Shown here in pieces: positions 1 through 64,000 of a DNA stretch of 64,000 nucleotides. The translations under genes and the position numbers were made by a program. The stretch lies in contig NZ_JACHWS010000001.1 in the NCBI RefSeq assembly GCF_014191505.1, positions 62,001 to 126,000 of the forward strand, given 5' to 3'. The notes under the pieces were generated by a model. The model was given only the letters and a program-made list of their open reading frames with translations, was not told the origin of the DNA and ran no database searches. Origin of the DNA: Hoyosella altamirensis (GTDB lineage Bacteria > Actinomycetota > Actinomycetes > Mycobacteriales > Mycobacteriaceae). Numbering within the stretch: the stretch's first letter is position 1; the number at the start of each line of letters is the position of its first letter.

Positions 1-157
1 CTGGCTTGATGGACTCACCATCGACCTCGAGAGCGGCGAGTGGTTCAACCTCCGCGCCTCGAACACGGAGCCATTGTTGAGGCTCAATGTCGAGGCGCAA
101 AACAGCGAGCGCGTCCGAGAGATCACAAATGAGGTTTTAGCGATCGTACGCCGGTAA
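1..157 (+). CDS. manB: Phosphomannomutase, C-terminal end (partial)
   Basis: The window opens inside a coding region whose frame begins at base 2 and stops with TAA at 155-157. The 51 visible residues contain FNLRASNTEPLLRLNVEA, the phosphate-binding signature at the end of the alpha-D-phosphohexomutase superfamily. Members interconvert mannose-6-phosphate and mannose-1-phosphate in the cytoplasm, feeding GDP-mannose for lipomannan and glycolipid synthesis. The neighbours, a SIS-domain protein and manA, fit the conserved mycobacterial manB locus. The assignment to manB rather than another phosphohexomutase rests on this context, because the catalytic serine loop lies outside the window. Confidence 0.85.
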   Translation, partial: WLDGLTIDLESGEWFNLRASNTEPLLRLNVEAQNSERVREITNEVLAIVRR

Positions 158-257
158 TACACCAAGGGAAGAGACGATAATAAGAAGTGAAGCAGCTCGA
201 GCCCCTAGTTGACGCTTTGTCCAACTAGGCCGAACGCACTGGAGAGGGGTGGCTTCG

Positions 258-1418
258 ATGGACACACTACTGCCAGGCGTTGGGCTAGATGATGCGGACG
301 GGCTGTTGGCAGCTGACCGGGAGGGACTGCTCCGCAGTGCTGCCCTGTCGGGCGCCCAGGTTCGGGCCGCGGCGGTCGCAGCCGAGGAGGGCGCGCTGGC
401 GGCGCTGTCTACCTCCCGGCCCCGGAGTCTCGTCCTCGTAGCAAGGCGCGGATCGGCGCTCAGCGCGGTCGAAACCGTAAGCGCGGCGTTTGCGCGGCAA
501 TTCGCTGTGCCCGTGGTAGCGGCCGATCATGCGCCATCCTGGGTTGGGCCGCTCGACGTAGTCATTCTTGCAGGTGACGACGCCGGGGATCCGGTTCTCG
601 TCGAATCGGTCGACCGGGCCGTACGCCACGGATGCGAGGTTGTGGTGGTGGCACCCGAAGGCGGGCCCCTGCAGGCGGCCGGCTCGGGCAGGGCGATCAC
701 GCTCCCCCCGCGCGTGGTCGTGCCAGATCCGTTTGCGATGGCTGGTTACATCGCAGCTATCGCGACAGTTCTCGCAGCCCTGGAAGGATCCCTGCACGAC
801 GGGGTGCAGATCGACCTGATGGCGTGCGCAGATGCCCTCGACCATGAGGCGCTTCTGAATCATCCTCAGCGTGAGACTTACGAGAACCCAGCGAAGTCTC
901 TAGTCGAGAAGGTAACGAATCACCGTGTCGTGATTGCGGCGGATTCGGCTGCCAGTCGCGCGATCGCCTCCCACGCGTCGCAGATATTCGTGCGGATTGG
1001 GGGTCAGCTCGCACCTGATGCAGATCTCGCGGATGTGCTCAGCGGTCTGCCGGTGTTAGCGTCAGTTAGTGTTCCGCCGGGGTTCGATCCGATCTTTCAC
1101 GATCCGCAGCTCGATGGGCCACCGCCCGTCGCTCCGCTTCGTGTCCTCCTCCTTGCGACTAATCGCGGTCGTGCAGAGGCTGAGCGCCGAAGTGCCCTGC
1201 TTCGCGGTAACGCGGTGCTAGTCGTGCCCGAACATGCAGCGGACGGGAAGCTGCCGGGTGTGGAGCTACAACACGGTCTTCCTCGGGAAGGAAGTCGATC
1301 ATCCGGCGCGGAAGAGCAGTCCGATAGAGGGAAGATGAAGGAACTGTGTGAACTGATGGTTCTTGCGTCGCGGCTCGAAATGGCCGCAGTGTATGTGCAG
1401 ATGGTGGGGTCTCACTAG
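258..1418 (+). CDS. SIS-fold protein of the TobH/Rv3256c family
   Basis: A 386-residue protein between manB and manA. An upstream GTG at 249 is possible, but GGAGAGG at 241-247 sits 10 bases before ATG 258 and only 1 base before the GTG, so ATG 258 is preferred. The protein is Ala/Val/Leu-rich with alternating beta-alpha stretches such as DVVILAGDD and EVVVVAPEGG, as in a sugar isomerase (SIS)-type double Rossmann arrangement. In Mycobacteriales this position holds a protein annotated as TobH or phosphoglucose/phosphomannose isomerase-like. Its stop overlaps the manA start by one base, indicating translational coupling. The enzymatic activity is unproven; a role beside mannose-phosphate interconversion is inferred from position. 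Confidence 0.7.
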   Translation: MDTLLPGVGLDDADGLLAADREGLLRSAALSGAQVRAAAVAAEEGALAALSTSRPRSLVLVARRGSALSAVETVSAAFARQFAVPVVAADHAPSWVGPLDVVILAGDDAGDPVLVESVDRAVRHGCEVVVVAPEGGPLQAAGSGRAITLPPRVVVPDPFAMAGYIAAIATVLAALEGSLHDGVQIDLMACADALDHEALLNHPQRETYENPAKSLVEKVTNHRVVIAADSAASRAIASHASQIFVRIGGQLAPDADLADVLSGLPVLASVSVPPGFDPIFHDPQLDGPPPVAPLRVLLLATNRGRAEAERRSALLRGNAVLVVPEHAADGKLPGVELQHGLPREGSRSSGAEEQSDRGKMKELCELMVLASRLEMAAVYVQMVGSH

Positions 1419-2662
1419 TGCGATTGCTCGAATGCCCTATCCGGAATTACGCATGGGGATCGAGGACATCACTTGCCGAGTTGCGGGGGGTGCCGACGCC
1501 TGCTCCCCACCCTGAGGCGGAACTCTGGATGGGGGCACACCCGGCTGACCCGGCCTGGGTGGTCAGCGACGGCGACCGCGTCAGCCTCATCGAAGCGATC
1601 GGTGCGGATCCCGGGGCCACGCTCGGAAAGCGGGTGGCCTCTGAGCACGGAGAAAAACTTCCCTTCCTCCTGAAAGTCCTTGCGGCGGAAGAGCCGTTGT
1701 CTTTGCAGGCGCATCCGAGCCTCCAGCAGGCGAAGGAGGGCTTCGCCCGCGAGAACCGTGCCGGCATCGCCCTTGGCGCCGCGCATCGCAATTACAAAGA
1801 TGACAATCACAAACCGGAACTGGTCGTTGCCCTGACGCCTTTCAAAGCGCTGGCGGGATTCCGCGATCCCGTGCGAACTGCCAAACTGCTGACCGAGCTG
1901 GCGGGGCCTGCAATGAAGCCGTACTGCGACATGCTCGCTGAACAGCCAGACTCGGCGGGACTGCGGGCGCTCTTCACGACCTGGATCACCCTGCCTCAAC
2001 AGCCCCTGCGAACGTTGCTGGACGACCTGACCGACGGTTGTGTGCGTCACCTCAAGGGGGCGAAGAACGGCCCTTTCAGGCGAGAAGCACAGATGCTACT
2101 TGAGCTGGCAGAACACTACCCGGGCGATGCAGGCGTGCTGACCGCGTCTCTGCTCAACTATGCCGAGTTAGCTCCAGGCGAAGGGCTGTACGTTACAGCT
2201 GGAAGCTTGCACGCCTATCTGCATGGCATGGGTGTGGAAGTGATGGCCACCTCCGACAATGTTCTGCGCGGCGGAATGACACCGAAGCATGTTGATGTAG
2301 CCGAACTTCTCCGCGTGCTCGACTTCTCACCGTCAGATGCGCTTCCTGTGTCAGTGCACAACGCGAGCCCAGGAGGTACCGCTGAGTACATCTATGACAC
2401 ACCGGCGCCTGAATTCCGCCTGTCACGGATTGAACTCGATGCAACTGGACTACATCACAGCGTGTCACTCGGGCTGATAGATCCGGGCCCGCAGATCCTG
2501 GTGTGCACCCGGGGCGGCGTCACAGCCCGCTGTGGATCTGAGGAGATCGATGTGCCGCAGGGGGGCGCGCTCTGGGTTCCAGCGCAAGATCCGGAAGTCA
2601 TTCTGCACGCCCACACGGCCCGAACCCAGGTGTTCAGGGCTCTCGTGCCTGCAGTTGGGTAG
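1418..2662 (+). CDS. manA: Mannose-6-phosphate isomerase, class I
   Basis: A 414-residue type I phosphomannose isomerase, a cytoplasmic zinc enzyme interconverting fructose-6-phosphate and mannose-6-phosphate. It starts with ECPIRNYAWGSRTSLAEL, the family N-terminus. The metal-binding motifs are LQAHPS near residue 96 and the block DNHKPELVVALTPFKALAGF near residue 130. A third block around HAYLHGMGVEVMATSDNVLR supplies the later His and the substrate-binding Arg. The length matches the family. GTG 1418 overlaps the upstream TAG, so the two genes are probably co-translated. With manB it supplies mannose-1-phosphate for mannosylated cell-wall glycans. No truncation or missing motif is seen. 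Confidence 0.93.
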   Translation: MRLLECPIRNYAWGSRTSLAELRGVPTPAPHPEAELWMGAHPADPAWVVSDGDRVSLIEAIGADPGATLGKRVASEHGEKLPFLLKVLAAEEPLSLQAHPSLQQAKEGFARENRAGIALGAAHRNYKDDNHKPELVVALTPFKALAGFRDPVRTAKLLTELAGPAMKPYCDMLAEQPDSAGLRALFTTWITLPQQPLRTLLDDLTDGCVRHLKGAKNGPFRREAQMLLELAEHYPGDAGVLTASLLNYAELAPGEGLYVTAGSLHAYLHGMGVEVMATSDNVLRGGMTPKHVDVAELLRVLDFSPSDALPVSVHNASPGGTAEYIYDTPAPEFRLSRIELDATGLHHSVSLGLIDPGPQILVCTRGGVTARCGSEEIDVPQGGALWVPAQDPEVILHAHTARTQVFRALVPAVG

Positions 2663-2873
2663 CAAGCGCTGCAATGGTCTAGTGCTCGATTTCACTGGGT
2701 TTTGCTGCAGTTTCCCCGCGGAACTGCTAGCTGCAGCTAGCAGCTGTACCGATTCAGTTTAGACAAATAGGCCCTTCGTGTCTAGCTAGCGAACGTTTAT
2801 GCCGCTATAGTCAAGTGAACGAGTTGCTACGACATCGGGGTCTAGCACGTAGACATAGTTAGGCATGATGTAA
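2663..2873 (+). promoter_or_regulatory. alkB upstream region with palindromes
   Basis: This 211-base gap holds a perfect 20-bp palindrome at 2724-2743 (CTGCTAGCTGCAGCTAGCAG). It also holds TAGACA at 2760-2765 facing TGTCTA at 2779-2784, and GTCTA at 2840-2844 facing TAGAC at 2850-2854 with a 5-base spacer. The last pair lies 20 bases before the alkB start and is a plausible operator for the TetR regulator encoded after rubB. TATAGT at 2806-2811 could be a -10 element. The palindromes are seen directly; the regulatory role is inference. Confidence 0.45.
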
Positions 2874-4124
2874 ATGTCTGCACCGACCGAAGGCATTGTT
2901 GCCGAGTCCGGGGAGCGCGATTCTGCTGCGCTCGAGCGCTGGCGAGACCGGAAGCGCTACCTCTGGCTGCTTTCTCTTATCCCCTCAGCCGCTACGTTCA
3001 TCGCGTGGGGACTTGTTTCCGCGACCGGGTGGGGCGGATTCTGGTGGGCCGGAATAGTCATCGTCTTCGTCTTGATCCCGCTGATCGACGTTCTCCTCGG
3101 CGACGACGGACAGAATCCGCCGGATGAGTTCATCGAGGAACTCGAGAACGACAAATTCTACCGGTGGTGCACCTACCTCTATATTCCTCTCCAGTACGCG
3201 GGGCTTCTGGCCGCGGTTTACCTCTGGGCCTCAGGCACGCTGAGCGTCGTTGAAAGCCTGGGTCTAGCGACAACCGTGGGTGTTACGGCTGGTATCGGCA
3301 TCAACACGGCACACGAACTTGGCCACAAGAAGGAAGAGAACGAGCGCTGGCTGTCCAGGATCGTTCTTGCGCAGACCTTCTATGGGCATTTCTTCATCGA
3401 GCACAACCGCGGGCACCACGTCCGAGTTGCAACTCCCGAAGACCCAGCGTCATCGCGCTTTGGTGAGTCCTTCTATCGTTTCTGGCCACGGACGGTCCGG
3501 GGCAGTCTGACGTCAGCATGGGAGATCGAGAAGGCCCGCTTCGGCCGCCTCGGTACCTCACATTGGACGCTCAAGAACGACGTCCTTAACGCCTGGCTGA
3601 TGTCGGTCGCGCTGTTCGGTTCGATTTTGATCGGCCTCCAGGCGCTCAGCTTTGCGGGATTGCTTGACGGCTACAGCATCTGGAACGTGCTCCCTTACCT
3701 GGTTGTCCAGGCCGTCTTCGGTTTCACCTTGCTCGAGGCCGTGAACTATCTTGAGCACTATGGTCTCCGCCGGAAGACGCTGCCAAGCGGCCGGTACGAG
3801 CGCTGCACGCCCGAGCACAGCTGGAACAGTGACCGCATCTGCACAAACGTGCTCCTCTATCACTTGCAGCGGCACAGTGACCACCATGCGAACCCAACGC
3901 GCCGCTACCAGACGCTGCGCAGCATGGAGGGCGCCCCGCAGTTGCCGGCTGGTTACGCCACCATGATCGTCGTCGCGCTGGTTCCCCCGCTGTGGCGCAA
4001 GATTATGGACAAGCGAGTCCTTGCCCACTACAACGGGGATATTACGCAAGCTAACATCGACCCGAGCAAGCGAGAAAAGGTTCTCGCGAAGTTTGCGGAA
4101 TCAGCGCCAGCTACAAAGGTGTAG
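2874..4124 (+). CDS. alkB: Alkane 1-monooxygenase (membrane non-heme di-iron hydroxylase)
   Basis: A 416-residue integral membrane alkane hydroxylase that converts medium- to long-chain n-alkanes to 1-alkanols using electrons from rubredoxin. All His boxes of the AlkB family are present: HELGHKK from residue 147, EHNRGHH from residue 176 continuing into VATPEDPASSR, NYLEHYGLRR, and LQRHSDHHANP around residues 331-341. Hydrophobic helices occupy about residues 30-75 and 95-150, with further helices after residue 235. Two rubredoxins and a rubredoxin reductase follow directly, forming the complete electron chain. ATG 2874 is chosen because the N-terminus then has the usual short acidic lead before the first helix. 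Confidence 0.96.
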   Translation: MSAPTEGIVAESGERDSAALERWRDRKRYLWLLSLIPSAATFIAWGLVSATGWGGFWWAGIVIVFVLIPLIDVLLGDDGQNPPDEFIEELENDKFYRWCTYLYIPLQYAGLLAAVYLWASGTLSVVESLGLATTVGVTAGIGINTAHELGHKKEENERWLSRIVLAQTFYGHFFIEHNRGHHVRVATPEDPASSRFGESFYRFWPRTVRGSLTSAWEIEKARFGRLGTSHWTLKNDVLNAWLMSVALFGSILIGLQALSFAGLLDGYSIWNVLPYLVVQAVFGFTLLEAVNYLEHYGLRRKTLPSGRYERCTPEHSWNSDRICTNVLLYHLQRHSDHHANPTRRYQTLRSMEGAPQLPAGYATMIVVALVPPLWRKIMDKRVLAHYNGDITQANIDPSKREKVLAKFAESAPATKV

Positions 4125-4130
4125 GAGGTT

Positions 4131-4307
4131 ATGGCGATGAGCACGTATAAGTGCGAGGTATGTGACTACGAGTACGACGAGGCCAAGGGTGATTCGCGTG
4201 AGGGTTTCCCGCCAGGCACCCCCTGGGGTGACGTGCCTGACGACTGGCCTTGCCCCGACTGCGGCGTCCGGGAGAAGGTTGACTTCATTCCCCTCAACAA
4301 CGCCTGA
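4131..4307 (+). CDS. rubA1: Rubredoxin 1 (AlkG1-like)
   Basis: A 58-residue gene starting 6 bases after the alkB stop, with AGGAGG at 4123-4128 three bases before ATG 4131 (a second ATG lies two codons later). The protein has the two iron-binding knuckles CEVC and CPDCG and the core [15 protein letters not shown]. After the second knuckle it reads GVREKVDF, one residue longer than the next rubredoxin (GAAKADF). That insertion marks AlkG1-type rubredoxins, which were reported unable to replace the electron donor AlkG2. It is small enough to be missed by a 60-residue ORF cutoff. It is a cytoplasmic electron carrier, probably co-transcribed with alkB. Confidence 0.93.
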
Positions 4308-4345
4308 TTGACACAGACAATGTCGTCGAAGATTGCGAGAAAATC

Positions 4346-4531
4346 ATGAGCGTCGAATACAAAGTCTATCGCTGTCTGCAGTGCGGCTTCGAATATGACG
4401 AAGCTGAAGGCTGGCCAGATGAAGGCATCGCCCCGGGGACTCTCTGGGACGATATTCCCGACGACTGGAGCTGCCCCGACTGCGGAGCGGCAAAGGCTGA
4501 TTTCGAGATGGTCGAGGTTTCGCGCTCGTGA
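4346..4531 (+). CDS. rubA2: Rubredoxin 2 (AlkG2-like)
   Basis: A 61-residue rubredoxin with iron ligands in CLQCGF and CPDCGA and the conserved aromatic core around [13 protein letters not shown]. It lacks the extra residue after the second knuckle that RubA1 has, placing it with the AlkG2 type, the form known to pass electrons from rubredoxin reductase to AlkB. The stop codon overlaps the rubB start (GTGA at 4528-4531), so translation is likely coupled. The 38-base gap from rubA1 suggests one transcript from alkB through rubB. The AlkG1/AlkG2 split is family knowledge; which rubredoxin serves AlkB here is inferred. Confidence 0.95.
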
Positions 4532-5808
4532 CTGATCAGATCGCCCCAGACGGCACCGTCGTCATTATCGGCAGTGGCGTCGCGGCGGCCACAGCTGCCG
4601 AGTCTCTCCGGAAGGAGGGCTTCGGCGGCCGGGTAATGATGATCAGCAACGACGCTGAGTACCCCTACCGCCGTCCACAGCTGTCGAAAGAGCTCCTGCA
4701 AGGGACGATCGCCTTCGAGCGGTCGCGTCTTCGCCCCCCGGATTTCTGGGAAGAGCAGAACGTGGAGATCGTTCGAGGCGCCACGGTCACCGATATCGAC
4801 ACCGCTGAGCGTGTGGTCCTCCTCGAAAATGGTGAACAGCAGCGGTACGACGCGCTATTGATCGCGACGGGAGGCCGACCGCGCGCTGTGCCAGGCTTCG
4901 CGCCCGAGGAGCAGTCGAACGTTCACTATCTTCGCAGCGTCGCTGATGTCGAACCGCTGCGTAAGGCGATCGAGGAGCCTGGCGCACTGCTCATCATCGG
5001 CGCCGGTCTTATCGGTTGTGAGGTCGCCGCAACTGCGCGCGGCCTCGGCAGCGAGGTAATCCTGCTCGAAGCCGGCGATCGCCCACTGGGCCGCGTCCTT
5101 CCGGAACCGGTCGCTGAAATCTATTCGAAGATGCACCGGGACAACGGTGTTGATCTGTGGACCAACGTTGAACTCGACCAGCTAGATGTCAGGCCTGACG
5201 GCGTGACAGCGATCTCCCCTCGGGGCCAGGTCTGGTCTGGTTCATCCGCGCTGATTTCAGTGGGCATGGCACCGAACACGGATCTTGCCGATCGTGCGGG
5301 TATCTCGATCGACACGTCTGGGCGCGGCGGGATAATCGTTGACAAGTACTGCCGGACTTCAGATCCCCACGTCTACGCTGCCGGTGACGTAGCAATCTTC
5401 CCGAACCTGCTGCTTGGCGGTGTTCAGCGTGTCGAGCACTGGAACAATGCCCAGGAACAGGGGGCCCATGCGGCCCGCGCGATCCTCGGCATGCCAACGC
5501 CGTTCGCTGATGTGCCGTGGTGCTGGACTAAGCAATACGGCAAGAACCTGCAGATCGCTGGCTGGCCATCACCTGACGACGAACTCATTGTTCACGGTTC
5601 GCTTGAGGACCTGGACTTCACAGTGTTGTGCCTTCGGAATGAGCGCCTCATTGGTGTCATCTCCATGGGACGCCCGAAGGAGTTCCGCAGTGCCCGCGCG
5701 CTGATTAACGATGCGCCGTATATCCGTCGCAAGGTCCTGGAGGAAGGGATTCCCACGACCGCGCCGCTTGCGATCCCGGACCTCTCCTCAGCCTCCGCTC
5801 GCACGTAG
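4528..5808 (+). CDS. rubB: Rubredoxin-NAD(+) reductase
   Basis: A 426-residue FAD-dependent pyridine nucleotide reductase that takes electrons from NAD(P)H to rubredoxin. It has an N-terminal FAD Rossmann motif ([18 protein letters not shown]), a central NAD-binding motif ([21 protein letters not shown]) and a second FAD motif ([13 protein letters not shown]). The C-terminal domain carries the [17 protein letters not shown] block typical of the rubredoxin/ferredoxin reductases of Rhodococcus-like alk clusters. GTG 4528 overlaps the rubA2 stop by four bases. No disulfide redox CxxC is present, as expected for this subfamily. It completes the AlkB electron chain. Confidence 0.93.
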
Positions 5809-5812
5809 CAAA

Positions 5813-5847
5813 CGACCCCCGTGTCAAGTTCGTTGACACGGGGGTCG
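5813..5847 (+). terminator. Perfect 15-bp inverted repeat between rubB and tetR
   Basis: CGACCCCCGTGTCAA at 5813-5827 is repeated in reverse complement at 5833-5847, with a 5-base loop GTTCG. It starts 5 bases after the rubB stop and ends 21 bases before the preferred TetR ATG at 5869. The stem could end the alk operon transcript, although no T-tract follows. It could also be a TetR operator, since TGTCAA/TTGACA half-sites face each other. An upstream GTG at 5821 lies inside the stem, which argues against using it as the TetR start. Confidence 0.6.
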
Positions 5848-5868
5848 CGTTTCCATACTGTCGACGTC

Positions 5869-6501
5869 ATGCCCGGTGTACGAACTCGTGGGTCCTATCA
5901 AGAAGCTGCGCGGCAACTGCTCCGCACGTCTGTCCTCGACGCTGTCCGTTCCCTCCTTGATGAGAAGGAGTGGTCCGACATCACGATGGCGGAAGTCGCG
6001 CGCGCTGCGGGTGTCAGTCGTCAGACTCTGTACAACGAATTCGACTCGCGGCAGGGCGTTGCGCAGCAGTACATCCTGCGCCTTGTCGATCAATTCCTCG
6101 ACGAGGTAAAGGACGCAGTCGCGGCGCATCCGGACGACGCGCGCGGGACAATAACGAGCGCGTTCGAGCGTTTCATCAGCATCGCCACGAGTGATCCAGC
6201 CGTTCGGTGGGCGCTGCTCGGCCGTGCGAAATCCGAACTGCTCAGCCTGATCACCACTGACGGGTGGCCGGTCCTGGAAAAAGCTGTGAACTCCCTGGCC
6301 GAGGTGTTCGAGGGAAGCTGGGTCCAACTCTCGCCGCGCGACGCCCGGATAGCGGCAAATCATGTCGGCCGGATCGCATTGAGTTTCATCGCCATCCCGG
6401 CGCGCTCTCCGGACACGATAATCGACGACTTCACGGACTTTGTCGTGCCATTCTTCGAGCGCGCGTACGAGGATTCACTCGCGCGCCGGCAAGTGTCCTA
6501 G
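5869..6501 (+). CDS. TetR-family regulator of the alkane cluster (AlkX-like)
   Basis: A 210-residue TetR-family DNA-binding protein. The N-terminal helix-turn-helix spans about residues 10-60: [20 protein letters not shown], then [17 protein letters not shown]. The rest is a helical ligand-binding domain without recognisable motifs. It follows rubB as in the alkB-rubA-rubB-alkU/alkX clusters of Rhodococcus and Dietzia, where the TetR protein represses alkB and responds to alkane products such as fatty acids. ATG 5869 is preferred over GTG 5821, which lies within the hairpin. Autoregulation and control of alkB through the palindromes at 2840-2854 or 5813-5847 are inferred only. Confidence 0.85.
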
Positions 6502-6602
6502 TTGTCGGCAGCGGGACCTCCCCGTTCCTGCCACAAATCTGCGAAGCGTATAGCCTGACGTATCGGGGCGGGAACTTACCCGTGTCCCGCGAAAAGGAGT
6601 TG

Positions 6603-8084
6603 ATGAGGAGCATGGCGGCACAGCCATCTGTGGAACGGCGGAACGGTCTCGACTACAAGGTCGCGGATCTCTCCCTCGCTGAGTTCGGACGAAAAGAAAT
6701 TCGCCTGGCCGAGCATGAGATGCCCGGATTGATGACCCTGCGTCGCGAATACGCTGAAGTGCAGCCCCTCAAAGGGGCAAGGATCACGGGCTCGCTGCAT
6801 ATGACTGTCCAGACCGCGGTCCTGATTGAAACACTGACAGCGCTTGGCGCGTCCGTCCGGTGGGCGTCTTGCAACATCTTCTCGACCCAGGATCACGCGG
6901 CCGCCGCCATTGTCGTCGGCCGATACGGTACTCCTGAGGATCCCCAGGGGGTCCCCGTCTACGCCTGGAAAGGCGAAACGCTCGAGGAGTACTGGTGGTG
7001 CACTGAGAAGGCACTGACCTGGCCGGAAGAGGCTGGGCCCGCCAACATGATTCTCGACGATGGCGGCGATGCGACGATGCTGGTTCTTCGCGGCGCTCAG
7101 TTCGAGGCCGCAGGGACCGTTCCCCCCATCGATCCGGACCAGCATTCGGCTGAATACCAGGTATTTCTTGGCCTGCTCAAGCGTTCACTGGAGGCAGACG
7201 GAAAGAAATGGACCCGGATCGCCGATTCGGTGCAGGGCGTCACCGAAGAGACAACGACCGGCGTGCATCGCTTGTACCAGTTCGCGGCGGCCGGTGAACT
7301 CGTCTTTCCCGCGATCAATGTCAACGATTCCGTCACCAAGAGCAAGTTCGACAACAAGTACGGCACCCGGCACTCGCTGCTAGACGGGATCAACCGTGGC
7401 ACCGATGTCCTGATCGGCGGCAAGCACGCTGTCGTGTGTGGTTACGGCGACGTCGGTAAGGGATGTGCGGAAGCTCTGCGCGGCCAGGGTGCACGTGTGA
7501 CGGTGACCGAGGTTGACCCGATCAACGCACTCCAGGCGATGATGGACGGATTCCATGTTTCGACTGTGGATCAGGTGATTTCGGCGGCGGACATCGTGAT
7601 CACATCAACCGGCAATATGAACGTGATCACTTTTGAGCACATGGAGCGTATGAAGCACCAGGCCATTCTGGGCAACATCGGACACTTCGACAACGAGATC
7701 GATATGGCTGGGCTCGAGAAGGCGCCGAATGTTCGGCGGGACACGATCAAGCCGCAGGTGGATGAATGGATGTTCGATGACGGGCACTCGATCATCGTCC
7801 TGTCAGAAGGGCGCCTGCTGAACCTGGGTAATGCGACCGGTCATCCTTCTTTCGTCATGAGCAACAGCTTCTCGAACCAGGTCATCGCGCAACTGGAACT
7901 CTGGACGAAGAACGATGAGTACGACAACGAGGTTTATCGACTGCCCAAGCACCTTGATGAGAAGGTCGCGCGCATCCATGTCGAAGCTCTTGGGGGAACA
8001 CTCACAAAGCTGACAAAGGAGCAGGCTGAATACATCGGGGTCGATGTGGAAGGGCCATATAAGCCGGATCACTACCGCTACTAA
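6603..8084 (+). CDS. ahcY: Adenosylhomocysteinase
   Basis: Cytoplasmic NAD-dependent hydrolase that splits S-adenosylhomocysteine into adenosine and homocysteine, keeping methylation reactions running. It carries the family block [20 protein letters not shown], the NAD-binding loop [20 protein letters not shown], and the N-terminal motif [17 protein letters not shown] 6603 follows AGGAG (6595-6599) by 3 bases; a second ATG at 6612 is equally in frame and would give 490 instead of 493 residues. Either length matches actinobacterial enzymes of about 490-495 residues, which include an insertion absent from the shorter animal form. The gene heads the ahcY-tmk-mtrA-mtrB-lpqB run. Confidence 0.96.
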
Positions 8085-8719
8085 TGGGAGAGCTCATCGC
8101 GCTGGAGGGTCTCGACGGAGCGGGAAAGAGAACTCTGACAGCGAAGCTTGTCGTTGAACTCGAGGCGGCAGGTGCGAGGGTCGCGACGTTGGCGTTCCCT
8201 CGATACGGCGAGTCGATTCACGCCGACATAGCGGCTGAGGCGCTGCGCGGCCAGCACGGCGACCTCGCCGCTTCGGTGCATGGAATGGCGATGCTCTTCG
8301 CCCTCGACAGGGAGGAGGCGAAGTCGCATCTGTGCAGGCTGTGCAGTGACAACGACGTCGTCATACTCGACCGGTATGTCGCATCGAATGCGGCGTACGG
8401 AGCGGCACGCTTGCGTGAGAATTCCGATGGTCCATTTGTGCAGTGGATCGAGAACCTCGAATTCGGAAGGTTCCGGCTTCCGCTTCCTGCCAGACAAATG
8501 TTTCTCGGCGTGCCGGTTGAGCTTGCCCAGCGGAGAGCGGCAGGGCGCGAAGGGAGTGAGCCGGGGCGCGAGCGCGACATCTTTGAGCGCGATGGCGGGC
8601 TTCAGCAGCGCACCGCAGACGTGTACTCGGCGCTCGCGGCCGCGGCCTGGGTGTCGCCCTGGCGTGTACTCTCTGCGACTGACCCTGGGGCGGAGCTAGC
8701 ACAGTGGATTCTCGGCTAG
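8084..8719 (+). CDS. tmk: Thymidylate kinase (dTMP kinase)
   Basis: A 211-residue cytoplasmic kinase phosphorylating dTMP to dTDP for DNA synthesis. The P-loop is EGLDGAGKRTLTAKL near residue 6, with FPRYGESIHADIAAEAL, the dTMP-contacting DRYVASNAAYGAARL and a LID-like Arg-rich segment around ERDIFERDGGLQQRTADVY. The sequence follows the mycobacterial type closely. ATG 8084 overlaps the ahcY stop by one base, so translation is coupled. The same ahcY-tmk-mtrA order occurs in Mycobacterium. Nothing essential appears to be missing. Confidence 0.95.
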   Translation: MGELIALEGLDGAGKRTLTAKLVVELEAAGARVATLAFPRYGESIHADIAAEALRGQHGDLAASVHGMAMLFALDREEAKSHLCRLCSDNDVVILDRYVASNAAYGAARLRENSDGPFVQWIENLEFGRFRLPLPARQMFLGVPVELAQRRAAGREGSEPGRERDIFERDGGLQQRTADVYSALAAAAWVSPWRVLSATDPGAELAQWILG

Positions 8720-8834
8720 CACCCATTGGCGGTCGTTTCGGTACTCTCGACAGTGAGGGCATCGGCAATGCTGGACAACGTGCGGCGCGCCGGCCAGGTC
8801 AAAGCGCCTCTTCACACTATTGGAATGTCACGAT

Positions 8835-9518
8835 ATGAATATGAAGCCGAAGATTCTGGTTGTCGATGACGATGCGGCCCTCGCCGAGATGCTCACGATT
8901 GTGCTGCGGGGTGAGGGATTCGAGCCGTACGTGATCGGAGACGGCACTCAGGCTTTGAGCGCGGTGCGTGAGATTCGCCCGGACCTGGTGCTGCTCGATC
9001 TGATGCTGCCAGGAATGAACGGGATCGATGTGTGCCGAGTTCTTCGAGCGGACTCTGGCGTTCCGATTGTGATGCTCACTGCGAAGACGGACACTGTCGA
9101 CGTTGTGCTTGGACTGGAGTCGGGCGCCGACGACTATGTCATCAAGCCATTCAAGCCGAAGGAACTCGTGGCTCGTGTGCGCGCTCGGCTGCGCCGCCGC
9201 GACGATGAGCCCGCCGAGCTGCTCAGCATTGGCGACATCGAAATCGATGTCCCCGCGCACAAAGTAACGCGGGAAGGCGAGCAGATCAGTCTCACTCCGC
9301 TGGAGTTCGACTTGCTGGTGGCGCTTGCCAGGAAGCCTCGGCAGGTCTTCACCCGTGAGGTCCTTCTGGAGCAGGTGTGGGGCTACCGCCACGCGGCAGA
9401 CACCCGCCTGGTCAATGTGCACGTGCAGCGACTGCGTGCGAAGGTCGAGAACGATCCCGAGAAGCCCGAAGTTGTGCTCACTGTGCGAGGAGTTGGATAC
9501 AAGGCCGGACCGCCGTGA
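8835..9518 (+). CDS. mtrA: Response regulator MtrA
   Basis: A 227-residue OmpR-type response regulator of the essential MtrB-MtrA system controlling cell division, cell-wall hydrolases and replication-linked genes in mycobacteria. The receiver domain (residues 5-120) has the acidic pocket VVDDD at 9-13, phospho-acceptor Asp55 in LLDLMLPG, and the conserved Lys in IKPFKPKE. The C-terminal winged helix covers about residues 130-225 and includes [20 protein letters not shown] at 8820 is also in frame, but ATG 8835 gives the family length. The stop overlaps the mtrB start. The nucleoside genes upstream are separated by 115 bases, so mtrA may have its own promoter. Confidence 0.96.
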
Positions 9519-11275
9519 TCGGGCGCGCCCGAACGCGGCGCAAGATCAATGGTCGGACGACCAGATGGGTGCGCCGTATTCGCGCCACCGGTGCACTACT
9601 CGCACGATGGTGGCGACGCTCCCTGCAGCTTCGAGTTGTTACGTCAACGCTTGCGCTGTCACTGGTAGTTATTCTTGTGCTCGGGTTCACTCTGACGAAC
9701 CAGCTCACCGAGAGGATGCTGGAAGCCAAGATTGCTGCGGCGGAGCAACAGATTGAATCCGCGCGACAGACTGTTGAGCGTGAACTTGCCGGGGCGGGGG
9801 ATACCACGTCCCGGCAAGGGCGTCTCAATAGCGCGCGGTCGGCACTGAGCTGGCAGGAAGAGACTGAGCAGACATCGGGCGGCGCGGGTCAGTTCAGCCC
9901 CGTTCTGATCGCTGACGCCGATGCTTCATCGCCTTTGATAACGAGTGGTCAAGCTGAACAAATCCCCACCTCTCTGCGTGATTACGTTCGTCAGGGCCAA
10001 GTAGCCCGGCAGTACTCGACAGTTCAGAATGCTGCGGGAGCTCAAGTCCCGGCGCTGATCATGGGCAGTCCGACTGCATCGGACATCCCGGCGCTCGAGC
10101 TCTACCTGGTCTTCCCACTCGAGAGTGAAGAGCGCAGTCTCGCGCTGATGCGCGGCACCATCGTCACCGGCGGCGCGGTGCTGCTGGTCCTGCTTGCTGC
10201 TATCTCGCTGCTTGTCGCGCGCCAAGTCGTGATGCCCGTCCGCTCGGCTGCTCGGGTGGCCGCCAGATTTGCCGAAGGCCGGCTCAAGGAACGGATGCCG
10301 GTACGTGGTGAGGATGACATGGCGCGGCTTGCGATGTCGTTCAACGAGATGGCGGAAAGCTTGTCGCGGCAGATCACGCAGCTAGAGGAGTTCGGGAATC
10401 TCCAGAAACGATTCACGTCAGACGTCAGCCATGAGCTGCGTACGCCGCTCACGACGGTGCGCATGGCCGCCGATGTGATTTACGACAGCCGGGATGACTT
10501 GGACCCCATGCTTCAGCGGTCAGCGGAACTCATGGTGCGCGAACTGGATCGGTTCGAGGGGTTGCTCGCAGATCTTCTCGAGATCAGTCGTCACGACGCG
10601 GGCGTTGCGGAACTGGCGGCGGAGCAAATTGACGTTCGGTCGTGTGTCCAAGCCGCGCTAGCGACCGTAAAGCATCTCGCGGCGGATGCGCGGACCGAAC
10701 TGATCGTGGACATGCCCGACCAGTCAGTCGTGGCGGAGGTAGATCCGAGGCGAGTCGAGCGTGTGGTGCGGAATCTTCTCGCGAATGCGATCGATCATGG
10801 TGAGGGCAATCCCGTACTGCTGCGAATGCGCTCAGACGGTGAGGCGTTTGCCGTCATTGTGCGTGACTGGGGTGTGGGCCTGAAATCTGGGGAAGAAAAA
10901 CTGGTGTTCAACCGGTTCTGGCGATCGGATCCGTCCCGCGTTCGCCGCTCAGGCGGCACTGGGCTGGGTCTCGCGATCAGCGTCGAAGATGCGAGGCTGC
11001 ACAACGGCAGGCTCGAAGCCTGGGGTGAACCTGGCCATGGCTCGTGTTTCCGGTTGACCTTGCCCGTCGTGCGCGGGCGACGGATCACTGGCAGTCCACT
11101 TCCGCTGCGACCTGAGCCCGGTGATATTGCGCTTCCTGAGGTGCCCTTCATTCAGTCGTCCGAGTCTCCCGCCGACAAGTCACAGGACAGCGAGCCGCAT
11201 AGTCCCGGTGGCACGATGGACAGCGAAGCGATGATGAGCGGACCGCGGGGAGCGGGACGGGAGAGCAGTCAGTGA
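9515..11275 (+). CDS. mtrB: Sensor histidine kinase MtrB
   Basis: A 586-residue membrane sensor kinase paired with MtrA. GTG 9515 overlaps the mtrA stop (GTGA). A basic N-terminal tail leads to TM1 at about residues 46-68, an extracytoplasmic sensor region to about residue 210, TM2 near 215-236, and a HAMP linker. The dimerisation/phosphotransfer helix has the H-box [14 protein letters not shown] with His306. The ATPase domain has N-box [12 protein letters not shown], the G1-type VRDWGVGL and the G2-type [10 protein letters not shown] Ser/Pro/Glu-rich tail of about 60 residues ends the protein. The sensor region faces the septal envelope in studied mycobacteria. The lipoprotein gene lpqB follows with a 4-base overlap. 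Confidence 0.95.
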
Positions 11276-13128
11276 GTGACTCCAGCGCTGCACGTCTCAG
11301 GCAGCCCAGGGCGTGGAGCCCGGCGGCCCAGCGTGCTGCGCCACGACATTCACGCACCGTCCACGTGATGGCTGTGGTCATCTCGGGCATCTCGGCCGGG
11401 GTTTTGCTGTTGAGTGGGTGCACGGCGCTGCCGACACACTCACAACCGCAGGCGATCGGCGCCATCCAGCACAATCCTGCGGAGACTGCAGTCCCTGAAC
11501 CCACCCCGGGTATTGACGCTTTCCCGCTCGTCAGGGAGTTCATCAAGGCCAGCGCACAACCGGCGGGCCGTCATGCGGCGGCGCGCCAGTTCCTCACAAC
11601 GGAGGCTGAGAGTCGCTGGAATGATAGTGCGAGCACCACGATCGCCAATCGTGTCGATGTGCTCTCCGAGGGGCTGAGGTCAGAAAACACGGCGACCTTC
11701 ATCGTGCGTGCAGAGAAAGTGGGTCAGCTGAGCCCAGACGGGGTGTTCACCGCGGAGGAGGGCACGGTAGAGACGAAGATCTCGGTGGTACGTGTCGACG
11801 ATGAGTGGCGGATCGACGACCTGCCCAGTGGAGTGATGATCGAGCGGCCGCACTTCCTCAGCCATTACGAACGTCAGGCCGTCTATTTCCTCGACCCCAC
11901 CGGACGTCGCCTCGTCCCCGATCTTCGGTGGGTGGCGGTGAACCCCGAACAGATCGTGCCGCAGTTGATGGCGATGCTGATGGACGGCCCGTCGACGAAC
12001 CTCGCACCAGGAGTGACGAGTCAGTTCTCGGAAGAGGTGCGGCTTCGGGGGCCGATCACGAAAGCTGATGGGCGCACCACACAGGTAGGCGTGGGGCTCG
12101 GTGGAATCAAAATGGATCTTCAGGGGCTTGCCGCGACGGGTGCCGAGGAGCGTCGCCGACTTGCGGCCCAGATAATCTGGACGCTCGATCACGCGGACGT
12201 GCCAGGGCCTTACGTGATCGAGGCAGACGGTGCCCCGCTTGACGAATCGCTGCCGACTGGCTGGACGCGCCAGGATGTTGCGTCGATGGACCCGAACGCC
12301 GCAGCGTCGGCTGATGTCGGTTTGCACGCGATCTTCAACGGAGCACTCGTATCAGTGACAGATTCTGCGGTCAGTCCTGTGCCTGGGACGGCTGGGGCCC
12401 TCGACTCACTGGATTCCGGCTCGATTTCGCACGACGGCAAACAAGTGGCGGTGATCACGCGCAACGAAGATTCCGAGGGGAGCGCGTATCAACTCTTGAT
12501 CGGCGCTTACGGCGGCGCGCTGACCGTGGCTGCTGAAGGCAGTTCGATAACCAGGCCGAGTTGGTCAGCGAGCGACAACTCGCTGTGGGCGGTCATCGAT
12601 GGCGACACGGTGATTCGTGTCGTCAGGGAACCGGCCACCGGAGAACATTCAGCGCTCGAGGTCGAATCGGGCGCTATTGCGGGACTGCAGGGCCAGATCA
12701 CCAGCTTCCGTCTCGCTCCGGACGGCGTGCGTGCGGCACTGATCGTGGGCGGGAAGGTCTATGTGGCGGCTGTAGCGGAGCCACGCCAGGGGCTGCATAC
12801 GCTCCTCAACCCGAAGCCCGTAGCGCTGAACCTAACGGACACTGCAGTCGCTCTTGACTGGGGAAGTACTGACTCTCTGCTCGTTGTGCGCAACTCGTCC
12901 GAAGCGCCGGTGGCCAGGGTGACAGCGGACGGCTCCCGCGTCGAACAACTTCCGCGTGGGAATCTGTCGCCGCCAGTGACGGCGGTCGACGCTTCACCGA
13001 CAACTGAGTACGTCACCGACAGCAGGGGGGTCTTGCGACTGGGTCAGGATGAGCCCGACGGTGAGCGATTCTGGCGGGAAGTTTCTCGACTCATGGGTGT
13101 GGACGCGAAACCCATCCTGCCGGGCTGA
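11272..13128 (+). CDS. lpqB: Lipoprotein LpqB, MtrB-associated
   Basis: A 618-residue lipoprotein. A 30-residue basic lead precedes a hydrophobic signal ending in the lipobox LLLSGC with acylated Cys50. The body contains a GerMN-like domain (about residues 220-330, around [21 protein letters not shown]) and a C-terminal beta-propeller-like LpqB region. In M. smegmatis LpqB interacts with the extracytoplasmic part of MtrB and modulates MtrA phosphorylation. GTG 11272 overlaps the mtrB stop by four bases, so the three genes are a translationally coupled signalling operon. The protein is expected on the outer face of the plasma membrane. Confidence 0.94.
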
Positions 13129-13131
13129 GCG

Positions 13132-13169
13132 TTCTCCACAGGTGCGCCCCCGGACGACGGTTTTCCACA
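13132..13169 (+). other. Two DnaA-box-like 9-mers
   Basis: TTCTCCACA at 13132-13140 and TTTTCCACA at 13161-13169 lie in the same orientation 29 bases apart in the 93-base gap after lpqB. They are followed by an A/T-rich run (TTAAAAAATTT). Each differs by one base from the high-GC DnaA box TTGTCCACA. They could be a DnaA titration or regulatory pair, or chance. No dnaA or dnaN gene is near, so this is not an origin. Confidence 0.3.
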
Positions 13170-13221
13170 GTTAAAAAATTTCCCGTTGTGACACCCCCTG
13201 GCCAGCCACGATCCTGAGAGC

Positions 13222-13902
13222 ATGCGTGCATTACTCGACCTTGTCCTGCCAGCGGAGTGTGGCGGGTGCAGTGCCCCCGGGCTGGTGTGGTGCGGCCAGT
13301 GCGCTGAGGTCGCCTTCGGCTCCCCTCGCCTGTGTAACCCCAGATCCGACCCCGGCGTTCCGGTCTGGGCGCTTACGCGCTATCGCGGCGCCGCGCGTGA
13401 GCTGATAGTCAATCTCAAAGAGCGTGGTCGCTCGGATCTCGCAGCGGTTGCGGGGGCCGCAGTGGTGAGCGGGATTGAGACTCTGAGACAGGAAGGTGAG
13501 CTTGATCCCGCACAACTGGCTCATCTCTTACTGGTGCCGGCCCCTAGCAGGTGGCTCGCCGCGCGCAGACGTGGCGGTGACCCGATTGCGTCAATCGCGG
13601 CACACGCCATACGAACATTGCCCGACGAAGCGGCTTCCGTGGTGAAAGCACTCCGCTTCACGCGCGGCGTGAAGGACTCGGTAGGTCTTACTGCTTCACA
13701 GCGTCACCTTAACGTGGCGGGGCGCGTACGGATGCGTCAGCGATTCGCGTCCCAGCTTTTGCCCAGTTTGAGCAGACCCGCGTCTGCGGTTCTGCTTCTC
13801 GATGATGTGGTCACGACGGGGTCGCTGCTCACGGAATCGGTGCGGATCCTGCATTGCGCGGGCGTCCGGGTTAGCGGGGCGCTTACGTTGGCTAGCGCTT
13901 GA
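13222..13902 (+). CDS. ComF-family phosphoribosyltransferase-like protein
   Basis: A 226-residue cytoplasmic protein of the ComF/GntX type. The N-terminus has a zinc-ribbon-like Cys cluster (CGGCSAPGLVWCGQC, residues 12-26, plus a further Cys in RLCNP). The C-terminus has the PRPP-binding signature SAVLLLDDVVTTGSLLTES near residue 195. Firmicute ComF helps single-stranded DNA uptake in competence; the actinobacterial orthologue (Rv3242c position) has no established substrate. ATG 13222 is 93 bases after lpqB, and the hibernation factor gene follows. The order lpqB-comF-hpf-secA1 is conserved in Mycobacteriales. The function here is unknown beyond the fold. Confidence 0.85.
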   Translation: MRALLDLVLPAECGGCSAPGLVWCGQCAEVAFGSPRLCNPRSDPGVPVWALTRYRGAARELIVNLKERGRSDLAAVAGAAVVSGIETLRQEGELDPAQLAHLLLVPAPSRWLAARRRGGDPIASIAAHAIRTLPDEAASVVKALRFTRGVKDSVGLTASQRHLNVAGRVRMRQRFASQLLPSLSRPASAVLLLDDVVTTGSLLTESVRILHCAGVRVSGALTLASA

Positions 13903-14184
13903 GGGGCCGTGAAAAGAGGGTTCCCTGCGTTTGGTGAGGCACTAGATCTAACGGGGCGCAAAGTGAAACTGCTTCTAGGCAAATATCCCGTGACATTTCT
14001 GTTGTAATGGTGGCAGAAAAGGAAACGGCGTACTACCGTCGCGAACACAGCCCGTTGCACCGCATGTAGGGGAGGTGAGGAACATCGATCCCTCGTGCCG
14101 GGTGCTGATATGGGAGTCTCCCGGCACATTCGCAATGCAGGTCGATGCCGTGTAAGCGCGCATCGGCAGATTCTGGGAGGTACA

Positions 14185-14925
14185 GTGTCGACCGTTCCAC
14201 AAGCGGATCTCGTGAGAGCCCGCAATGGCGAAACCGAACGTCTGTCCGAGCAATCTGATTCGCTCCACGCCGATATCGTGGTGAAGGGGCGCAACGTAGA
14301 GGTCCCCGACCACTTCCGAATTCACGTGGAGGAGAAGCTTTCTCGACTCGAGCGTTTCCATCCGAGCGTTTACCTCTTCGACGTTGAGCTCCACCACGAG
14401 AAGAATCGCCGCCAATCGAAGACATGCCAGCGGCTCGAGATCACAGCGCGAGGGAAGGGCCCGGTTATCCGAGCCGAAGCCTCAGCGGAGAGCTTCTATG
14501 CCGCCCTCGAAGTCGCGGTGGACAAGCTTGAGAGCCGCTTCCGGCGCTTCCGCGACCGGCGGAAGGTTCATCATGGCAGCCGCACACCGATCTCGGTTGC
14601 TGAGGCCACAGCTGCCCTCACTAACGCGCAGCCGCCGCTGCCGAATCTAACTAGTGAAACCAAAGCTGCTGAATCAGCCAGCGAAGAAGCTGAGGAAGCC
14701 GCGACCAAAAACGGAGCCGAGTTCGCTGAGGACGAATACCCGGGCCCCGGGCACATAGTTCGTACCAAAGTGCACCCGTCGCAGCCGATGACTGTTGACG
14801 ACGCGCTCTCTGAAATGGAACTTGTGGGACACGACTTCTATCTCTTCCACGATGTCGAGACCGACAGTCCGTCGGTGGTCTACCGGCGTCACGCCTTCGA
14901 CTACGGTTTGATTAGGCTGACGTGA
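14185..14925 (+). CDS. hpf: Long-form ribosome hibernation promoting factor
   Basis: A 246-residue two-domain HPF. The N-terminal S30AE domain (about residues 30-135) begins ADIVVKGRNVEVPDHFRIHV and has the basic helix region KLESRFRRFRDRRKVHHG that contacts the decoding centre. An acidic Ala/Glu-rich linker follows. The C-terminal dimerisation domain (residues 190-246) contains KVHPSQPMTVDDALSEMELV and ends at YRRHAFDYGLIRLT. It inactivates and protects 70S ribosomes, often as 100S dimers in other bacteria. GTG 14185 is chosen because GGGAGG at 14175-14180 precedes it. The open frame extends 30 codons further upstream without a signal. The 282 bases before it have no gene. Confidence 0.92.
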   Translation: MSTVPQADLVRARNGETERLSEQSDSLHADIVVKGRNVEVPDHFRIHVEEKLSRLERFHPSVYLFDVELHHEKNRRQSKTCQRLEITARGKGPVIRAEASAESFYAALEVAVDKLESRFRRFRDRRKVHHGSRTPISVAEATAALTNAQPPLPNLTSETKAAESASEEAEEAATKNGAEFAEDEYPGPGHIVRTKVHPSQPMTVDDALSEMELVGHDFYLFHDVETDSPSVVYRRHAFDYGLIRLT

Positions 14926-14962
14926 CGGGAAGGGACGGATTCGCGTCTGCGTCCTAACATGG

Positions 14963-14991
14963 AGTCCGGCTGGGTTTCGCCTAGCCGGACT
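14963..14991 (+). terminator. Terminator hairpin after hpf
   Basis: AGTCCGGCT at 14963-14971 pairs with AGCCGGACT at 14983-14991 across an 11-base loop. The arms extend outward through CATGG/CCATG with a two-base bulge. It lies 38 bases after the hpf stop and 96 bases before the secA1 start, separating the two transcripts. Confidence 0.75.
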
Positions 14992-15086
14992 TTCCATGGC
15001 GGGGCCAGTCCAGGCCGGGCCCGCCATGCGGGCGCTCCCCGACGCGGGTGGGTGCCCGTCACAACGACGATTGAGGGAATCTGTTC

Positions 15087-17894
<2,808 letters not shown>

Positions 17895-17905
17895 CGATTG
17901 ATGTC

Positions 17906-17952
17906 CGTGCGCAGAGCACGTGCACTCGTGGTGTGCACGTGCTCTGCGCACG
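17906..17952 (+). terminator. Perfect 20-bp bidirectional hairpin after secA1
   Basis: A 20-base arm at 17906-17925 is repeated exactly in reverse complement at 17933-17952 around a 7-base loop. It sits 11 bases after the secA1 stop and 12 bases before the stop of the minus-strand gene ending at 17965, so it serves both convergent transcripts. No T-tract follows on either strand. Confidence 0.85.
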
Positions 17953-17964
17953 TGGATGTGTGTT

Positions 17965-18579
17965 TCACCGGACTACCCGCAACGAGGTGCAGACCCACCG
18001 GGGTGGAACTCCAGGCGCCAATTCAATCTTTGCGGCGATCGCGAACACCCGATCACCCCGTTCGCAGGTGCAGAACGCCTCCGTCGCCATCGAGCTGACC
18101 GGCCGTACATGTACACGGAGTAGTCGCGCATTGCCGACAGTGCCGCGTAAGTCGTTTCTGCGCGAAATCGCGCCCACCTGATCGACTATTAGCCGTGTCG
18201 CGCACTGGGACAAGTGTGTGACTGGCCTGCGCCGGTCGAGGATCTCAAGTGTCATGCGAAACAATGCGCTGGCGGCGGCATGAGCGCCGCCGGGCGGCGA
18301 TACACGGCGTGCGGGCGGCAAGCCAGCGCGTCGCTGCCGCGGCTGTGAGGACCCTGCGCATCGCTGGGCATCCTGAGTGGGTGCTGCAGGGCTTGAGGCT
18401 GGGTTCTGCTCGGCTGATGGTGGTTCAGCGGGGACGACCCGGCGGACGCTGAGACCTGTCGGGCATGGCCGACTCGATGGCTCCCGGCCTCGTGCGATGC
18501 TCGACTCCGCGACACTGGGGGAGTCGGTGTCGAGCGAAACGTGGCGGCTCAAGATAGATTCCTCTCCGTAGAAAAGCAT
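17965..18579 (-). CDS. Rv3235-family protein
   Basis: A 204-residue protein convergent with secA1. The C-terminal half (from about residue 105) has ASALFRMTLEILDRRRPVTH followed by ARLLRVHVRPVSSMATEAFC and a final strand-rich segment ending in RWVCTSLRVV. This matches the short conserved domain of the Rv3235 family found beside secA in many actinobacteria. The N-terminal half is Pro/Ser/Ala/Arg-rich and probably disordered. The ATG at 18579 is the first that avoids a long unconserved lead; no strong ribosome site precedes it, so the start is uncertain. The function is unknown. The frequent pairing with secA suggests a secretion or envelope link, which is inference. Confidence 0.7.
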   Translation of the reverse strand: MLFYGEESILSRHVSLDTDSPSVAESSIARGREPSSRPCPTGLSVRRVVPAEPPSAEQNPASSPAAPTQDAQRCAGSSQPRQRRAGLPPARRVSPPGGAHAAASALFRMTLEILDRRRPVTHLSQCATRLIVDQVGAISRRNDLRGTVGNARLLRVHVRPVSSMATEAFCTCERGDRVFAIAAKIELAPGVPPRWVCTSLRVVR

Positions 18580-18660
18580 GCGTCTGCCTGCGGTATCTCC
18601 GGGAGAGGACGGAGCGCGCCGCCAGTCTAGCGTGACCAGGTCGGTAGTGCCGCTTTTGTA

Positions 18661-18678
18661 CGTATTGAGCTCAGTACG
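18661..18678. promoter_or_regulatory. 18-bp imperfect palindrome, candidate operator
   Basis: CGTATTGAGCTCAGTACG is an inverted repeat with one mismatched pair, centred on GAGCTC. It lies in the divergent gap between the Rv3235-family gene (start 18579) and the acyltransferase (start 18908), where a shared regulator could act. The role is inferred from position and symmetry only. Confidence 0.4.
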
Positions 18679-18773
18679 AGTAATATTTCCGCAGGGAAAA
18701 CAGTTTGCGCGAAACGCGGTAATCTGTGGTGCATCATCTTGACGAGAGCTCATGTGAAGGGGACAACAGCTTG

Positions 18774-18908
18774 GTGACGGTGTGGGTGCACCGCCACGTC
18801 GGGGGCGTCACGATCGAAGTGAGTGTGCTGAAGGCGGGGAGTGCCGCGGCGGACGGGCCGTATGAGTCGAGTATGCGCAGCCAACGTGGGGAGGTGGCGC
18901 GGCAGTGA
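18774..18908 (+). CDS. Possible 44-residue leader ORF before the acyltransferase
   Basis: A short frame starting GTG 18774 (or TTG 18771), with AAGGGGA at 18757-18763 at a workable distance. Its stop TGA (18906-18908) overlaps the acyltransferase ATG by one base. The product begins VTVWVHRHVGGVTIEVSVLK and has no recognised domain. The coupling and ribosome site argue for translation; the lack of known homology argues for caution. It might be a small protein, a translational coupler, or an unused frame. Confidence 0.3.
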   Translation: MTVWVHRHVGGVTIEVSVLKAGSAAADGPYESSMRSQRGEVARQ

Positions 18909-20299
18909 TGAAGCTGTCCAATCTCGATTCCGCTTTCTACTATCTAGAAGACAGCACCACGCCGATGCATGTCGGTACGCTAGCGATCTTCCGCACTCCA
19001 CAGGAGGGGCTTGATTACGACAGCCTGCTCAATCTGGTGGAGGAGCGCATCGGATTAGTGCCCCGGTACCGGCGGCGTGTCAAAGAGGTAGCGCGGGGGC
19101 TGGGCCGCCCCGTCTGGGTAGATGATTCTGATTTTGACATCACTTATCATGTGCGCCGCTCGGCGCTTCCGAGGCCGGGTGGCGACGATCAGCTCCACGA
19201 CTTGATCGCACGGCTCATTTCGCGGCCGCTCGACCGGACTCGTCCGCTATGGGAGATGTATCTCGTAGAAGGACTTTCAGAGGGGCGTGCAGCACTCTTC
19301 ATCAAGTCGCATGAGGCCCTCGTTGACGGCATCGAGAACATGGAGATCGGGCAGGTCATTTTTGATCGCAAGCCGCGCCCGCCGGAACTCGCGGATGACC
19401 TGTGGATGCCAGAGCGCGAGCCTAGTGATGCCCGATTGCTCGCGGGCGCGGTGATGGACTTGGTGTCCCGCCCTCGTGAAGCTGCTGACACACTGCGGCT
19501 GGCTACGAAGGACGTATCCACGACGGTCACGAAGGTTGCACAGGGCGCCGGCAAGCTCGCGTCCATGGTGTGGTCTGCGGCAAGCAACGCTCCTACGAGT
19601 CCACTGAACGTGACGATCTCAAGGAACCGCCGCTACGCGGTCGCGGCGGTGATGCTTTCCGACTTCCGGCGGATCCGGGCGCGCTATGGGTGCACTGTCA
19701 ACGACGTGGTTCTGTCTGTGCTTACCGGTGCCCTTCGGAACTGGCTGGTTTCGCGGGGCGAGCCCGTTTCTGCGTCGACGACGGTCCGCGCGCTGGTGCC
19801 GATGGCGGTGTACCTGGAAGGCGCACCTGAAGGGCCTGACTCGCGGAAGAAACTATCTTCTTTCATGATCGACCTGCCGGTCGGCGAGGCGAATCCGATC
19901 GTCCGGCTGTCACAGGTGGCACACGCGACGGAAGTGCATTCCACCTCAGGCCGTTCGGTCGACGCGGGGACACTCGTGCAACTGAGTGGGTTCGCGCCGG
20001 CCACCCTCCATGCGTTGAGCGCGCGCGTCGCCAGTTCCTTCTCACAGCGTGGGTTCAACTTGATCATCACTAATGCGCCTGGTCCGCAATCACCGCTTTT
20101 CTCGGCCGGCGTCCAGATGACGGAAATGTATCCGGTGCCGCCGCTCGTCAAGAACCAGGCGCTGTCTATCGGCGTAACGTCTTACGATGGTCGCATCTAC
20201 TTCGGCTTCAATGCGGATCGTGCCGCTATGCCCGATGTCGATGTGTTCGCTGCGATGCTTGGAGAGTCTCTCGACGAGTTGCGCGAGGCATGTAGCTAG
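18908..20299 (+). CDS. WS/DGAT-family acyltransferase, Tgs3-like, altered active motif
   Basis: A 463-residue member of the wax ester synthase/diacylglycerol acyltransferase family. It has the N-terminal LSNLDSAFYYLEDSTTPMHVGTLAIF and the later blocks NDVVLSVLTGALRNWL and NLIITNAPGPQSPLFSAGVQM (given as family landmarks). The catalytic HHxxxDG motif reads HEALVDG: His135 is followed by Glu136 instead of the second His, with Asp140 and Gly141 kept. From memory, the syntenic Tgs3 locus of M. tuberculosis also departs from HHxxxDG. Acyl transfer may therefore be reduced or use a different base. It stands upstream of a desaturase pair, consistent with storage-lipid or membrane-lipid metabolism. 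GTG 18905 is an alternative start. Confidence 0.85.
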   Translation: MKLSNLDSAFYYLEDSTTPMHVGTLAIFRTPQEGLDYDSLLNLVEERIGLVPRYRRRVKEVARGLGRPVWVDDSDFDITYHVRRSALPRPGGDDQLHDLIARLISRPLDRTRPLWEMYLVEGLSEGRAALFIKSHEALVDGIENMEIGQVIFDRKPRPPELADDLWMPEREPSDARLLAGAVMDLVSRPREAADTLRLATKDVSTTVTKVAQGAGKLASMVWSAASNAPTSPLNVTISRNRRYAVAAVMLSDFRRIRARYGCTVNDVVLSVLTGALRNWLVSRGEPVSASTTVRALVPMAVYLEGAPEGPDSRKKLSSFMIDLPVGEANPIVRLSQVAHATEVHSTSGRSVDAGTLVQLSGFAPATLHALSARVASSFSQRGFNLIITNAPGPQSPLFSAGVQMTEMYPVPPLVKNQALSIGVTSYDGRIYFGFNADRAAMPDVDVFAAMLGESLDELREACS

Positions 20300-20373
20300 A
20301 TGGCGAAGAGCCAGGCAGTGACACTGTGGTTGCCAACTGGTGCACTGCGAGGCTGACACCGAAAAGGCGGGTT

Positions 20374-20889
20374 ATGCGCATTTATGTTCCAGTCACTCTG
20401 CGTGGGGTGCAGCAACTGGTCGAGCAACGCGAGCTGTTCCCGCTCGCGGGGCGGGCATTTGCGGTCACACCTGCGCTGCGTGAAGCGTATCGCTCCGGCG
20501 ACGATGACGAACTTGCGGAGGTCGCGATGCGCGATGCCGCACGGGCGTCTCTCCGGCTACTCGCGGCGGAGGCGGAAAGCGGCGCCCAAGCTGATGTGCG
20601 GTACCGGCGCGCGGTGATTGCGGCCGACGTCGACGACGGCGAGGTGACACTCCGGTCAGATCTTGACGACGCGGTCGTGTCGGTCAGTTCGGCCATCACG
20701 CTGGAGCAGGTCGCGTCAGCGCACATCGATCTCGCCGACGCAGAAGAGTCTGTGTCACGTGCCGCGGCAATCATCGATGAGGCAGACCTGGGGGACAGTG
20801 AGGCGGAGTTCGTTCTAGGCGATGCCGAGGACCATGATCTGGCCTGGTACGCCACGCAAGAACTGGGGTTCCTCGTCGAGCTGCTGTGA
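20374..20889 (+). CDS. DUF6912 (Rv3231c-like) conserved protein
   Basis: A 171-residue soluble, acidic protein starting MRIYVPVTLRGVQQLVEQRE and ending HDLAWYATQELGFLVELL. The composition is rich in Ala, Asp and Glu with no membrane segment. This corresponds to the conserved actinobacterial family at the Rv3231c position, between the Tgs3 locus and the desaturase reductase. ATG 20374 follows AAGGCGGG and gives the family N-terminus; the longer frame from 20326 is rejected. No activity is known. Its fixed place among lipid genes hints at a lipid-linked role, but nothing in the sequence shows this. Confidence 0.75.
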   Translation: MRIYVPVTLRGVQQLVEQRELFPLAGRAFAVTPALREAYRSGDDDELAEVAMRDAARASLRLLAAEAESGAQADVRYRRAVIAADVDDGEVTLRSDLDDAVVSVSSAITLEQVASAHIDLADAEESVSRAAAIIDEADLGDSEAEFVLGDAEDHDLAWYATQELGFLVELL

Positions 20890-20935
20890 CAGAGTGAGTT
20901 AGGTCTCATCGCTTCGGTAATGTCGCGGCCCGGAA

Positions 20936-20961
20936 CGTAACCTACGTAACCGTAACCTACG
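20936..20961 (+). promoter_or_regulatory. Tandem CGTAACCTACG repeats upstream of the desaturase reductase
   Basis: Two exact copies of CGTAACCTACG lie at 20936-20946 and 20951-20961, separated by TAAC, 42 bases before the reductase ATG. A related GTAACCTACG occurs in inverted arrangement in front of the desaturase (22163-22186). This points to one regulator binding both promoters. A TetR-type fatty-acid regulator is a reasonable guess, but the binder is not identified. Confidence 0.5.
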
Positions 20962-21003
20962 AGCGCTGGGGTCCGTAGGGTAGCGGATGGTGAAAGGGTG
21001 GCT

Positions 21004-22125
21004 ATGAAGTTCAAGGATCTCGCGCGATGGCTTGAGGAGCCGATCGAGGGGGTTCCCGCTCTCGAAAACCGCAGGCTGAACGCGGTGCGGGGCTTCTTTG
21101 CGCGCCTTACGACACCACTGATCCCGGATGACTATCTGCACCTTGTGAACCCACTTTGGTCGGCGAGGGAACTGCGCGGCCGAGTTGTCGAGGTACGGCC
21201 GGAGACCGCTGATTCGGCAACGCTTGTCATCAAACCTGGCTGGGGCTTCCAGTTCGACTATCAGCCTGGTCAGTTTGTCGGAATCGGCCTGCATATCAAC
21301 GGGCGGTGGCACTGGCGCTCGTACTCGCTCGTTTCGCCGCCAGCACGTGATGAGGGCGTGATTTCGATCGCGGTGAAAGCGATGCCGGAAGGCTTTCTGT
21401 CTACGCACTTGGTTGGCGGAGTGAAGCCGGGGACGATCGTCCGGCTTGCTGCTCCGCAGGGTGACTTCACGCTGCCCGAGCCGCCGCCGGAGAAGATTCT
21501 CTTCGTCACCGCAGGCAGTGGCATCACCCCTGTAGTGGGGATGCTGCGGACACTGGCGAGACGCGATGAGATTGCGGACATTGCGCATATTCACTCAGCT
21601 CGCAAGTCGGATGACATCATGTTCCGAGCCGAGTTGAGCGAGTATGAGGAACGCGCGGGTTATCAGCTTCACCTTCAGCTCACGACCGAGGATGGCAAGT
21701 TCATGCCGGAAATGCTGGACGAGCATTTCCCCGACTGGCGCGAGCGTGAGGTGTGGGCGTGCGGGCCTGAAGCGCTGCTCGACAATCTCGAGGTTTATAT
21801 GGAGGAGCAGGGACGGGCGGGCCACCTTCATGTCGAGCGCTTTACCATCGACCGCACCGCGAACGCGGGTGAAGGCGGAACAGTGAAGTTCCGGCGTTCC
21901 GGCAAAGCTGTCGAGGTCGACGGCGCCACAACCGTCCTTGAAGCTGGCGAGAAGGTCGGCGTGCGAATGCCGTTCGGTTGCCGAATGGGCATCTGCCATA
22001 CCTGTGTTGCGGAACTGAGCGAAGGATTTGTTCGGGATCTGCGCAGCGGCAGGGAATCGAACCCGGGGGAGCGCGTCAAGACGTGTGTGAATACGCCGGC
22101 CGGCAACTGTACCTTCGAGCTATGA
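21004..22125 (+). CDS. Desaturase electron-transfer reductase (flavin plus 2Fe-2S)
   Basis: A 373-residue ferredoxin-reductase fusion matching the Rv3230c partner of the DesA3 stearoyl-CoA desaturase. An FAD-binding barrel (about residues 45-150, with RSYSLVSPP) and an NAD(P)H-binding domain (FVTAGSGITPVVGMLR, and CGPEALLDNLE) are followed by a plant-type 2Fe-2S domain. Its ligands are in CRMGICHTC and a final Cys near KTCVNTPAG. It passes electrons from NADPH to the membrane di-iron desaturase encoded 95 bases downstream. ATG 21004 is preferred over GTG 20998 because AAAGGG at 20993-20998 is then spaced correctly. The promoter repeats at 20936-20961 and 22146-22186 suggest common control of both genes. 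Confidence 0.92.
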   Translation: MKFKDLARWLEEPIEGVPALENRRLNAVRGFFARLTTPLIPDDYLHLVNPLWSARELRGRVVEVRPETADSATLVIKPGWGFQFDYQPGQFVGIGLHINGRWHWRSYSLVSPPARDEGVISIAVKAMPEGFLSTHLVGGVKPGTIVRLAAPQGDFTLPEPPPEKILFVTAGSGITPVVGMLRTLARRDEIADIAHIHSARKSDDIMFRAELSEYEERAGYQLHLQLTTEDGKFMPEMLDEHFPDWREREVWACGPEALLDNLEVYMEEQGRAGHLHVERFTIDRTANAGEGGTVKFRRSGKAVEVDGATTVLEAGEKVGVRMPFGCRMGICHTCVAELSEGFVRDLRSGRESNPGERVKTCVNTPAGNCTFEL

Positions 22126-22145
22126 ACTGCGCCACACATACGATA

Positions 22146-22186
22146 CCGTAACTTACGGTTTGGTAACCTACGTACGCGTAGGTAAG
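22146..22186 (+). promoter_or_regulatory. Palindromes upstream of the desaturase
   Basis: CCGTAACTTACGG (22146-22158) is a perfect palindrome around a central C. Next to it GTAACCTACG (22163-22172) faces CGTAGGTAAG (22177-22186), an inverted repeat with 8 of 10 positions matching. The half-site CCTACG is the same as in the tandem repeats upstream of the reductase. The block ends 34 bases before the desaturase ATG, a position suited to repression. Confidence 0.55.
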
Positions 22187-22220
22187 ATTACTGCCTCCGA
22201 TTACGTTAGGACGGACTCAG

Positions 22221-23528
22221 ATGGCGATCACCGACATCAAAGAATACGCGCATCTCACTACAGAAGACGTCGAGGCGCTGGGGCGCGAGCTCGACCAGAT
22301 TCGCGCGGAATTCGAGGAGTCGCTCGGTGAGGGTGATGCCCGATACATTCGCAACACCATTCGTTTTCAGCGTTCGCTGGAGTTCGGCAGCCGCGCGGTT
22401 CTTTTCGCCAGCTGGTTCCCTCCAGCCTGGGTCCTCGGGACCGTGGGACTTGGGGTTGCCAAGATTATCGAGAATATGGAAATCGGGCACAATGTCATCC
22501 ACGGCCAGTGGGACTGGATGAATGACCCTGAAATTCACAGCTCCACCTGGGAGTGGGACATCAGCGACCCTGCGGCCCACTGGAAGCAGACCCACAACCA
22601 CATGCACCACAAGTACACGAACGTGGTGGGTCTCGATCCTGATGTGGGGTACGGTCTGCTGCGCGTTACGCGTGATAACAGGTGGACGCCGTTCAACCTC
22701 GGCAACCCGATCTACAACTTCATCCTCGCGGCGCTCTTTGAGTACGGGGTTGCGATTCAGCACCTCGAATTGGGCAAGGTAGCAGCTGGAAAGAAGGATC
22801 GCGAGGAGTTCGAAGAGCTTCGCGCAGAGGTTCTCAAGAAGATCGCCAAGCAGATCGGCAAGGACTACCTGCTGTTTCCGGCGCTCACCGGCCCCGCGTT
22901 TCTGACGACACTGGCAGCGAATTTCACTGCGAATGTTATAAGAAACTTCTGGTCGAACGCGATCATCTTCTGCGGGCACTTCCCAGACGGTGCTGAGAAG
23001 TTCACGAAAGAGCAGTACCGCAACGAAACTCCAGCCGAATGGTACTTGCGGCAGATGCTCGGTTCGGCGAACTTCAAGGCGGGCCCGATCATGCGTTTCA
23101 TGAGTGGCAACCTCTGCTACCAAATCGAGCACCACCTCTTCCCTGATATGCCTAGTAACCGGCTCAAGGACATAGCTGTACGGGTGGAGGCCCTGGCCGA
23201 TAAGTACGACCTGCCCTACACCACGGGCTCATTCCCGAAGATGTACCTGCAGACGTGGCGGACCATCGCGAAGCTTGCGCTTCCAGATCGCTACCTGACA
23301 GCCACGCGAGACGACGCGCCGGAAACCAACTCGGAGCTGAAGTTCCGTATTCGCGGCGGGCTCAAAGACACATTCGCAGGTATAGACCCGGTGACAGGAG
23401 CGCGCCGCGGTCTCCGCTCCGCGATGAATGCCACAAAGAAGCAGCGCGGGGTTGTTCCCGCGATCCGCAAGCTGATCGGCCGTCCCGCCACACCGGCGGA
23501 GTCCGCTCGCGCATTGCAGGCGGCCTGA
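22221..23528 (+). CDS. desA3: Acyl-CoA delta-9 desaturase, DesA3-like
   Basis: A 435-residue membrane fatty-acyl desaturase that introduces the delta-9 double bond into stearoyl-CoA to give oleoyl-CoA. The three His boxes are HNVIHGQWDW from residue 90, HNHMHHKYTN near 124-133, and QIEHHLFPDMP from residue 301. Hydrophobic helices lie around residues 50-90 and 215-250. It is arranged directly after its probable reductase, as in M. tuberculosis Rv3230c-Rv3229c. ATG 22221 follows the palindromic promoter region. It converges with rsgA with only three bases between the stops, leaving no room for a separate terminator. Oleate made here can be used for membrane and storage lipids. Confidence 0.94.
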   Translation: MAITDIKEYAHLTTEDVEALGRELDQIRAEFEESLGEGDARYIRNTIRFQRSLEFGSRAVLFASWFPPAWVLGTVGLGVAKIIENMEIGHNVIHGQWDWMNDPEIHSSTWEWDISDPAAHWKQTHNHMHHKYTNVVGLDPDVGYGLLRVTRDNRWTPFNLGNPIYNFILAALFEYGVAIQHLELGKVAAGKKDREEFEELRAEVLKKIAKQIGKDYLLFPALTGPAFLTTLAANFTANVIRNFWSNAIIFCGHFPDGAEKFTKEQYRNETPAEWYLRQMLGSANFKAGPIMRFMSGNLCYQIEHHLFPDMPSNRLKDIAVRVEALADKYDLPYTTGSFPKMYLQTWRTIAKLALPDRYLTATRDDAPETNSELKFRIRGGLKDTFAGIDPVTGARRGLRSAMNATKKQRGVVPAIRKLIGRPATPAESARALQAA

Positions 23529-23531
23529 CAG

Positions 23532-24560
23532 TCACCACATATCGTTCGAACGGAGCGCCTCAAGCATCCGCCGAACGGCCATAGCTCGCGCATGGGATGC
23601 GCCTTCGAGAGAATCGAGGGCGCATTCTGGATCTTCAGGCGGCCCGAGGTGGTTGCAGCCGCGTGAGCAGTCCTCCGCTGCCTCGGCCAAATCAGCGAAA
23701 GCGCCAAGAACATCGTTCACGTCGATGTGTGCGAGGCCGAACGAGCGGACACCCGGGGTATCTACCACCCAGCTAGGCCCAGGCAACTGGTCCAGTCTCA
23801 GGGCGACCGATTGCGACGATGTGTGTCGGCCTTTGCCGACACCGGTGACTTCACCAGTTGCGCGGTAAGCCCCCGGGACCAGCCTGTTCACCAGCGTCGA
23901 CTTCCCGACACCAGAATGCCCCAGCAGTGCGGTGACCGAGCCTGCAAGAAGAGTGGTCAAGGGTTCGAGCCCGTCATCGATACCGCAGCGCACAATCGGC
24001 AAGTCGAGCTTTTCGAAATGCACAGTGAACTCTGCAGGATCAGAGAGATCACCTTTCGTGATGCCCAGAATCGGTGCGATGCCGCCCGCGTATGCCGCGA
24101 TGAGCGCCCGTTCCACGAAACCAGTTCGTGGTGGGGGATCAGCGGCCGCGACGACGATGAGGAGCTGCTCGGCGTTAGCGACGACGATCCGTTCGAACGG
24201 GTCCGTATCATCCGCAGTGCGCCGTAATACGCTGGTTCGTGCTTCGAGCCGGACTATCCGCGCGAGCGAGCCAGGCTTCCCTGAAAGGTCTCCGACCAGC
24301 GAGACGCGGTCGCCTACAACAATCGGGGTCCGGCCCAGTTCGCGGGCACGCATCGCGGTGACGGTGCTGCTGTGGTCTCGTTCCAGTACGCAGCCCCAGC
24401 GGCCACGATCGACCGATATCACCATCGCCATCTCGGCGTCTAGGTGCTCAGGCCGAGTCTTGGTGCGCGGACGAGTCCGTTTCCCCGGTCTGATGCGGAC
24501 ATCAGACTCATCAAATTCACGTTGTCTCAGAGCGAATCCCTTCGTCGAGACCCTGATCAA
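23532..24560 (-). CDS. rsgA: Ribosome small-subunit-dependent GTPase RsgA
   Basis: A 342-residue circularly permuted GTPase that helps late maturation of the 30S subunit. An N-terminal OB-fold (around [17 protein letters not shown]) precedes the permuted G-domain with ITKGD (G4), [15 protein letters not shown] (G1) and DTPG (G3). A C-terminal zinc knuckle [16 protein letters not shown] follows. The start is TTG 24560: it is preceded by GGGGAG six bases upstream on the minus strand and keeps the conserved [20 protein letters not shown] stretch, which the first ATG would remove. It overlaps the end of aroA by 44 bases, so the two are translated from one message. The extended open frame to 24764 is not used. 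Confidence 0.93.
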
Positions 24561-25806
24561 GCATCGCTCCCCAAAGTTGGGCAAACCCGGGAAGTGTCTT
24601 AGCGGTCGTGTCGATGTCGTCGACCCTGACCCCCTCGACACGCAGCCCAATGATCGCGCCAGCAGTTGCCATCCTGTGGTCGGCGTAGGCGCGCCAGTCG
24701 CCGCCGTGAAGCGGCGCAGGTACGATCCGCAGTCCGTCTGCGGTTTCCTCGCACTTCCCGCCAATCCCGTTGATTTCGTGGCTCAGCGCGGCCAGCCTGT
24801 CAGTTTCGTGGCCGCGCAGGTGCGCGACTCCCCGTATCTGTGTTGGCGTATCAGCGAAGACAGCGAGCGCAGCGACAGTCGGCGTGAGTTCACCGACGTC
24901 CCCAAGGTCAACGTCGATCCCGGTGAGGTTGCCAGAACCCGTGACGGTCAGTGCGCCGCCGTCATGAGTGACCCGCGCACCCATTTCCGTGAGGATGCCA
25001 CGAATGTGGTCGCCAGCCTGCGCGGTGCGGCCCGGCCACCGCGGCACCGTCACTGAACCACCAGTCACGGCAGCGGCGGCTAGGAACGGGGTCGCGTTCG
25101 ACAGGTCCGGCTCCACATTCCAGTCGGTTGCGCGGATTGGCCCAGGTTCGACCTTCCACTGTGACGCTGTCGGTCGCGTGGCCGGAACTCCTGCTGCTGC
25201 GAGCATTTCCACCGTCATATCGATGTGGGGGGTTGACGGCACGCGAGCGCCGGTGTGCCGGATCTCGACCCCACGCTCGAATCGCGCGCCCGAAAGGAGG
25301 AGACCCGAAACAAATTGGGATGAGCCGGACGCATCGATGTCCACAGTGCCCCCGCGCAGAGCGCCCGTCCCGTGCACAGTGAAGGGCAGTCCATCGCCGG
25401 TGACCGAGGCGCCGAGCGCGCGCAGAGCATCGAGGGTGACACGCTGCGGGCGCTTGCGGGCCTGCGGGTCACCGTCGAAGTGAACGTCTCCGGCTGCGAG
25501 CGCTGCGGCAGGCGGGAGGAACCGCATTACCGTTCCCGCGAGACCGCAATCGATCGCCGTGCCGTGCATCGAAGCTGGGGAGACGTGAAGCGTCGTCTCA
25601 TCCCGAGGGTCCTCGGTGATGCTGATTCCCAGCATTCGCAGCCCATCGATCATCAGGTTCGTGTCGCGACTGCGGAGTGCACCGCGAATGACTGAGGAGC
25701 CGTCCGCGAGAGCAGCCAGAATGAGGGCACGGTTGGTAACCGACTTCGAACCTGGGATTTCCACCTTCGCGTGGATGGGCGACGGGTGGGTAGGTGCGGT
25801 CCACAT
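24517..25806 (-). CDS. aroA: 3-phosphoshikimate 1-carboxyvinyltransferase (EPSP synthase)
   Basis: A 429-residue shikimate-pathway enzyme that joins shikimate-3-phosphate and PEP. The N-terminal [19 protein letters not shown] carries the substrate-binding Lys and Ser residues. [25 protein letters not shown] and the late block [20 protein letters not shown] with Arg/Glu/Asp contacts follow. Three in-frame ATGs (25830, 25812, 25806) are possible; AGGA sits 8 bases before 25806, so that one is used. It is divergent from the SRAP gene, with an 86-base shared promoter space, and overlaps rsgA at its 3' end. The same aroA-rsgA pairing is found in Mycobacterium. Confidence 0.95.
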
Positions 25807-25892
25807 GCTCATGTTCCTATCTTCGCGCATAGCGGCGACACCGGGGCAGTTGGCCCGTCCCCTTTTTGCGGTTCGTGCTTAGCATGGAACTT

Positions 25893-26660
25893 ATGTGTGG
25901 CAGATACGCAACCACCGCCGATCCCGCAACGCTAGCGGCGGAACTCGATGCTCTCGACGAGACGCCCAAAGCTGAGGGCGGCGGCTCACCGCGGGTGGGT
26001 TACAACATCGCGCCCACGACGACCGTCGCTGCCGTGGTCGACCGTCGTGACGACTCTAATGATGCGGACTCCCCGCTGCGCCGGCGAATCCGGGCGATGC
26101 GCTGGGGACTCGTCCCGCACTGGTCGAAGGAAATCAAGAAGGGGCCTCCGCTGTTCAACGCGCGGGCCGAATCGGCGGCCGACAAACCCGCGTTCAGAAC
26201 GTCGATGAAGAGTAAGCGCTGCCTCATCCCGATGGATGGCTGGTTCGAGTGGGTACAGGCCGATGATCCCGCCACTGGAAAGCTCGTGAAGGTGCCGTAC
26301 TTCATGACCCCGCACGATGGATCTCGGCTCTACGTCGCTGGTGTGTGGTCCGCATGGCGGGACCCTTCCGCGCACGATGCGCCCCCGCTTCTCAGCTGTG
26401 CAGTTCTCACGACCGACGCGGTGGGGAGCCTGACCGAGATTCACGACCGCATGCCGCTCGTAGTGAGCCCTGACTGTTGGCAAGCGTGGCTCGCGCCAGA
26501 TCGTCCAGCGGCTGAGGACCTACTGCACCCGCCCGCTGATTTCGACAGCACAATCGAGATCCGCCGCGTGAGTACCAAGGTCAACCAAGTGCGCAACGAA
26601 GGATCTGACCTCATCGTGCCGGTAGGTGATGCCGATGAGCGCGAGCCGCAACTGTTCTGA
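25893..26660 (+). CDS. SRAP (HMCES/YedK-type) abasic-site processing protein
   Basis: A 255-residue SOS-response-associated peptidase-fold protein that covalently traps abasic sites in single-stranded DNA. The start is decided by chemistry: ATG 25893 gives MCGRYATT, so removal of Met exposes catalytic Cys2. The longer frame from 25866 would hide it. Other family motifs are YNIAPT, NARAESAADKPAFR, RCLIPMDGWFEW and the His-containing LTEIHDRMPLVV. It also matches the conserved Rv3226c position beside aroA. The protein protects abasic sites during replication; a role in the SOS response is suggested by the family name but no LexA site was found here. Confidence 0.93.
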   Translation: MCGRYATTADPATLAAELDALDETPKAEGGGSPRVGYNIAPTTTVAAVVDRRDDSNDADSPLRRRIRAMRWGLVPHWSKEIKKGPPLFNARAESAADKPAFRTSMKSKRCLIPMDGWFEWVQADDPATGKLVKVPYFMTPHDGSRLYVAGVWSAWRDPSAHDAPPLLSCAVLTTDAVGSLTEIHDRMPLVVSPDCWQAWLAPDRPAAEDLLHPPADFDSTIEIRRVSTKVNQVRNEGSDLIVPVGDADEREPQLF

Positions 26661-26687
26661 GAACGTGCAGAGCGACACAGTTAGCGG

Positions 26688-26713
26688 GGAACAACTGCGC
26701 CTTTTCAGCTGTT
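26688..26713 (+). promoter_or_regulatory. SigH-type promoter (autoregulation of sigH)
   Basis: GGAAC at 26688-26692 and GTT at 26711-26713 are separated by 18 bases, the consensus spacing of the SigR/SigH thiol-oxidative-stress sigma factor (GGAA, 18-19 bases, GTT). The element lies about 185 bases upstream of the sigH GTG, leaving a long leader. Autoregulation of sigH is known in mycobacteria and of sigR in Streptomyces. Confidence 0.65.
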
Positions 26714-26897
26714 GAATCGATGCGTACGGAATGTCCGTGTGCCAAACTCGATGAGGAGCGTGTACGTAACGATGGCGGTGCTGTGCCTAGACGATCCTCC
26801 TACTTCGCAGACGCAATATTTCCGGCGGGCACGCAGGTATCAGGACTTACCTTCCCGGGCGGTAGGCTTGGAACCTGCTATCAGCGAAGGGAAGCCT

Positions 26898-27554
26898 GTG
26901 CCGGAAAGTAATCAATCGGATGCACCGCGTGGCGAACCATCGCAGGGTGAAACGCCCGAGCAGATGATTGCGCGGTTCGAGCGTGACGCGATGCCGCTCA
27001 TCGACCAGCTCTACGGCGCTGCGCTGCGGATGACGCGCAACCCTGCCGATGCGGAGGATCTCGTCCAGGAGACCTATTTGAAGGCGTACTCCGCTTTCAA
27101 TTCCTTCAAGGAAGGGACGAACCTGAAGGCGTGGCTGTACCGCATTCTCACGAACACCTACATCAACGGGTACCGCAAGCGGCAGCGGCAGCCAGCCCAG
27201 TATCCGACGGAGGAGATCACCGACTGGCAGATCGCGGCCGCGGCGGAGCACAGCTCCACCGGCTTGCGCTCAGCTGAGGTGGAGGCGCTCGAAGCACTCC
27301 CCGACGACGACATCAAAAACGCACTCCAGTCGCTGCCTGACGAATTCCGCATGGCGGTCTATTACGCGGATGTCGAAGGGTTTCCGTACAAAGACATCGC
27401 GGAGATCATGGGAACGCCCATTGGCACTGTGATGTCACGCTTGCACCGCGGACGTAAGCAATTGCGCGGCATGCTTGCCGACGTCGCCCGGGATCGTGGA
27501 TTTAACCGTTCGAACAGCGAGGCTTCCGCTGAAACTCAGGAGAGGGCGCAATGA
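26898..27554 (+). CDS. sigH: ECF RNA polymerase sigma factor SigH (SigR-like)
   Basis: A 218-residue group-4 sigma factor for the thiol-oxidative and heat stress response. Region 2 spans about residues 30-100 with [40 protein letters not shown] and the nearby [14 protein letters not shown]. Region 4 spans about residues 135-195 with [20 protein letters not shown] and [19 protein letters not shown] 26898 is used: it follows GAAGGGAAG and gives the family length, while the frame runs open further upstream. The next gene is its redox-sensitive anti-sigma factor, overlapping by four bases. A consensus SigH promoter lies upstream, so the unit is autoregulated. Confidence 0.94.
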
Positions 27555-27862
27555 TGACCCCACCGGACAATTACGGCGAGGAGGGGTTCCTCGAAGCGGA
27601 TAGCCATGTCGACTGCGCCGCGGTCATGGCTGACGTGTATTTATTGCTCGATCATGAGTGTGACGAGATCATCCGTGAGCGACTGCAGGCCCACCTCGAC
27701 GAATGTGGGCCCTGTCTCGAGGCATATGGCGTGGAGGAGAAGATCAAACGACTGCTGTCGCGAAAGTGCGGCGGTGAGCGGGCGCCCGAGTACCTCCGTG
27801 AGCGGCTGACCATCGAAATCCGCAGGCAAGTCACGATTCACCGGATCGTCACCGATGAGTGA
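27551..27862 (+). CDS. rshA: Zinc-binding anti-sigma factor RshA/RsrA
   Basis: A 103-residue anti-sigma factor of the ZAS family. The HxxxCxxC signature is HLDECGPC with His48, Cys52 and Cys55; Cys22 and Cys37 precede it and Cys75 follows. Under reducing conditions zinc is held and SigH is sequestered; oxidation to a disulfide releases SigH. The body is helical, with the sigma-contacting region around [23 protein letters not shown] 27551 overlaps the sigH stop (ATGA), so the pair is made in step. A symmetric hairpin ends the operon at 27878-27906. Confidence 0.92.
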
Positions 27863-27877
27863 GGCCGCCTAAAACGA

Positions 27878-27906
27878 CGAAAGTCCGGGTTTAACCCGGA
27901 CTTTCG
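27878..27906. terminator. Bidirectional terminator between rshA and bL37
   Basis: CGAAAGTCCGGGTT (27878-27891) and AACCCGGACTTTCG (27893-27906) form a 14-bp inverted repeat around one central T. It lies 16 bases after the rshA stop and 6 bases after the stop of the minus-strand bL37 gene, so it can stop both convergent transcripts. Confidence 0.8.
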
Positions 27907-27911
27907 CGGTA

Positions 27912-27986
27912 TCAGGCGTTTGGACGCTTTCCGTGATTCGCCTTGTTCTTACGGCGGGCGCTACGCTTGCGGCCACGCTTGCTCAT
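27912..27986 (-). CDS. Ribosomal protein bL37 (24 residues)
   Basis: A 24-codon minus-strand gene from ATG 27986 to TGA 27912, preceded by GGAG five bases upstream. The product starts MSKRGRKRSARRKNK and ends ANHGKRPNA. It is almost entirely basic and matches my recollection of the mycobacterial 50S protein bL37, a 24-residue peptide first seen in M. smegmatis ribosome structures. It would sit within the large subunit near 23S rRNA. The gene is far below usual ORF length cutoffs. It lies convergent with sigH-rshA, and a hairpin separates the two. I am confident that it is coding; the bL37 name rests on memory of the sequence and should be confirmed. Confidence 0.85.
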   Translation of the reverse strand: MSKRGRKRSARRKNKANHGKRPNA

Positions 27987-28170
27987 GGTCACTCCTTATG
28001 CGGACGGGCAACCCCGGCCTTCTGCTCTCTTTATTGCCGGTCCAGTGTACGCGCCCCGCGGAGCATGTCTGTGCACACATGGTGGGCGAATCGCGGTAGC
28101 CGCCCTGATGTCGCTGCACGTATTCGCGCTCGATTAGCCTAGAGGAGCTAGCGAAACAGCGGAGGTCCCC

Positions 28171-28386
28171 ATGGCGGAAGATGTGCGCGCGGAAATGGTC
28201 GCGCAGGTACTCGATGTTGTCGTCAACGTCGGTGATGCGGTCCGTGAAGGTGACACACTTGTGCTGCTCGAATCGATGAAGATGGAAATCCCTGTCCTCG
28301 CGGAACTCGACGGCACCGTCAGCGCCGTCAACGTCACCAAAGGTGATGTGATCCAGCAGGGCGACCTCATCGCTGTGATTTCATGA
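28171..28386 (+). CDS. Small biotinylated/lipoyl-like carrier protein (TB7.3-like)
   Basis: A 71-residue single biotinyl domain. The biotinylation site is ESMKME with Lys37, in a hairpin between LLE and IPVLAELDGTV; the usual sequence is AMKM, here SMKM. Flat glycine turns (VGDAVREGD and KGDVIQQGD) frame the barrel halves. This corresponds to Rv3221c/TB7.3, a stand-alone biotinylated protein in Mycobacteriales without an attached carboxylase. ATG 28171 is well placed. The PdtaS-type kinase gene starts 12 bases downstream, so the two are likely co-transcribed. The partner enzyme is not known. Confidence 0.9.
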   Translation: MAEDVRAEMVAQVLDVVVNVGDAVREGDTLVLLESMKMEIPVLAELDGTVSAVNVTKGDVIQQGDLIAVIS

Positions 28387-28398
28387 GGGTGCTCGCGT

Positions 28399-29955
28399 AT
28401 GTCAACTCTTAGTGCCCTCCTCGCGGAGCACACTGACCTCCCAGGCGATGCCGTCAACCATTTGCAGCGGCTTGTGGGGGAGTGGCAGTTAGTCGCGGAC
28501 CTCTCGTTCTCTGACGTCCTCATGTGGGTGGCTACTGGCGATCTGGACGAAGCAGAGGGGCAAGATGACCTGGCTGGCGCGAAAGCGGTCTGTGTGGCCC
28601 AATGCCGCCCCACTACCTCTCCGACGGTGTACTCCCACGACCGGGTAGGAAGCTCCGTCGATTGGGCGGATCACCCCGAGCTTGTCGCAGCGATGCTGCG
28701 GGGCGAGATTCTGCGCGAAGACACACCTCGCTGGTATGAAGGCACGCCCCTTGCGCGCGAGGCAATACCTGTCCGCAGCGGCGGGCAGATCATCGCGGTT
28801 CTCACCCGCGATACGTCGCTTGCCCAGCTTCGAGTTCCGAGTGCGCTCGAGATGGCCTACATCGCGTGTTCGGCTGACTTGTGTCAGATGATCTGCGACG
28901 GGAGTTTTCCTTTGCGGGAGGATCTCGTTGGCATCCAGTCGAGCCCGAGAGCCGGTGACGGGCTGATCCGGATCGACGTCGAGGGCACCGTCGCGTACGC
29001 GAGCCCGAATGCGCTGTCGGCATTCCACCGGATGGGACTCAGCACCGAGATCGCGGGCCAGAACCTCTCAGCGGTGACACGGCCGCTGATTTCCGACCCG
29101 TTCGACGCGCAGGAGTTTGGTGTCCGCCTGCAAGCCGTCACAGCCCGTGAATCGAGTATGCGAATGGAGATCGACGCCCGGGGTGCGACTGTGCTCTTCC
29201 GGGCTCTGCCGCTGTATCCGCAGTCGGAACCCGCAGGGGCGCTCGTGCTCGTGCGGGACATCACGGAAGTGAAGCGCCGCGACCGGGCACTGCTCTCCAA
29301 GGACGCGACGATTCGCGAAATCCACCACCGCGTGAAGAACAACTTGCAAACCGTGGCCGCACTGCTGCGCCTACAGGTGCGACGGACAACGAACGAAGAA
29401 GCACGCCAGGCTCTCGCGGAATCGGTGCGCCGGGTCAGTTCAATCGCCCTTGTGCACGACACCCTGTCGATGTCCGTCGACGAGCAGGTCAACCTTGATG
29501 ACGTGATTGATCGTCTGGTGCCGATGATGGTCGACGTCGCCACTGTGGGCATGCCGATCGCTGTCCGTCGAGAGGGCAGCCTCGGTGTTATGCCCGCGGA
29601 CAAGGCGACGCCTCTTGTCATGGTGCTGACTGAACTTGTCCAGAATGCGATCGAGCACGCGTTCAACCTTGGAGTTCCAGAGGACCTCGAGTCGGCTGAG
29701 TCGAGTGATCGGGAGGTGCCTGGAGAGATAGTCCTCAGGGCCGAACGTTCGGCGCGATGGCTCGATGTCGTCATCCACGACAATGGCAATGGCCTGCCCG
29801 AAGGGTTCAGCCTGGAACGTTCCGACCGTTTGGGTCTGCAGATCGTCCGCACACTCGTCGCCGCGGAACTGGGAGGCTCGCTCGGGCTGCACGAGAGCGA
29901 AGCGGGCGGCACGGACGCCGTTCTGCGGGTGCCGCTCGGTCGCCGAAGGGCGTGA
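28399..29955 (+). CDS. pdtaS: Cytosolic sensor histidine kinase PdtaS
   Basis: A 518-residue soluble kinase with an N-terminal GAF-like domain (about residues 1-150), a PAS-like domain (about 175-295) and a HisKA_2/HWE-type core. The phospho-acceptor box is REIHHRVKNNLQTVAALLRL with His309/His310. The ATPase domain has ELVQNAIEHAFN (N-box) and HDNGNGLPEG (G1-type). No membrane segment is present. It matches Rv3220c, whose partner PdtaR carries an ANTAR RNA-binding output that prevents transcription termination at selected genes. The pdtaR gene is not in this window. The gene follows the biotinyl protein by 12 bases. The start is GTG/ATG-type at 28399. Confidence 0.93.
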   Translation: MSTLSALLAEHTDLPGDAVNHLQRLVGEWQLVADLSFSDVLMWVATGDLDEAEGQDDLAGAKAVCVAQCRPTTSPTVYSHDRVGSSVDWADHPELVAAMLRGEILREDTPRWYEGTPLAREAIPVRSGGQIIAVLTRDTSLAQLRVPSALEMAYIACSADLCQMICDGSFPLREDLVGIQSSPRAGDGLIRIDVEGTVAYASPNALSAFHRMGLSTEIAGQNLSAVTRPLISDPFDAQEFGVRLQAVTARESSMRMEIDARGATVLFRALPLYPQSEPAGALVLVRDITEVKRRDRALLSKDATIREIHHRVKNNLQTVAALLRLQVRRTTNEEARQALAESVRRVSSIALVHDTLSMSVDEQVNLDDVIDRLVPMMVDVATVGMPIAVRREGSLGVMPADKATPLVMVLTELVQNAIEHAFNLGVPEDLESAESSDREVPGEIVLRAERSARWLDVVIHDNGNGLPEGFSLERSDRLGLQIVRTLVAAELGGSLGLHESEAGGTDAVLRVPLGRRRA

Positions 29956-29997
29956 ATTCAACACATTAATTGTGTGCTGTCGGAAAAGACAGAAAAA

Positions 29998-30025
29998 TGG
30001 CCTGGATCCCGAAGAATCCAAGCCA
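29998..30025 (-). terminator. whiB1 terminator
   Basis: On the minus strand, TGGCTTGGAT and ATCCAGGCCA form a 10-bp stem with one G-T pair (positions 30025-30016 and 30007-29998) around an 8-base loop, followed by TTTTTCTGTCTTTTCC. This is a classical intrinsic terminator 25 bases after the whiB1 stop and one of the few in the window with a real T-tract. Confidence 0.75.
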
Positions 30026-30049
30026 ATTACTGTTTGCGAATAACTAACG

Positions 30050-30304
30050 TCAGACAGTGCTGCGCGCGCGCGTCCGTGCTTTCCGTCGCTTCAGTGCACG
30101 ACGTTCATCTTCACTCATGCCACCCCACACGCCGGCGTCCTGGCCGGATTCGAGTGCCCACGTTAGGCATTCGGGGGTGACGGGGCATCTGCTGCAGACA
30201 AGTTTTGCCTGCGCGATCTGCGCAAGCGCCGGGCCACTGTTTCCAACGGGGAAGAACAGTTCCGGATCCTCATCGCGACAGACCGCCCTGTGGCGCCAGT
30301 CCAT
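30050..30304 (-). CDS. whiB1: WhiB1-type iron-sulfur transcriptional regulator
   Basis: An 84-residue Wbl protein. The 4Fe-4S ligands are Cys9, Cys37, Cys40 and Cys46 (CRDED..., CSRCPVTPEC). GVWGGMSEDERRALKRRK follows, with the Wbl turn and the basic DNA-binding tail. WhiB1 is an essential, nitric-oxide-sensitive regulator in mycobacteria that binds sigma-A. Length and motif spacing match WhiB1 rather than the longer WhiB2 or WhiB4. The gene faces pdtaS, ends in an intrinsic terminator, and has a 347-base upstream region before the next gene. Confidence 0.93.
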   Translation of the reverse strand: MDWRHRAVCRDEDPELFFPVGNSGPALAQIAQAKLVCSRCPVTPECLTWALESGQDAGVWGGMSEDERRALKRRKARTRARSTV

Positions 30305-30651
30305 GATCGGTACTCCTCACTGGGTGTGCTGCGCACGAGGAACCGAAGTGCGTCACACCATTGTTGTCAACAATTAATTCACGCGTAGCCGTTGTGTTTC
30401 CACGCCGTTAACTAGAAATGCTGTCACGAACTCACTGGAAGCTCAATACTCCCGAGTAGGTCGTAACGAACATCACTAAGCCGCCGTCCGCTGCGGTCCG
30501 CACCAGACGTAGGGGTCTAGATCAGGTGTGTGGATACCCATCTATTTGTACGCTCGGATGTTCCAGTCTGTGTCAAATCGGGCAGAATCTCTAGATGAAA
30601 TTTGACATTGACGCGTAGATGTGCCTGAACTCACATGGTTTGCGGGCCGTT
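30305..30651. promoter_or_regulatory. whiB1 upstream region, 347 bases, no gene
   Basis: This gap is between the whiB1 start and the 3' end of the lipid kinase. It holds the palindrome ATTGTTGTCAACAAT at 30360-30374, which contains TTGACA on the whiB1 strand and may overlap a -35 element. No matching -10 was found at the expected distance. No small ORF with a ribosome site was seen. In M. tuberculosis whiB1 is controlled by CRP-type factors; only the half-site TCACA at 30353-30357 is visible here. Confidence 0.4.
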
Positions 30652-31626
30652 TTAGGCGGGATTCTTTGGTGCAACAACGTCGAGCATGTTAGGCGTTGCG
30701 CGGAACGTGACGTTCTCACGTAACCCGACAAAATCTCCGTCGAGCTGCAGTCCGATAGGCCGACTGCTGGTGATCCGGATTTCTTTCACGTCATCGATAC
30801 GCAGTAGATCTCGATGCCGGGGCCCGCCGCGCCGCGGAAACACCAGCTGCCTCGCTATGCGCAGTGTGGACATCCAGCGAGCAGTTTTCAGGGCGAACAC
30901 ACCAAGACCGGAGTCGTAATCGGCACCAGGGTTCGTATAGACAGGGCGGTCATCGAGGTATGTCCACGGACTCGCGTTCGACACGAATGCGTAGTACACG
31001 CCCTCTTCTTTCGCTCCATCTGGAGTCTCGACGGTCAGTGCGGGGGTGAGTTTGCGTTCGCGGATGAACGTGCGAACTGTCGCGCGTACATATCGCCCCG
31101 AGGTTGCGGTCTTGCCGCCTGCGCGGCTCGCTTCAACGGACTCGACGACGTGCGCATCAAGTCCCATTCCTGCGTTGAACAAGAACCAGCGCCCATCGCA
31201 GTGTCCAAGGCCAATCCGGCGATGGTGGCGCAACTGAACGAGGCTGATGAGCTGATTTGCGGCGTCGAGAGGGTCATTCTTGATGCCAAGCGACCGTGCG
31301 AAGACATTCGCCGACCCGCCGGGCACTACCGCAATCGTCGGTAGCGCGGTCGCGGCGATCGAGGCCATCGAGCCCCCCTCGCCCCCGAGAACCTCACCCC
31401 CGAGCACCCCATTGACGACTTCGTTGACGGTGCCATCGCCGCCATGGACGATGATCAGCGGGTAGCCATCAGACGCGGCCTCCGCAGCGAGTTCCGCAGC
31501 ATGGCCGCGATACGCGGTGTGGGCCACCCGGAGCTTGAGAGCGCTCGATAGCGCGAGCGCGATCAGGTCGCGACCCGCTGGTGTAGTCGAGGTCGCGTGA
31601 GGATTCACGATCAGCAGCGCACGCAC
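30652..31626 (-). CDS. Diacylglycerol/lipid kinase family protein
   Basis: A 324-residue cytoplasmic lipid kinase of the DagK/YegS fold. The ATP loop is HGGDGTVNEVVNGVL with Gly62-Thr66. The N-terminus is LLIVNPHAT, and a second nucleotide contact block reads AVVPGGSANVFARSLG. The C-terminal beta-sandwich includes RPIGLQLDGDFVGLRENVTF. Likely substrates are diacylglycerol or a related lipid, giving a phosphatidic acid product. It occupies the Rv3218 position. GTG 31626 gives the family N-terminus. It diverges from the membrane protein gene at 31674 with 47 bases between starts. The real substrate cannot be read from sequence. Confidence 0.88.
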   Translation of the reverse strand: MRALLIVNPHATSTTPAGRDLIALALSSALKLRVAHTAYRGHAAELAAEAASDGYPLIIVHGGDGTVNEVVNGVLGGEVLGGEGGSMASIAATALPTIAVVPGGSANVFARSLGIKNDPLDAANQLISLVQLRHHRRIGLGHCDGRWFLFNAGMGLDAHVVESVEASRAGGKTATSGRYVRATVRTFIRERKLTPALTVETPDGAKEEGVYYAFVSNASPWTYLDDRPVYTNPGADYDSGLGVFALKTARWMSTLRIARQLVFPRRGGPRHRDLLRIDDVKEIRITSSRPIGLQLDGDFVGLRENVTFRATPNMLDVVAPKNPA

Positions 31627-31673
31627 GATGAGTGAGCCTAGCGTGTTGATGCGTTGCGACCGGGACCGGCGCC

Positions 31674-32117
31674 GTGGAATACCCTATCGGGGTGGCCACC
31701 CACTCATCGTTTCCGGAAGACTCGCGCAAGCCCGTAGAACCGCCGGTGCCTCCTGGTATCAGGGCGGCGGGCGTGATCGTCTCGCTGCAGGGTCTCGTCT
31801 TGCTCGGACTTGGGGCCTGGCTGCTCGTGCGCGCGGTCACCGGCACCGGGGGTACCGAAGTCAGCGGTTACGCGACAGCTGGGTGGTTCGTATTCCTGGG
31901 TGCGCCGGTGCTCGGCGGAGGCATCGCCCTCGCGCTGGGGAAACGCTGGGGACGGGCTATAGCAGTGGTAATCCAGTTGCTGCTGCTTCCTGTGGTGTTT
32001 TCGCTCATTTCAGGGTCGCAGCAGTACCTCTGGGGATTCATCCTCGGCGGGGTGGTTGTTCTGACACTTGTGCTCCTGATGAGCGGGCGCTCGAGCGAAT
32101 GGATGTCCGCTGACTGA
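31674..32117 (+). CDS. Integral membrane protein, Rv3217c-like
   Basis: A 147-residue protein with a Pro/Glu-rich N-terminal tail of about 30 residues and four hydrophobic stretches at roughly residues 33-54, 66-88, 92-112 and 115-135. The order fits a small four-helix membrane protein. There is no catalytic motif. It matches the conserved unnamed membrane gene at the Rv3217c position. The start could be GTG 31674 or GTG 31692; the first is kept because GGGA lies eight bases upstream. It diverges from the lipid kinase gene. Function unknown. Confidence 0.75.
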   Translation: MEYPIGVATHSSFPEDSRKPVEPPVPPGIRAAGVIVSLQGLVLLGLGAWLLVRAVTGTGGTEVSGYATAGWFVFLGAPVLGGGIALALGKRWGRAIAVVIQLLLLPVVFSLISGSQQYLWGFILGGVVVLTLVLLMSGRSSEWMSAD

Positions 32118-32210
32118 CGACCGCCTATTTGTCAAATCCACAGCCAAAACACCCGGCAAAACGCCGCGCATGTCCTCGCATCTGCAGAAATAATCGGGGA
32201 GTATGGCGGT

Positions 32211-33005
32211 GTGACCAGAGTTCTCGCAATAGCGAACCAGAAAGGCGGGGTCGCCAAGACCACGACGGTGGCGTCGCTCGGTGCCGCACTGTCGGCGCTT
32301 AGCCAACGAGTGCTCGTGGTTGACCTCGATCCACAAGCGTGCCTTACATTCTCGCTCGGGCATGACCCGGACAAACTTGAAATGTCGGTGCATGACGTTC
32401 TGATCGGCGAGCAGAAGATCGGCAATGTTCTTCTCGATACAGCTGATGGGGTGACGCTGCTCCCAGCGAACATCGACCTCGCTGGGGCGGAGGCGCTCCT
32501 GCTGATGCGACCCGGTCGCGAGTTCACCTTGCGCCGCGCGCTCGACCCGGCATCGTCTGATTTCGATGTCATTCTCATCGATTGCCCACCGTCGCTCGGC
32601 GTCCTAACACTCAACGGCCTGACGGCAGCGGACTCGGTGATCGTGCCGCTCCAATGCGAGACACTCGCCCATCGAGGTGTTGGTCAGCTGCTGCGCACGG
32701 TGACCGAAGTGCAACAGATCACGAACCCAGATCTGGCGCTGCTCGGGGCATTGCCGACGCTTTACGATGCGAGAACCACCCATAGCCGGGATGTGCTCGC
32801 AGATGTGTCCGACCGCTACGGGCTGCCCGTGCTGGCGCCACCAATTCCGCGGACGGTGCGTTTCGCGGAGGCATCCGCATCAGGTGCGTCGATTTTGGCA
32901 GGACGGAAGAACAAGGGCGCCGTCGCTTATCGAGAGCTCGCTGCGAACCTGCTGAAGACCTGGACAGAGGGCGGCGAGCTCAACACTTTCGCGTCCTACG
33001 AGTAG
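32211..33005 (+). CDS. ParA/Soj-family ATPase (orphan)
   Basis: A 264-residue deviant Walker ATPase. The P-loop is KGGVAKTTT at residues 11-19. Walker A' is VVDLDPQACLTFSLG and Walker B is VILIDCPPSLGVLTLNGL. It lacks a neighbouring parB and is therefore probably not the chromosome-partitioning ParA near oriC; it corresponds to the Rv3213c orphan. Such proteins position large cellular cargo on the nucleoid. GTG 32211 is used, with GGGGAG at about 12 bases upstream. The gene converges with the beta-propeller protein gene, 13 bases apart. Confidence 0.85.
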   Translation: MTRVLAIANQKGGVAKTTTVASLGAALSALSQRVLVVDLDPQACLTFSLGHDPDKLEMSVHDVLIGEQKIGNVLLDTADGVTLLPANIDLAGAEALLLMRPGREFTLRRALDPASSDFDVILIDCPPSLGVLTLNGLTAADSVIVPLQCETLAHRGVGQLLRTVTEVQQITNPDLALLGALPTLYDARTTHSRDVLADVSDRYGLPVLAPPIPRTVRFAEASASGASILAGRKNKGAVAYRELAANLLKTWTEGGELNTFASYE

Positions 33006-33018
33006 GGCGCGGGACCTG

Positions 33019-34329
33019 TTAGCTGGTGCCCCTCGGCCGTGCCGAAGTGCGTTGGCCCAGAACGACGACAGTCCCCGCGTCACCGTTGCGTTGTTCGAGA
33101 ATGAAATCTCCAAGGACTGCAAGGCCAGTCACGTTGTCGCCGTTCCGATCGAGGGCGATGGTGCGCTCCAAAGCCCCGGTGCGCGCGTTGTGGACGCTGA
33201 TTCCGGCAGGGGTGGGAATAAGCAACTGCCCAGCCATTGTCGCCGGGAGACCCGAGGCGGGAACTCGCCATAGCGGCCGGAAGTCCCGTCCCGACAGGCT
33301 GACCACATCGGTGCCAGTGAACCAGTACGCCATATCCATGGGAGCACTGACGGTCCCGGTGGACATTCGCTCCGGACTGAACCCGATTGGGGCGTCATCG
33401 GAGATGCCAGGAGCGGTGGGCACATCCGTGAGCGCCCACCGATGGATCGCTGTGCCTTCCTGCCCGTATACGGCGATCTCGTCTGCATCTCCCGGGACGA
33501 AGATCGCAGTTAACTGGGCAGATACCGCGGCAAGGGACGTGCCGTGAGCTCCCGGAATTTCACCCAGGGCGGAATCTTGAGTCGTGAGGAGCGTGCTTCC
33601 GTGCTCTTCGGGCTCGTTGTTCCGCTCGGGTGTGCTGTCGAGCAGGACGAGCCGTTCACCCGATTCGTCCGGGCACTGCAGAATCGCCGCTACACGGGAC
33701 CGGGTGAGGTGTGCGTCGAGAATGTCGCAGCCAGCGCGCTGCTGGCGGTCCGGATTCACTGGCGCGGCAACCCTGCCGAATTCGAGCGTCCGAACCAAGT
33801 CGGAGCGCCATACCTCGAGCCGCTGCGGCCCCTGCGACATGACGTGGGGTCCGTCGGAGGACAGCATCACCGAGGCATCCGCGTCGCTCGTTCGCTGCTC
33901 CCCGCGCACACCGGTAGCGCTCTCAAGGGCGGTCACCTGCGTGCAGCCGCGCGGAGTCCGGTACACCGCGACCACCTGGTGTTCTTGTCCTGTCACCGCG
34001 CACAGTTCGCGCTGGCGTTCATAACGCCAGCGCGGGTCGCCGGTGGCTACGTCATGACCAGTAACCTCGCCCGCGTGTGTGCTCACGACGGTGCCGCCGG
34101 ACGTTATGGGAACGGTCGACGCTTCATTTGGTGCGCGCCACAACTCGCGCACGGATGTGGGTGTTGCTAGAGCCCCGGCGACTGCTTCGATCGGACGCTC
34201 GGCGGGGGAGGATTGTGCTTGTCGGTAGTCGCTGCGCCACCAGATCGCAAATGTCGCAACGATGACAAGCACAGTGATTGCAACGGCGGCGACCACATCT
34301 GCCCGGGTACGGCGCTCAGGTGCGATCAC
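33019..34329 (-). CDS. Membrane-anchored PQQ-like beta-propeller protein (Rv3212-like)
   Basis: A 436-residue protein with a single N-terminal membrane segment (about residues 12-32: AAVAITVLVIVATFAIWW) and an extracytoplasmic domain. That domain has repeating strand pairs such as GTVVSTHAGEVTGHDVATGD, typical of PQQ-like propellers. Several Cys residues (CAVTG, GCTQ, GCDIL, QCPDE) could form disulfides outside the membrane. GTG 34329 is preferred over GTG 34344 because GGGGAG lies five bases upstream of it. It follows rhlE by 30 bases on the same strand, as in M. tuberculosis Rv3211-Rv3212. Function unknown. Confidence 0.8.
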   Translation of the reverse strand: MIAPERRTRADVVAAVAITVLVIVATFAIWWRSDYRQAQSSPAERPIEAVAGALATPTSVRELWRAPNEASTVPITSGGTVVSTHAGEVTGHDVATGDPRWRYERQRELCAVTGQEHQVVAVYRTPRGCTQVTALESATGVRGEQRTSDADASVMLSSDGPHVMSQGPQRLEVWRSDLVRTLEFGRVAAPVNPDRQQRAGCDILDAHLTRSRVAAILQCPDESGERLVLLDSTPERNNEPEEHGSTLLTTQDSALGEIPGAHGTSLAAVSAQLTAIFVPGDADEIAVYGQEGTAIHRWALTDVPTAPGISDDAPIGFSPERMSTGTVSAPMDMAYWFTGTDVVSLSGRDFRPLWRVPASGLPATMAGQLLIPTPAGISVHNARTGALERTIALDRNGDNVTGLAVLGDFILEQRNGDAGTVVVLGQRTSARPRGTS

Positions 34330-34359
34330 GACCGCTCCCCGCACCCTGTGCGCGGTTGA

Positions 34360-35967
34360 TCATTCTGCGGAAGCGTTTTCCGGTGCTCCCTTTTTGGCAG
34401 CTGACGGTGCACCGTCAGATCCGCCTTCCATGGCGGGTTTGCGGCCACGCGTGCGTGTGCGGCGCCGCTTCGGGCCGTCAGGAGAGGAGGGGGTACTTGG
34501 AGTTTCAGGAGAGGTCGAGGCCGTATCGCTCGTCGCGTTCGTCCCGCCCGGCGTATCGTCGTCCCGTCGTGCTCCCCGTGTGCGTCGCCGCCGGGACGTC
34601 GTGCGCTTCTTCTCGTCGCTCGTCTTGACGTCTTCGGTTTGTGGCGGTGCGTCACTGCGTGGCGGCACCGAGACACGTCCGCTCGCGTCGTCCGGGATAT
34701 CGAGGTCCTTGAAGAGGTGATCGGACGTGGAGTATGTCTCGACCGGAGCATCGATCTTCAGGTCCAGCGTCTGGCTAATGTGCTTCCAGCGCTCGAGGTC
34801 TTCCCAATCCACCAGGGTCACTGCTATTCCGGTGCGCCCGGCGCGGCCGGTGCGGCCCACCCGGTGAACGTAAGTGTTCTCGTCGTCGGGGCAGTGGAAG
34901 TTGACCACGTGCGTGACGTCATCGATGTCGATGCCGCGGGCTGCAACGTCAGTTGCAACCAGCACATTTGCTCGGCCTGACCGGAACGAGCGCAATGCCT
35001 TCTCCCGAGCACCCTGCCCGAGGTCGCCGTGGATGGCACAGACCGCGAAACCCCGCTGCTCGAGGTCGCGGGAAAGCTGGTCGGCCTGCCGCTTGGTCCG
35101 GGTGAAGACCATGGCAGCGCCGCGTTCGCGGGCCTGGAGGACCTTGCTGACGAGTTCCAGTTTGTCTAGCGCGTGCGCGCGGTAGACAAACTGGCGAGTG
35201 CGGTCATGAACCGCTGATGAGTCGGTCTCCTCCGCGCGGACGTGCGTCGGCTGAGTCAAGAATGTTCGCGCGAGTGTGATGATCGGCCCAGGCATCGTGG
35301 CTGAGAACAGCATCGTCTGCCGCGCGTCAGGCACGCGGCTGAGAATCTTCTCGATATCGGGAAGGAAGCCCAGATCGAGCATCTCGTCGGCCTCGTCGAG
35401 TACGACGATTGAAATCCCGTCGAGCTTCAAATACTTCTGATTAGCCAGGTCCAGCAACCGGCCAGGGGTGCCGACAACAACGTCGACCCCAGCGCTCAGC
35501 GCCGACGTCTGCTCCTCGTATGGCCGACCACCATAAATCGCGGACACACTCAGCTTGCGGGTACTCCCGTTCGCCCCGGCGCTGAGATACCGTCCAGCCG
35601 CTGTCAGATCTTTCGTCACCTGAATGCACAATTCGCGCGTTGGGACCACAACGAGCGCACGCGGAGTGCCGTCGAGCGGTGCGCTGCCAGTCACGACGCG
35701 GTGCAGAAGTGGGACACCGAAACCGAAGGTCTTACCCATGCCGGTGCGAGCTTGCCCGATCAGATCTTCGCCTGCGAGTGCCAGCGGAAGTGTTAGCTCC
35801 TGGATCGCGAACGTACGCTCGATGCCCTGCTCGTTCAGGGCGCGAACGATGTCGTCGATGACGCCCAATTCAGCGAAGCTCGGTGATTCATGGGGTGCGG
35901 TGAGGGCGCGGGCGTCCGCAAGTACGGTCTTCTCCGTAGCGGACGCAGTTCCTGGCGGCCCTGCCAT
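34360..35967 (-). CDS. rhlE: DEAD-box RNA helicase RhlE
   Basis: A 535-residue DEAD-box RNA helicase. The Q-motif region is RTFAIQELTLPLAL, motif I QARTGMGKT, Ia PTRELCIQV, II VLDEADEML, III FSATMPG, V ATDVAARGID and VI HRVGRTGRAGR. The C-terminal tail of about 130 residues is rich in Arg, Ser, Thr and Asp and is probably disordered. It may act in RNA-degradosome or ribosome assembly work. ATG 35967 gives MAGPPGTASATEKT; the open frame to 36189 is not supported by a ribosome site. The protein is cytoplasmic. The gene runs toward the beta-propeller gene on the same strand. Confidence 0.93.
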   Translation of the reverse strand: MAGPPGTASATEKTVLADARALTAPHESPSFAELGVIDDIVRALNEQGIERTFAIQELTLPLALAGEDLIGQARTGMGKTFGFGVPLLHRVVTGSAPLDGTPRALVVVPTRELCIQVTKDLTAAGRYLSAGANGSTRKLSVSAIYGGRPYEEQTSALSAGVDVVVGTPGRLLDLANQKYLKLDGISIVVLDEADEMLDLGFLPDIEKILSRVPDARQTMLFSATMPGPIITLARTFLTQPTHVRAEETDSSAVHDRTRQFVYRAHALDKLELVSKVLQARERGAAMVFTRTKRQADQLSRDLEQRGFAVCAIHGDLGQGAREKALRSFRSGRANVLVATDVAARGIDIDDVTHVVNFHCPDDENTYVHRVGRTGRAGRTGIAVTLVDWEDLERWKHISQTLDLKIDAPVETYSTSDHLFKDLDIPDDASGRVSVPPRSDAPPQTEDVKTSDEKKRTTSRRRRTRGARRDDDTPGGTNATSDTASTSPETPSTPSSPDGPKRRRTRTRGRKPAMEGGSDGAPSAAKKGAPENASAE

Positions 35968-36293
35968 ACCCGTGTCTTTCGTGAACTTGCTCAGGATGTG
36001 CCTTTCTGTTGTTCGCCGCGGCTTCATAAGCGCGGCGCGAGGTTCAAGAAGCCGGCGCGGTGTCATCAAAATCCGCTGCGGACTGACCACCCAAATGAAA
36101 GGTGAGCAACCGCTCGTTGCCAAGGGCTTGCAGCCATGGTACCGGCCACCGCGGGCCCTGGAGGAAAATCGCATGTCAGGGGCAGGCATATTGGCTCGCC
36201 TCCGATCTGGACGCCAGAAAACCTGCGTCCGGAACAGCAGCTGATTGACGGTAGGCGCGCGGGTGATCCGATCAGTGGAATAGGCTCTCCGTT

Positions 36294-36944
36294 ATGGGAT
36301 CTGTGACTAGCGATCACCCAGGAATAATCGAACTATATGGCGCATTGGCATGCGGCGAGATCACGGCGTTCTATCGACTGGCAGACGAGGCGAAATTCGC
36401 TCCGCACCTCTACGGTCGCGTGGCGATCGCACGTATGGCCGGTTCCGAGATGCGTCATTACGAACTATTGCATTCGGCCATCACGGAGCGGGGCCGGGAT
36501 CCGTTCGAAGTGATGGCACCTTTCATCGACGTCCTGGATGCCTATCACCGCTCGACCACGCCGAGTACGTGGCCGGAAACCTTGGTCAAGGCCTACATCG
36601 GCGACGGCATCGCGGCGGACTTCTATCTGGAGATCTCGAGCGCCTTCCCCTCTGACGTCGCCGCGGTGGTCCAGGGCGTGCTCGCTGAAACACACCATTC
36701 CGAGTTCGTGAAGGATGAGGTGCGCTCGATCGTCGACGGTGACACCATCGCTGCGGACCGGCTGCGCCTGTGGGCGCGGCGCCTGTTCGGTGAGGCGCTC
36801 ACGCAAGCACAATTTGTACTGGGGCAGCGTGACGACCTTGCGGAACTTGTCCTCTCAGCCAGCGGCGACCTCAACCACATCGCCACGCTGTTCGACAGCA
36901 TGCAGGCTAAACACGACGAGCGGATGAAGCTTCTCGGCCTGTAA
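36294..36944 (+). CDS. Ferritin-like fold protein (MiaE_2/Rv3210c-like)
   Basis: A 216-residue all-helical protein with Glu/His pairs suitable for a di-iron site: ELYGALACGEITAFYRLADE, then MAGSEMRHYELL and VLAETHHSEFVKDEV. This corresponds to the MiaE_2 ferritin-like family of actinobacteria, related in fold to the tRNA hydroxylase MiaE, but an RNA substrate has not been shown. Divergent from rhlE, with about 326 bases between starts, mostly inside the unused rhlE extension. A hairpin follows at 36975-36999. ATG 36294 is the only sensible start. Confidence 0.8.
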   Translation: MGSVTSDHPGIIELYGALACGEITAFYRLADEAKFAPHLYGRVAIARMAGSEMRHYELLHSAITERGRDPFEVMAPFIDVLDAYHRSTTPSTWPETLVKAYIGDGIAADFYLEISSAFPSDVAAVVQGVLAETHHSEFVKDEVRSIVDGDTIAADRLRLWARRLFGEALTQAQFVLGQRDDLAELVLSASGDLNHIATLFDSMQAKHDERMKLLGL

Positions 36945-36974
36945 GTGCCTGGCCGTTCGCTTACAGCGCAGGGT

Positions 36975-36999
36975 AACGGCGGCCCTCTGGCCCGCCGTT
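36975..36999 (+). terminator. Terminator after the ferritin-like gene
   Basis: AACGGCGG at 36975-36982 pairs with CCGCCGTT at 36992-36999, with a GGC/GCC-type extension inside. It lies 30 bases after the stop at 36944 and is followed by T. Confidence 0.6.
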
Positions 37000-37069
37000 T
37001 CGATAGCCTGACATCAGGATGACTGGATCGTGTTCAGCAGCACGCCATTTTATGTGATCGGAGGACAGC

Positions 37070-37300
37070 GTGGAGGTCAAGATCGGGATCGCCGACAGCA
37101 GTCGGGAGCTGATCGTAAACAGCACCCAGTCCGTTGATGAGGTAGAGGAACAGGCACGCTCTGCCTTCGAGAAGGGCAATAGTGCGACGTTCATATTGAC
37201 GGACGAGAAGGGCCGCAAGTATCTGATTCAGTCCAGCAAGATCACCTATGTGGAGATCGGTCCGGCCGATTCACGCAAGGTCGGGTTTGCACCAAGCTGA
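37070..37300 (+). CDS. DUF3107 protein (TB9.4-like)
   Basis: A 76-residue acidic protein starting MEVKIGIADSSRELIVNSTQ and ending RKVGFAPS, with the conserved FILTDEKGRKYLIQSSKITYVEIG segment split over residues 43-66. It matches the small DUF3107/Rv3208A (TB9.4) family, known as an immunogenic small protein without an assigned role. GTG 37070 follows GGAGGACAGC, a clear ribosome site. It converges with the TetR gene, and a perfect hairpin (37313-37344) lies between them. Confidence 0.9.
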   Translation: MEVKIGIADSSRELIVNSTQSVDEVEEQARSAFEKGNSATFILTDEKGRKYLIQSSKITYVEIGPADSRKVGFAPS

Positions 37301-37312
37301 TTGACAGCTAAT

Positions 37313-37344
37313 TCGGGCGCGGCAGCGAAAGCTGCCGCGCCCGA
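37313..37344. terminator. Perfect 14-bp hairpin between DUF3107 and tetR
   Basis: TCGGGCGCGGCAGC (37313-37326) and GCTGCCGCGCCCGA (37331-37344) are exact inverted copies around a GAAA tetraloop. They lie 12 bases after the DUF3107 stop and 9 bases from the TetR stop. The stem ends both convergent transcripts; a T-tract is absent. Confidence 0.85.
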
Positions 37345-37353
37345 CGTGTCAGA

Positions 37354-39494
<2,141 letters not shown>

Positions 39495-39506
39495 GCTGGT
39501 GACGGA

Positions 39507-40673
39507 ATGAATGCGTTACCCCCGCTGGTAGCCCCGGCTGCTGAACTGACGCGCGATGACATCGCGCGGTACTCGCGGCACCTTCTGATCCCCGGGATCG
39601 GTGTCGGAGGTCAGCGCAGGCTGAAGAACGCGCGCGTACTCGTGATCGGCGCAGGTGGGCTCGGCTCGCCGGTTTTGATGTACCTCGCGGCTGCGGGCGC
39701 TGGCACGATCGGCATCGTCGAGTTCGACAGCGTCGAAATGTCGAACCTGCAGCGGCAGGTTATTCATGGCGAATCCGATCTGGGGCGGCCGAAGGGTGAG
39801 AGTGCCCGCGAGTCAATCCGGAATATCAATCCGCATGTCGAGGTGCGCTGGCACAACCTGCGTCTCGAGAATCGCAACGCGGTGAACATCTTCAGGCAGT
39901 ACGACCTGATTGTCGATGGAACAGACAACTTCGCGACCCGGTATCTGGTGAACGATGCGGCTGCGCTAGCTGGAAAGCCCTACGTATGGGGGTCGATCTT
40001 CCGGTTCGAAGGTCAGGTCTCAGTCTTCTGGGAGGACGCTCCGCACGGTCGCGGTGTCACCTACCGGGATCTGTTTCCCGATCCACCTGCACCGGGAACG
40101 GTGCCGTCTTGCGCCGAAGGGGGAGTGTTCGGTGCGCTGTGCGCGACGATCGGTTCCTTGATGGCGACGGAGGCGATCAAGCTCATTACCGGGACCGGTG
40201 ACCCGCTGCTGGGGCGCGTCCTCGTGTATGACGCGCTCGCAATGTCCTTCCGCTCACTTGGACTGCGGCGTGCGGCAGGCGCGCCGCGCATAACAGAACT
40301 GACGGATTACGAGGAGTTCTGCGGAACGGCGATCGCGCCCTCAGCGGGGGACAGCTCGATCGCGCCCACTGAGCTCGCGGACTTGCTCTCATCTGCTGCT
40401 CCGCCGGTGCTGATCGATGTCCGGGAGCGCACCGAATGGGAGATTGTCCGCATTGAGGGAGCTACATTGGTGCCGCACTCTGAGTTCGATTCGGGCGCGG
40501 CGCTCAGCCAGCTGCCGCAAGACCGGGAAGTTGTGCTCTATTGCAAGACCGGTGTCAGGTCCGCAGAGGCACTCGAAGCGCTGCATAAGGCTGGGCTGAA
40601 GAATGCGCGCCACCTTCGCGGGGGTCTGGCTGCGTGGGTGAAGCAAGTGGATCGCTCGTTGCCGATGTACTGA
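39507..40673 (+). CDS. moeZ: Adenylyltransferase/sulfurtransferase MoeZ
   Basis: A 388-residue fusion of an E1-like ThiF/MoeB domain (residues 1-260) and a rhodanese domain (about 290-385). It activates the C-termini of small sulfur carriers such as MoaD or CysO, and then sulfurates them. ATP-binding motifs are VIGAGGLGSPVLMYLAAAG and the Arg block LQRQVIHGESDLGRPK. The transthiolation-type Cys is in PSCAEGGVFG. The rhodanese active site is YCKTGVRSAEALEAL with Cys346. The protein is cytoplasmic and matches the Rv3206c position. ATG 39507 lies only 12 bases after the DUF3152 stop, so the pair may share a transcript. Confidence 0.92.
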   Translation: MNALPPLVAPAAELTRDDIARYSRHLLIPGIGVGGQRRLKNARVLVIGAGGLGSPVLMYLAAAGAGTIGIVEFDSVEMSNLQRQVIHGESDLGRPKGESARESIRNINPHVEVRWHNLRLENRNAVNIFRQYDLIVDGTDNFATRYLVNDAAALAGKPYVWGSIFRFEGQVSVFWEDAPHGRGVTYRDLFPDPPAPGTVPSCAEGGVFGALCATIGSLMATEAIKLITGTGDPLLGRVLVYDALAMSFRSLGLRRAAGAPRITELTDYEEFCGTAIAPSAGDSSIAPTELADLLSSAAPPVLIDVRERTEWEIVRIEGATLVPHSEFDSGAALSQLPQDREVVLYCKTGVRSAEALEALHKAGLKNARHLRGGLAAWVKQVDRSLPMY

Positions 40674-40746
40674 TCTACGGCAGCCGGGACCCGACACGGC
40701 CGCGGTCCTACCGGGTATCCACTGTTCAGAGGAGTAGGTTACGGTC

Positions 40747-41601
40747 GTGAGTTCCGCCCCGCCTCCAGACCATGTGCGCTCGACTTTCGGCTTGCGAGAA
40801 AAAGAACCCGTGTCATTGGGTGCGGATTGGGACGGTGGCTGGCGTTTCGGCGACGTTGTGTTGTCCCCGGTCGGAGATCATGCGCGCGCAGCGTGGTCCG
40901 CAAAAGTTCGCGAGACCTTGATGGTCGATGGCGCGCGCGTAGCCAAGCCGGTGCGTGCAACGGATGGGCGCTATGTGGTCTCGGGATGGCGTGCGGATAC
41001 CTTCATTGAAGGTTCTCCTGAACCTCGGCATGATGAGGTGGTGTCGCTCTCGGTCCGGTTGCATGCGGCGACGTCGCGGCTTGAAAAACCTCGATTCCTG
41101 ACGCAGCCTCCGGTAGCGCCTTTCTCAGATATCGACGTGTTTGTTGCCGCGGACCGTGCTGCGTGGGAGCCGGTGCCGTTGCGTGACCCGCGGCGTACGG
41201 GTCTGCTCGACATGTCGAAGGAAGGTGTGGAGGGAAGCCTCGCACTGCTCAAGCATCTAGCTGAGCAGCGCAAACCGGTGGAGTTGCCGACTCAGCTGGT
41301 CCACGGTGACCTGTTCGGAACGGTGCTGTTCGCTGAGACCGAGGCCCCGGGAATCACGGATATTACGCCGTACTGGCGACCGATTTCCTGGGCAGCTGCG
41401 GTTGTCGTGGTGGACGCCTTGTCCTGGGGTGGTGCGGACGAAGGTCTCGTCGAACGGTGGGATGCGATGCAGGAGTGGCCCCAGATGCTGCTTCGCGCAC
41501 TGATGTTCCGAGTTGCGGTCCATGCACTGCACCCGCGTTCAACGCCGCCGGCTCTCGTCGCGATAGAGCGGACCGCCGAGCAGATTCTAGCTACTCTCTA
41601 G
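40747..41601 (+). CDS. Kinase-fold protein of the TIGR02569/Rv3205c family
   Basis: A 284-residue protein starting from GTG 40747. It has an aminoglycoside-phosphotransferase-like core: LVHGDLFGTVLF marks the catalytic-loop region and ITDITPYWRP the following metal-loop region. The expected Asn of HGDxxxxN is absent, with Val in its place. The remaining Trp-rich, beta-alpha region and length match an actinobacterial family annotated as TIGR02569, found beside moeZ. With a key residue missing, ordinary phosphotransfer is doubtful. Convergent with the GntR gene, four bases apart. Confidence 0.82.
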   Translation: MSSAPPPDHVRSTFGLREKEPVSLGADWDGGWRFGDVVLSPVGDHARAAWSAKVRETLMVDGARVAKPVRATDGRYVVSGWRADTFIEGSPEPRHDEVVSLSVRLHAATSRLEKPRFLTQPPVAPFSDIDVFVAADRAAWEPVPLRDPRRTGLLDMSKEGVEGSLALLKHLAEQRKPVELPTQLVHGDLFGTVLFAETEAPGITDITPYWRPISWAAAVVVVDALSWGGADEGLVERWDAMQEWPQMLLRALMFRVAVHALHPRSTPPALVAIERTAEQILATL

Positions 41602-41605
41602 ATCC

Positions 41606-42280
41606 CTACCCGATGTTTTTCAGCACGCTGGCGAGGAACTGCTGAGCCTCCCGGCTCGCCTCCCCCGGATCGCCCGCGATGATTGCCCGGACCAGCCTGG
41701 CATGCTCGGGGTCATAATGGGTCTCGGCCAGCCCGTGGTATTCGAGGTGATAGTGAATCGACGACTTGATAATCGGTACGAGCGAGTCGTAAAACTCCAG
41801 GTAGAGGGCGTTGTGGCTGGCGGCGACGATCGCGCGGTGCAGATCGACGTCGACCTCGATCGCGCGATCGAAGTCGCCCGCGGCGTTAAGTCGTGTGCGT
41901 TCGTCTAGAAGCCGCTGCAAGGTAGCGATGTCGTGGTCATCCCGGCGTATCGCGGCGAGGGCCGCGGCGGTCACGTCCAGGGCCTGCCGCAGCTCGACGA
42001 CGTCACGTTCCGCCGCATCCGCTAGGTGTTTCGACAGCGCTCCAGTGACATCAGAGGCGGAGAGGACGTACGTACCCGAGCCCTGACGTCGCTGCAGCAT
42101 CCCGGCATGGACAAGCGCCTGTACGGCTTCACGAACCGTGTTCCGCCCAGTTCCGGTCAGTTCAGATAGTTCGGGTTCAGTAGGGATGCGCCTGCCGACT
42201 GGCCACGCCCCGGAGGTGATCTGCTCGCGGAGCATGTCAGTCACTTGCGAAATCAGGCTTTGTCGCTGCACGTGTCGCAC
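41606..42280 (-). CDS. GntR-family regulator, FadR (FCD) subtype
   Basis: A 224-residue repressor/activator with an N-terminal winged helix (residues 8-75: VTDMLREQITSGAWPVGRRI, TEPELSELTGTGRNTVREAV, QALVHAGMLQRRQGSGTYVL) and a C-terminal FCD helical domain. The latter has metal/ligand-binding residues in EVDVDLHRAIVAASHN and DPEHARLVRAIIAGD. Divergent from the CynX-type transporter, with the palindrome CATAGG-GTCAT-CCTATG (42331-42347) between. Together these suggest it controls the transporter, and possibly the nitrogen genes downstream. FCD proteins usually sense organic acids; the ligand here is unknown. Confidence 0.87.
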   Translation of the reverse strand: MRHVQRQSLISQVTDMLREQITSGAWPVGRRIPTEPELSELTGTGRNTVREAVQALVHAGMLQRRQGSGTYVLSASDVTGALSKHLADAAERDVVELRQALDVTAAALAAIRRDDHDIATLQRLLDERTRLNAAGDFDRAIEVDVDLHRAIVAASHNALYLEFYDSLVPIIKSSIHYHLEYHGLAETHYDPEHARLVRAIIAGDPGEASREAQQFLASVLKNIG

Positions 42281-42330
42281 CGGTGCCTCCTGACGGTGTG
42301 CTGTGTGGCTCAGAATACGTTGCCGATGTT

Positions 42331-42347
42331 CATAGGGTCATCCTATG
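42331..42347. promoter_or_regulatory. Palindromic candidate GntR operator
   Basis: CATAGG (42331-42336) and CCTATG (42342-42347) are exact inverted copies with a 5-base spacer, 51 bases upstream of the GntR start and 39 bases before the transporter GTG. An outer GTTCAT/ATGAAC pair (42328-42333 and 42353-42358) overlaps it. The position in the divergent promoter fits an operator. Confidence 0.5.
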
Positions 42348-42385
42348 ATTTGATGAACCCATCCTTTTTGCCTAGGGAGAGACCT

Positions 42386-43678
42386 GTGCCTCCATTCGTT
42401 CCGGCCGAAGCAGTTGCGAGCGACGCTTCCCGCATCGAGGTTGCCGACGCGGCAATCGTGCGTGGAGTGCGCGAGCATCTGTGGCGCGGACGTCTGCTGG
42501 TATTCGCTGGGCTCCTTCTCGCCGCTTTTACACTCCGCCTAGCAGTGACGTCGCTGACGCCGTTGCTCGCCGACATCGGTTCGGCAGTGGGCTTCGGTGC
42601 CGTAATGGCCGGAGTATTCGGCATGATGCCGCCGACGATGTTTGCGGTAGCAGGTCTTCTGACCCCAGCGGTGATGGTGCGTATCGGCCTTGAGCGGACG
42701 GCGCTGCTGTCAGTGGTGCTCTCAACGCTAGGCCTCGCTGTCCGGCCCCTCGCCGGGCACGTCACCCCGATGCTTCTGCTCACCGCGATAGCACTGATGG
42801 GGATGGGTATCGGTAATGTCGTCCTGCCTCCGCTGGTCAAGCGTTACTTTTCCGACCGCATCGCGCTCATGTCCACGCTGTACATCAGCTTTGTGCAACT
42901 CGGCACGGTCATTCCCGCGGTCATGGCGATCCCAGTCGCCGACGCGGTCGGCTGGAGGTTCTCGCTGGGCATGTGGGCTGCGGTCGCGGCGGCCGCAGTT
43001 TTGCCCTGGATAAGCCTGACTCGACGCACGCGGGTTCAGCGCACGGCTGCTGCGGGGGCTGTGAGCGTGGCCGGTGACGGCCAGGTCTGGCGGTCGCCAC
43101 TCGGATGGGGCCTCGCGGTCATGTTCGGAATGACAGCGCTCATGACGTACACCTTTTTGACCTGGCTCCCGACGATGCTTATGGACTTCGGCATCAGCCG
43201 GGGTGATGCCGGAACGCTGTTTGGTGTTTTCATTTTGGCCGGCCTGGTGGGTGTGCTTGTCATGCCGACTCTGACGACACGGATGGCTAACCCATATCCG
43301 TTGGTGGCTGGATGCATGAGCGTCATTGTTGCGGGAATGGCCGGGCTGCACTTCGCGCCACTGCACGGCACTATTATCTGGATCGTGCTGCTCGGCCTCG
43401 GGCCGTCGACGTTCCCCATGTCGCTGACGCTGATCAACCTGCGGTCCCGAACGGACGTTGGCGCAGCCAGGCTGTCGGGATTTGCGCAAGGGTTTGGCTA
43501 CGCGCTCGCGTGCATCGGACCGTTCGGCGTCGGAGTTCTGCACGAACTGACCGGAGGATGGACTGTGCCCTTCGCAGCGCTCGCGGGAGTTGTTGTGATC
43601 ACCCTCATAGCCGCACGTCACGTATGCGCCCCACGTGTGATTGAAGACACGTGGAGGCGTCCGATCTTCACCCACTGA
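42386..43678 (+). CDS. MFS transporter, CynX/NimT (cyanate-type) family
   Basis: A 430-residue major facilitator protein with about 12 hydrophobic helices, starting after a 30-residue soluble lead. Landmark segments are LRLAVTSLTPLLADIGSAVG, LMGMGIGNVVLPPLVKRYFS and MYISFVQLGT-like stretches in the N-half, and LRSRTDVGAARLSGFAQGFG in the C-half. This is the pattern of the CynX/NimT (cyanate, 2-nitroimidazole) family. GTG 42386 follows GGGAGA at 42375-42380 by 5 bases and is clearly better than the upstream frame. Beside narK-nirBD it may export or import a small nitrogen compound; the substrate is not known. Its control by the divergent GntR protein is inferred. Confidence 0.85.
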   Translation: MPPFVPAEAVASDASRIEVADAAIVRGVREHLWRGRLLVFAGLLLAAFTLRLAVTSLTPLLADIGSAVGFGAVMAGVFGMMPPTMFAVAGLLTPAVMVRIGLERTALLSVVLSTLGLAVRPLAGHVTPMLLLTAIALMGMGIGNVVLPPLVKRYFSDRIALMSTLYISFVQLGTVIPAVMAIPVADAVGWRFSLGMWAAVAAAAVLPWISLTRRTRVQRTAAAGAVSVAGDGQVWRSPLGWGLAVMFGMTALMTYTFLTWLPTMLMDFGISRGDAGTLFGVFILAGLVGVLVMPTLTTRMANPYPLVAGCMSVIVAGMAGLHFAPLHGTIIWIVLLGLGPSTFPMSLTLINLRSRTDVGAARLSGFAQGFGYALACIGPFGVGVLHELTGGWTVPFAALAGVVVITLIAARHVCAPRVIEDTWRRPIFTH

Positions 43679-43687
43679 CACAGCGGC

Positions 43688-43703
43688 GAAACACGGAAGA
43701 AAC
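43688..43703 (+). promoter_or_regulatory. GlnR-like motif in the narK leader
   Basis: GAAAC (43688-43692) and GAAAC (43699-43703) are separated by six bases, fitting the AC-n9-AC pattern of actinobacterial GlnR sites. It lies 118 bases upstream of narK. Only one half of a full GTnAC-type box is seen, so the call is tentative. GlnR is the usual nitrogen regulator of nir and nar genes in these bacteria. Confidence 0.35.
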
Positions 43704-43820
43704 CCTCACGGGGCAGGATTTGTCCAGGTGAGGAGATTTTGACGGTGCAGTCATCTAGGGCAGCACCGTCGCAACACCCAATTCCTACATTGAGGTCTCC
43801 ACACTAGAAAGGGGACCGCG

Positions 43821-45296
43821 ATGACGCTCGTGAGCGAACGACCCGCACCAGAGCCAGGGGCGGAAGAGACCGCCGCAGCGGCTCACCGCAAAGGACGCTG
43901 GATTGACCACTGGGAGCCAGAGAACCCCGACTTCTGGGAGAAGAAGGGCAAGAAGGTTGCCAAGCGCAACCTGATGTTCTCGGTTTTTGCCGAGCATCTC
44001 GGCTTCAACGTGTGGGTGCTCTACAGCATCCTTGTCACGCAGATGGGCAATGCAGGGTTCGCGTTCATGCAGGGCGATGCGGCTGTCAACAATGCCCTAA
44101 TCCTGATCTCGGTCCCGGTCATCGTCGGCGCAATTCTCCGAATCCCGTACACCTTCGCTGTATCGAAATTTGGTGGGCGTGGCTTCACCACTTTCAGCGC
44201 GGGGATGCTGCTGATTCCGACAATTGGTCTGGCGGTCGCGTTCAGTCAGCCGTCCACGCCGATGTGGGTGTTCGTGGTCCTAGCCGCTCTCACGGGTTTC
44301 GGTGGCGGCAACTTCTCGTCGTCGATGACCAACATCTCCTTTTTCTTCCCGGAGAGCAAGAAGGGTGCCGCCCTGGGCATCAACGCAGCTGGCGGAAACC
44401 TCGGTGTAGCGGTCACGCAGCTCGCGATGCCGCTGGTGATCACGGGAGCCTTGCTGTTCACCGCGCAGGATGAGGGCGGCTACCGATTCGCCCTCACCGT
44501 GGCAGCTCTCTTCTGGGTGCCGTTCGTCCTCGTCGCTGCAATCGGTGCGTGGACCCGCATGGACAGCATCAGCGGCGCAAAGCCGGATGGTGACTCGTAC
44601 CCACGCGCAATGAAGAACAAGCACACCTGGATCATGGCCTTTCTGTACATCGGAACCTTCGGTTCGTTCGTTGGGTTCTCATTCGCGTTCCCGACGCTGC
44701 TCCGTGCCTACTTCCCTGAACTGCAGAACGTCGGATGGATGGTCGCGCTCGGCAATCTCGCCTTCATCGGTGCGCTCGTCGGCTCGTTCGCGCGCCCAGC
44801 GGGCGGCTGGTTCGCTGACAAAGTGGGTGGCGCGAAGCTCACCTTCTTCGTCTTCGTAGGTCTGTCTGTGAGCATCGCGGCAGTGATGGGATCGCTCGCG
44901 CTCGAAAGCTTCCCGCTGTACCTCATTTCCTTCATCGCACTCTTCATCATTACCGGCGTGGGCAACGGATCGACCTACCGCATGATTCCGATGATCTTCA
45001 GCGCGAGCGTGCGGCATCGTGCTGAGTCAGAAGGCATCAGCATGGAGAAGTCGCTCGCATCAGCGAAACGCCAGGCTGGTGCAGCAATTGGCGTCATTGG
45101 AGCAGTCGGCGCTTTCGGTGGCTTCCTGCTGCAGCAGGCGCTTCGCTTGTCCAACGTGCACCTCGGCACAATGGCTCCAGCTTTCTGGACTTACGCGGTG
45201 ATCTTCCTGGTCATGGCCAGCGTGACGTGGTGGTACTACCTGCGCTCTTCATTCGCAATCTCGCGCGCACCGAGCCTGGCCCACGCCAACGTCTAG
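43821..45296 (+). CDS. narK: Nitrate/nitrite transporter NarK
   Basis: A 491-residue MFS transporter of the NNP family. A 55-residue soluble lead with WIDHWEPENPDFWEKKG begins the protein, then 12 predicted helices. The NNP signature segments are AAGGNLGVAVTQLAMP and FALTVAALFWVPF, plus the C-half GNGSTYRMIP signature. It imports nitrate or nitrite, or exchanges them. ATG 43821 follows AAAGGGGA. The assimilatory nitrite reductase nirBD follows, implying nitrite uptake, or nitrate use via a reductase elsewhere. No nitrate reductase gene is in the window. The leader contains a GlnR-like half-site. Confidence 0.94.
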   Translation: MTLVSERPAPEPGAEETAAAAHRKGRWIDHWEPENPDFWEKKGKKVAKRNLMFSVFAEHLGFNVWVLYSILVTQMGNAGFAFMQGDAAVNNALILISVPVIVGAILRIPYTFAVSKFGGRGFTTFSAGMLLIPTIGLAVAFSQPSTPMWVFVVLAALTGFGGGNFSSSMTNISFFFPESKKGAALGINAAGGNLGVAVTQLAMPLVITGALLFTAQDEGGYRFALTVAALFWVPFVLVAAIGAWTRMDSISGAKPDGDSYPRAMKNKHTWIMAFLYIGTFGSFVGFSFAFPTLLRAYFPELQNVGWMVALGNLAFIGALVGSFARPAGGWFADKVGGAKLTFFVFVGLSVSIAAVMGSLALESFPLYLISFIALFIITGVGNGSTYRMIPMIFSASVRHRAESEGISMEKSLASAKRQAGAAIGVIGAVGAFGGFLLQQALRLSNVHLGTMAPAFWTYAVIFLVMASVTWWYYLRSSFAISRAPSLAHANV

Positions 45297-45330
45297 CTTG
45301 GCGCCGTACAACCCCCAACTCGGTATGACG

Positions 45331-45393
45331 ATCCGGTATCTGGGCGCAGCGTGGGATTTGCTTCTTGCGTTCCCATGCACCCAGATGCCGGAT
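45331..45393 (+). ncRNA. Long hairpin between narK and nirB (terminator, attenuator or RNA element)
   Basis: In RNA, 45331-45344 pairs with 45380-45393 over 14 bp including one G-U. An internal asymmetric loop (CGCA opposite A) follows. Then 45349-45356 pairs with 45371-45378 over 8 bp (one G-U) around a 14-base loop. The whole 22-bp structure lies in the 273-base gap between narK (stop 45296) and nirB (start 45570). G-U pairs in both stems suggest an RNA function. It may end narK transcription, tune nirB readthrough, or be a leader element. A protein-coding reading of the region has no support. Confidence 0.5.
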
Positions 45394-45569
45394 TTGGAGG
45401 CACAGCCGGTGACGATTCCTGCAGTGAGATCAGTAGCTGTGCGGCGCCGGCTCCCTGTGGTGGCGCACAGCCCGTGCGGATGGCTTAAAAAGGGCGACCC
45501 GGACGCGAAACAGGGAGGTAACGAAGCGTCCATACCGTTAGAACATCAGCACCAAGAAGGAGCGGCATG

Positions 45570-48101
45570 ATGCAGAAGAAGGTCGTTGTTGTCGGCCATG
45601 GAATGGTCGGACACCGATTCGTCGAGGCGCTCCGGGCACGTGATGATCGGGGCGAGTGGACAGTCACGGTTCTTTGCGAAGAGCCGGAAGCGGCGTATGA
45701 CCGCGTTGCTCTGTCGTCCTATGTGAACACCTGGGATCCGAAGGAACTCGCTCTCGCCGGTAATGACTATCCGGACGATGTGAACGTCGACGTCCGTCTC
45801 GGCTCAACTGGTGTCAAGATCGACCGCACCGCGCATACGGTGACCACGAGCACGGGTGACACCCTCAGCTACGACAAGCTCGTCCTCGCAACCGGTTCGT
45901 ACGCCTTCGTTCCGCCGGTTCCGGGCAAGGACTCGCGAAACTGCTTCGTGTACCGCACGCTCGACGACTTGGACAAGATCAAGGCAGCGGCGGAGACAGC
46001 CTCTGCGGGCGGCGGTGTTGGTGTCGTGGTGGGTGGTGGCCTGCTCGGTCTCGAAGCGGCGAACGCGCTCAAATTGCTGGGACTCACTCCACATGTCGTC
46101 GAGCTTGCGCCCAGGCTGATGCCGCTGCAGGTCGATGAGGGTGGCGGCGCGCTGCTGAAGAACCTGGTAACGGATCTGGGTCTCACGATTCACACTGGGG
46201 TTTCAACCGCCGCCATCAACGAGAAAGAAGACGGCTCCCTCACGGTCGAGCTGTCCGACGGCGCAACAATCGACGCATCACTGCTGGTCTTCTCGGCTGG
46301 TGTGCGCCCCCGCGACGAACTGGCGCGGACCGCAGGGCTTGACGTCGGCGAACGCGGCGGGGTCATCACCGGTCTCGAATGCCAAACCTCAGACCCGGAC
46401 ATCTACGCGATTGGTGAGGTCGCGGCGATCGAGGGCCGTTGCTACGGGCTCGTCGGCCCCGGCTACGCCACCGCAGAGGTTGTCGCCGACCGACTGCTCG
46501 GCGGCGACGCCGAATTCCCCGGCGCGGACCTCTCGACCAAACTCAAACTGCTGGGCGTCGATGTGGCGAGTTTCGGCGATGCCTTCGCTCAGACGCCGGG
46601 AGCTCTTGAGGTTGTTTTCAGCAACCCCGCTGCCGGAACCTACGCGAAGATCGTCGTCTCAGATGACGCGAAAACGCTCCTTGGCGGCATCCTTGTCGGT
46701 GACGCGAGCTCCTACGCGACCCTTCGGCCGATGGTCGGCCGCGAACTGCCTGGCGACCCCGCTGCGATGATCGCGCCAGCCGGTGGCAGCGCCGAAATCG
46801 GCGCAGGCGCGCTTCCCGATGATGCCCAGATCTGCTCGTGCAACGCCGTCACCAAAGGCGACATTTGCCGAGCCATCGCGGACGGCGCGTGCGACATCGC
46901 GGCCGTGAAAGGCTGCACCAACGCAGGCACCTCTTGCGGAGGCTGCCTCCCGCTCGTGAAGAAACTGCTCGCAGATTCTGGAGTGGAGCTGTCGAAGGCG
47001 CTGTGTGAGTGCTTTGCACATTCACGTGCTGAGCTGTTCCAGATCGTGCAGAGCACTGGAATCCGCACATTCTCGAAGCTCATCGACAAGCATGGCGACG
47101 GCAGCAGAGGCTGTGACATCTGCAAGCCAACGGTGGCATCGATTCTGGCCTCCACCAGCAGCGATCATATCCTTGACGGTGAACAAGCCTCCCTTCAGGA
47201 CACCAACGATCACTTCCTCGCGAACCTGCAGAAGAACGGCACGTATTCAGTTGTCCCGCGCATGCCAGGCGGTGAGGTAACTGCAGACCAGCTAATCGTT
47301 ATCGGTGAGGTGGCGAAGGAATTTGACCTCTATGTCAAAGTCACCGGTGGTCAGCGGATCGATATGTTCGGTGCTCGCGTTGAGCAGTTGCCCGCGATCT
47401 GGAAGCGACTCGTAGAAGCGGGGATGGAATCCGGCCACGCCTACGGGAAGTCGCTGCGAACGGTAAAGAGCTGCGTGGGTTCCTCGTGGTGCCGATACGG
47501 GCAGCAGGATTCCGTGAAAATGGCCGTTGACCTCGAGAAGCGCTACCGCGGCCTCCGCTCTCCGCACAAACTGAAGCTGGCGGTTTCCGGTTGCGCCCGT
47601 GAATGCGCTGAGGCCCGCGGCAAGGACGTGGGAGTCATCGCGACGGAAAAGGGATGGAATCTCTACGTCGGCGGAAACGGCGGTCAAACGCCGAAGCACG
47701 CTGAACTGCTGGCGGGCGATCTCGACGACCACACGCTGATCAAATACATCGATCGGTATCTGATGTTCTACATCCGCACCGCCGACCGGTTGCAGCGCAC
47801 CGCGCCGTGGCAGGAGAGCCTCGAGGGTGGACTGGACTACCTCAAGCGGGTCATTTGCGAGGACAGCCTCGGCATCGCCGCCGAACTCGAAGCGGCAATG
47901 GAAAGGCACGTGGCTGGCTACAAGGACGAGTGGGCCGGTGTGCTCGAAGACCCGCAGAAGCTTTCGCGCTTCGTATCGTTCGTCAACGCGCCGTCTGAGC
48001 CAGATCCCCTGGTTCAGTTCGCCGAGTCTGATGGGCGCAAGATCCCCGTGACCTTGGGGATGCCAGCAATGCCCGAAACTGCGACAACAGGGGTGAAATG
48101 A
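45570..48101 (+). CDS. nirB: Nitrite reductase [NAD(P)H], large subunit
   Basis: An 843-residue cytoplasmic assimilatory nitrite reductase that makes ammonium. It has an FAD/NAD(P)H reductase domain (KKVVVVGHGMVGHRFVEAL; GVVVGGGLLGLEAANALK; SDPDIYAIGEVAAIEG). A BFD-type 2Fe-2S domain has CxC at 422/424 and CxxC at 456/459. A siroheme-4Fe4S domain has Cys635, Cys641, Cys675 and Cys679 (CVGSSWCRYG and SGCARECAEARG). AAGGAG at 45557-45562 favours ATG 45570 over 45567. nirD, a HemD-like fusion and the siroheme chelatase follow, supplying the cofactor. Hairpin 45331-45393 precedes the gene. Confidence 0.95.
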   Translation: MQKKVVVVGHGMVGHRFVEALRARDDRGEWTVTVLCEEPEAAYDRVALSSYVNTWDPKELALAGNDYPDDVNVDVRLGSTGVKIDRTAHTVTTSTGDTLSYDKLVLATGSYAFVPPVPGKDSRNCFVYRTLDDLDKIKAAAETASAGGGVGVVVGGGLLGLEAANALKLLGLTPHVVELAPRLMPLQVDEGGGALLKNLVTDLGLTIHTGVSTAAINEKEDGSLTVELSDGATIDASLLVFSAGVRPRDELARTAGLDVGERGGVITGLECQTSDPDIYAIGEVAAIEGRCYGLVGPGYATAEVVADRLLGGDAEFPGADLSTKLKLLGVDVASFGDAFAQTPGALEVVFSNPAAGTYAKIVVSDDAKTLLGGILVGDASSYATLRPMVGRELPGDPAAMIAPAGGSAEIGAGALPDDAQICSCNAVTKGDICRAIADGACDIAAVKGCTNAGTSCGGCLPLVKKLLADSGVELSKALCECFAHSRAELFQIVQSTGIRTFSKLIDKHGDGSRGCDICKPTVASILASTSSDHILDGEQASLQDTNDHFLANLQKNGTYSVVPRMPGGEVTADQLIVIGEVAKEFDLYVKVTGGQRIDMFGARVEQLPAIWKRLVEAGMESGHAYGKSLRTVKSCVGSSWCRYGQQDSVKMAVDLEKRYRGLRSPHKLKLAVSGCARECAEARGKDVGVIATEKGWNLYVGGNGGQTPKHAELLAGDLDDHTLIKYIDRYLMFYIRTADRLQRTAPWQESLEGGLDYLKRVICEDSLGIAAELEAAMERHVAGYKDEWAGVLEDPQKLSRFVSFVNAPSEPDPLVQFAESDGRKIPVTLGMPAMPETATTGVK

Positions 48102-48490
48102 TGACCGCACTCGATGTCCGAGAGGCCGGTGAGGCTCTCGACCTGAATGGTTCGGAAGGCTGGACGACTGCGTGCGCCTACGATTTTCTGATGCCGAATC
48201 GAGGTGTTGCGGTCCTGCTGCCGGGCAATGAGCAGGCCGCGCTATTCCGACTCGATGATGGATCGTTGCGGGCAGTGGGCAACATCGACCCGTTTGCTCA
48301 CGCGGCTGTCATGTCACGCGGCATCGTCGGCGATCGCAAAGGGGAGCCCACTGTTGCGTCGCCGCTGCTCAAGCAAGTGTTCTCGTTGGAGAGCGGCGTA
48401 TGCCTCGACGACGCAGGCCATTCGCTGCCCGTGTATCAGATTCGGGTTGTCGACGGTCTTGTCCAGGTGCGCGCCGCAGCCACGGAGTGA
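48098..48490 (+). CDS. nirD: Nitrite reductase [NAD(P)H], small subunit
   Basis: A 130-residue Rieske-fold small subunit. The core has VLLPGNEQAALFRLDDGSLR, GNIDPFAHAAVMSRGIVGDR and SPLLKQVFSLESGVCLDDAG. The Rieske Cys-His ligand pairs are missing, as is usual for NirD, so no cluster is expected. It stabilises or assists NirB. ATG 48098 overlaps the nirB stop, coupling the two. The HemD-like fusion gene starts about 120 bases downstream, after a GCGC palindrome at 48536-48550. Confidence 0.93.
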   Translation: MMTALDVREAGEALDLNGSEGWTTACAYDFLMPNRGVAVLLPGNEQAALFRLDDGSLRAVGNIDPFAHAAVMSRGIVGDRKGEPTVASPLLKQVFSLESGVCLDDAGHSLPVYQIRVVDGLVQVRAAATE

Positions 48491-48535
48491 CCGACACGAC
48501 AGGTGCCAGGAACCAGTTATCAAGCGAACTAGGAC

Positions 48536-48550
48536 CGCGCACCGTGCGCG
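48536..48550. promoter_or_regulatory. 15-bp palindrome before the HemD-like fusion gene
   Basis: CGCGCACCGTGCGCG is symmetric about a central C. It lies in the 118-base gap after nirD and 58 bases before the fusion gene GTG. The loop would be too tight for a normal RNA hairpin, so a protein-binding site is more likely. Nothing else supports a specific regulator. Confidence 0.3.
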
Positions 48551-48608
48551 ACACATCAGTACAGGGGAAGCCAGTAGCGTGAACATTATGGGAGCGAAGG
48601 AGAGGACT

Positions 48609-49775
48609 GTGCCGCTAAGGTCCGACGAGGACAGTCCAGCGGCGCTCGCCGGCTTCACGATTGGTATCACCGCTGCGCGCCGGGCTGAGGAGTTCGCCAC
48701 CCTCCTGAGCAGGCGGGGCGCAACTCTTGTGCACGCGCCAGCCATCCGGATCATCTCTCTCGTCGATGACACCGAGTTGCGTAAGGCGACTGAGTCGGTG
48801 ATCGCGTCCCCTCCGGATATCGCCGTGGCGACGACGGGAATCGGTTTCCGGGGCTGGGTTGAAGCTGCCGACAACTGGGGTCTCGCGGAGCCACTTCTCA
48901 GCGCGCTGACTTCGTCGAGGCTGTTGGCGCGCGGCCCAAAAGCCAAGGGTGCGATGCGCGCTGCGGGCCTGCGGGAGGAATGGTCTCCCGACTCGGAATC
49001 CTCTGCCGAGGTGCTGGACCACCTTCTTGAAGAAGGGGTCGAAGGCAAGCGGATCGCCGTGCAGCTTCACGGCGCAACCACAGAGTGGGAGCCGATTCCC
49101 GACTTTTGTGAGGTCATGCGCAGCGCTGGAGCGGAGGTAGTACCGGTTCCCGTATACCGCTGGGTCCCGCCGGACGATCGTTCTCAGCTCGACCGAATGA
49201 TCGAAATGTCGATCAACGGCGAACTCGACGCCATCACATTCACCAGTGCGCCGGCCGTCGCGTCGCTGCTCGGCCGGGCGAAGGAGACACGTGTGCTCGA
49301 GTCTCTGCTCAACGCGCTGCGAGGCCGTGTCGTCCCGTTCAGCGTGGGGCCGGTGACGGCCGCTCCGCTAGAGGCGCTCGGTGTCGCGACTACGCAACCG
49401 CATCGCGCTCGGCTGGGTGCCCTTGCTCGCCACATCGCGGAAGAGTTGCCTCGCAGGGCGAACCACCTGCAAGCTGGTGGGAGCCATTTGAGTATCAGGG
49501 GCAGCTGCATCGTCGTTGATAGGGAAGTGAAGCAGGTGCCGCCCGCATCGCTTTCGATCATGCGCGCGCTTGCGAGGCGTCCTGGTGCCGTCGTGTCGAG
49601 GGAGGATTTGCTGTCGGTCCTGCCTGGCGCGGGAGGTGACACGCATGCGGTGGAAACTGCGGTGGCCCGCTTGCGGGCGGCCCTTGGCACGCCAAAGGTT
49701 GTGCAAACAGTGGTGAAGCGCGGCTACCGGCTGGCGCTCGACCCCGTCGAGTCGGATCCGAAGGGAGACCGGTGA
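48609..49775 (+). CDS. HemD-like domain fused to a winged-helix DNA-binding domain
   Basis: A 388-residue fusion. The N-terminal two-thirds (about residues 15-265) has the uroporphyrinogen-III synthase layout: FTIGITAARRAEEFATLLSR, LHGATTEWEPIPDFCEVMRS, ITFTSAPAVASLLGRAKE and VPFSVGPVTAAPLEALGVAT. The C-terminal third carries an OmpR-type winged helix (REDLLSVLPGAGGDTHAVET, AVARLRAALGTPKVVQTVVK and a GYRLAL end) without a receiver domain. This is the Rv0260c architecture, found beside narK3 and the nir genes in M. tuberculosis. It could be a regulator that senses a tetrapyrrole or nitrite, rather than a simple enzyme. GTG 48609 follows AGGAGAGG; GTG 48579 and ATG 48588 are alternatives. Confidence 0.85.
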   Translation: MPLRSDEDSPAALAGFTIGITAARRAEEFATLLSRRGATLVHAPAIRIISLVDDTELRKATESVIASPPDIAVATTGIGFRGWVEAADNWGLAEPLLSALTSSRLLARGPKAKGAMRAAGLREEWSPDSESSAEVLDHLLEEGVEGKRIAVQLHGATTEWEPIPDFCEVMRSAGAEVVPVPVYRWVPPDDRSQLDRMIEMSINGELDAITFTSAPAVASLLGRAKETRVLESLLNALRGRVVPFSVGPVTAAPLEALGVATTQPHRARLGALARHIAEELPRRANHLQAGGSHLSIRGSCIVVDREVKQVPPASLSIMRALARRPGAVVSREDLLSVLPGAGGDTHAVETAVARLRAALGTPKVVQTVVKRGYRLALDPVESDPKGDR

Positions 49776-50473
49776 TGGAGACACACGGGCAAGTGCTCGT
49801 AGCGCACGGCACGCGGAACCCTCGGGGCGTGTCCATGATCGCTGCTGTCGCGGATGCGGTGTCCGAGCAGGCCGGCCCAACCCGCGTTGCTTTCGTTGAC
49901 GTCTTGGGCCCCTCTCCGGCCGAAGTGTTAGCGCAGATGCGTGGACCGGCAACGCTGGTGCCGGCGTTCCTCGCGTCGGGCTACCACGTACGGACCGACA
50001 TCCCCCGGGAGGTCGAGGCCTCCGGCCACAGCCGAGTCCGCGTAACGCAAGCGATAGGTCCTGACCCAGCGCTCGCCGCTATCCTCGCCGATCGGCTGGC
50101 TGAGGCGGGATGGGCCCCCGGAGATGCTGTTGTTCTCGCGGCGGCGGGATCATCAGACGCACGGGCTTTGCGAGATGTGCGTCGCGCAGCGGTGCTGCTC
50201 GCCGATCGTTTGCAGACGCGGGTTGACGTGGGTTACATCGCGACCGCCGCGCCTCGGATCGGTGACGTGGTCACCGCTGTGCGGCAGAAGACGGGGAAAC
50301 GCGTGTTCATCGCGTCCTACTTGCTTGCTCATGGTCTCTTCCACAACCGGCTCCACGAACTCGAAGCTGATGGCGTTGCCGAGCCGATCGGTGTGCATCC
50401 CGACCTCGTGAGCCTGATCCATTCGAGGTTCGCGGCTGCTCAGTGCTTGCCAGCGCCGACGTTGCACTACTGA
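49775..50473 (+). CDS. sirB: Sirohydrochlorin chelatase (CbiX/SirB-like)
   Basis: A 232-residue class II chelatase that inserts iron into sirohydrochlorin, completing siroheme for NirB. It has the His-containing active segment VLVAHGTRNPRGVSMIAAVA with His11, and a second His-containing block SYLLAHGLFHNRLHELEADG. The length suggests a fused two-half SirB/CbiX form. ATG 49775 overlaps the stop of the HemD-like gene; GTG 49772 is an alternative. The position after nirBD and the HemD-like gene, as in M. tuberculosis Rv0259c, supports a siroheme role rather than cobalamin. It converges with the alkyltransferase-like gene, 12 bases apart. Confidence 0.87.
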   Translation: METHGQVLVAHGTRNPRGVSMIAAVADAVSEQAGPTRVAFVDVLGPSPAEVLAQMRGPATLVPAFLASGYHVRTDIPREVEASGHSRVRVTQAIGPDPALAAILADRLAEAGWAPGDAVVLAAAGSSDARALRDVRRAAVLLADRLQTRVDVGYIATAAPRIGDVVTAVRQKTGKRVFIASYLLAHGLFHNRLHELEADGVAEPIGVHPDLVSLIHSRFAAAQCLPAPTLHY

Positions 50474-50485
50474 GCGGAGTTCGCG

Positions 50486-50791
50486 TCAGGCGCTGAAATC
50501 GTGCCTGTACTCAGCGACGCGAACCCGTCCATCAACGATGTGGACTCCCTCCCTGGCGAGCAATCCCGCCTGTTTGTCAGCGAGGTGTGCAGGGAGAATG
50601 CCGTCAGCTCGCACTACACGATGCCACGGGATATCGGCTCCGTCTGTCTTGAGAATCCAGCCGACGATACGTGCGGATGGAAGCCCAGCTGCAGTCGCAA
50701 TGTCTCCGTATGTGGCGACACATCCGGGAGCGATTCCGGACACGAGTTCACGCACGTGCTCCACAGTCTCGTCTGAGATCGCCGGAGTCAC
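50486..50791 (-). CDS. Alkyltransferase-like protein (ATL, MGMT fold)
   Basis: A 101-residue MGMT-family protein without alkyl-acceptor Cys. The PCHRVV motif reads PWHRVVRADG with Trp56 in place of Cys. The N-terminal VATYGDIATAAG and the helix-turn-helix around ARIVGWILKTD, with the Arg finger, remain. ATL proteins bind O6-alkylguanine and hand the lesion to nucleotide excision repair. This matches the Rv3204 position and the Atl1-like type. The start at 50791 overlaps the lipV stop by four bases (minus strand), indicating one operon lipV-atl. The assignment is firm because the Trp swap is direct. Confidence 0.9.
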   Translation of the reverse strand: MTPAISDETVEHVRELVSGIAPGCVATYGDIATAAGLPSARIVGWILKTDGADIPWHRVVRADGILPAHLADKQAGLLAREGVHIVDGRVRVAEYRHDFSA

Positions 50792-51639
50792 TGCTCTGCA
50801 CTCCTCGTGCCGCGGACATTGTCCCTTGCGTTGATGAGGGCATCTCTGACAATGCTGCCCACGAGGCCGGGGTCTTCTTGCGCCACCATATGGTCAGTTT
50901 CGGATTCGACTACCGTGAGCGCGGGGCCAAGATGATTTTCCAGCATGGCCCGAAACTCCGCAGTGACGAACGGTGGGGCCGATCTTTTCGCTACAACGAG
51001 GACAGTCGGAATATCTTTGGGCGGCAGAGCCGCGGGGCGAGCGAGTTCGCTGAACGTGGTGATCACTCCGGGCACTGAGATGCGCCAATTGACACGGCCA
51101 TTGGGCAGTACAACGAGGTGCTCGGCGAGTTCCCGTTCGAGTACATCAGGGTCGACGTCACGCCAGGCCCCGTTGACTTTGTCGCTGCGCGCTTCTTCTC
51201 TGTCGGTGTAATCCGGTGATGCCGTGGTGGCCTCCGCGAGACGTAACATCCAGGCCGGGTCGAGTTCGGCTGCGGGGTCAAGAAGTACCAGCCCGGCGAC
51301 GCGCTCAGGCATCGCGCGCGCCAAGTGGATCGCCAGGTTTCCGCCGAACGAGTGGCCAGCAAGGACCACACGATCGAGTTGGCCAAGAATCTGCTTAAGA
51401 TCGTCCACGTGTTTTTCGATCGTCCATGGTGGTTCCCACGTCGATCTGCCGTGGCCCCGCAGATCCGGGGCAATCACCTGGAACTCGGGAAAGTGCCTGC
51501 GTGCGAGGTCCTCCCAGCGCTGCCCGTGGCCGGTGAGCCCATGTAGCGCGAGAAGGGCGGGATCGCGCCGGCGCATATCGGTGGACGGTTCGGTGCATCC
51601 GAACCTGTGAACGTGCAGTTCTCTACTTAAATTCACCAT
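50788..51639 (-). CDS. lipV: Alpha/beta hydrolase (LipV-like)
   Basis: A 283-residue alpha/beta-hydrolase. The nucleophile elbow is AGHSFGGNLA, oxyanion region LALHGLTGHGQRW, acid region LVVAKRSAPPFVTAEFR, and the catalytic His is in SETDHMVAQEDP. The cap-like segment PERVAGLVLLDPAAELDP is present. M. tuberculosis LipV (Rv3203) is reported as an acid-active lipase/esterase; the true substrate here is not readable. ATG 51639 has GAGA five bases upstream on the minus strand. It is co-transcribed with the alkyltransferase-like gene. The upstream gap (51640-51829) separates it from the condensation-protein region. Confidence 0.87.
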   Translation of the reverse strand: MVNLSRELHVHRFGCTEPSTDMRRRDPALLALHGLTGHGQRWEDLARRHFPEFQVIAPDLRGHGRSTWEPPWTIEKHVDDLKQILGQLDRVVLAGHSFGGNLAIHLARAMPERVAGLVLLDPAAELDPAWMLRLAEATTASPDYTDREEARSDKVNGAWRDVDPDVLERELAEHLVVLPNGRVNWRISVPGVITTFSELARPAALPPKDIPTVLVVAKRSAPPFVTAEFRAMLENHLGPALTVVESETDHMVAQEDPGLVGSIVRDALINARDNVRGTRSAEQ

Positions 51640-51788
51640 AGTGATCTCGGCCTGTTAGCAGGTACAGTTAGCCCCACTGAGGGATGCAGCGACGGGGGTG
51701 CAGCGACTCTTTTCCTTCGGGCATGGGGAATTAACCCGGTTGAAATAGCAGGGACTGTACGCTGATCACACGTGGGTCACGCAATGCT

Positions 51789-51810
51789 AACCTTCGAGAT
51801 TACGAAGGTT
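51789..51810. promoter_or_regulatory. 8-bp inverted repeat before the condensation-protein region
   Basis: AACCTTCG (51789-51796) and CGAAGGTT (51803-51810) are exact inverted copies with a six-base spacer (AGATTA). They lie 19 bases before the small ORF at 51830, in the gap between lipV and the condensation protein. The symmetry suits a dimeric DNA-binding protein. The rest of the 51640-51829 gap has no other clear signal. Confidence 0.4.
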
Positions 51811-51829
51811 CGAGTGGAGTAGTTAAGCA

Positions 51830-52084
51830 ATGGGTCACAACGCCGGAAACAACGTGCGCCCGGTCTGCGGCGCGACGCAGGGGCGCGGGCTCTGGCTGCT
51901 CGATGGGACTGCAGCGTACGCGGCGCCCGCATCACTCTTCTCGGCCACGTCGGCCTTTTATCCTGCCACGGTGACGTCATCGGTGCGTGGCACCGTGTCG
52001 TTACACGATCACTGGCTCACTGTGATCGAGAACCCAGCTAGCTGCATCACTGGCAGCAGCGGACACAATGCAAGGAGCGCCTGA
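51830..52084 (+). CDS. Possible 84-residue protein of unknown function
   Basis: A short frame from ATG 51830, with GTGGAG at 51814-51819 ten bases upstream, ending two bases before the condensation protein ATG. The product begins MGHNAGNNVRPVCGATQGRG and contains HDHWLTVIENPASC; it has two Cys and no known domain. It may be a small partner protein, or merely the transcribed leader of the downstream gene. Coding support comes from the ribosome site and the tight junction only. Confidence 0.35.
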   Translation: MGHNAGNNVRPVCGATQGRGLWLLDGTAAYAAPASLFSATSAFYPATVTSSVRGTVSLHDHWLTVIENPASCITGSSGHNARSA

Positions 52085-52086
52085 AT

Positions 52087-53877
52087 ATGAGCGACGCACC
52101 AGACACCGTTGCCTCCGTGCCCGTAAGCAGCCAGGACAACGCGCATCCGAGGGCTCCCTGGAATGCCGGCCAGCGTCCCGCGCTATCGGGCCGTGAGCGA
52201 CCGGAGCGCATTCCGCTATCACTCGGTGAGCAGCGGCTATGGCTCATCAACAGGTTCGATCCCTACTCACCGGTTCACAACGTCCCCATTTCGGTTGAAC
52301 TGATCGGTGAGCTGGATGGCGCCTCGCTAACGGCAGCAGTACAGGATCTCATTGAGCGCCACGAGGTCTTGCGGACGATCTTCCCGGCATCCGCGGATGG
52401 GCCCTACCAGACGATCGTGCCCGCGTGTGAAATTACCGTTGACATGACGCCTGCGGACCTGGATTTTGCCGATGCTGAGGATCCGGCAGGGGCCATTCTC
52501 GCGTTCGCGAGAGAAGGCTTTGACCTGACTAGTGAGGTCCCTTTCCGTGCGCGCCTGTTCCGGATGGCAGACAGCGAATACATTCTGACGCTCGTCGTGC
52601 ATCACATAGCCGCGGATCGGGCATCCCTGCGTCACCTCTTGAGGGATCTCTTTCAGGCGTACGAGTCTCGCTGTTCAGGCGCCGCCCCAGACTGGTCGGC
52701 GCTTCCTCTGCAGTACGCGGATTATGCGCTGTGGCAGCGCGAGCTACTCGGCGAGGAATCCGACCCAGAGAGTGTGATCGCGCGTGAGATCGAGTTCTGG
52801 CGGGCAGAACTCGACGGATTACCGGATGTGCTGAATCTGCCGCTGGACCGGCCCCGCCCAGCCTTCCAGTCGCTGTGCGGGAAGGCTGTGGACTTCTACC
52901 TCGGTCCACAAGTTCACGCAAGCCTGAAGAGCATTGCTGAGCGGTACAACGTGCCAGCGTTCACGGTCCTTCAATCAGCGTTCGCCGTTCTGCTCTTCAA
53001 GTTGTGCGGCTCCGACGATATTGTGCTCGGCACGCCAGTGGACAAGCGGGCTGATGACTCGCTCGATCCAATCGTCGGAATGTTTGGCAACACGCTGGCG
53101 CTGCGACACCGCGTCATCGAGTCTGAGCGCTTCTGTGACCTGCTCACGCGGTCACGTGAGCGCAGTGTCGAAGCCTTCAGCCACGCCGAGACTCCGTTCG
53201 AGCGACTCGTGGAGGTTCTCGGCATCCCGCGCTCTCCGTCCTTCCATCCGGTGTTCCAGGTAATGATCTCGCTCCACGACGAGGAGCAGCAGATGACCTC
53301 CATCGCTGGCCTCGATGTGGCAATCGGTGGGCTGGAGGCCAAAGCCGCCGACTGCGACCTTGAGCTCGTCCTGACCGAGAGTTTCGGCCATGAGGGTGAG
53401 CCAGCCGGAATCACCGGGTCGATGGTGTATGCGGTGGAATTGTTCGACGAGGCGACGATTGTCGGAATCGTGCAACGGTTCCAGCGTCTGCTGACAGCGA
53501 TCGGGGCGCACGCGGAGTTGCCGGTCAGCGACATCGATGTGCTGACTGATCGGGAGCGGGGGCTCTTGCTGCCGCATCGCAAATCGCGCAGCTCGCTCGA
53601 CCGCTTGGTTGGCTACGCGGCGAGCCACGGGACGGCGCTCTTGCCAGGGACAGAGGGTGGTTACGCGGAGCTCGCGGGACGCGTCGGTCAAGTCGCGTCC
53701 CGAGCGACTGGTTCGACGCTCGGGGCCGGCAGCGACCTCGCCCTCGCCCTGCTCACCTATGCGGCCGGAAAGATGGACGTCACGGCGGCGCAGCGGCTCG
53801 CAGACACAGTGCTGCCAACGCTCGACAAAGCCGCGCAGAATCGGCCTCCGCGCGACACCCGCGAGCTGAGCGCGTAA
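52087..53877 (+). CDS. Stand-alone NRPS-type condensation domain with degenerate adenylation stub
   Basis: A 596-residue protein with all seven condensation motifs in order. C1 is SLGEQRLWLI, C2 RHEVLRTIF, C3 VVHHIAADRASL with His172-His173 and Asp177, C4 YADYALWQREL, C5 IVGMFGNTLALR, C6 HAETPFERLVEVL and C7 FHPVFQVMISL. The C3 Gly is Arg178. After about residue 490 the tail LTDRERGLLLP, then YAELAGRVGQVASRAT and LALALLTYAAGK, looks like the start of an adenylation domain cut short; no A-domain core motif (such as the AMP-binding TSG motif) follows. No PCP or thioesterase is encoded nearby. AAGGAG (52072-52077) is nine bases before ATG 52087. It may condense amine or alcohol with a carrier-bound acyl group, but partners are missing here. 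Confidence 0.85.
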   Translation: MSDAPDTVASVPVSSQDNAHPRAPWNAGQRPALSGRERPERIPLSLGEQRLWLINRFDPYSPVHNVPISVELIGELDGASLTAAVQDLIERHEVLRTIFPASADGPYQTIVPACEITVDMTPADLDFADAEDPAGAILAFAREGFDLTSEVPFRARLFRMADSEYILTLVVHHIAADRASLRHLLRDLFQAYESRCSGAAPDWSALPLQYADYALWQRELLGEESDPESVIAREIEFWRAELDGLPDVLNLPLDRPRPAFQSLCGKAVDFYLGPQVHASLKSIAERYNVPAFTVLQSAFAVLLFKLCGSDDIVLGTPVDKRADDSLDPIVGMFGNTLALRHRVIESERFCDLLTRSRERSVEAFSHAETPFERLVEVLGIPRSPSFHPVFQVMISLHDEEQQMTSIAGLDVAIGGLEAKAADCDLELVLTESFGHEGEPAGITGSMVYAVELFDEATIVGIVQRFQRLLTAIGAHAELPVSDIDVLTDRERGLLLPHRKSRSSLDRLVGYAASHGTALLPGTEGGYAELAGRVGQVASRATGSTLGAGSDLALALLTYAAGKMDVTAAQRLADTVLPTLDKAAQNRPPRDTRELSA

Positions 53878-53909
53878 ATCTGTCAGACCTTCGTGATGTC
53901 ATGTAGCGC

Positions 53910-56900
53910 ATGACGGCACGGCGGGGGCTGACGGATGACGTCAGAGTCAGGTTAGTTGGCGCAGAAGCGCCAAAGCAGCGTGTCCGGACGTGGTCGGGCG
54001 CGGCGGCGTCGCTCCTTGACCGTGTTGCGAGTGGGGACGTTCCACGTGCCACGTCGTCGAATCCGGTTCCGTCCGGGTGGGCTCCTGTGCAGCTTCTCGG
54101 TGGCCCCGGCACTGGGAAGACCGCCTACATCGCTGACCTGGCTGTGGCGATGATGGCGGCGGGGGTGGATCCCGAATCGATTCTTGTGCTGACGCACTCA
54201 CGTGCAGCCTCTACGTCTATGCGGGAAGTCATCACCTCTGCGCTGCTGGCAGAGGGAGGTAACGCACCGCAAGCCACGCGCGAACCACTGGTGCGAACGG
54301 TGCACTCGTACGCGTTTGCCGTCCTGCGGCTGCAGGCCGCGCAGTACGGAAATCCGCCGCCTCGCCTCATCACCAGTTCTGAACAGGACGCTGTGTTCAG
54401 GGAGATGCTCCGCGGTGACATCGAAGATGGTGCCGACTACTGGCCGGCAGAGTTACGTCCCGCACTGGGCCTGGCTGGGTTCGCGTCCGAACTTCGGGGT
54501 CTCCTCCGGCGCTCCGCAGAGCGGGGGCTAGGGCCGGAGGATCTTGTGAAGCTAGGCCGGAAACACCGCAAGGCGGAGTGGGTCGCGGCGGGCCGGTTCG
54601 CCGCAGTTTACGAACAAAGCACGCTTCTCCGGGGGTCCGTCGGTATGGAGGTCCCGCAGGCCACGGCACCCGCACTCGATGCGGCTGAGCTCGTGAGTTC
54701 GGCGGTGACCGCGCTGTCAATCGATCCAGATCTGCTTCAGCGTGAACGCCAGCGCGTACGTTTTCTTCTGGTTGACGATGCTCAGCATCTCGACCCTCAG
54801 GCTGCCTGGCTCATCGAACTGCTGGGAACAGGGACTGACCTCACTGTGATAGCTGGGGATAGCGACCAGTCGGTCTTCCGTTTCCGGGGTGCTGAGCCGG
54901 CGTTCCTCGAGCAGTTGGCGGACAATGAAACGGCTGCACGGATCGTTTTCGAAGAGAATCACCGGAGTGCCCCCGAAATCGTCGGTGCAGTGGCGCGGGT
55001 GGCAGCGAAGCTCCCAGGCATGCAGCCGCAGCGCAAGGCGTTCACTGTCAGCCCAGCAACGGGGACTGGCCGTGCGCTGGTGCGCGTACTCAGCACGCCG
55101 GCACGGGAAGCGGCGGCCGTCGCCGACACACTTCGCCGCGCACACCTCCACGACGGAGTCCCCTGGTCGAGGATGGCGGTGATTGTCCGCTCGGTTCCGC
55201 AGCTTTCAGCTCCGCTGCGGCGAGCCCTGCTGGCTGCGGGAGTGCCGGTCAACACCCCGGTCCCGGAACTGCCGCTCGGGAGGCAGCGGGCGTCGAGGTC
55301 TCTGCTGCTCGTCCTGAAAGCGGTAGCGGGGCCACCTGACCAGAATTCGAGTCTGACAGCGGAGGAAGTACTGGAGCTTTTGGCCGGCCCGATCGGTGGT
55401 GCAGACCCACTGACACTGCGGCGTATGCGCCGCGGAATCCGGCGCGCTGAGGTTGCCCGCGGCGGTGACCGGGAGTCGGCAGAAGTTCTGACGCGGCTGA
55501 TCTGTTCGCCCGAGACGTCCGCTGACTCCGGAATCCTGGGTGCGCTGACGCCAGTGGAAGCCGCACCAATCGAGCGGCTGAGGAAGGTGCTCCGCCGTGC
55601 ACGAAAGGTCCGGGAACGGCATCGCGGCCTCGAAGAGGTGCTCTGGGAGGTGTGGCGCGCTGCGGGACGCGAACGGCAGTGGGTGCGGCAAGCCCTGCGT
55701 GGTGGTCCCGCAGGCGTGCAAGCGGACCGTGATCTCGACGCCGTGGTGGCGTTGTTTGACGCCGCGGCCAACTATGTAGACCGGCTGCCCGCCGCGTCGA
55801 TCGCGGGGTTCGCCGATTACATCTCTCATCAGGAGCTCCCAGCTGAGCCGGTGGTCGGCAAGGTTACACACGCCGATTCAGTCACTCTGCTGAGTGCGCA
55901 CGCGGCGGCGGGTAACGAGTGGGATGTCGTCGCGGTCGCTGGTGTCCAGGAAGGCGTGTGGCCGTCTCTGCGTGGCCGGGGAAGTGTGCTCAACGCTGGG
56001 GATATCGACGATGTGCTGCGGCGAGACATGACGGGGGAGTCGGCGACGCCCGTTTCCCGGCTCGCGCCGCTGCTCGCGGATGAGCGCAAGCTATTTCTCG
56101 TCGCTTGTTCGCGCGCACGCCGACAGCTCCTCGTGACCGCCGCGCAGTCGGTATCTGGCCAGTCAGAGCTCGTACCCTCGCGATTTATCGGCGAACTTGG
56201 TCTGGATGCCACCGCGGGACAGGAAGACGACCCGCGGTCCGAGCGCGGTGAGGAGCCAGAAACAGTGCTCGCGCTGCCAGCGCTCGTCGCGAAGCTCCGC
56301 GCTGTGGTGTGTTCGCCGTGCGAGCCCGAAGGGCGGAAGGCTGACGCTGCCGTCCAGCTCGGCCGTCTGGCGGAAGCGGGTGTCCCGGGCGCGCATCCGC
56401 AAGAGTGGTACGGGCTGCGCCCCATCACAACTGATCGCGCGATGTGGGCCGCCGAAGACGGCCCGGTCCGCATGTCGCCTTCGACAGTGGATCAGCTTTC
56501 AAAATGTCCACTTAGGTGGCTTCTGGAACGTCACGGCGGCTCAGATGGCAACGACACAAGTGCGGTCAAGGGAGTGCTCGTTCACACGCTCACGCAGGCG
56601 ATTGCGGGAAACATCTCCGATGCGCAGGTGCGCGAGGCGCTCGTTCAGGCCTGGGACAAAGTGGATCTAGGGTCCCCGTGGTACGCGCGGCATGAGCGTG
56701 CACGGATCGAGAACATGCTCTCGCACTTCGAAGAGTGGTTGCGAAGTTCGCGCACCGAGCTGACTGAGGCGGGCGTCGAGGTCGCGGTCGACGGTGTGCT
56801 GGCCGACCCGTCCGGGGAAGGCCCCGACGTTCGGTTGCGCGGGCGGATTGACCGGCTCGAACATGACAACGAGGGGCGGCCCGTGATTGTGGACGTGAAG

Positions 56901-57245
56901 ACGGCACGTACCCCAGTGAGTGCAACTGCCGCTCTTGACCACGCTCAATTAGCTACGTATCAAGTTGCGGCGGCATCCGGCTTGATCGACGGGGAGCCTG
57001 CGACCGAGCCCGGCGGCGCGCGGCTCGTGTTCGTCGCGAAGCCGCACAAAAACACCGGTGCCGCCGAGCGGAGTCAGCCAGCACTGACCCCGGAACAGGT
57101 TCAGCACTGGATTACGCTGATTCGCGACGCTGCGAAGGCAACCCGGGGACCGTCATTCGAGGCTCGTATCAATGACGGCTGTAGCCACTGTCCCGTTCGC
57201 TCCAGCTGCCCCGCCCAGGATGTGGGAAGGCAGGTGACCCAATAA
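53910..57245 (+). CDS. adnA: AdnA, UvrD-like helicase/nuclease subunit with 4Fe-4S motif
   Basis: A 1111-residue subunit of the mycobacterial AdnAB end-resection motor. Helicase motifs: I GGPGTGKTAYI (near residue 70), II VDDAQHLDPQ, III GDSDQSVFRFRGAEPAF, IV EENHRSAP and V/VI TLLSAHAAAGNEWDVVAVAG and FLVACSRARRQL. The C-terminal RecB-type nuclease (from about residue 970) has GRIDRLEHDN, VDVKTART and QLATYQVAA. A Cys cluster C866, C1091, C1094 and C1100 (CPLRWLL; CSHCPVRSSC) should hold 4Fe-4S. In studied mycobacteria AdnA is the non-leading motor but its nuclease cuts. The start ATG 53910 lacks a strong ribosome site and could lie elsewhere. adnB overlaps its stop. Confidence 0.93.
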   Translation: MTARRGLTDDVRVRLVGAEAPKQRVRTWSGAAASLLDRVASGDVPRATSSNPVPSGWAPVQLLGGPGTGKTAYIADLAVAMMAAGVDPESILVLTHSRAASTSMREVITSALLAEGGNAPQATREPLVRTVHSYAFAVLRLQAAQYGNPPPRLITSSEQDAVFREMLRGDIEDGADYWPAELRPALGLAGFASELRGLLRRSAERGLGPEDLVKLGRKHRKAEWVAAGRFAAVYEQSTLLRGSVGMEVPQATAPALDAAELVSSAVTALSIDPDLLQRERQRVRFLLVDDAQHLDPQAAWLIELLGTGTDLTVIAGDSDQSVFRFRGAEPAFLEQLADNETAARIVFEENHRSAPEIVGAVARVAAKLPGMQPQRKAFTVSPATGTGRALVRVLSTPAREAAAVADTLRRAHLHDGVPWSRMAVIVRSVPQLSAPLRRALLAAGVPVNTPVPELPLGRQRASRSLLLVLKAVAGPPDQNSSLTAEEVLELLAGPIGGADPLTLRRMRRGIRRAEVARGGDRESAEVLTRLICSPETSADSGILGALTPVEAAPIERLRKVLRRARKVRERHRGLEEVLWEVWRAAGRERQWVRQALRGGPAGVQADRDLDAVVALFDAAANYVDRLPAASIAGFADYISHQELPAEPVVGKVTHADSVTLLSAHAAAGNEWDVVAVAGVQEGVWPSLRGRGSVLNAGDIDDVLRRDMTGESATPVSRLAPLLADERKLFLVACSRARRQLLVTAAQSVSGQSELVPSRFIGELGLDATAGQEDDPRSERGEEPETVLALPALVAKLRAVVCSPCEPEGRKADAAVQLGRLAEAGVPGAHPQEWYGLRPITTDRAMWAAEDGPVRMSPSTVDQLSKCPLRWLLERHGGSDGNDTSAVKGVLVHTLTQAIAGNISDAQVREALVQAWDKVDLGSPWYARHERARIENMLSHFEEWLRSSRTELTEAGVEVAVDGVLADPSGEGPDVRLRGRIDRLEHDNEGRPVIVDVKTARTPVSATAALDHAQLATYQVAAASGLIDGEPATEPGGARLVFVAKPHKNTGAAERSQPALTPEQVQHWITLIRDAAKATRGPSFEARINDGCSHCPVRSSCPAQDVGRQVTQ

Positions 57246-60200
57246 TGAGTACGAATTCGGTGCGCAGCGGACGCCGCAGGAAGTCCTCTGGCGCCGACTT
57301 CTCCCGGCCCCGATTCACACCCTCCCAACTGGCTCAGTCGCTCGGGCAGCCGCTGCCGACTCCTGAACAGCAGGCGGTCATCACAGCTCCCGCTGGGCCG
57401 TTGCTCGTTGTGGCGGGCGCTGGCGCGGGAAAAACTGAAACGATGGCCACCCGCGTCGTGTGGCTGGTTGCCAATGACTTCGTCCACCCAGAAAAGGTTC
57501 TTGGGCTTACTTTTACGCGCAAGGCCGCGCACCAGCTCACGACGCGTATACGCAGCAGGCTGGCGCGGCTCGCTGGAACGCAGCTTCTACACAGTGCTGA
57601 TCCTTCGGGAGAGCTTCGTGCCCGCCTGAGTATGAGTGAGCCAGAGGTCAGCACTTATCACGCCTACGCTGGAAAGTTGCTGGCCGAACATGCATTGCGG
57701 CTGCCGATAGAGCCCTCCGCGACGCTCCTCAGCGAAACCCAGCTATGGCAGATCGCCCACCGTGTGGTCAGTACTTGGGATGGTGAGCTCGACCTCGAAC
57801 GAACACCCGCATCGGTTACGAGCGCGGTGCTGGCGCTCTCCGCAGCGCTCGATGAGCACATGATCGATATCGACGACCTTTCCTCCGCACACCTCGAACT
57901 AGAGAAGCTGGTGTACTACCTGCCTCCCGGACCGCGGCAGCGGCAGGAGCCTAACCAGCGCCTATTGTCACTGCTCGCGACCCAGCATCAGCGGTTGCAG
58001 TTGCTCCCGCTTGTGCAGCAGTTACGGTCAGTGCTGCGAGAAGAAGGTGCACTCGATTACGGCAGCCAGATGTCGCTCGCTGCCCGGCTGGCAGCTAATC
58101 ACCCTGAAGCGGGGCAGGGCGAGCGGGAGCGCTACCGTGCGGTGCTGCTCGACGAATACCAGGACACTGGGCACGCGCAGCGAATCCTCCTCGCCGGACT
58201 TTTCGGCAACGGCAGTGATCCAGCGCTCGCGGTCACCGCGGTGGGCGATCCAATCCAGTCGATCTACGGGTGGCGCGGCGCGTCCGCGGCCAACCTTCCA
58301 CGATTCGCGATGGACTTCCCATGCGGTGACGGTAGTCCTGCGCCGCGCCTCGAACTGCTAACGAGCTGGCGCAATCCAGTGACGGCACTTTCGATCGCGA
58401 ACAAGGTTTCGGAGCCGTTGCGGAGTCGTGGCGTGCCTGTCAGCACCCTCAAACCGCGGCCCGATGCAGCCGAAGGCGAGGTTCAGCTCGCGTTGTGCGG
58501 AGATGTCGCTGCCGAACGCAGATGGGTGGCACAGCAGATGTTGCTGGAGTACGACGCGGCGCGTGAGCGAGGGGAGCCGCCACCTACTGCGGCCGTTCTG
58601 GTGCGGCGCAACCGTGACGCCGCACCGCTCGCAGAGGCTATGCACGAATTAGGCATACCGGTGGAAGTGGTGGGGCTCGGCGGGCTGCTCGAGACACCCG
58701 AGGTGCAGGACCTGGTGGCAATGCTCCGCCTGATAGCCGACCCAATGGCGGGCACGGCGGCCGTGCGCGTGCTCACAGGAGCCCGCTGGAGGCTCGGGGC
58801 GGCAGACCTTGCTTCGCTGTGGCGGCGAGCGCGGGAACTCGCAATTGCCAGTGGTCAGAACCAGTCAGCGGTATCCACTCGTGAGGAACTCGATAATGCG
58901 CTCGATGACGCGATACCGGGCGAAGTCGCCGAGCAGCCGGGCATCTCTGATGCACTTGCAGATCCGGGCGCGGCGGACCGATACTCATCAGCGGGTTTCG
59001 CGCGGATCACTGAACTAGGTCGCGAACTAGCGGCACTTCGTGAGCGTTTGGGTCAGCCGCTCACGGAACTCGTCGCGGACGTGGAACGTACCGTCGCGCT
59101 GGGCATCGAAACTGAGGCGCGCGGTTTCTTCCTCGCCGAGAATGCACTTGGCGCCGGACGCGAGCACCTTGACGCATTCGCCGACGTTGTCGCTGGTTAC
59201 GCGCGCCACCCCGCAGCATCGCTGACGGGGCTGCTTGCCTTCCTCGACGCTGCCGCAGTGATCGAGAACGGCCTCGCACCGGGTGAAACACAGGTTGCAC
59301 CGGACCGAGTGCAGATACTCACCGTGCACTCAGCCAAAGGCCTCGAATGGGAGGTCGTCGCAATCCCGCACCTGGTCGAGGGAGTTTTCCCCTCGTCCAC
59401 TTCAGCGGAGACCTGGCTGACGTCCATTGGGCAGATTCCGTCAGCGCTCCGGGGCGATCGCCAAGAGGGGCCCGATGGGGAAGGCTCAGACGGTGTGCCG
59501 GTGCTGAAGCTCGAGAATCTGAACGACCGCAAGCAGCTCGAGGAAACGATAACTCGGCACCAGGATGCCTTCAAAGCTCGCGGGCTGGATGAAGAACGCC
59601 GTTTGCTCTACGTTGCGCTGACTAGGACGGAACGCGTGCTCTGCATCTCGGGCCACCAGTGGGGAGAGACGGGTGACAAGCCAAAAGGCCCGTCGTTGTT
59701 CCTTGAGGAGCTTCGTGACCTCGGCGAATCCGGGGGCATCTCGATCTGTGAATGGGCACAAACGCCAGGCCCGGGCGACGAAAACCCACTTACCACCACC
59801 ACGCGGATCGCCCAATGGCCCATCGATCCGCTGGGGCAACGGCGCGCAGACATCGAAGCTGGAGCGTCACTGGTGTTCACCGCGCTCAAGCGTCTTAACA
59901 GTAGCTCCGCGCACGAAGATGACGATCAGGCAGAAACCAGCGACGGAGCTGCATGGGCAGCCGATGTCGATGTCCTGCTCGCGGAGCGAGAGCGCCGGCG
60001 TACCAGCGAAGTGCTCGTAGAGATGCCCCAGCACCTTTCGGTGAGCAACCTTGTCGCCCTCGCTAGCGACCCTGCGGAACTTGCGTTGCGTTTACGCCGC
60101 CCGCTGCCGTTCCCGCCGAATCCGCTCGCGAGGCGCGGAACGGCTTTTCACGCCTGGCTAGAGCGCAGATATGGCGCAACACGTTTGCTTGACCTAGATG

Positions 60201-60679
60201 AGCTCCCCGGAGCCGCTGACACGGGTGCCAGCCCCGACGCTGACCTCGAGCAGCTGCAAGAAGCGTTTCTCGCTTCCGAATGGGCTCTCCGAAGTCCAGC
60301 AGAAGTCGAGGTGCCATTCGAGACGACAATCGGCGGCACAGTTTTGCGCGGGCGGATAGATGCTGTCTTCCGGGACGATGACGGCGGCTACAGCGTCGTT
60401 GACTGGAAAACGGGCGCTGAACCGGGGCCCTGTGATCGCACGGCTGTGAGTATGCAGCTGGCCGCGTACAGGATCGCGTGGGCTGACCTCATGACAGCGC
60501 GAGGGACTCCAGTCTCACTGGAGAAGGTGCGCGCGGCATTCCACTACGTCCGGTCCGGGAGAACCATTGCGCCGCAAGACCTTCCAGACAAGGATGGTCT
60601 TCGCACGCTGCTGGCGAACCCGGGTGACACGCACCATACCGACGGTGCCGGATCGAGCGAGCAGACGCGAGGCGATTAG
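57245..60679 (+). CDS. adnB: AdnB, lead helicase/nuclease subunit
   Basis: A 1144-residue UvrD/RecB-like protein, partner of AdnA. Helicase motifs: I VVAGAGAGKTETMATRVV, Ia GLTFTRKAAHQLTTRI, II VLLDEYQDTGHAQ, III VGDPIQSIYGWRGASAANL, IV LLTSWRNPVTA, V TVHSAKGLEWEVVAIPHLVE and VI LLYVALTRTERVL. The C-terminal nuclease has GTAFHAWLERR, GRIDAVFRDDDGGYSVVDWK and QLAAYRIAWADL. The motor is intact and is expected to lead along the 3'-tail. It overlaps the adnA stop (TAATG), so the heterodimer is made together. It corresponds to Rv3201c and repairs DNA double-strand ends. Confidence 0.94.
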   Translation: MSTNSVRSGRRRKSSGADFSRPRFTPSQLAQSLGQPLPTPEQQAVITAPAGPLLVVAGAGAGKTETMATRVVWLVANDFVHPEKVLGLTFTRKAAHQLTTRIRSRLARLAGTQLLHSADPSGELRARLSMSEPEVSTYHAYAGKLLAEHALRLPIEPSATLLSETQLWQIAHRVVSTWDGELDLERTPASVTSAVLALSAALDEHMIDIDDLSSAHLELEKLVYYLPPGPRQRQEPNQRLLSLLATQHQRLQLLPLVQQLRSVLREEGALDYGSQMSLAARLAANHPEAGQGERERYRAVLLDEYQDTGHAQRILLAGLFGNGSDPALAVTAVGDPIQSIYGWRGASAANLPRFAMDFPCGDGSPAPRLELLTSWRNPVTALSIANKVSEPLRSRGVPVSTLKPRPDAAEGEVQLALCGDVAAERRWVAQQMLLEYDAARERGEPPPTAAVLVRRNRDAAPLAEAMHELGIPVEVVGLGGLLETPEVQDLVAMLRLIADPMAGTAAVRVLTGARWRLGAADLASLWRRARELAIASGQNQSAVSTREELDNALDDAIPGEVAEQPGISDALADPGAADRYSSAGFARITELGRELAALRERLGQPLTELVADVERTVALGIETEARGFFLAENALGAGREHLDAFADVVAGYARHPAASLTGLLAFLDAAAVIENGLAPGETQVAPDRVQILTVHSAKGLEWEVVAIPHLVEGVFPSSTSAETWLTSIGQIPSALRGDRQEGPDGEGSDGVPVLKLENLNDRKQLEETITRHQDAFKARGLDEERRLLYVALTRTERVLCISGHQWGETGDKPKGPSLFLEELRDLGESGGISICEWAQTPGPGDENPLTTTTRIAQWPIDPLGQRRADIEAGASLVFTALKRLNSSSAHEDDDQAETSDGAAWAADVDVLLAERERRRTSEVLVEMPQHLSVSNLVALASDPAELALRLRRPLPFPPNPLARRGTAFHAWLERRYGATRLLDLDELPGAADTGASPDADLEQLQEAFLASEWALRSPAEVEVPFETTIGGTVLRGRIDAVFRDDDGGYSVVDWKTGAEPGPCDRTAVSMQLAAYRIAWADLMTARGTPVSLEKVRAAFHYVRSGRTIAPQDLPDKDGLRTLLANPGDTHHTDGAGSSEQTRGD

Positions 60680-60690
60680 GCTCGGACAAT

Positions 60691-61836
60691 ATGACGAGAA
60701 GAATCCTGCTCTTTGGCGCAACCGGATACACCGGGGGACTGGTCGCGCGAGCGCTTCTTGAACGCGGCGAAGTCCCTGTCCTCGTGGGACGTGACCGCGC
60801 GGCGCTCGACAGGCGTGCCGCGGAGATTCGCCCCTCGGACCCGCCGTACACGATGGTTCTCGACGTGCACGACGTCGGGACACTGCGCCGCACCATCTCG
60901 GCGGATGATGTCATCGTCACCACCGTCGGTCCATTCCACAGCCACGGCCGTACAGTGGCGGAAGCTGCCGCTGAAGCAGGTGCTTCTTACATCGACGCAG
61001 CCGGTGAACCTCCGTTCATCCGGTGGACGTTCGAGAAGCTCGGCACACGCGCGGCGAACCGTGGTGCGCGCATCCTGCCAGGCTTCGGCCACGAGTATGT
61101 GACGGGACAGCTCGCCGGAGCGTGGGCGCTGGAGCGTGCAGCCGAGATGGGGGTGCCACACCGTTTGGAGATCGGGTACTTCAGCACTGGCGGGTCGTTG
61201 TGTTCGCTGAGCCGTGGAACTATCGCATCCCTCGCTGGATCGAGCCTCGAACGCTCCTACACATACCGGAACGGAATCCGTGCGGAACGGCCCGGTGCGC
61301 GAAGCGGTTCATTCCGGATTGGTGGCCGCAAGTACTCGGGGTTCAGTCTTGGGACAACGGAACACCTGACGCTTCCGGAAGTGTCGCCGAGCCTGCAGGA
61401 ACTCGATGTGTACCTCGGCTGGTTCGGTAAAGCATCTCCGCTGCTTGCGAGCGCGAGTCTTGCGGGCCCACTGATCCGTCGACTGCCCGGAGCGAAACGC
61501 GTCGTTTCGACCGTCGGGGCGCGGCTGGGCGGATTTGGCAAGGATGGACCGGAATCGCATGAGCGTGACCGCTCAGGCGTGCTTGTCTCTGCACGCGTCT
61601 TTTCGAAGACGAAACACAAGTTGAGCGAAATTACGCTGGCAGGGCCAAACGGATACGAACTCACGGCATCGTTGATGGCATGGGCTGCAACTGTGGAGTC
61701 GCACGCCAGTACGCGTTCGGTGCACCGCAGGACCGGCGTGCTTGGCGCAATTCAGGCCTACGGCCTTGGTGTTGTGCGCGATACCTGTCTGCATCTCGGC
61801 GTACGGGAAGTAGAGCCGGCCGTCGTGTCGACATAG
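60691..61836 (+). CDS. Saccharopine dehydrogenase-like NAD(P)-binding oxidoreductase
   Basis: A 381-residue protein with an N-terminal Rossmann fold: RILLFGATGYTGGLVARALL (GxxGxxG), then DVIVTTVGPFHSHGRTVAEA and IDAAGEPPFIRWTFEKLG. The middle and end, including LPGFGHEYVTGQLAGAWALE and LTASLMAWAATVESH, follow the saccharopine dehydrogenase/trans-acting enoyl reductase layout. Mycobacterial relatives act in phthiocerol/phenolic lipid reduction; no such role is shown here. ATG 60691 lies 12 bases after the adnB stop, so it may be co-transcribed. It appears inserted between adnB and the ion-channel gene relative to M. tuberculosis. Substrate unknown. Confidence 0.78.
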   Translation: MTRRILLFGATGYTGGLVARALLERGEVPVLVGRDRAALDRRAAEIRPSDPPYTMVLDVHDVGTLRRTISADDVIVTTVGPFHSHGRTVAEAAAEAGASYIDAAGEPPFIRWTFEKLGTRAANRGARILPGFGHEYVTGQLAGAWALERAAEMGVPHRLEIGYFSTGGSLCSLSRGTIASLAGSSLERSYTYRNGIRAERPGARSGSFRIGGRKYSGFSLGTTEHLTLPEVSPSLQELDVYLGWFGKASPLLASASLAGPLIRRLPGAKRVVSTVGARLGGFGKDGPESHERDRSGVLVSARVFSKTKHKLSEITLAGPNGYELTASLMAWAATVESHASTRSVHRRTGVLGAIQAYGLGVVRDTCLHLGVREVEPAVVST

Positions 61837-61918
61837 CCGCTAAGGCCACTGCCCGACCTGTTGTTACGGCTCGGGCTCGGTACCCCGGACTTGTCAGCAC
61901 AATCCGGGTGCTGGCGAT

Positions 61919-63010
61919 ATGCTTCCGCGAGTGCGAAGTCTTGTGCGGAAGAGCAGGGCGCCCGCGGAATCGCTGACGGAGCGACCTCTGTACGCGCTGG
62001 TCGGCGTCGTCACGATGCCGAAGCTCAAGCGGAGTCCCGTTCAAGCGATAACGAGGCGCATCGCCGGGGCGATCGTGGCGCTAGTTCTGACGTCTACGCT
62101 CGTATATTTCGACCGGGACGGTTACAGCAATTCGACCGTCGAACCGCTGACCTACCTTGACTGCTTGTATTACGCCACGGTGAGCCTGTCCACGACGGGC
62201 TATGGCGATATCGCTCCGCTGACGCCTTTCGCGCGAGCTACCAACATTTTTGTCATCACGCCGCTCCGGGTGATGTTCTTTATCTTGCTCATCGGCACGA
62301 CGCTGGAAGTCCTCACGGAGACTTCGCGGCAAGCCTGGAGAATTCAGCGCTGGAGGCAGCAGGTGCGCAATCACACCATCGTTGTGGGTTACGGAACCAA
62401 AGGCCGCACCGCGGTTGACGCAATGATTGGAGACGGCGTGCGGCCGTCCGAAATCGTGGTGGTCGACACGGAACAATCTGTGCTCGACCACGCACAATCA
62501 CGTGGGCTCGTCACGGTTCACGGATCTGCGACACGTTCGGATGTTCTGAAACTGGCTGGGGCCCCGCACGCGGCAGCGATTGTCGTCGCGACCAATCGAG
62601 ACGACTCAGCTGTGCTGGCAACGCTGACGGCCCGCGAACTCGCACCTCGCGCGAAGATCGTCGCATCGATCAGAGAGGCGGAAAATACACACCTGCTCAA
62701 GCAGTCTGGAGCTGACTCAGTCGTCGTGTCCTCGGAAACTGCGGGACGCCTCCTCGGGATTGCGACAACAACCCCGAACGTCGTTGAAATGATTGAGGAT
62801 CTGCTGACGCCCGAAGTGGGTTTCGCGATTGCGGAACGACCTGTCTCCCGGGAAGAGGTCGGCGGCTCGCCTCGTCAGCTCCGCGATATCGTGCTGGGCG
62901 TGGTGCGGGCGGGCCGCTTGACCCGTGTGGATGACCCGTCCGTGGGTACTGTCGAAAAGAACGACCGGCTTCTCTATATCCGCCGCGCACACGATGACAG
63001 GCGACAGTGA
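61919..63010 (+). CDS. Potassium channel with TrkA-type NAD-binding domain
   Basis: A 363-residue channel with a two-helix pore and cytoplasmic RCK domain. After a basic lead, TM1 covers about residues 44-62 (GAIVALVLTSTLVYF). The pore filter reads STTGYGDIAPLTPFARATNI with TTGYGD, and TM2 follows near residues 110-130. The RCK domain has the dinucleotide motif IVVGYGTKGRTAVDAMIGDG and SRGLVTVHGSATRSDVLKLA. A TrkA-C-like end follows. It fits the Rv3200c position. The start could be ATG 61919 or ATG 62015; neither has a strong ribosome site. It conducts K+ and is likely gated by cytoplasmic nucleotide or ligand. Confidence 0.85.
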   Translation: MLPRVRSLVRKSRAPAESLTERPLYALVGVVTMPKLKRSPVQAITRRIAGAIVALVLTSTLVYFDRDGYSNSTVEPLTYLDCLYYATVSLSTTGYGDIAPLTPFARATNIFVITPLRVMFFILLIGTTLEVLTETSRQAWRIQRWRQQVRNHTIVVGYGTKGRTAVDAMIGDGVRPSEIVVVDTEQSVLDHAQSRGLVTVHGSATRSDVLKLAGAPHAAAIVVATNRDDSAVLATLTARELAPRAKIVASIREAENTHLLKQSGADSVVVSSETAGRLLGIATTTPNVVEMIEDLLTPEVGFAIAERPVSREEVGGSPRQLRDIVLGVVRAGRLTRVDDPSVGTVEKNDRLLYIRRAHDDRRQ

Positions 63011-63948
63011 TTAATGCATTCGAGCTGGCGAACACCCCGGCGCTTTCCAGGTCCGCGTTAGAACGCGCAGCGGAGCTCCGGAGCGCTCCAGATGTCCTCG
63101 GAGCAGGCTGGAAGCACGCAAAGGTGCTGTTGCTGAACGAGCAGAATCACGCGTTCGGTACTGCAACCCGGCTGCACCTTCTCGCAGGGCCTGCCGTAGC
63201 GGAGGCGCCACCATCGAACGCAATTCTTATTGCCATCGAGGGGGAAGAAGGATCCGGACGTCACGTCTGGGCGCTGCGCGGATCGCTGCCACCAGGCCAG
63301 GTTACGACGCTACGTGAGTCGGGCTCACTTCTCAGCCCCCGTGATGCTGGCCTTTTCACTACGGCTCAGGCAGTCCTGAACTGGCATGACGCGGCACGTT
63401 TCTGTGCTGTTTGTGGCGGCCCCACGGACGCTATCTCGGCGGGATGGGCGCGCCGATGCCGGTCGTGTGGCCGGGAAGACTATCCGCGAACCGACCCTGC
63501 GGTCATTTGCCTAGTGCATGACGGGGGAGACCGAGTACTGCTCGCGCGCCAGCCATCTTGGCCGTCGGGTCGATATTCGCTGCTAGCGGGCTTCGTCGAG
63601 GCAGGGGAATCCGCTGAGGCTTGCGTGCACCGCGAAATCGCCGAAGAAGTGGGCGTCGCGGTGCGCGACGTCCGTTACCTGGGCAGCCAGCCGTGGCCTT
63701 TTCCGCGGTCGCTGATGCTCGGCTACCACGCGCTTGCAGATCCGGCCGAGCCCATCACTCCCGAACCGGGGGAAATCGAGGAAGCGCGATGGTTCGGTCT
63801 CACCGAGGTCGAGTCCGCGGTGGCCGCCATGGCTGCTACCGCAACCCGCGGCGAATCCAGGACTGCGGCTACTGCGTTTACCCCTCCGGGGGCTGTCTCT
63901 ATTGCGCACGGCATTCTGACAGCGTGGGTACGGGCTCGGCGCGCGTGA
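63007..63948 (+). CDS. nudC: NADH pyrophosphatase NudC
   Basis: A 313-residue Nudix hydrolase cutting NADH to NMNH and AMP, and in E. coli also removing NAD caps from RNA. The zinc ribbon has Cys in CAVCGGP and CRSCGRED. The Nudix box is GFVEAGESAEACVHREIAEE, with VGVAVRDVRYLGSQPWPFPR following (the SQPWPFPxS family signature). GTG 63007 overlaps the channel gene stop by four bases. Length and zinc-binding region match Rv3199c. It converges with the mycoredoxin gene, with only two bases between stops. Confidence 0.94.
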   Translation: MINAFELANTPALSRSALERAAELRSAPDVLGAGWKHAKVLLLNEQNHAFGTATRLHLLAGPAVAEAPPSNAILIAIEGEEGSGRHVWALRGSLPPGQVTTLRESGSLLSPRDAGLFTTAQAVLNWHDAARFCAVCGGPTDAISAGWARRCRSCGREDYPRTDPAVICLVHDGGDRVLLARQPSWPSGRYSLLAGFVEAGESAEACVHREIAEEVGVAVRDVRYLGSQPWPFPRSLMLGYHALADPAEPITPEPGEIEEARWFGLTEVESAVAAMAATATRGESRTAATAFTPPGAVSIAHGILTAWVRARRA

Positions 63949-63950
63949 GT

Positions 63951-64000
63951 TCAGTTCGCCAGAATCTGCTTGACCTGCGCGAGTGACGGGTTGGTGGCGG
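63951..64000 (-). CDS. Mycoredoxin/glutaredoxin-like protein, C-terminal end (partial)
   Basis: A minus-strand frame entering from the window edge and stopping with TGA at 63953-63951. The last residues read ATNPSLAQVKQILAN, resembling the C-terminal TNPSxxEVKxxL of mycoredoxin-1 (Rv3198A). This position beside nudC supports it. The redox CxxC lies outside the window. Mycoredoxin-1 reduces mycothiol-mixed disulfides in Mycobacteriales. The identity is fairly likely but rests on a short segment. Confidence 0.7.
   Translation of the reverse strand, partial: ATNPSLAQVKQILAN

Follow-up and report, generated by a model that had tools for sequence, protein, structure and literature searches.

What is a gene for a single NRPS condensation (C) domain doing between a lipV-like and an adnA-like gene of Hoyosella altamirensis, and where did it come from? 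A preliminary description of the locus offered two answers: an NRPS that had decayed to a working C domain, or a C domain recruited for an acyl transfer in the lipid envelope, as the PapA proteins were. We analyzed this gene, here called the orphan, within the window (the whole stretch of 64,000 nucleotides, from a genome of 4.76 Mb) and in related genomes. The features discussed are listed in Table 1.

Table 1. Features of the orphan locus. Coordinates are positions in the window; ~ marks approximate residue borders.
Feature	Coordinates	Strand	Basis or remark
Orphan condensation gene	52087..53877	+	596 aa, single frame, ATG start, TAA stop
lipV-like alpha/beta hydrolase gene, divergent neighbour of the orphan	50788..51639	-	Pfam matches; name lipV from the preliminary description
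adnA-like helicase-nuclease gene, downstream of the orphan	53910..57245	+	UvrD and PD-(D/E)XK domains; name adnA from the preliminary description
Upstream block in the lipV-orphan interval, conserved in Hoyosella	51731..51830	+	Local alignment scores
Condensation (C) domain, LCL-like, residues 42-494	52210..53568	+	PF00668, AlphaFold2, Foldseek
C3 motif HHIAADR: His172, His173, Asp177, Arg178 (usual Gly replaced by Arg)	52600..52620	+	Orthologue alignment
Putative worn adenylation-domain start, residues ~521-555, variable	53647..53751	+	Via the NRPS module-3 insert, hhalign
Putative worn C-domain end, residues ~551-596	53737..53874	+	Helical hairpin LALALLTYAAGKMD..AQRLAD, C-terminal RE(L/I)(S/T)A

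The N-terminus M[SND]DAP was kept across orthologues and favors the annotated ATG; in the orthologue alignment the L023 row starts one residue after this ATG and the L025 row two residues before it. Only 32 bp separate the stop codon from the adnA-like gene on the same strand. The upstream block reached a local score of 133 against locus L021 (100 shuffles, best 29) and 51 against L024 (best shuffle 33). No score above the best shuffle was found in three Lolliginicoccus loci, and the block did not exceed the shuffles in the lipV-adnA stretches of 11 other genomes. It is probably a regulatory region. Between positions 51600 and 54000 a scan for sigma-70-type promoters found none, and two terminator-like sites were present against 1.2 expected. 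The window contained no match to the iron box and nine matches to the LexA box with two mismatches or fewer (4.1 expected), the nearest at position 49189 and none at the orphan gene.

Adenylation (A), carrier and thioesterase genes had been described as absent from the neighborhood. For A and carrier genes this held throughout the window: in genome-wide profile searches PF00668 and PF00550 (E <= 0.001) had no match inside it apart from the orphan, and PF00501 (E <= 1e-20) had none. With respect to thioesterases the statement is weakened by the lipV-like protein, which gave a marginal match to Pfam Thioesterase (27.3 bits; cut-off 26.4), ranked under better alpha/beta-hydrolase matches. Neither an AMP-binding nor a PP-binding domain was found in the orphan protein itself with Pfam, and it does not have the A domain with a following T that makes up an NRPS module.

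The profile search proposed earlier assigned the protein firmly to the condensation family, with 279.2 bits against PF00668 (cut-off 30.6) over profile columns 5-455 of 456; no second Pfam family matched. The C fold was well predicted in an AlphaFold2 model (30 rows), ten-residue blocks lying mostly at pLDDT 80-96 and the lowest at 66. Foldseek placed 5u89 (DhbF) first with a TMq of 0.73, followed by the teicoplanin X domain (4tx3 and 4tx2, ranks 2 and 3) and, among further leading matches, the PCP-C didomains 8fx6 and 7kvw. When C domains were ranked against the orphan with phmmer, LCL-like NRPS domains scored 294-438 bits, DCL-like domains 54-85 and starter-like domains 30-59, while three L035 domains and one ownC2c domain were intermediate (189-222 bits). 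The types were read from assembly-line place and motif, and the LCL placement of the orphan is that of the phmmer ranking, as both C-domain trees mentioned below were built without a starter or DCL outgroup and do not reach this question.

Alignment confirmed the HH at residues 172-173 and the replacement of the Gly of motif C3 by Arg. The two His, Asp177 and Arg178 were invariant in all seven aligned orthologues, giving HHxxxDR in place of the HHxxxDG of the LCL type. Of the other C domains in the set (65 distinct ones, orphans excluded), 63 had HHxxxDG, one had QHxxxDG and one (L006) had HHxxxDR. The claim that all seven condensation motifs are intact stands for the HH and Asp but not for several other positions, which we assign to what we take to be motifs C1, C3, C5 and C6. 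Between six orphan rows and 24 NRPS rows the changes Gln48 to Glu (C1), Gly178 to Arg (C3) and His296 to Gln were fixed, the original residue being present in 24/24 NRPS rows; Val334 to Gly in C5 (Val in 96% of NRPS rows) and Asp368 to Glu in C6 (Asp in 88%) were likewise changed. The change at 296 is not unusual by itself, since DhbF and FscG also have Gln there. In total, nine positions that are 88-100% conserved among the 24 NRPS rows are changed and fixed in the orphan, and within residues 39-496, 35 positions invariant in the six orphan rows carry a residue found in at most 10% of these NRPS rows.

Arg50, invariant in the orthologues, is by hand alignment the counterpart of the LCL gate Arg2577 of FscG. 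In the excerpts available, R2577 is described as gating the acceptor channel (PMC8097023, PMC11546977), and E2702, which corresponds to position 178, as contacting the acceptor amine, its mutation shifting acceptor preference (PMC8097023). Retention of the motif residues makes it likely that the orphan is a working C domain. Since the HH, Asp and Arg50 are kept while position 178, whose FscG equivalent contacts the acceptor amine, is changed, the orphan is probably active with a changed acceptor end.

The final ~100 residues had been likened to the opening of an A domain. Searched by itself, the tail matched nothing in Pfam up to E 5, not even AMP-binding, so that the search suggested for it was negative, yet it was conserved in every aligned orthologue. 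Direct comparison with A-domain starts gave hhalign P 0.42 untrimmed and P 0.39 trimmed, and orphan rows reached at most 6.0 bits against C-domain ends, with a shuffle maximum of 5.2; direct homology of the tail to either was rejected. The tail motif LALALLTYAAGKMD..AQRLAD does recur elsewhere in the genome, however: module 3 of an NRPS carries it in the stretch that links its C domain to its A domain.

This NRPS has nine modules. The first protein (6760-aa frame) comprises five complete modules, a sixth C domain and a degraded A domain, and the second (4564-aa frame) an intact A6 followed by modules 7-9, whereas a single 11190-aa frame carries all nine modules in L. suaedae (G087). It begins with a starter-like C domain and is therefore probably lipopeptide-making. 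In the four genomes read, the gap between C and A was 133-149 residues in module 3 compared to 18-36 in the other modules. A search of 201 family genomes found the module-3 insert in the same seven genomes that carry the orphan, in NRPS frames of 6743-11190 aa; an eighth match, in G219 (E 5e-6), covered the A-start part only.

The trimmed tail and the trimmed insert were found to be homologous over residues ~521-594 of the orphan (hhalign, run one pair at a time as in all these comparisons; P 96.4, E 1.4e-9, 66 columns; reversed control P 0.11). Untrimmed, the match extended to 109 columns (P 97.9, E 6.2e-13), the first ~18 of which are live C-domain end; after trimming, the alignment with the insert no longer included residues 500-520. 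The insert in turn matched A-domain starts (P 95.8, E 7.7e-9, 60 columns; reversed control P 0.12), the values for NRPS inserts against PF00501 being E 0.0034 (16.7 bits) and 0.12 (11.6 bits), under the cut-off of 29.9. The second half of insert and tail resembled a different consensus, that of C-domain ends (tYAtDLFDeaT....Rf..vL.av..dp...Vgdi). The hairpin gave nothing against A, T and E profiles, while a comparison with five C sequences gave P 16.8 and E 0.0015 and was the basis for a larger profile of 64 C-domain ends. With this profile five inserts scored 27.1, 21.1, 18.8, 14.2 and 9.1 bits (best of 600 shuffles 5.2), and inserts and orphan tails together matched C ends with P 90.7 and E 1.3e-6 (reversed control P 0.3). 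For the L. levis module, AlphaFold2 predicted, at low confidence, a helix-strand-strand-helix order at the beginning of the insert (local pLDDT ~33-65), as in the true A start, and helices after it (local pLDDT ~31-65 in all).

The module-3 insert reads as a module-deletion scar, with a worn A start fused to a worn C end. Such a scar is expected from a deletion that began within one A domain and ended close to the end of the following C domain. The earlier description of the orphan tail as an A-domain opening can be kept, by way of the insert, for residues ~521-555, but the last ~45 residues resemble a C-domain end and not an A domain. The A-domain ancestry of the tail appears to be visible only through the NRPS insert.

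These comparisons suggest the following origin. In the common ancestor of Hoyosella and Lolliginicoccus an internal deletion would have removed most of one module of the giant NRPS, so that C3-[A-start|C-end scar]-A remained, where C3 is the C domain of module 3. A copy of C3 and the scar would then have been placed between lipV and adnA as a gene of its own, which stops with the scar and does not extend into an A domain. That the orphan arose in this way and inherited its wear is most likely, a derivation which the sequences support without proving it. It is the simplest account, because the scar makes sense only within an assembly line and because the orphan ends where the scar ends. Since residues ~521-594 are homologous to an insert within an NRPS module, the wear of the A start probably predates the copying, and the orphan tail most likely inherited its worn state from the scar of the parent NRPS. 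Derivation from an NRPS C-A region, as first proposed, is supported; decay in place is not, as the tail matches the module-3 insert and selection is purifying. The copying would have run from the NRPS to the orphan, though the reverse, from the orphan to the NRPS, is conceivable. Orphan and insert co-occur in 7/7 genomes; these form one clade, and the co-occurrence hence possibly reflects one event.

A phylogeny of the C domain had also been called for. Grouping the orphan with module 3 was not rejected (p-AU 0.51, a cost of 0.04 log units), this group having been named after the shared tail had been seen. With the other modules p-AU was 0.035 (m4), 0.013 (m5), 0.053 (m8), 0.072 (m7) and 0.30 (m6), and a grouping with modules of the second NRPS (C4) was not rejected either (p-AU 0.195). 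The tree thus permits the union of orphan and module 3 without positively joining them or singling it out. The tree relied on has 38 rows and omits m1, m2 and all but a few relatives; an earlier one of 75 rows was a quick tree with open forks. Domains of fewer than 330 profile columns, duplicates, and the copies L003, L004 and L046 of loci already present were left out. Domains under 290 bits were dropped for the tail, C-end and motif counts, and those under 200 bits for the 75-row tree.

Orthologues of the orphan were found in 7 of 401 family genomes, at a threshold of E <= 1e-140 which a more divergent orphan would escape. They comprise all three Hoyosella genomes and four of a second genus (Lolliginicoccus/H. 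rhizosphaerae), apparently L. levis, L. lacisalsi, L. suaedae and H. rhizosphaerae. An order-level sample that overlaps the family set contained the orphan in 4/397 genomes, all from these two genera. The synteny comparison in relatives that had been suggested placed the orphan directly upstream of adnA in all seven loci read. The gene order cbiX-(lipV)-orphan-adnA-adnB was identical in five named loci; adnA was the next gene downstream in each of the five, and by coordinates also in G002. No lipV match was found in three Lolliginicoccus loci, though the orphan was retained there, and G022 had no whole-genome lipV match at E <= 1e-20. In a survey of 61 genomes, lipV and adnA were divergent neighbors 65-1468 bp apart in 25/25 other genomes with both genes on one contig, two further lipV genomes having adnA on another contig or unmatched. 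Only the three Hoyosella had a gap of ~2.27 kb, and this gap holds the orphan. The view that the orphan interrupts the lipV-adnA order was therefore correct.

The C core had a dN/dS of 0.022 between the window and G002, the nearest Hoyosella, and of 0.14-0.19 among Lolliginicoccus; wider pairs gave 0.03-0.19 with synonymous sites near saturation, so that the nine pairs overall span 0.02-0.19. Constraint varied along the protein. Residues 1-38 were weakly constrained (dN/dS 0.21-1.12 across the nine pairs). Compared with the window, the tail (residues 497-596) had a dN/dS of 0.019 in G002 and as much as 0.40 in L. lacisalsi. In the latter pair residues 497-548 were variable (pN 0.51), whereas residues 549-574 were better conserved than the C core (pN 0.105 compared to 0.252). 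This pattern of substitution indicates a kept gene under purifying selection and not a decaying relic. A decaying pseudogene or an assembly artefact, as the worn look of the tail and the absent A and T domains might suggest, is contradicted by seven open orthologues with the same ends, the low C-core dN/dS just given, conserved synteny and an invariant active site, and its probability is practically negligible. The assembly frameshift named in the preliminary description as a possible refutation received no support, as all seven aligned orthologues stop at the equivalent place and the stop lies so close to adnA.

What the protein does is a separate question. We tentatively favor, at a probability of roughly 40%, a trans-acting, catalytically competent stand-alone condensation enzyme of the LCL type that is partnered with the giant NRPS. 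The donor would be a carrier-bound acyl or peptidyl thioester, the carrier protein most likely belonging to this NRPS. Using His173 in its active site, the orphan would couple this donor to an acceptor for which it has no A-T pair of its own. Three substitutions may have re-tuned the acceptor end: Arg178, which stands where Gly would neighbor the acceptor amine, Glu48 and Gly334. An acceptor that is diffusible or anionic would be plausible, and the helical tail, which is conserved, would be retained for docking or as a structural element. That a free-standing C enzyme can be active is reported for OaaC in the available part of a preprint (PMC13142362).

Several observations touch on such a trans role. 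Trans-complementation of a broken C domain was considered and rejected: in the listed set 17/17 of the genome's own NRPS C domains keep HHxxxD (the genome has 27 Pfam matches, E domains included), so that none of these domains would need rescue in trans. All NRPS genes found in the genome are distant from the orphan. The only other HHxxxDR domain met, L006, is part of a regular NRPS module; the A-domain code there, judged by eye against known codes (n = 1), shows no acid specificity and gives no sign of an acidic acceptor. The uneven constraint along the orphan and the AlphaFold2 model of the tail, helical at pLDDT 27-57 by ten-residue blocks, likewise weigh against the proposal.

The orphan might instead act as a platform like the X domains, a protein with the C fold which mainly recruits enzymes to NRPS-bound intermediates and in which condensation is lost or secondary. 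X domains have a degenerate active-site motif, whereas the orphan has an intact HH and is a separate gene rather than the end of an NRPS; the invariance of both His and Asp would be needless for a pure platform. The Foldseek ranks of the X-domain structures and the strong conservation of residues 549-574 between two genera agree with a platform, but the X-domain matches rank among general C domains and indicate the fold only. The closest precedent is the X* domain of glycopeptide synthesis. According to the excerpt of PMC1894796, it belongs to the LCL subtree, and in complestatin A-domain remnants come after it. We consider a platform unlikely, though worth keeping in mind.

Recruitment to the envelope would make the orphan an acyltransferase outside NRPS chemistry, with acyl groups drawn from CoA or a fatty-acid carrier and passed to a hydroxyl of a lipid or sugar. 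PapA proteins perform such transfers and are stand-alone members of the C superfamily in related bacteria. A weak match to PapA5 (E 0.002) was found, and an amine acceptor would be unusual with Arg at position 178. Mycolic acids are present in the host group, to judge from a title in the reference list of PMC5550956. However, the orphan ranks with LCL-like NRPS C domains, scored 17.1 bits against NCBIfam PapA5 where the cut-off is 396, and has no lipid gene alongside except the lipV-like hydrolase gene, which is unmatched in three Lolliginicoccus loci. No link to envelope lipids was found among these results, and the PapA-like recruitment considered at the outset is left without positive support; we regard it as improbable.

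A free-standing amide synthase of the OaaC type would use an acyl carrier donor and a small diffusible amine and be independent of the giant NRPS. Two Arg residues on the acceptor side could hold a free acid group, and in the free-standing C enzymes termed FAA the residue after Asp is mostly other than Gly (Ser 42%, Ala 36%, Gly 17%) in the part of PMC13142362 available. FAA enzymes are, however, closest to starter domains and have A and carrier proteins in their own cluster; the LCL-like orphan is accompanied by no such gene in the window. This makes the OaaC type distinctly improbable.

A more specific form of the partnership with the NRPS is more doubtful again: the tail and the module-3 scar, two copies of a helical hairpin that arose through the module deletion, could be a matched docking pair, with the enzyme joining the line at module 3 and condensing or diverting the peptide. 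If true, a deletion scar would have turned into a docking domain; this would be a new route by which docking elements arise and of relevance to NRPS engineering. Whichever function applies, a module-deletion scar is apparently readable in an NRPS line, and the same scar marks a separate gene, kept in two genera, as its likely offspring. The orphan offers a testable case of a single domain that left the assembly line yet stayed useful, and a natural model for C domains working without A and carrier domains of their own.

None of the literature matches listed describes the orphan gene. The excerpts of the A. subflavus genome paper and of the rhodococcal gene-cluster paper mention NRPSs, the latter also lipopeptides, and in these parts the orphan gene is not mentioned (PMC5550956, PMC3743902). 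Free-standing C enzymes as such are already known; the unusual part is the scar that the orphan appears to have in common with an NRPS module.

Compared with known systems, the orphan resembles the PapA acyltransferases in being a stand-alone member of the C superfamily, but little in sequence. With the X* domain of complestatin it shares an LCL-derived C fold and a module cut after C with A-domain remnants following (excerpt of PMC1894796), although in the orphan these remnants can be recognized only through the NRPS insert. It differs from X* in keeping the HH and Asp and in having a tail which also contains the C-domain end shared with the NRPS scar; and X domains sit within the NRPS and recruit P450s, as the available text of PMC8949500 has it, whereas the orphan is a gene of its own. 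OaaC and the other FAA enzymes are similarly free-standing and usually lack Gly after Asp, but they are starter-like and clustered with A and ACP genes (PMC13142362, in part); instead of their motif (D/H)HxxxDS with such genes alongside, the orphan has HHxxxDR and stands isolated. FscG C3 (HHxxxDE) likewise combines a variant residue at the Gly position with a conserved gate Arg in the excerpt of PMC8097023, but its residue is Glu and it lies within an NRPS, while the orphan has Arg. The LCL domain of NRPS module 3 in Hoyosella and Lolliginicoccus is followed, in the same genomes, by the same scar as the orphan. Module 3 has HHxxxDG and continues into A-T, whereas the orphan stops after the scar and carries its nine fixed changes.

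The insert between the C and A domains of module 3 of the nine-module NRPS, which resembles the tail of the orphan condensation protein, is probably the scar of a module deletion in which the start of an A domain was fused to the end of a C domain, judging from its sequence. In a search of 201 genomes of the family, this putative scar was confined to Hoyosella and the Lolliginicoccus genus code, except for one partial match in genome G219.

The 6760-aa NRPS frame closes with a degraded A domain whose A3 core is broken, and the frame that follows opens with an A domain that is intact and resembles the degraded one in sequence. The first NRPS protein ends in the same way in G103 and G022, while G087 (L. 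suaedae) carries a lone intact A domain at the corresponding place within a single frame of 11190 aa. The degraded domain is possibly a worn A domain retained at a subunit break.

Coordinates of the features (C1 and C2, contigs of the window's own genome, G000)
Feature	Position	Strand	Loci
Insert between C and A, NRPS module 3	G000:C2:326707-327078	-	L048-L054
First NRPS frame	G000:C2:315976-336255	-	L037, L038 entry
Next NRPS frame	G000:C2:302212-315903	-	L037, L038 entry
NRPS-embedded C domain with HHxxxDR	G023:C13:4310-5929		L006
Conserved non-coding block, CTGATCACACGTGGGTCACGCAATGCTAACC	window 51731-51830		
Stand-alone C-family protein	G000:C1:904077-905321		

The non-coding block upstream of the orphan was without differences among three Hoyosella, and its conservation was weaker in H. 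rhizosphaerae. Between cbiX and the orphan, no match to lipV was found in the Lolliginicoccus loci L022, L023, and L025, but the orphan still adjoins adnA in all three.

The genome of the window also encodes, at a distant position, another stand-alone C-family protein; its frame spans 464 aa and carries the motif HHLVADP. The HHxxxDR motif of the orphan was also present in a C domain embedded in an NRPS of another genus, and the Arg at the variant position is thus found within an ordinary-looking module as well.
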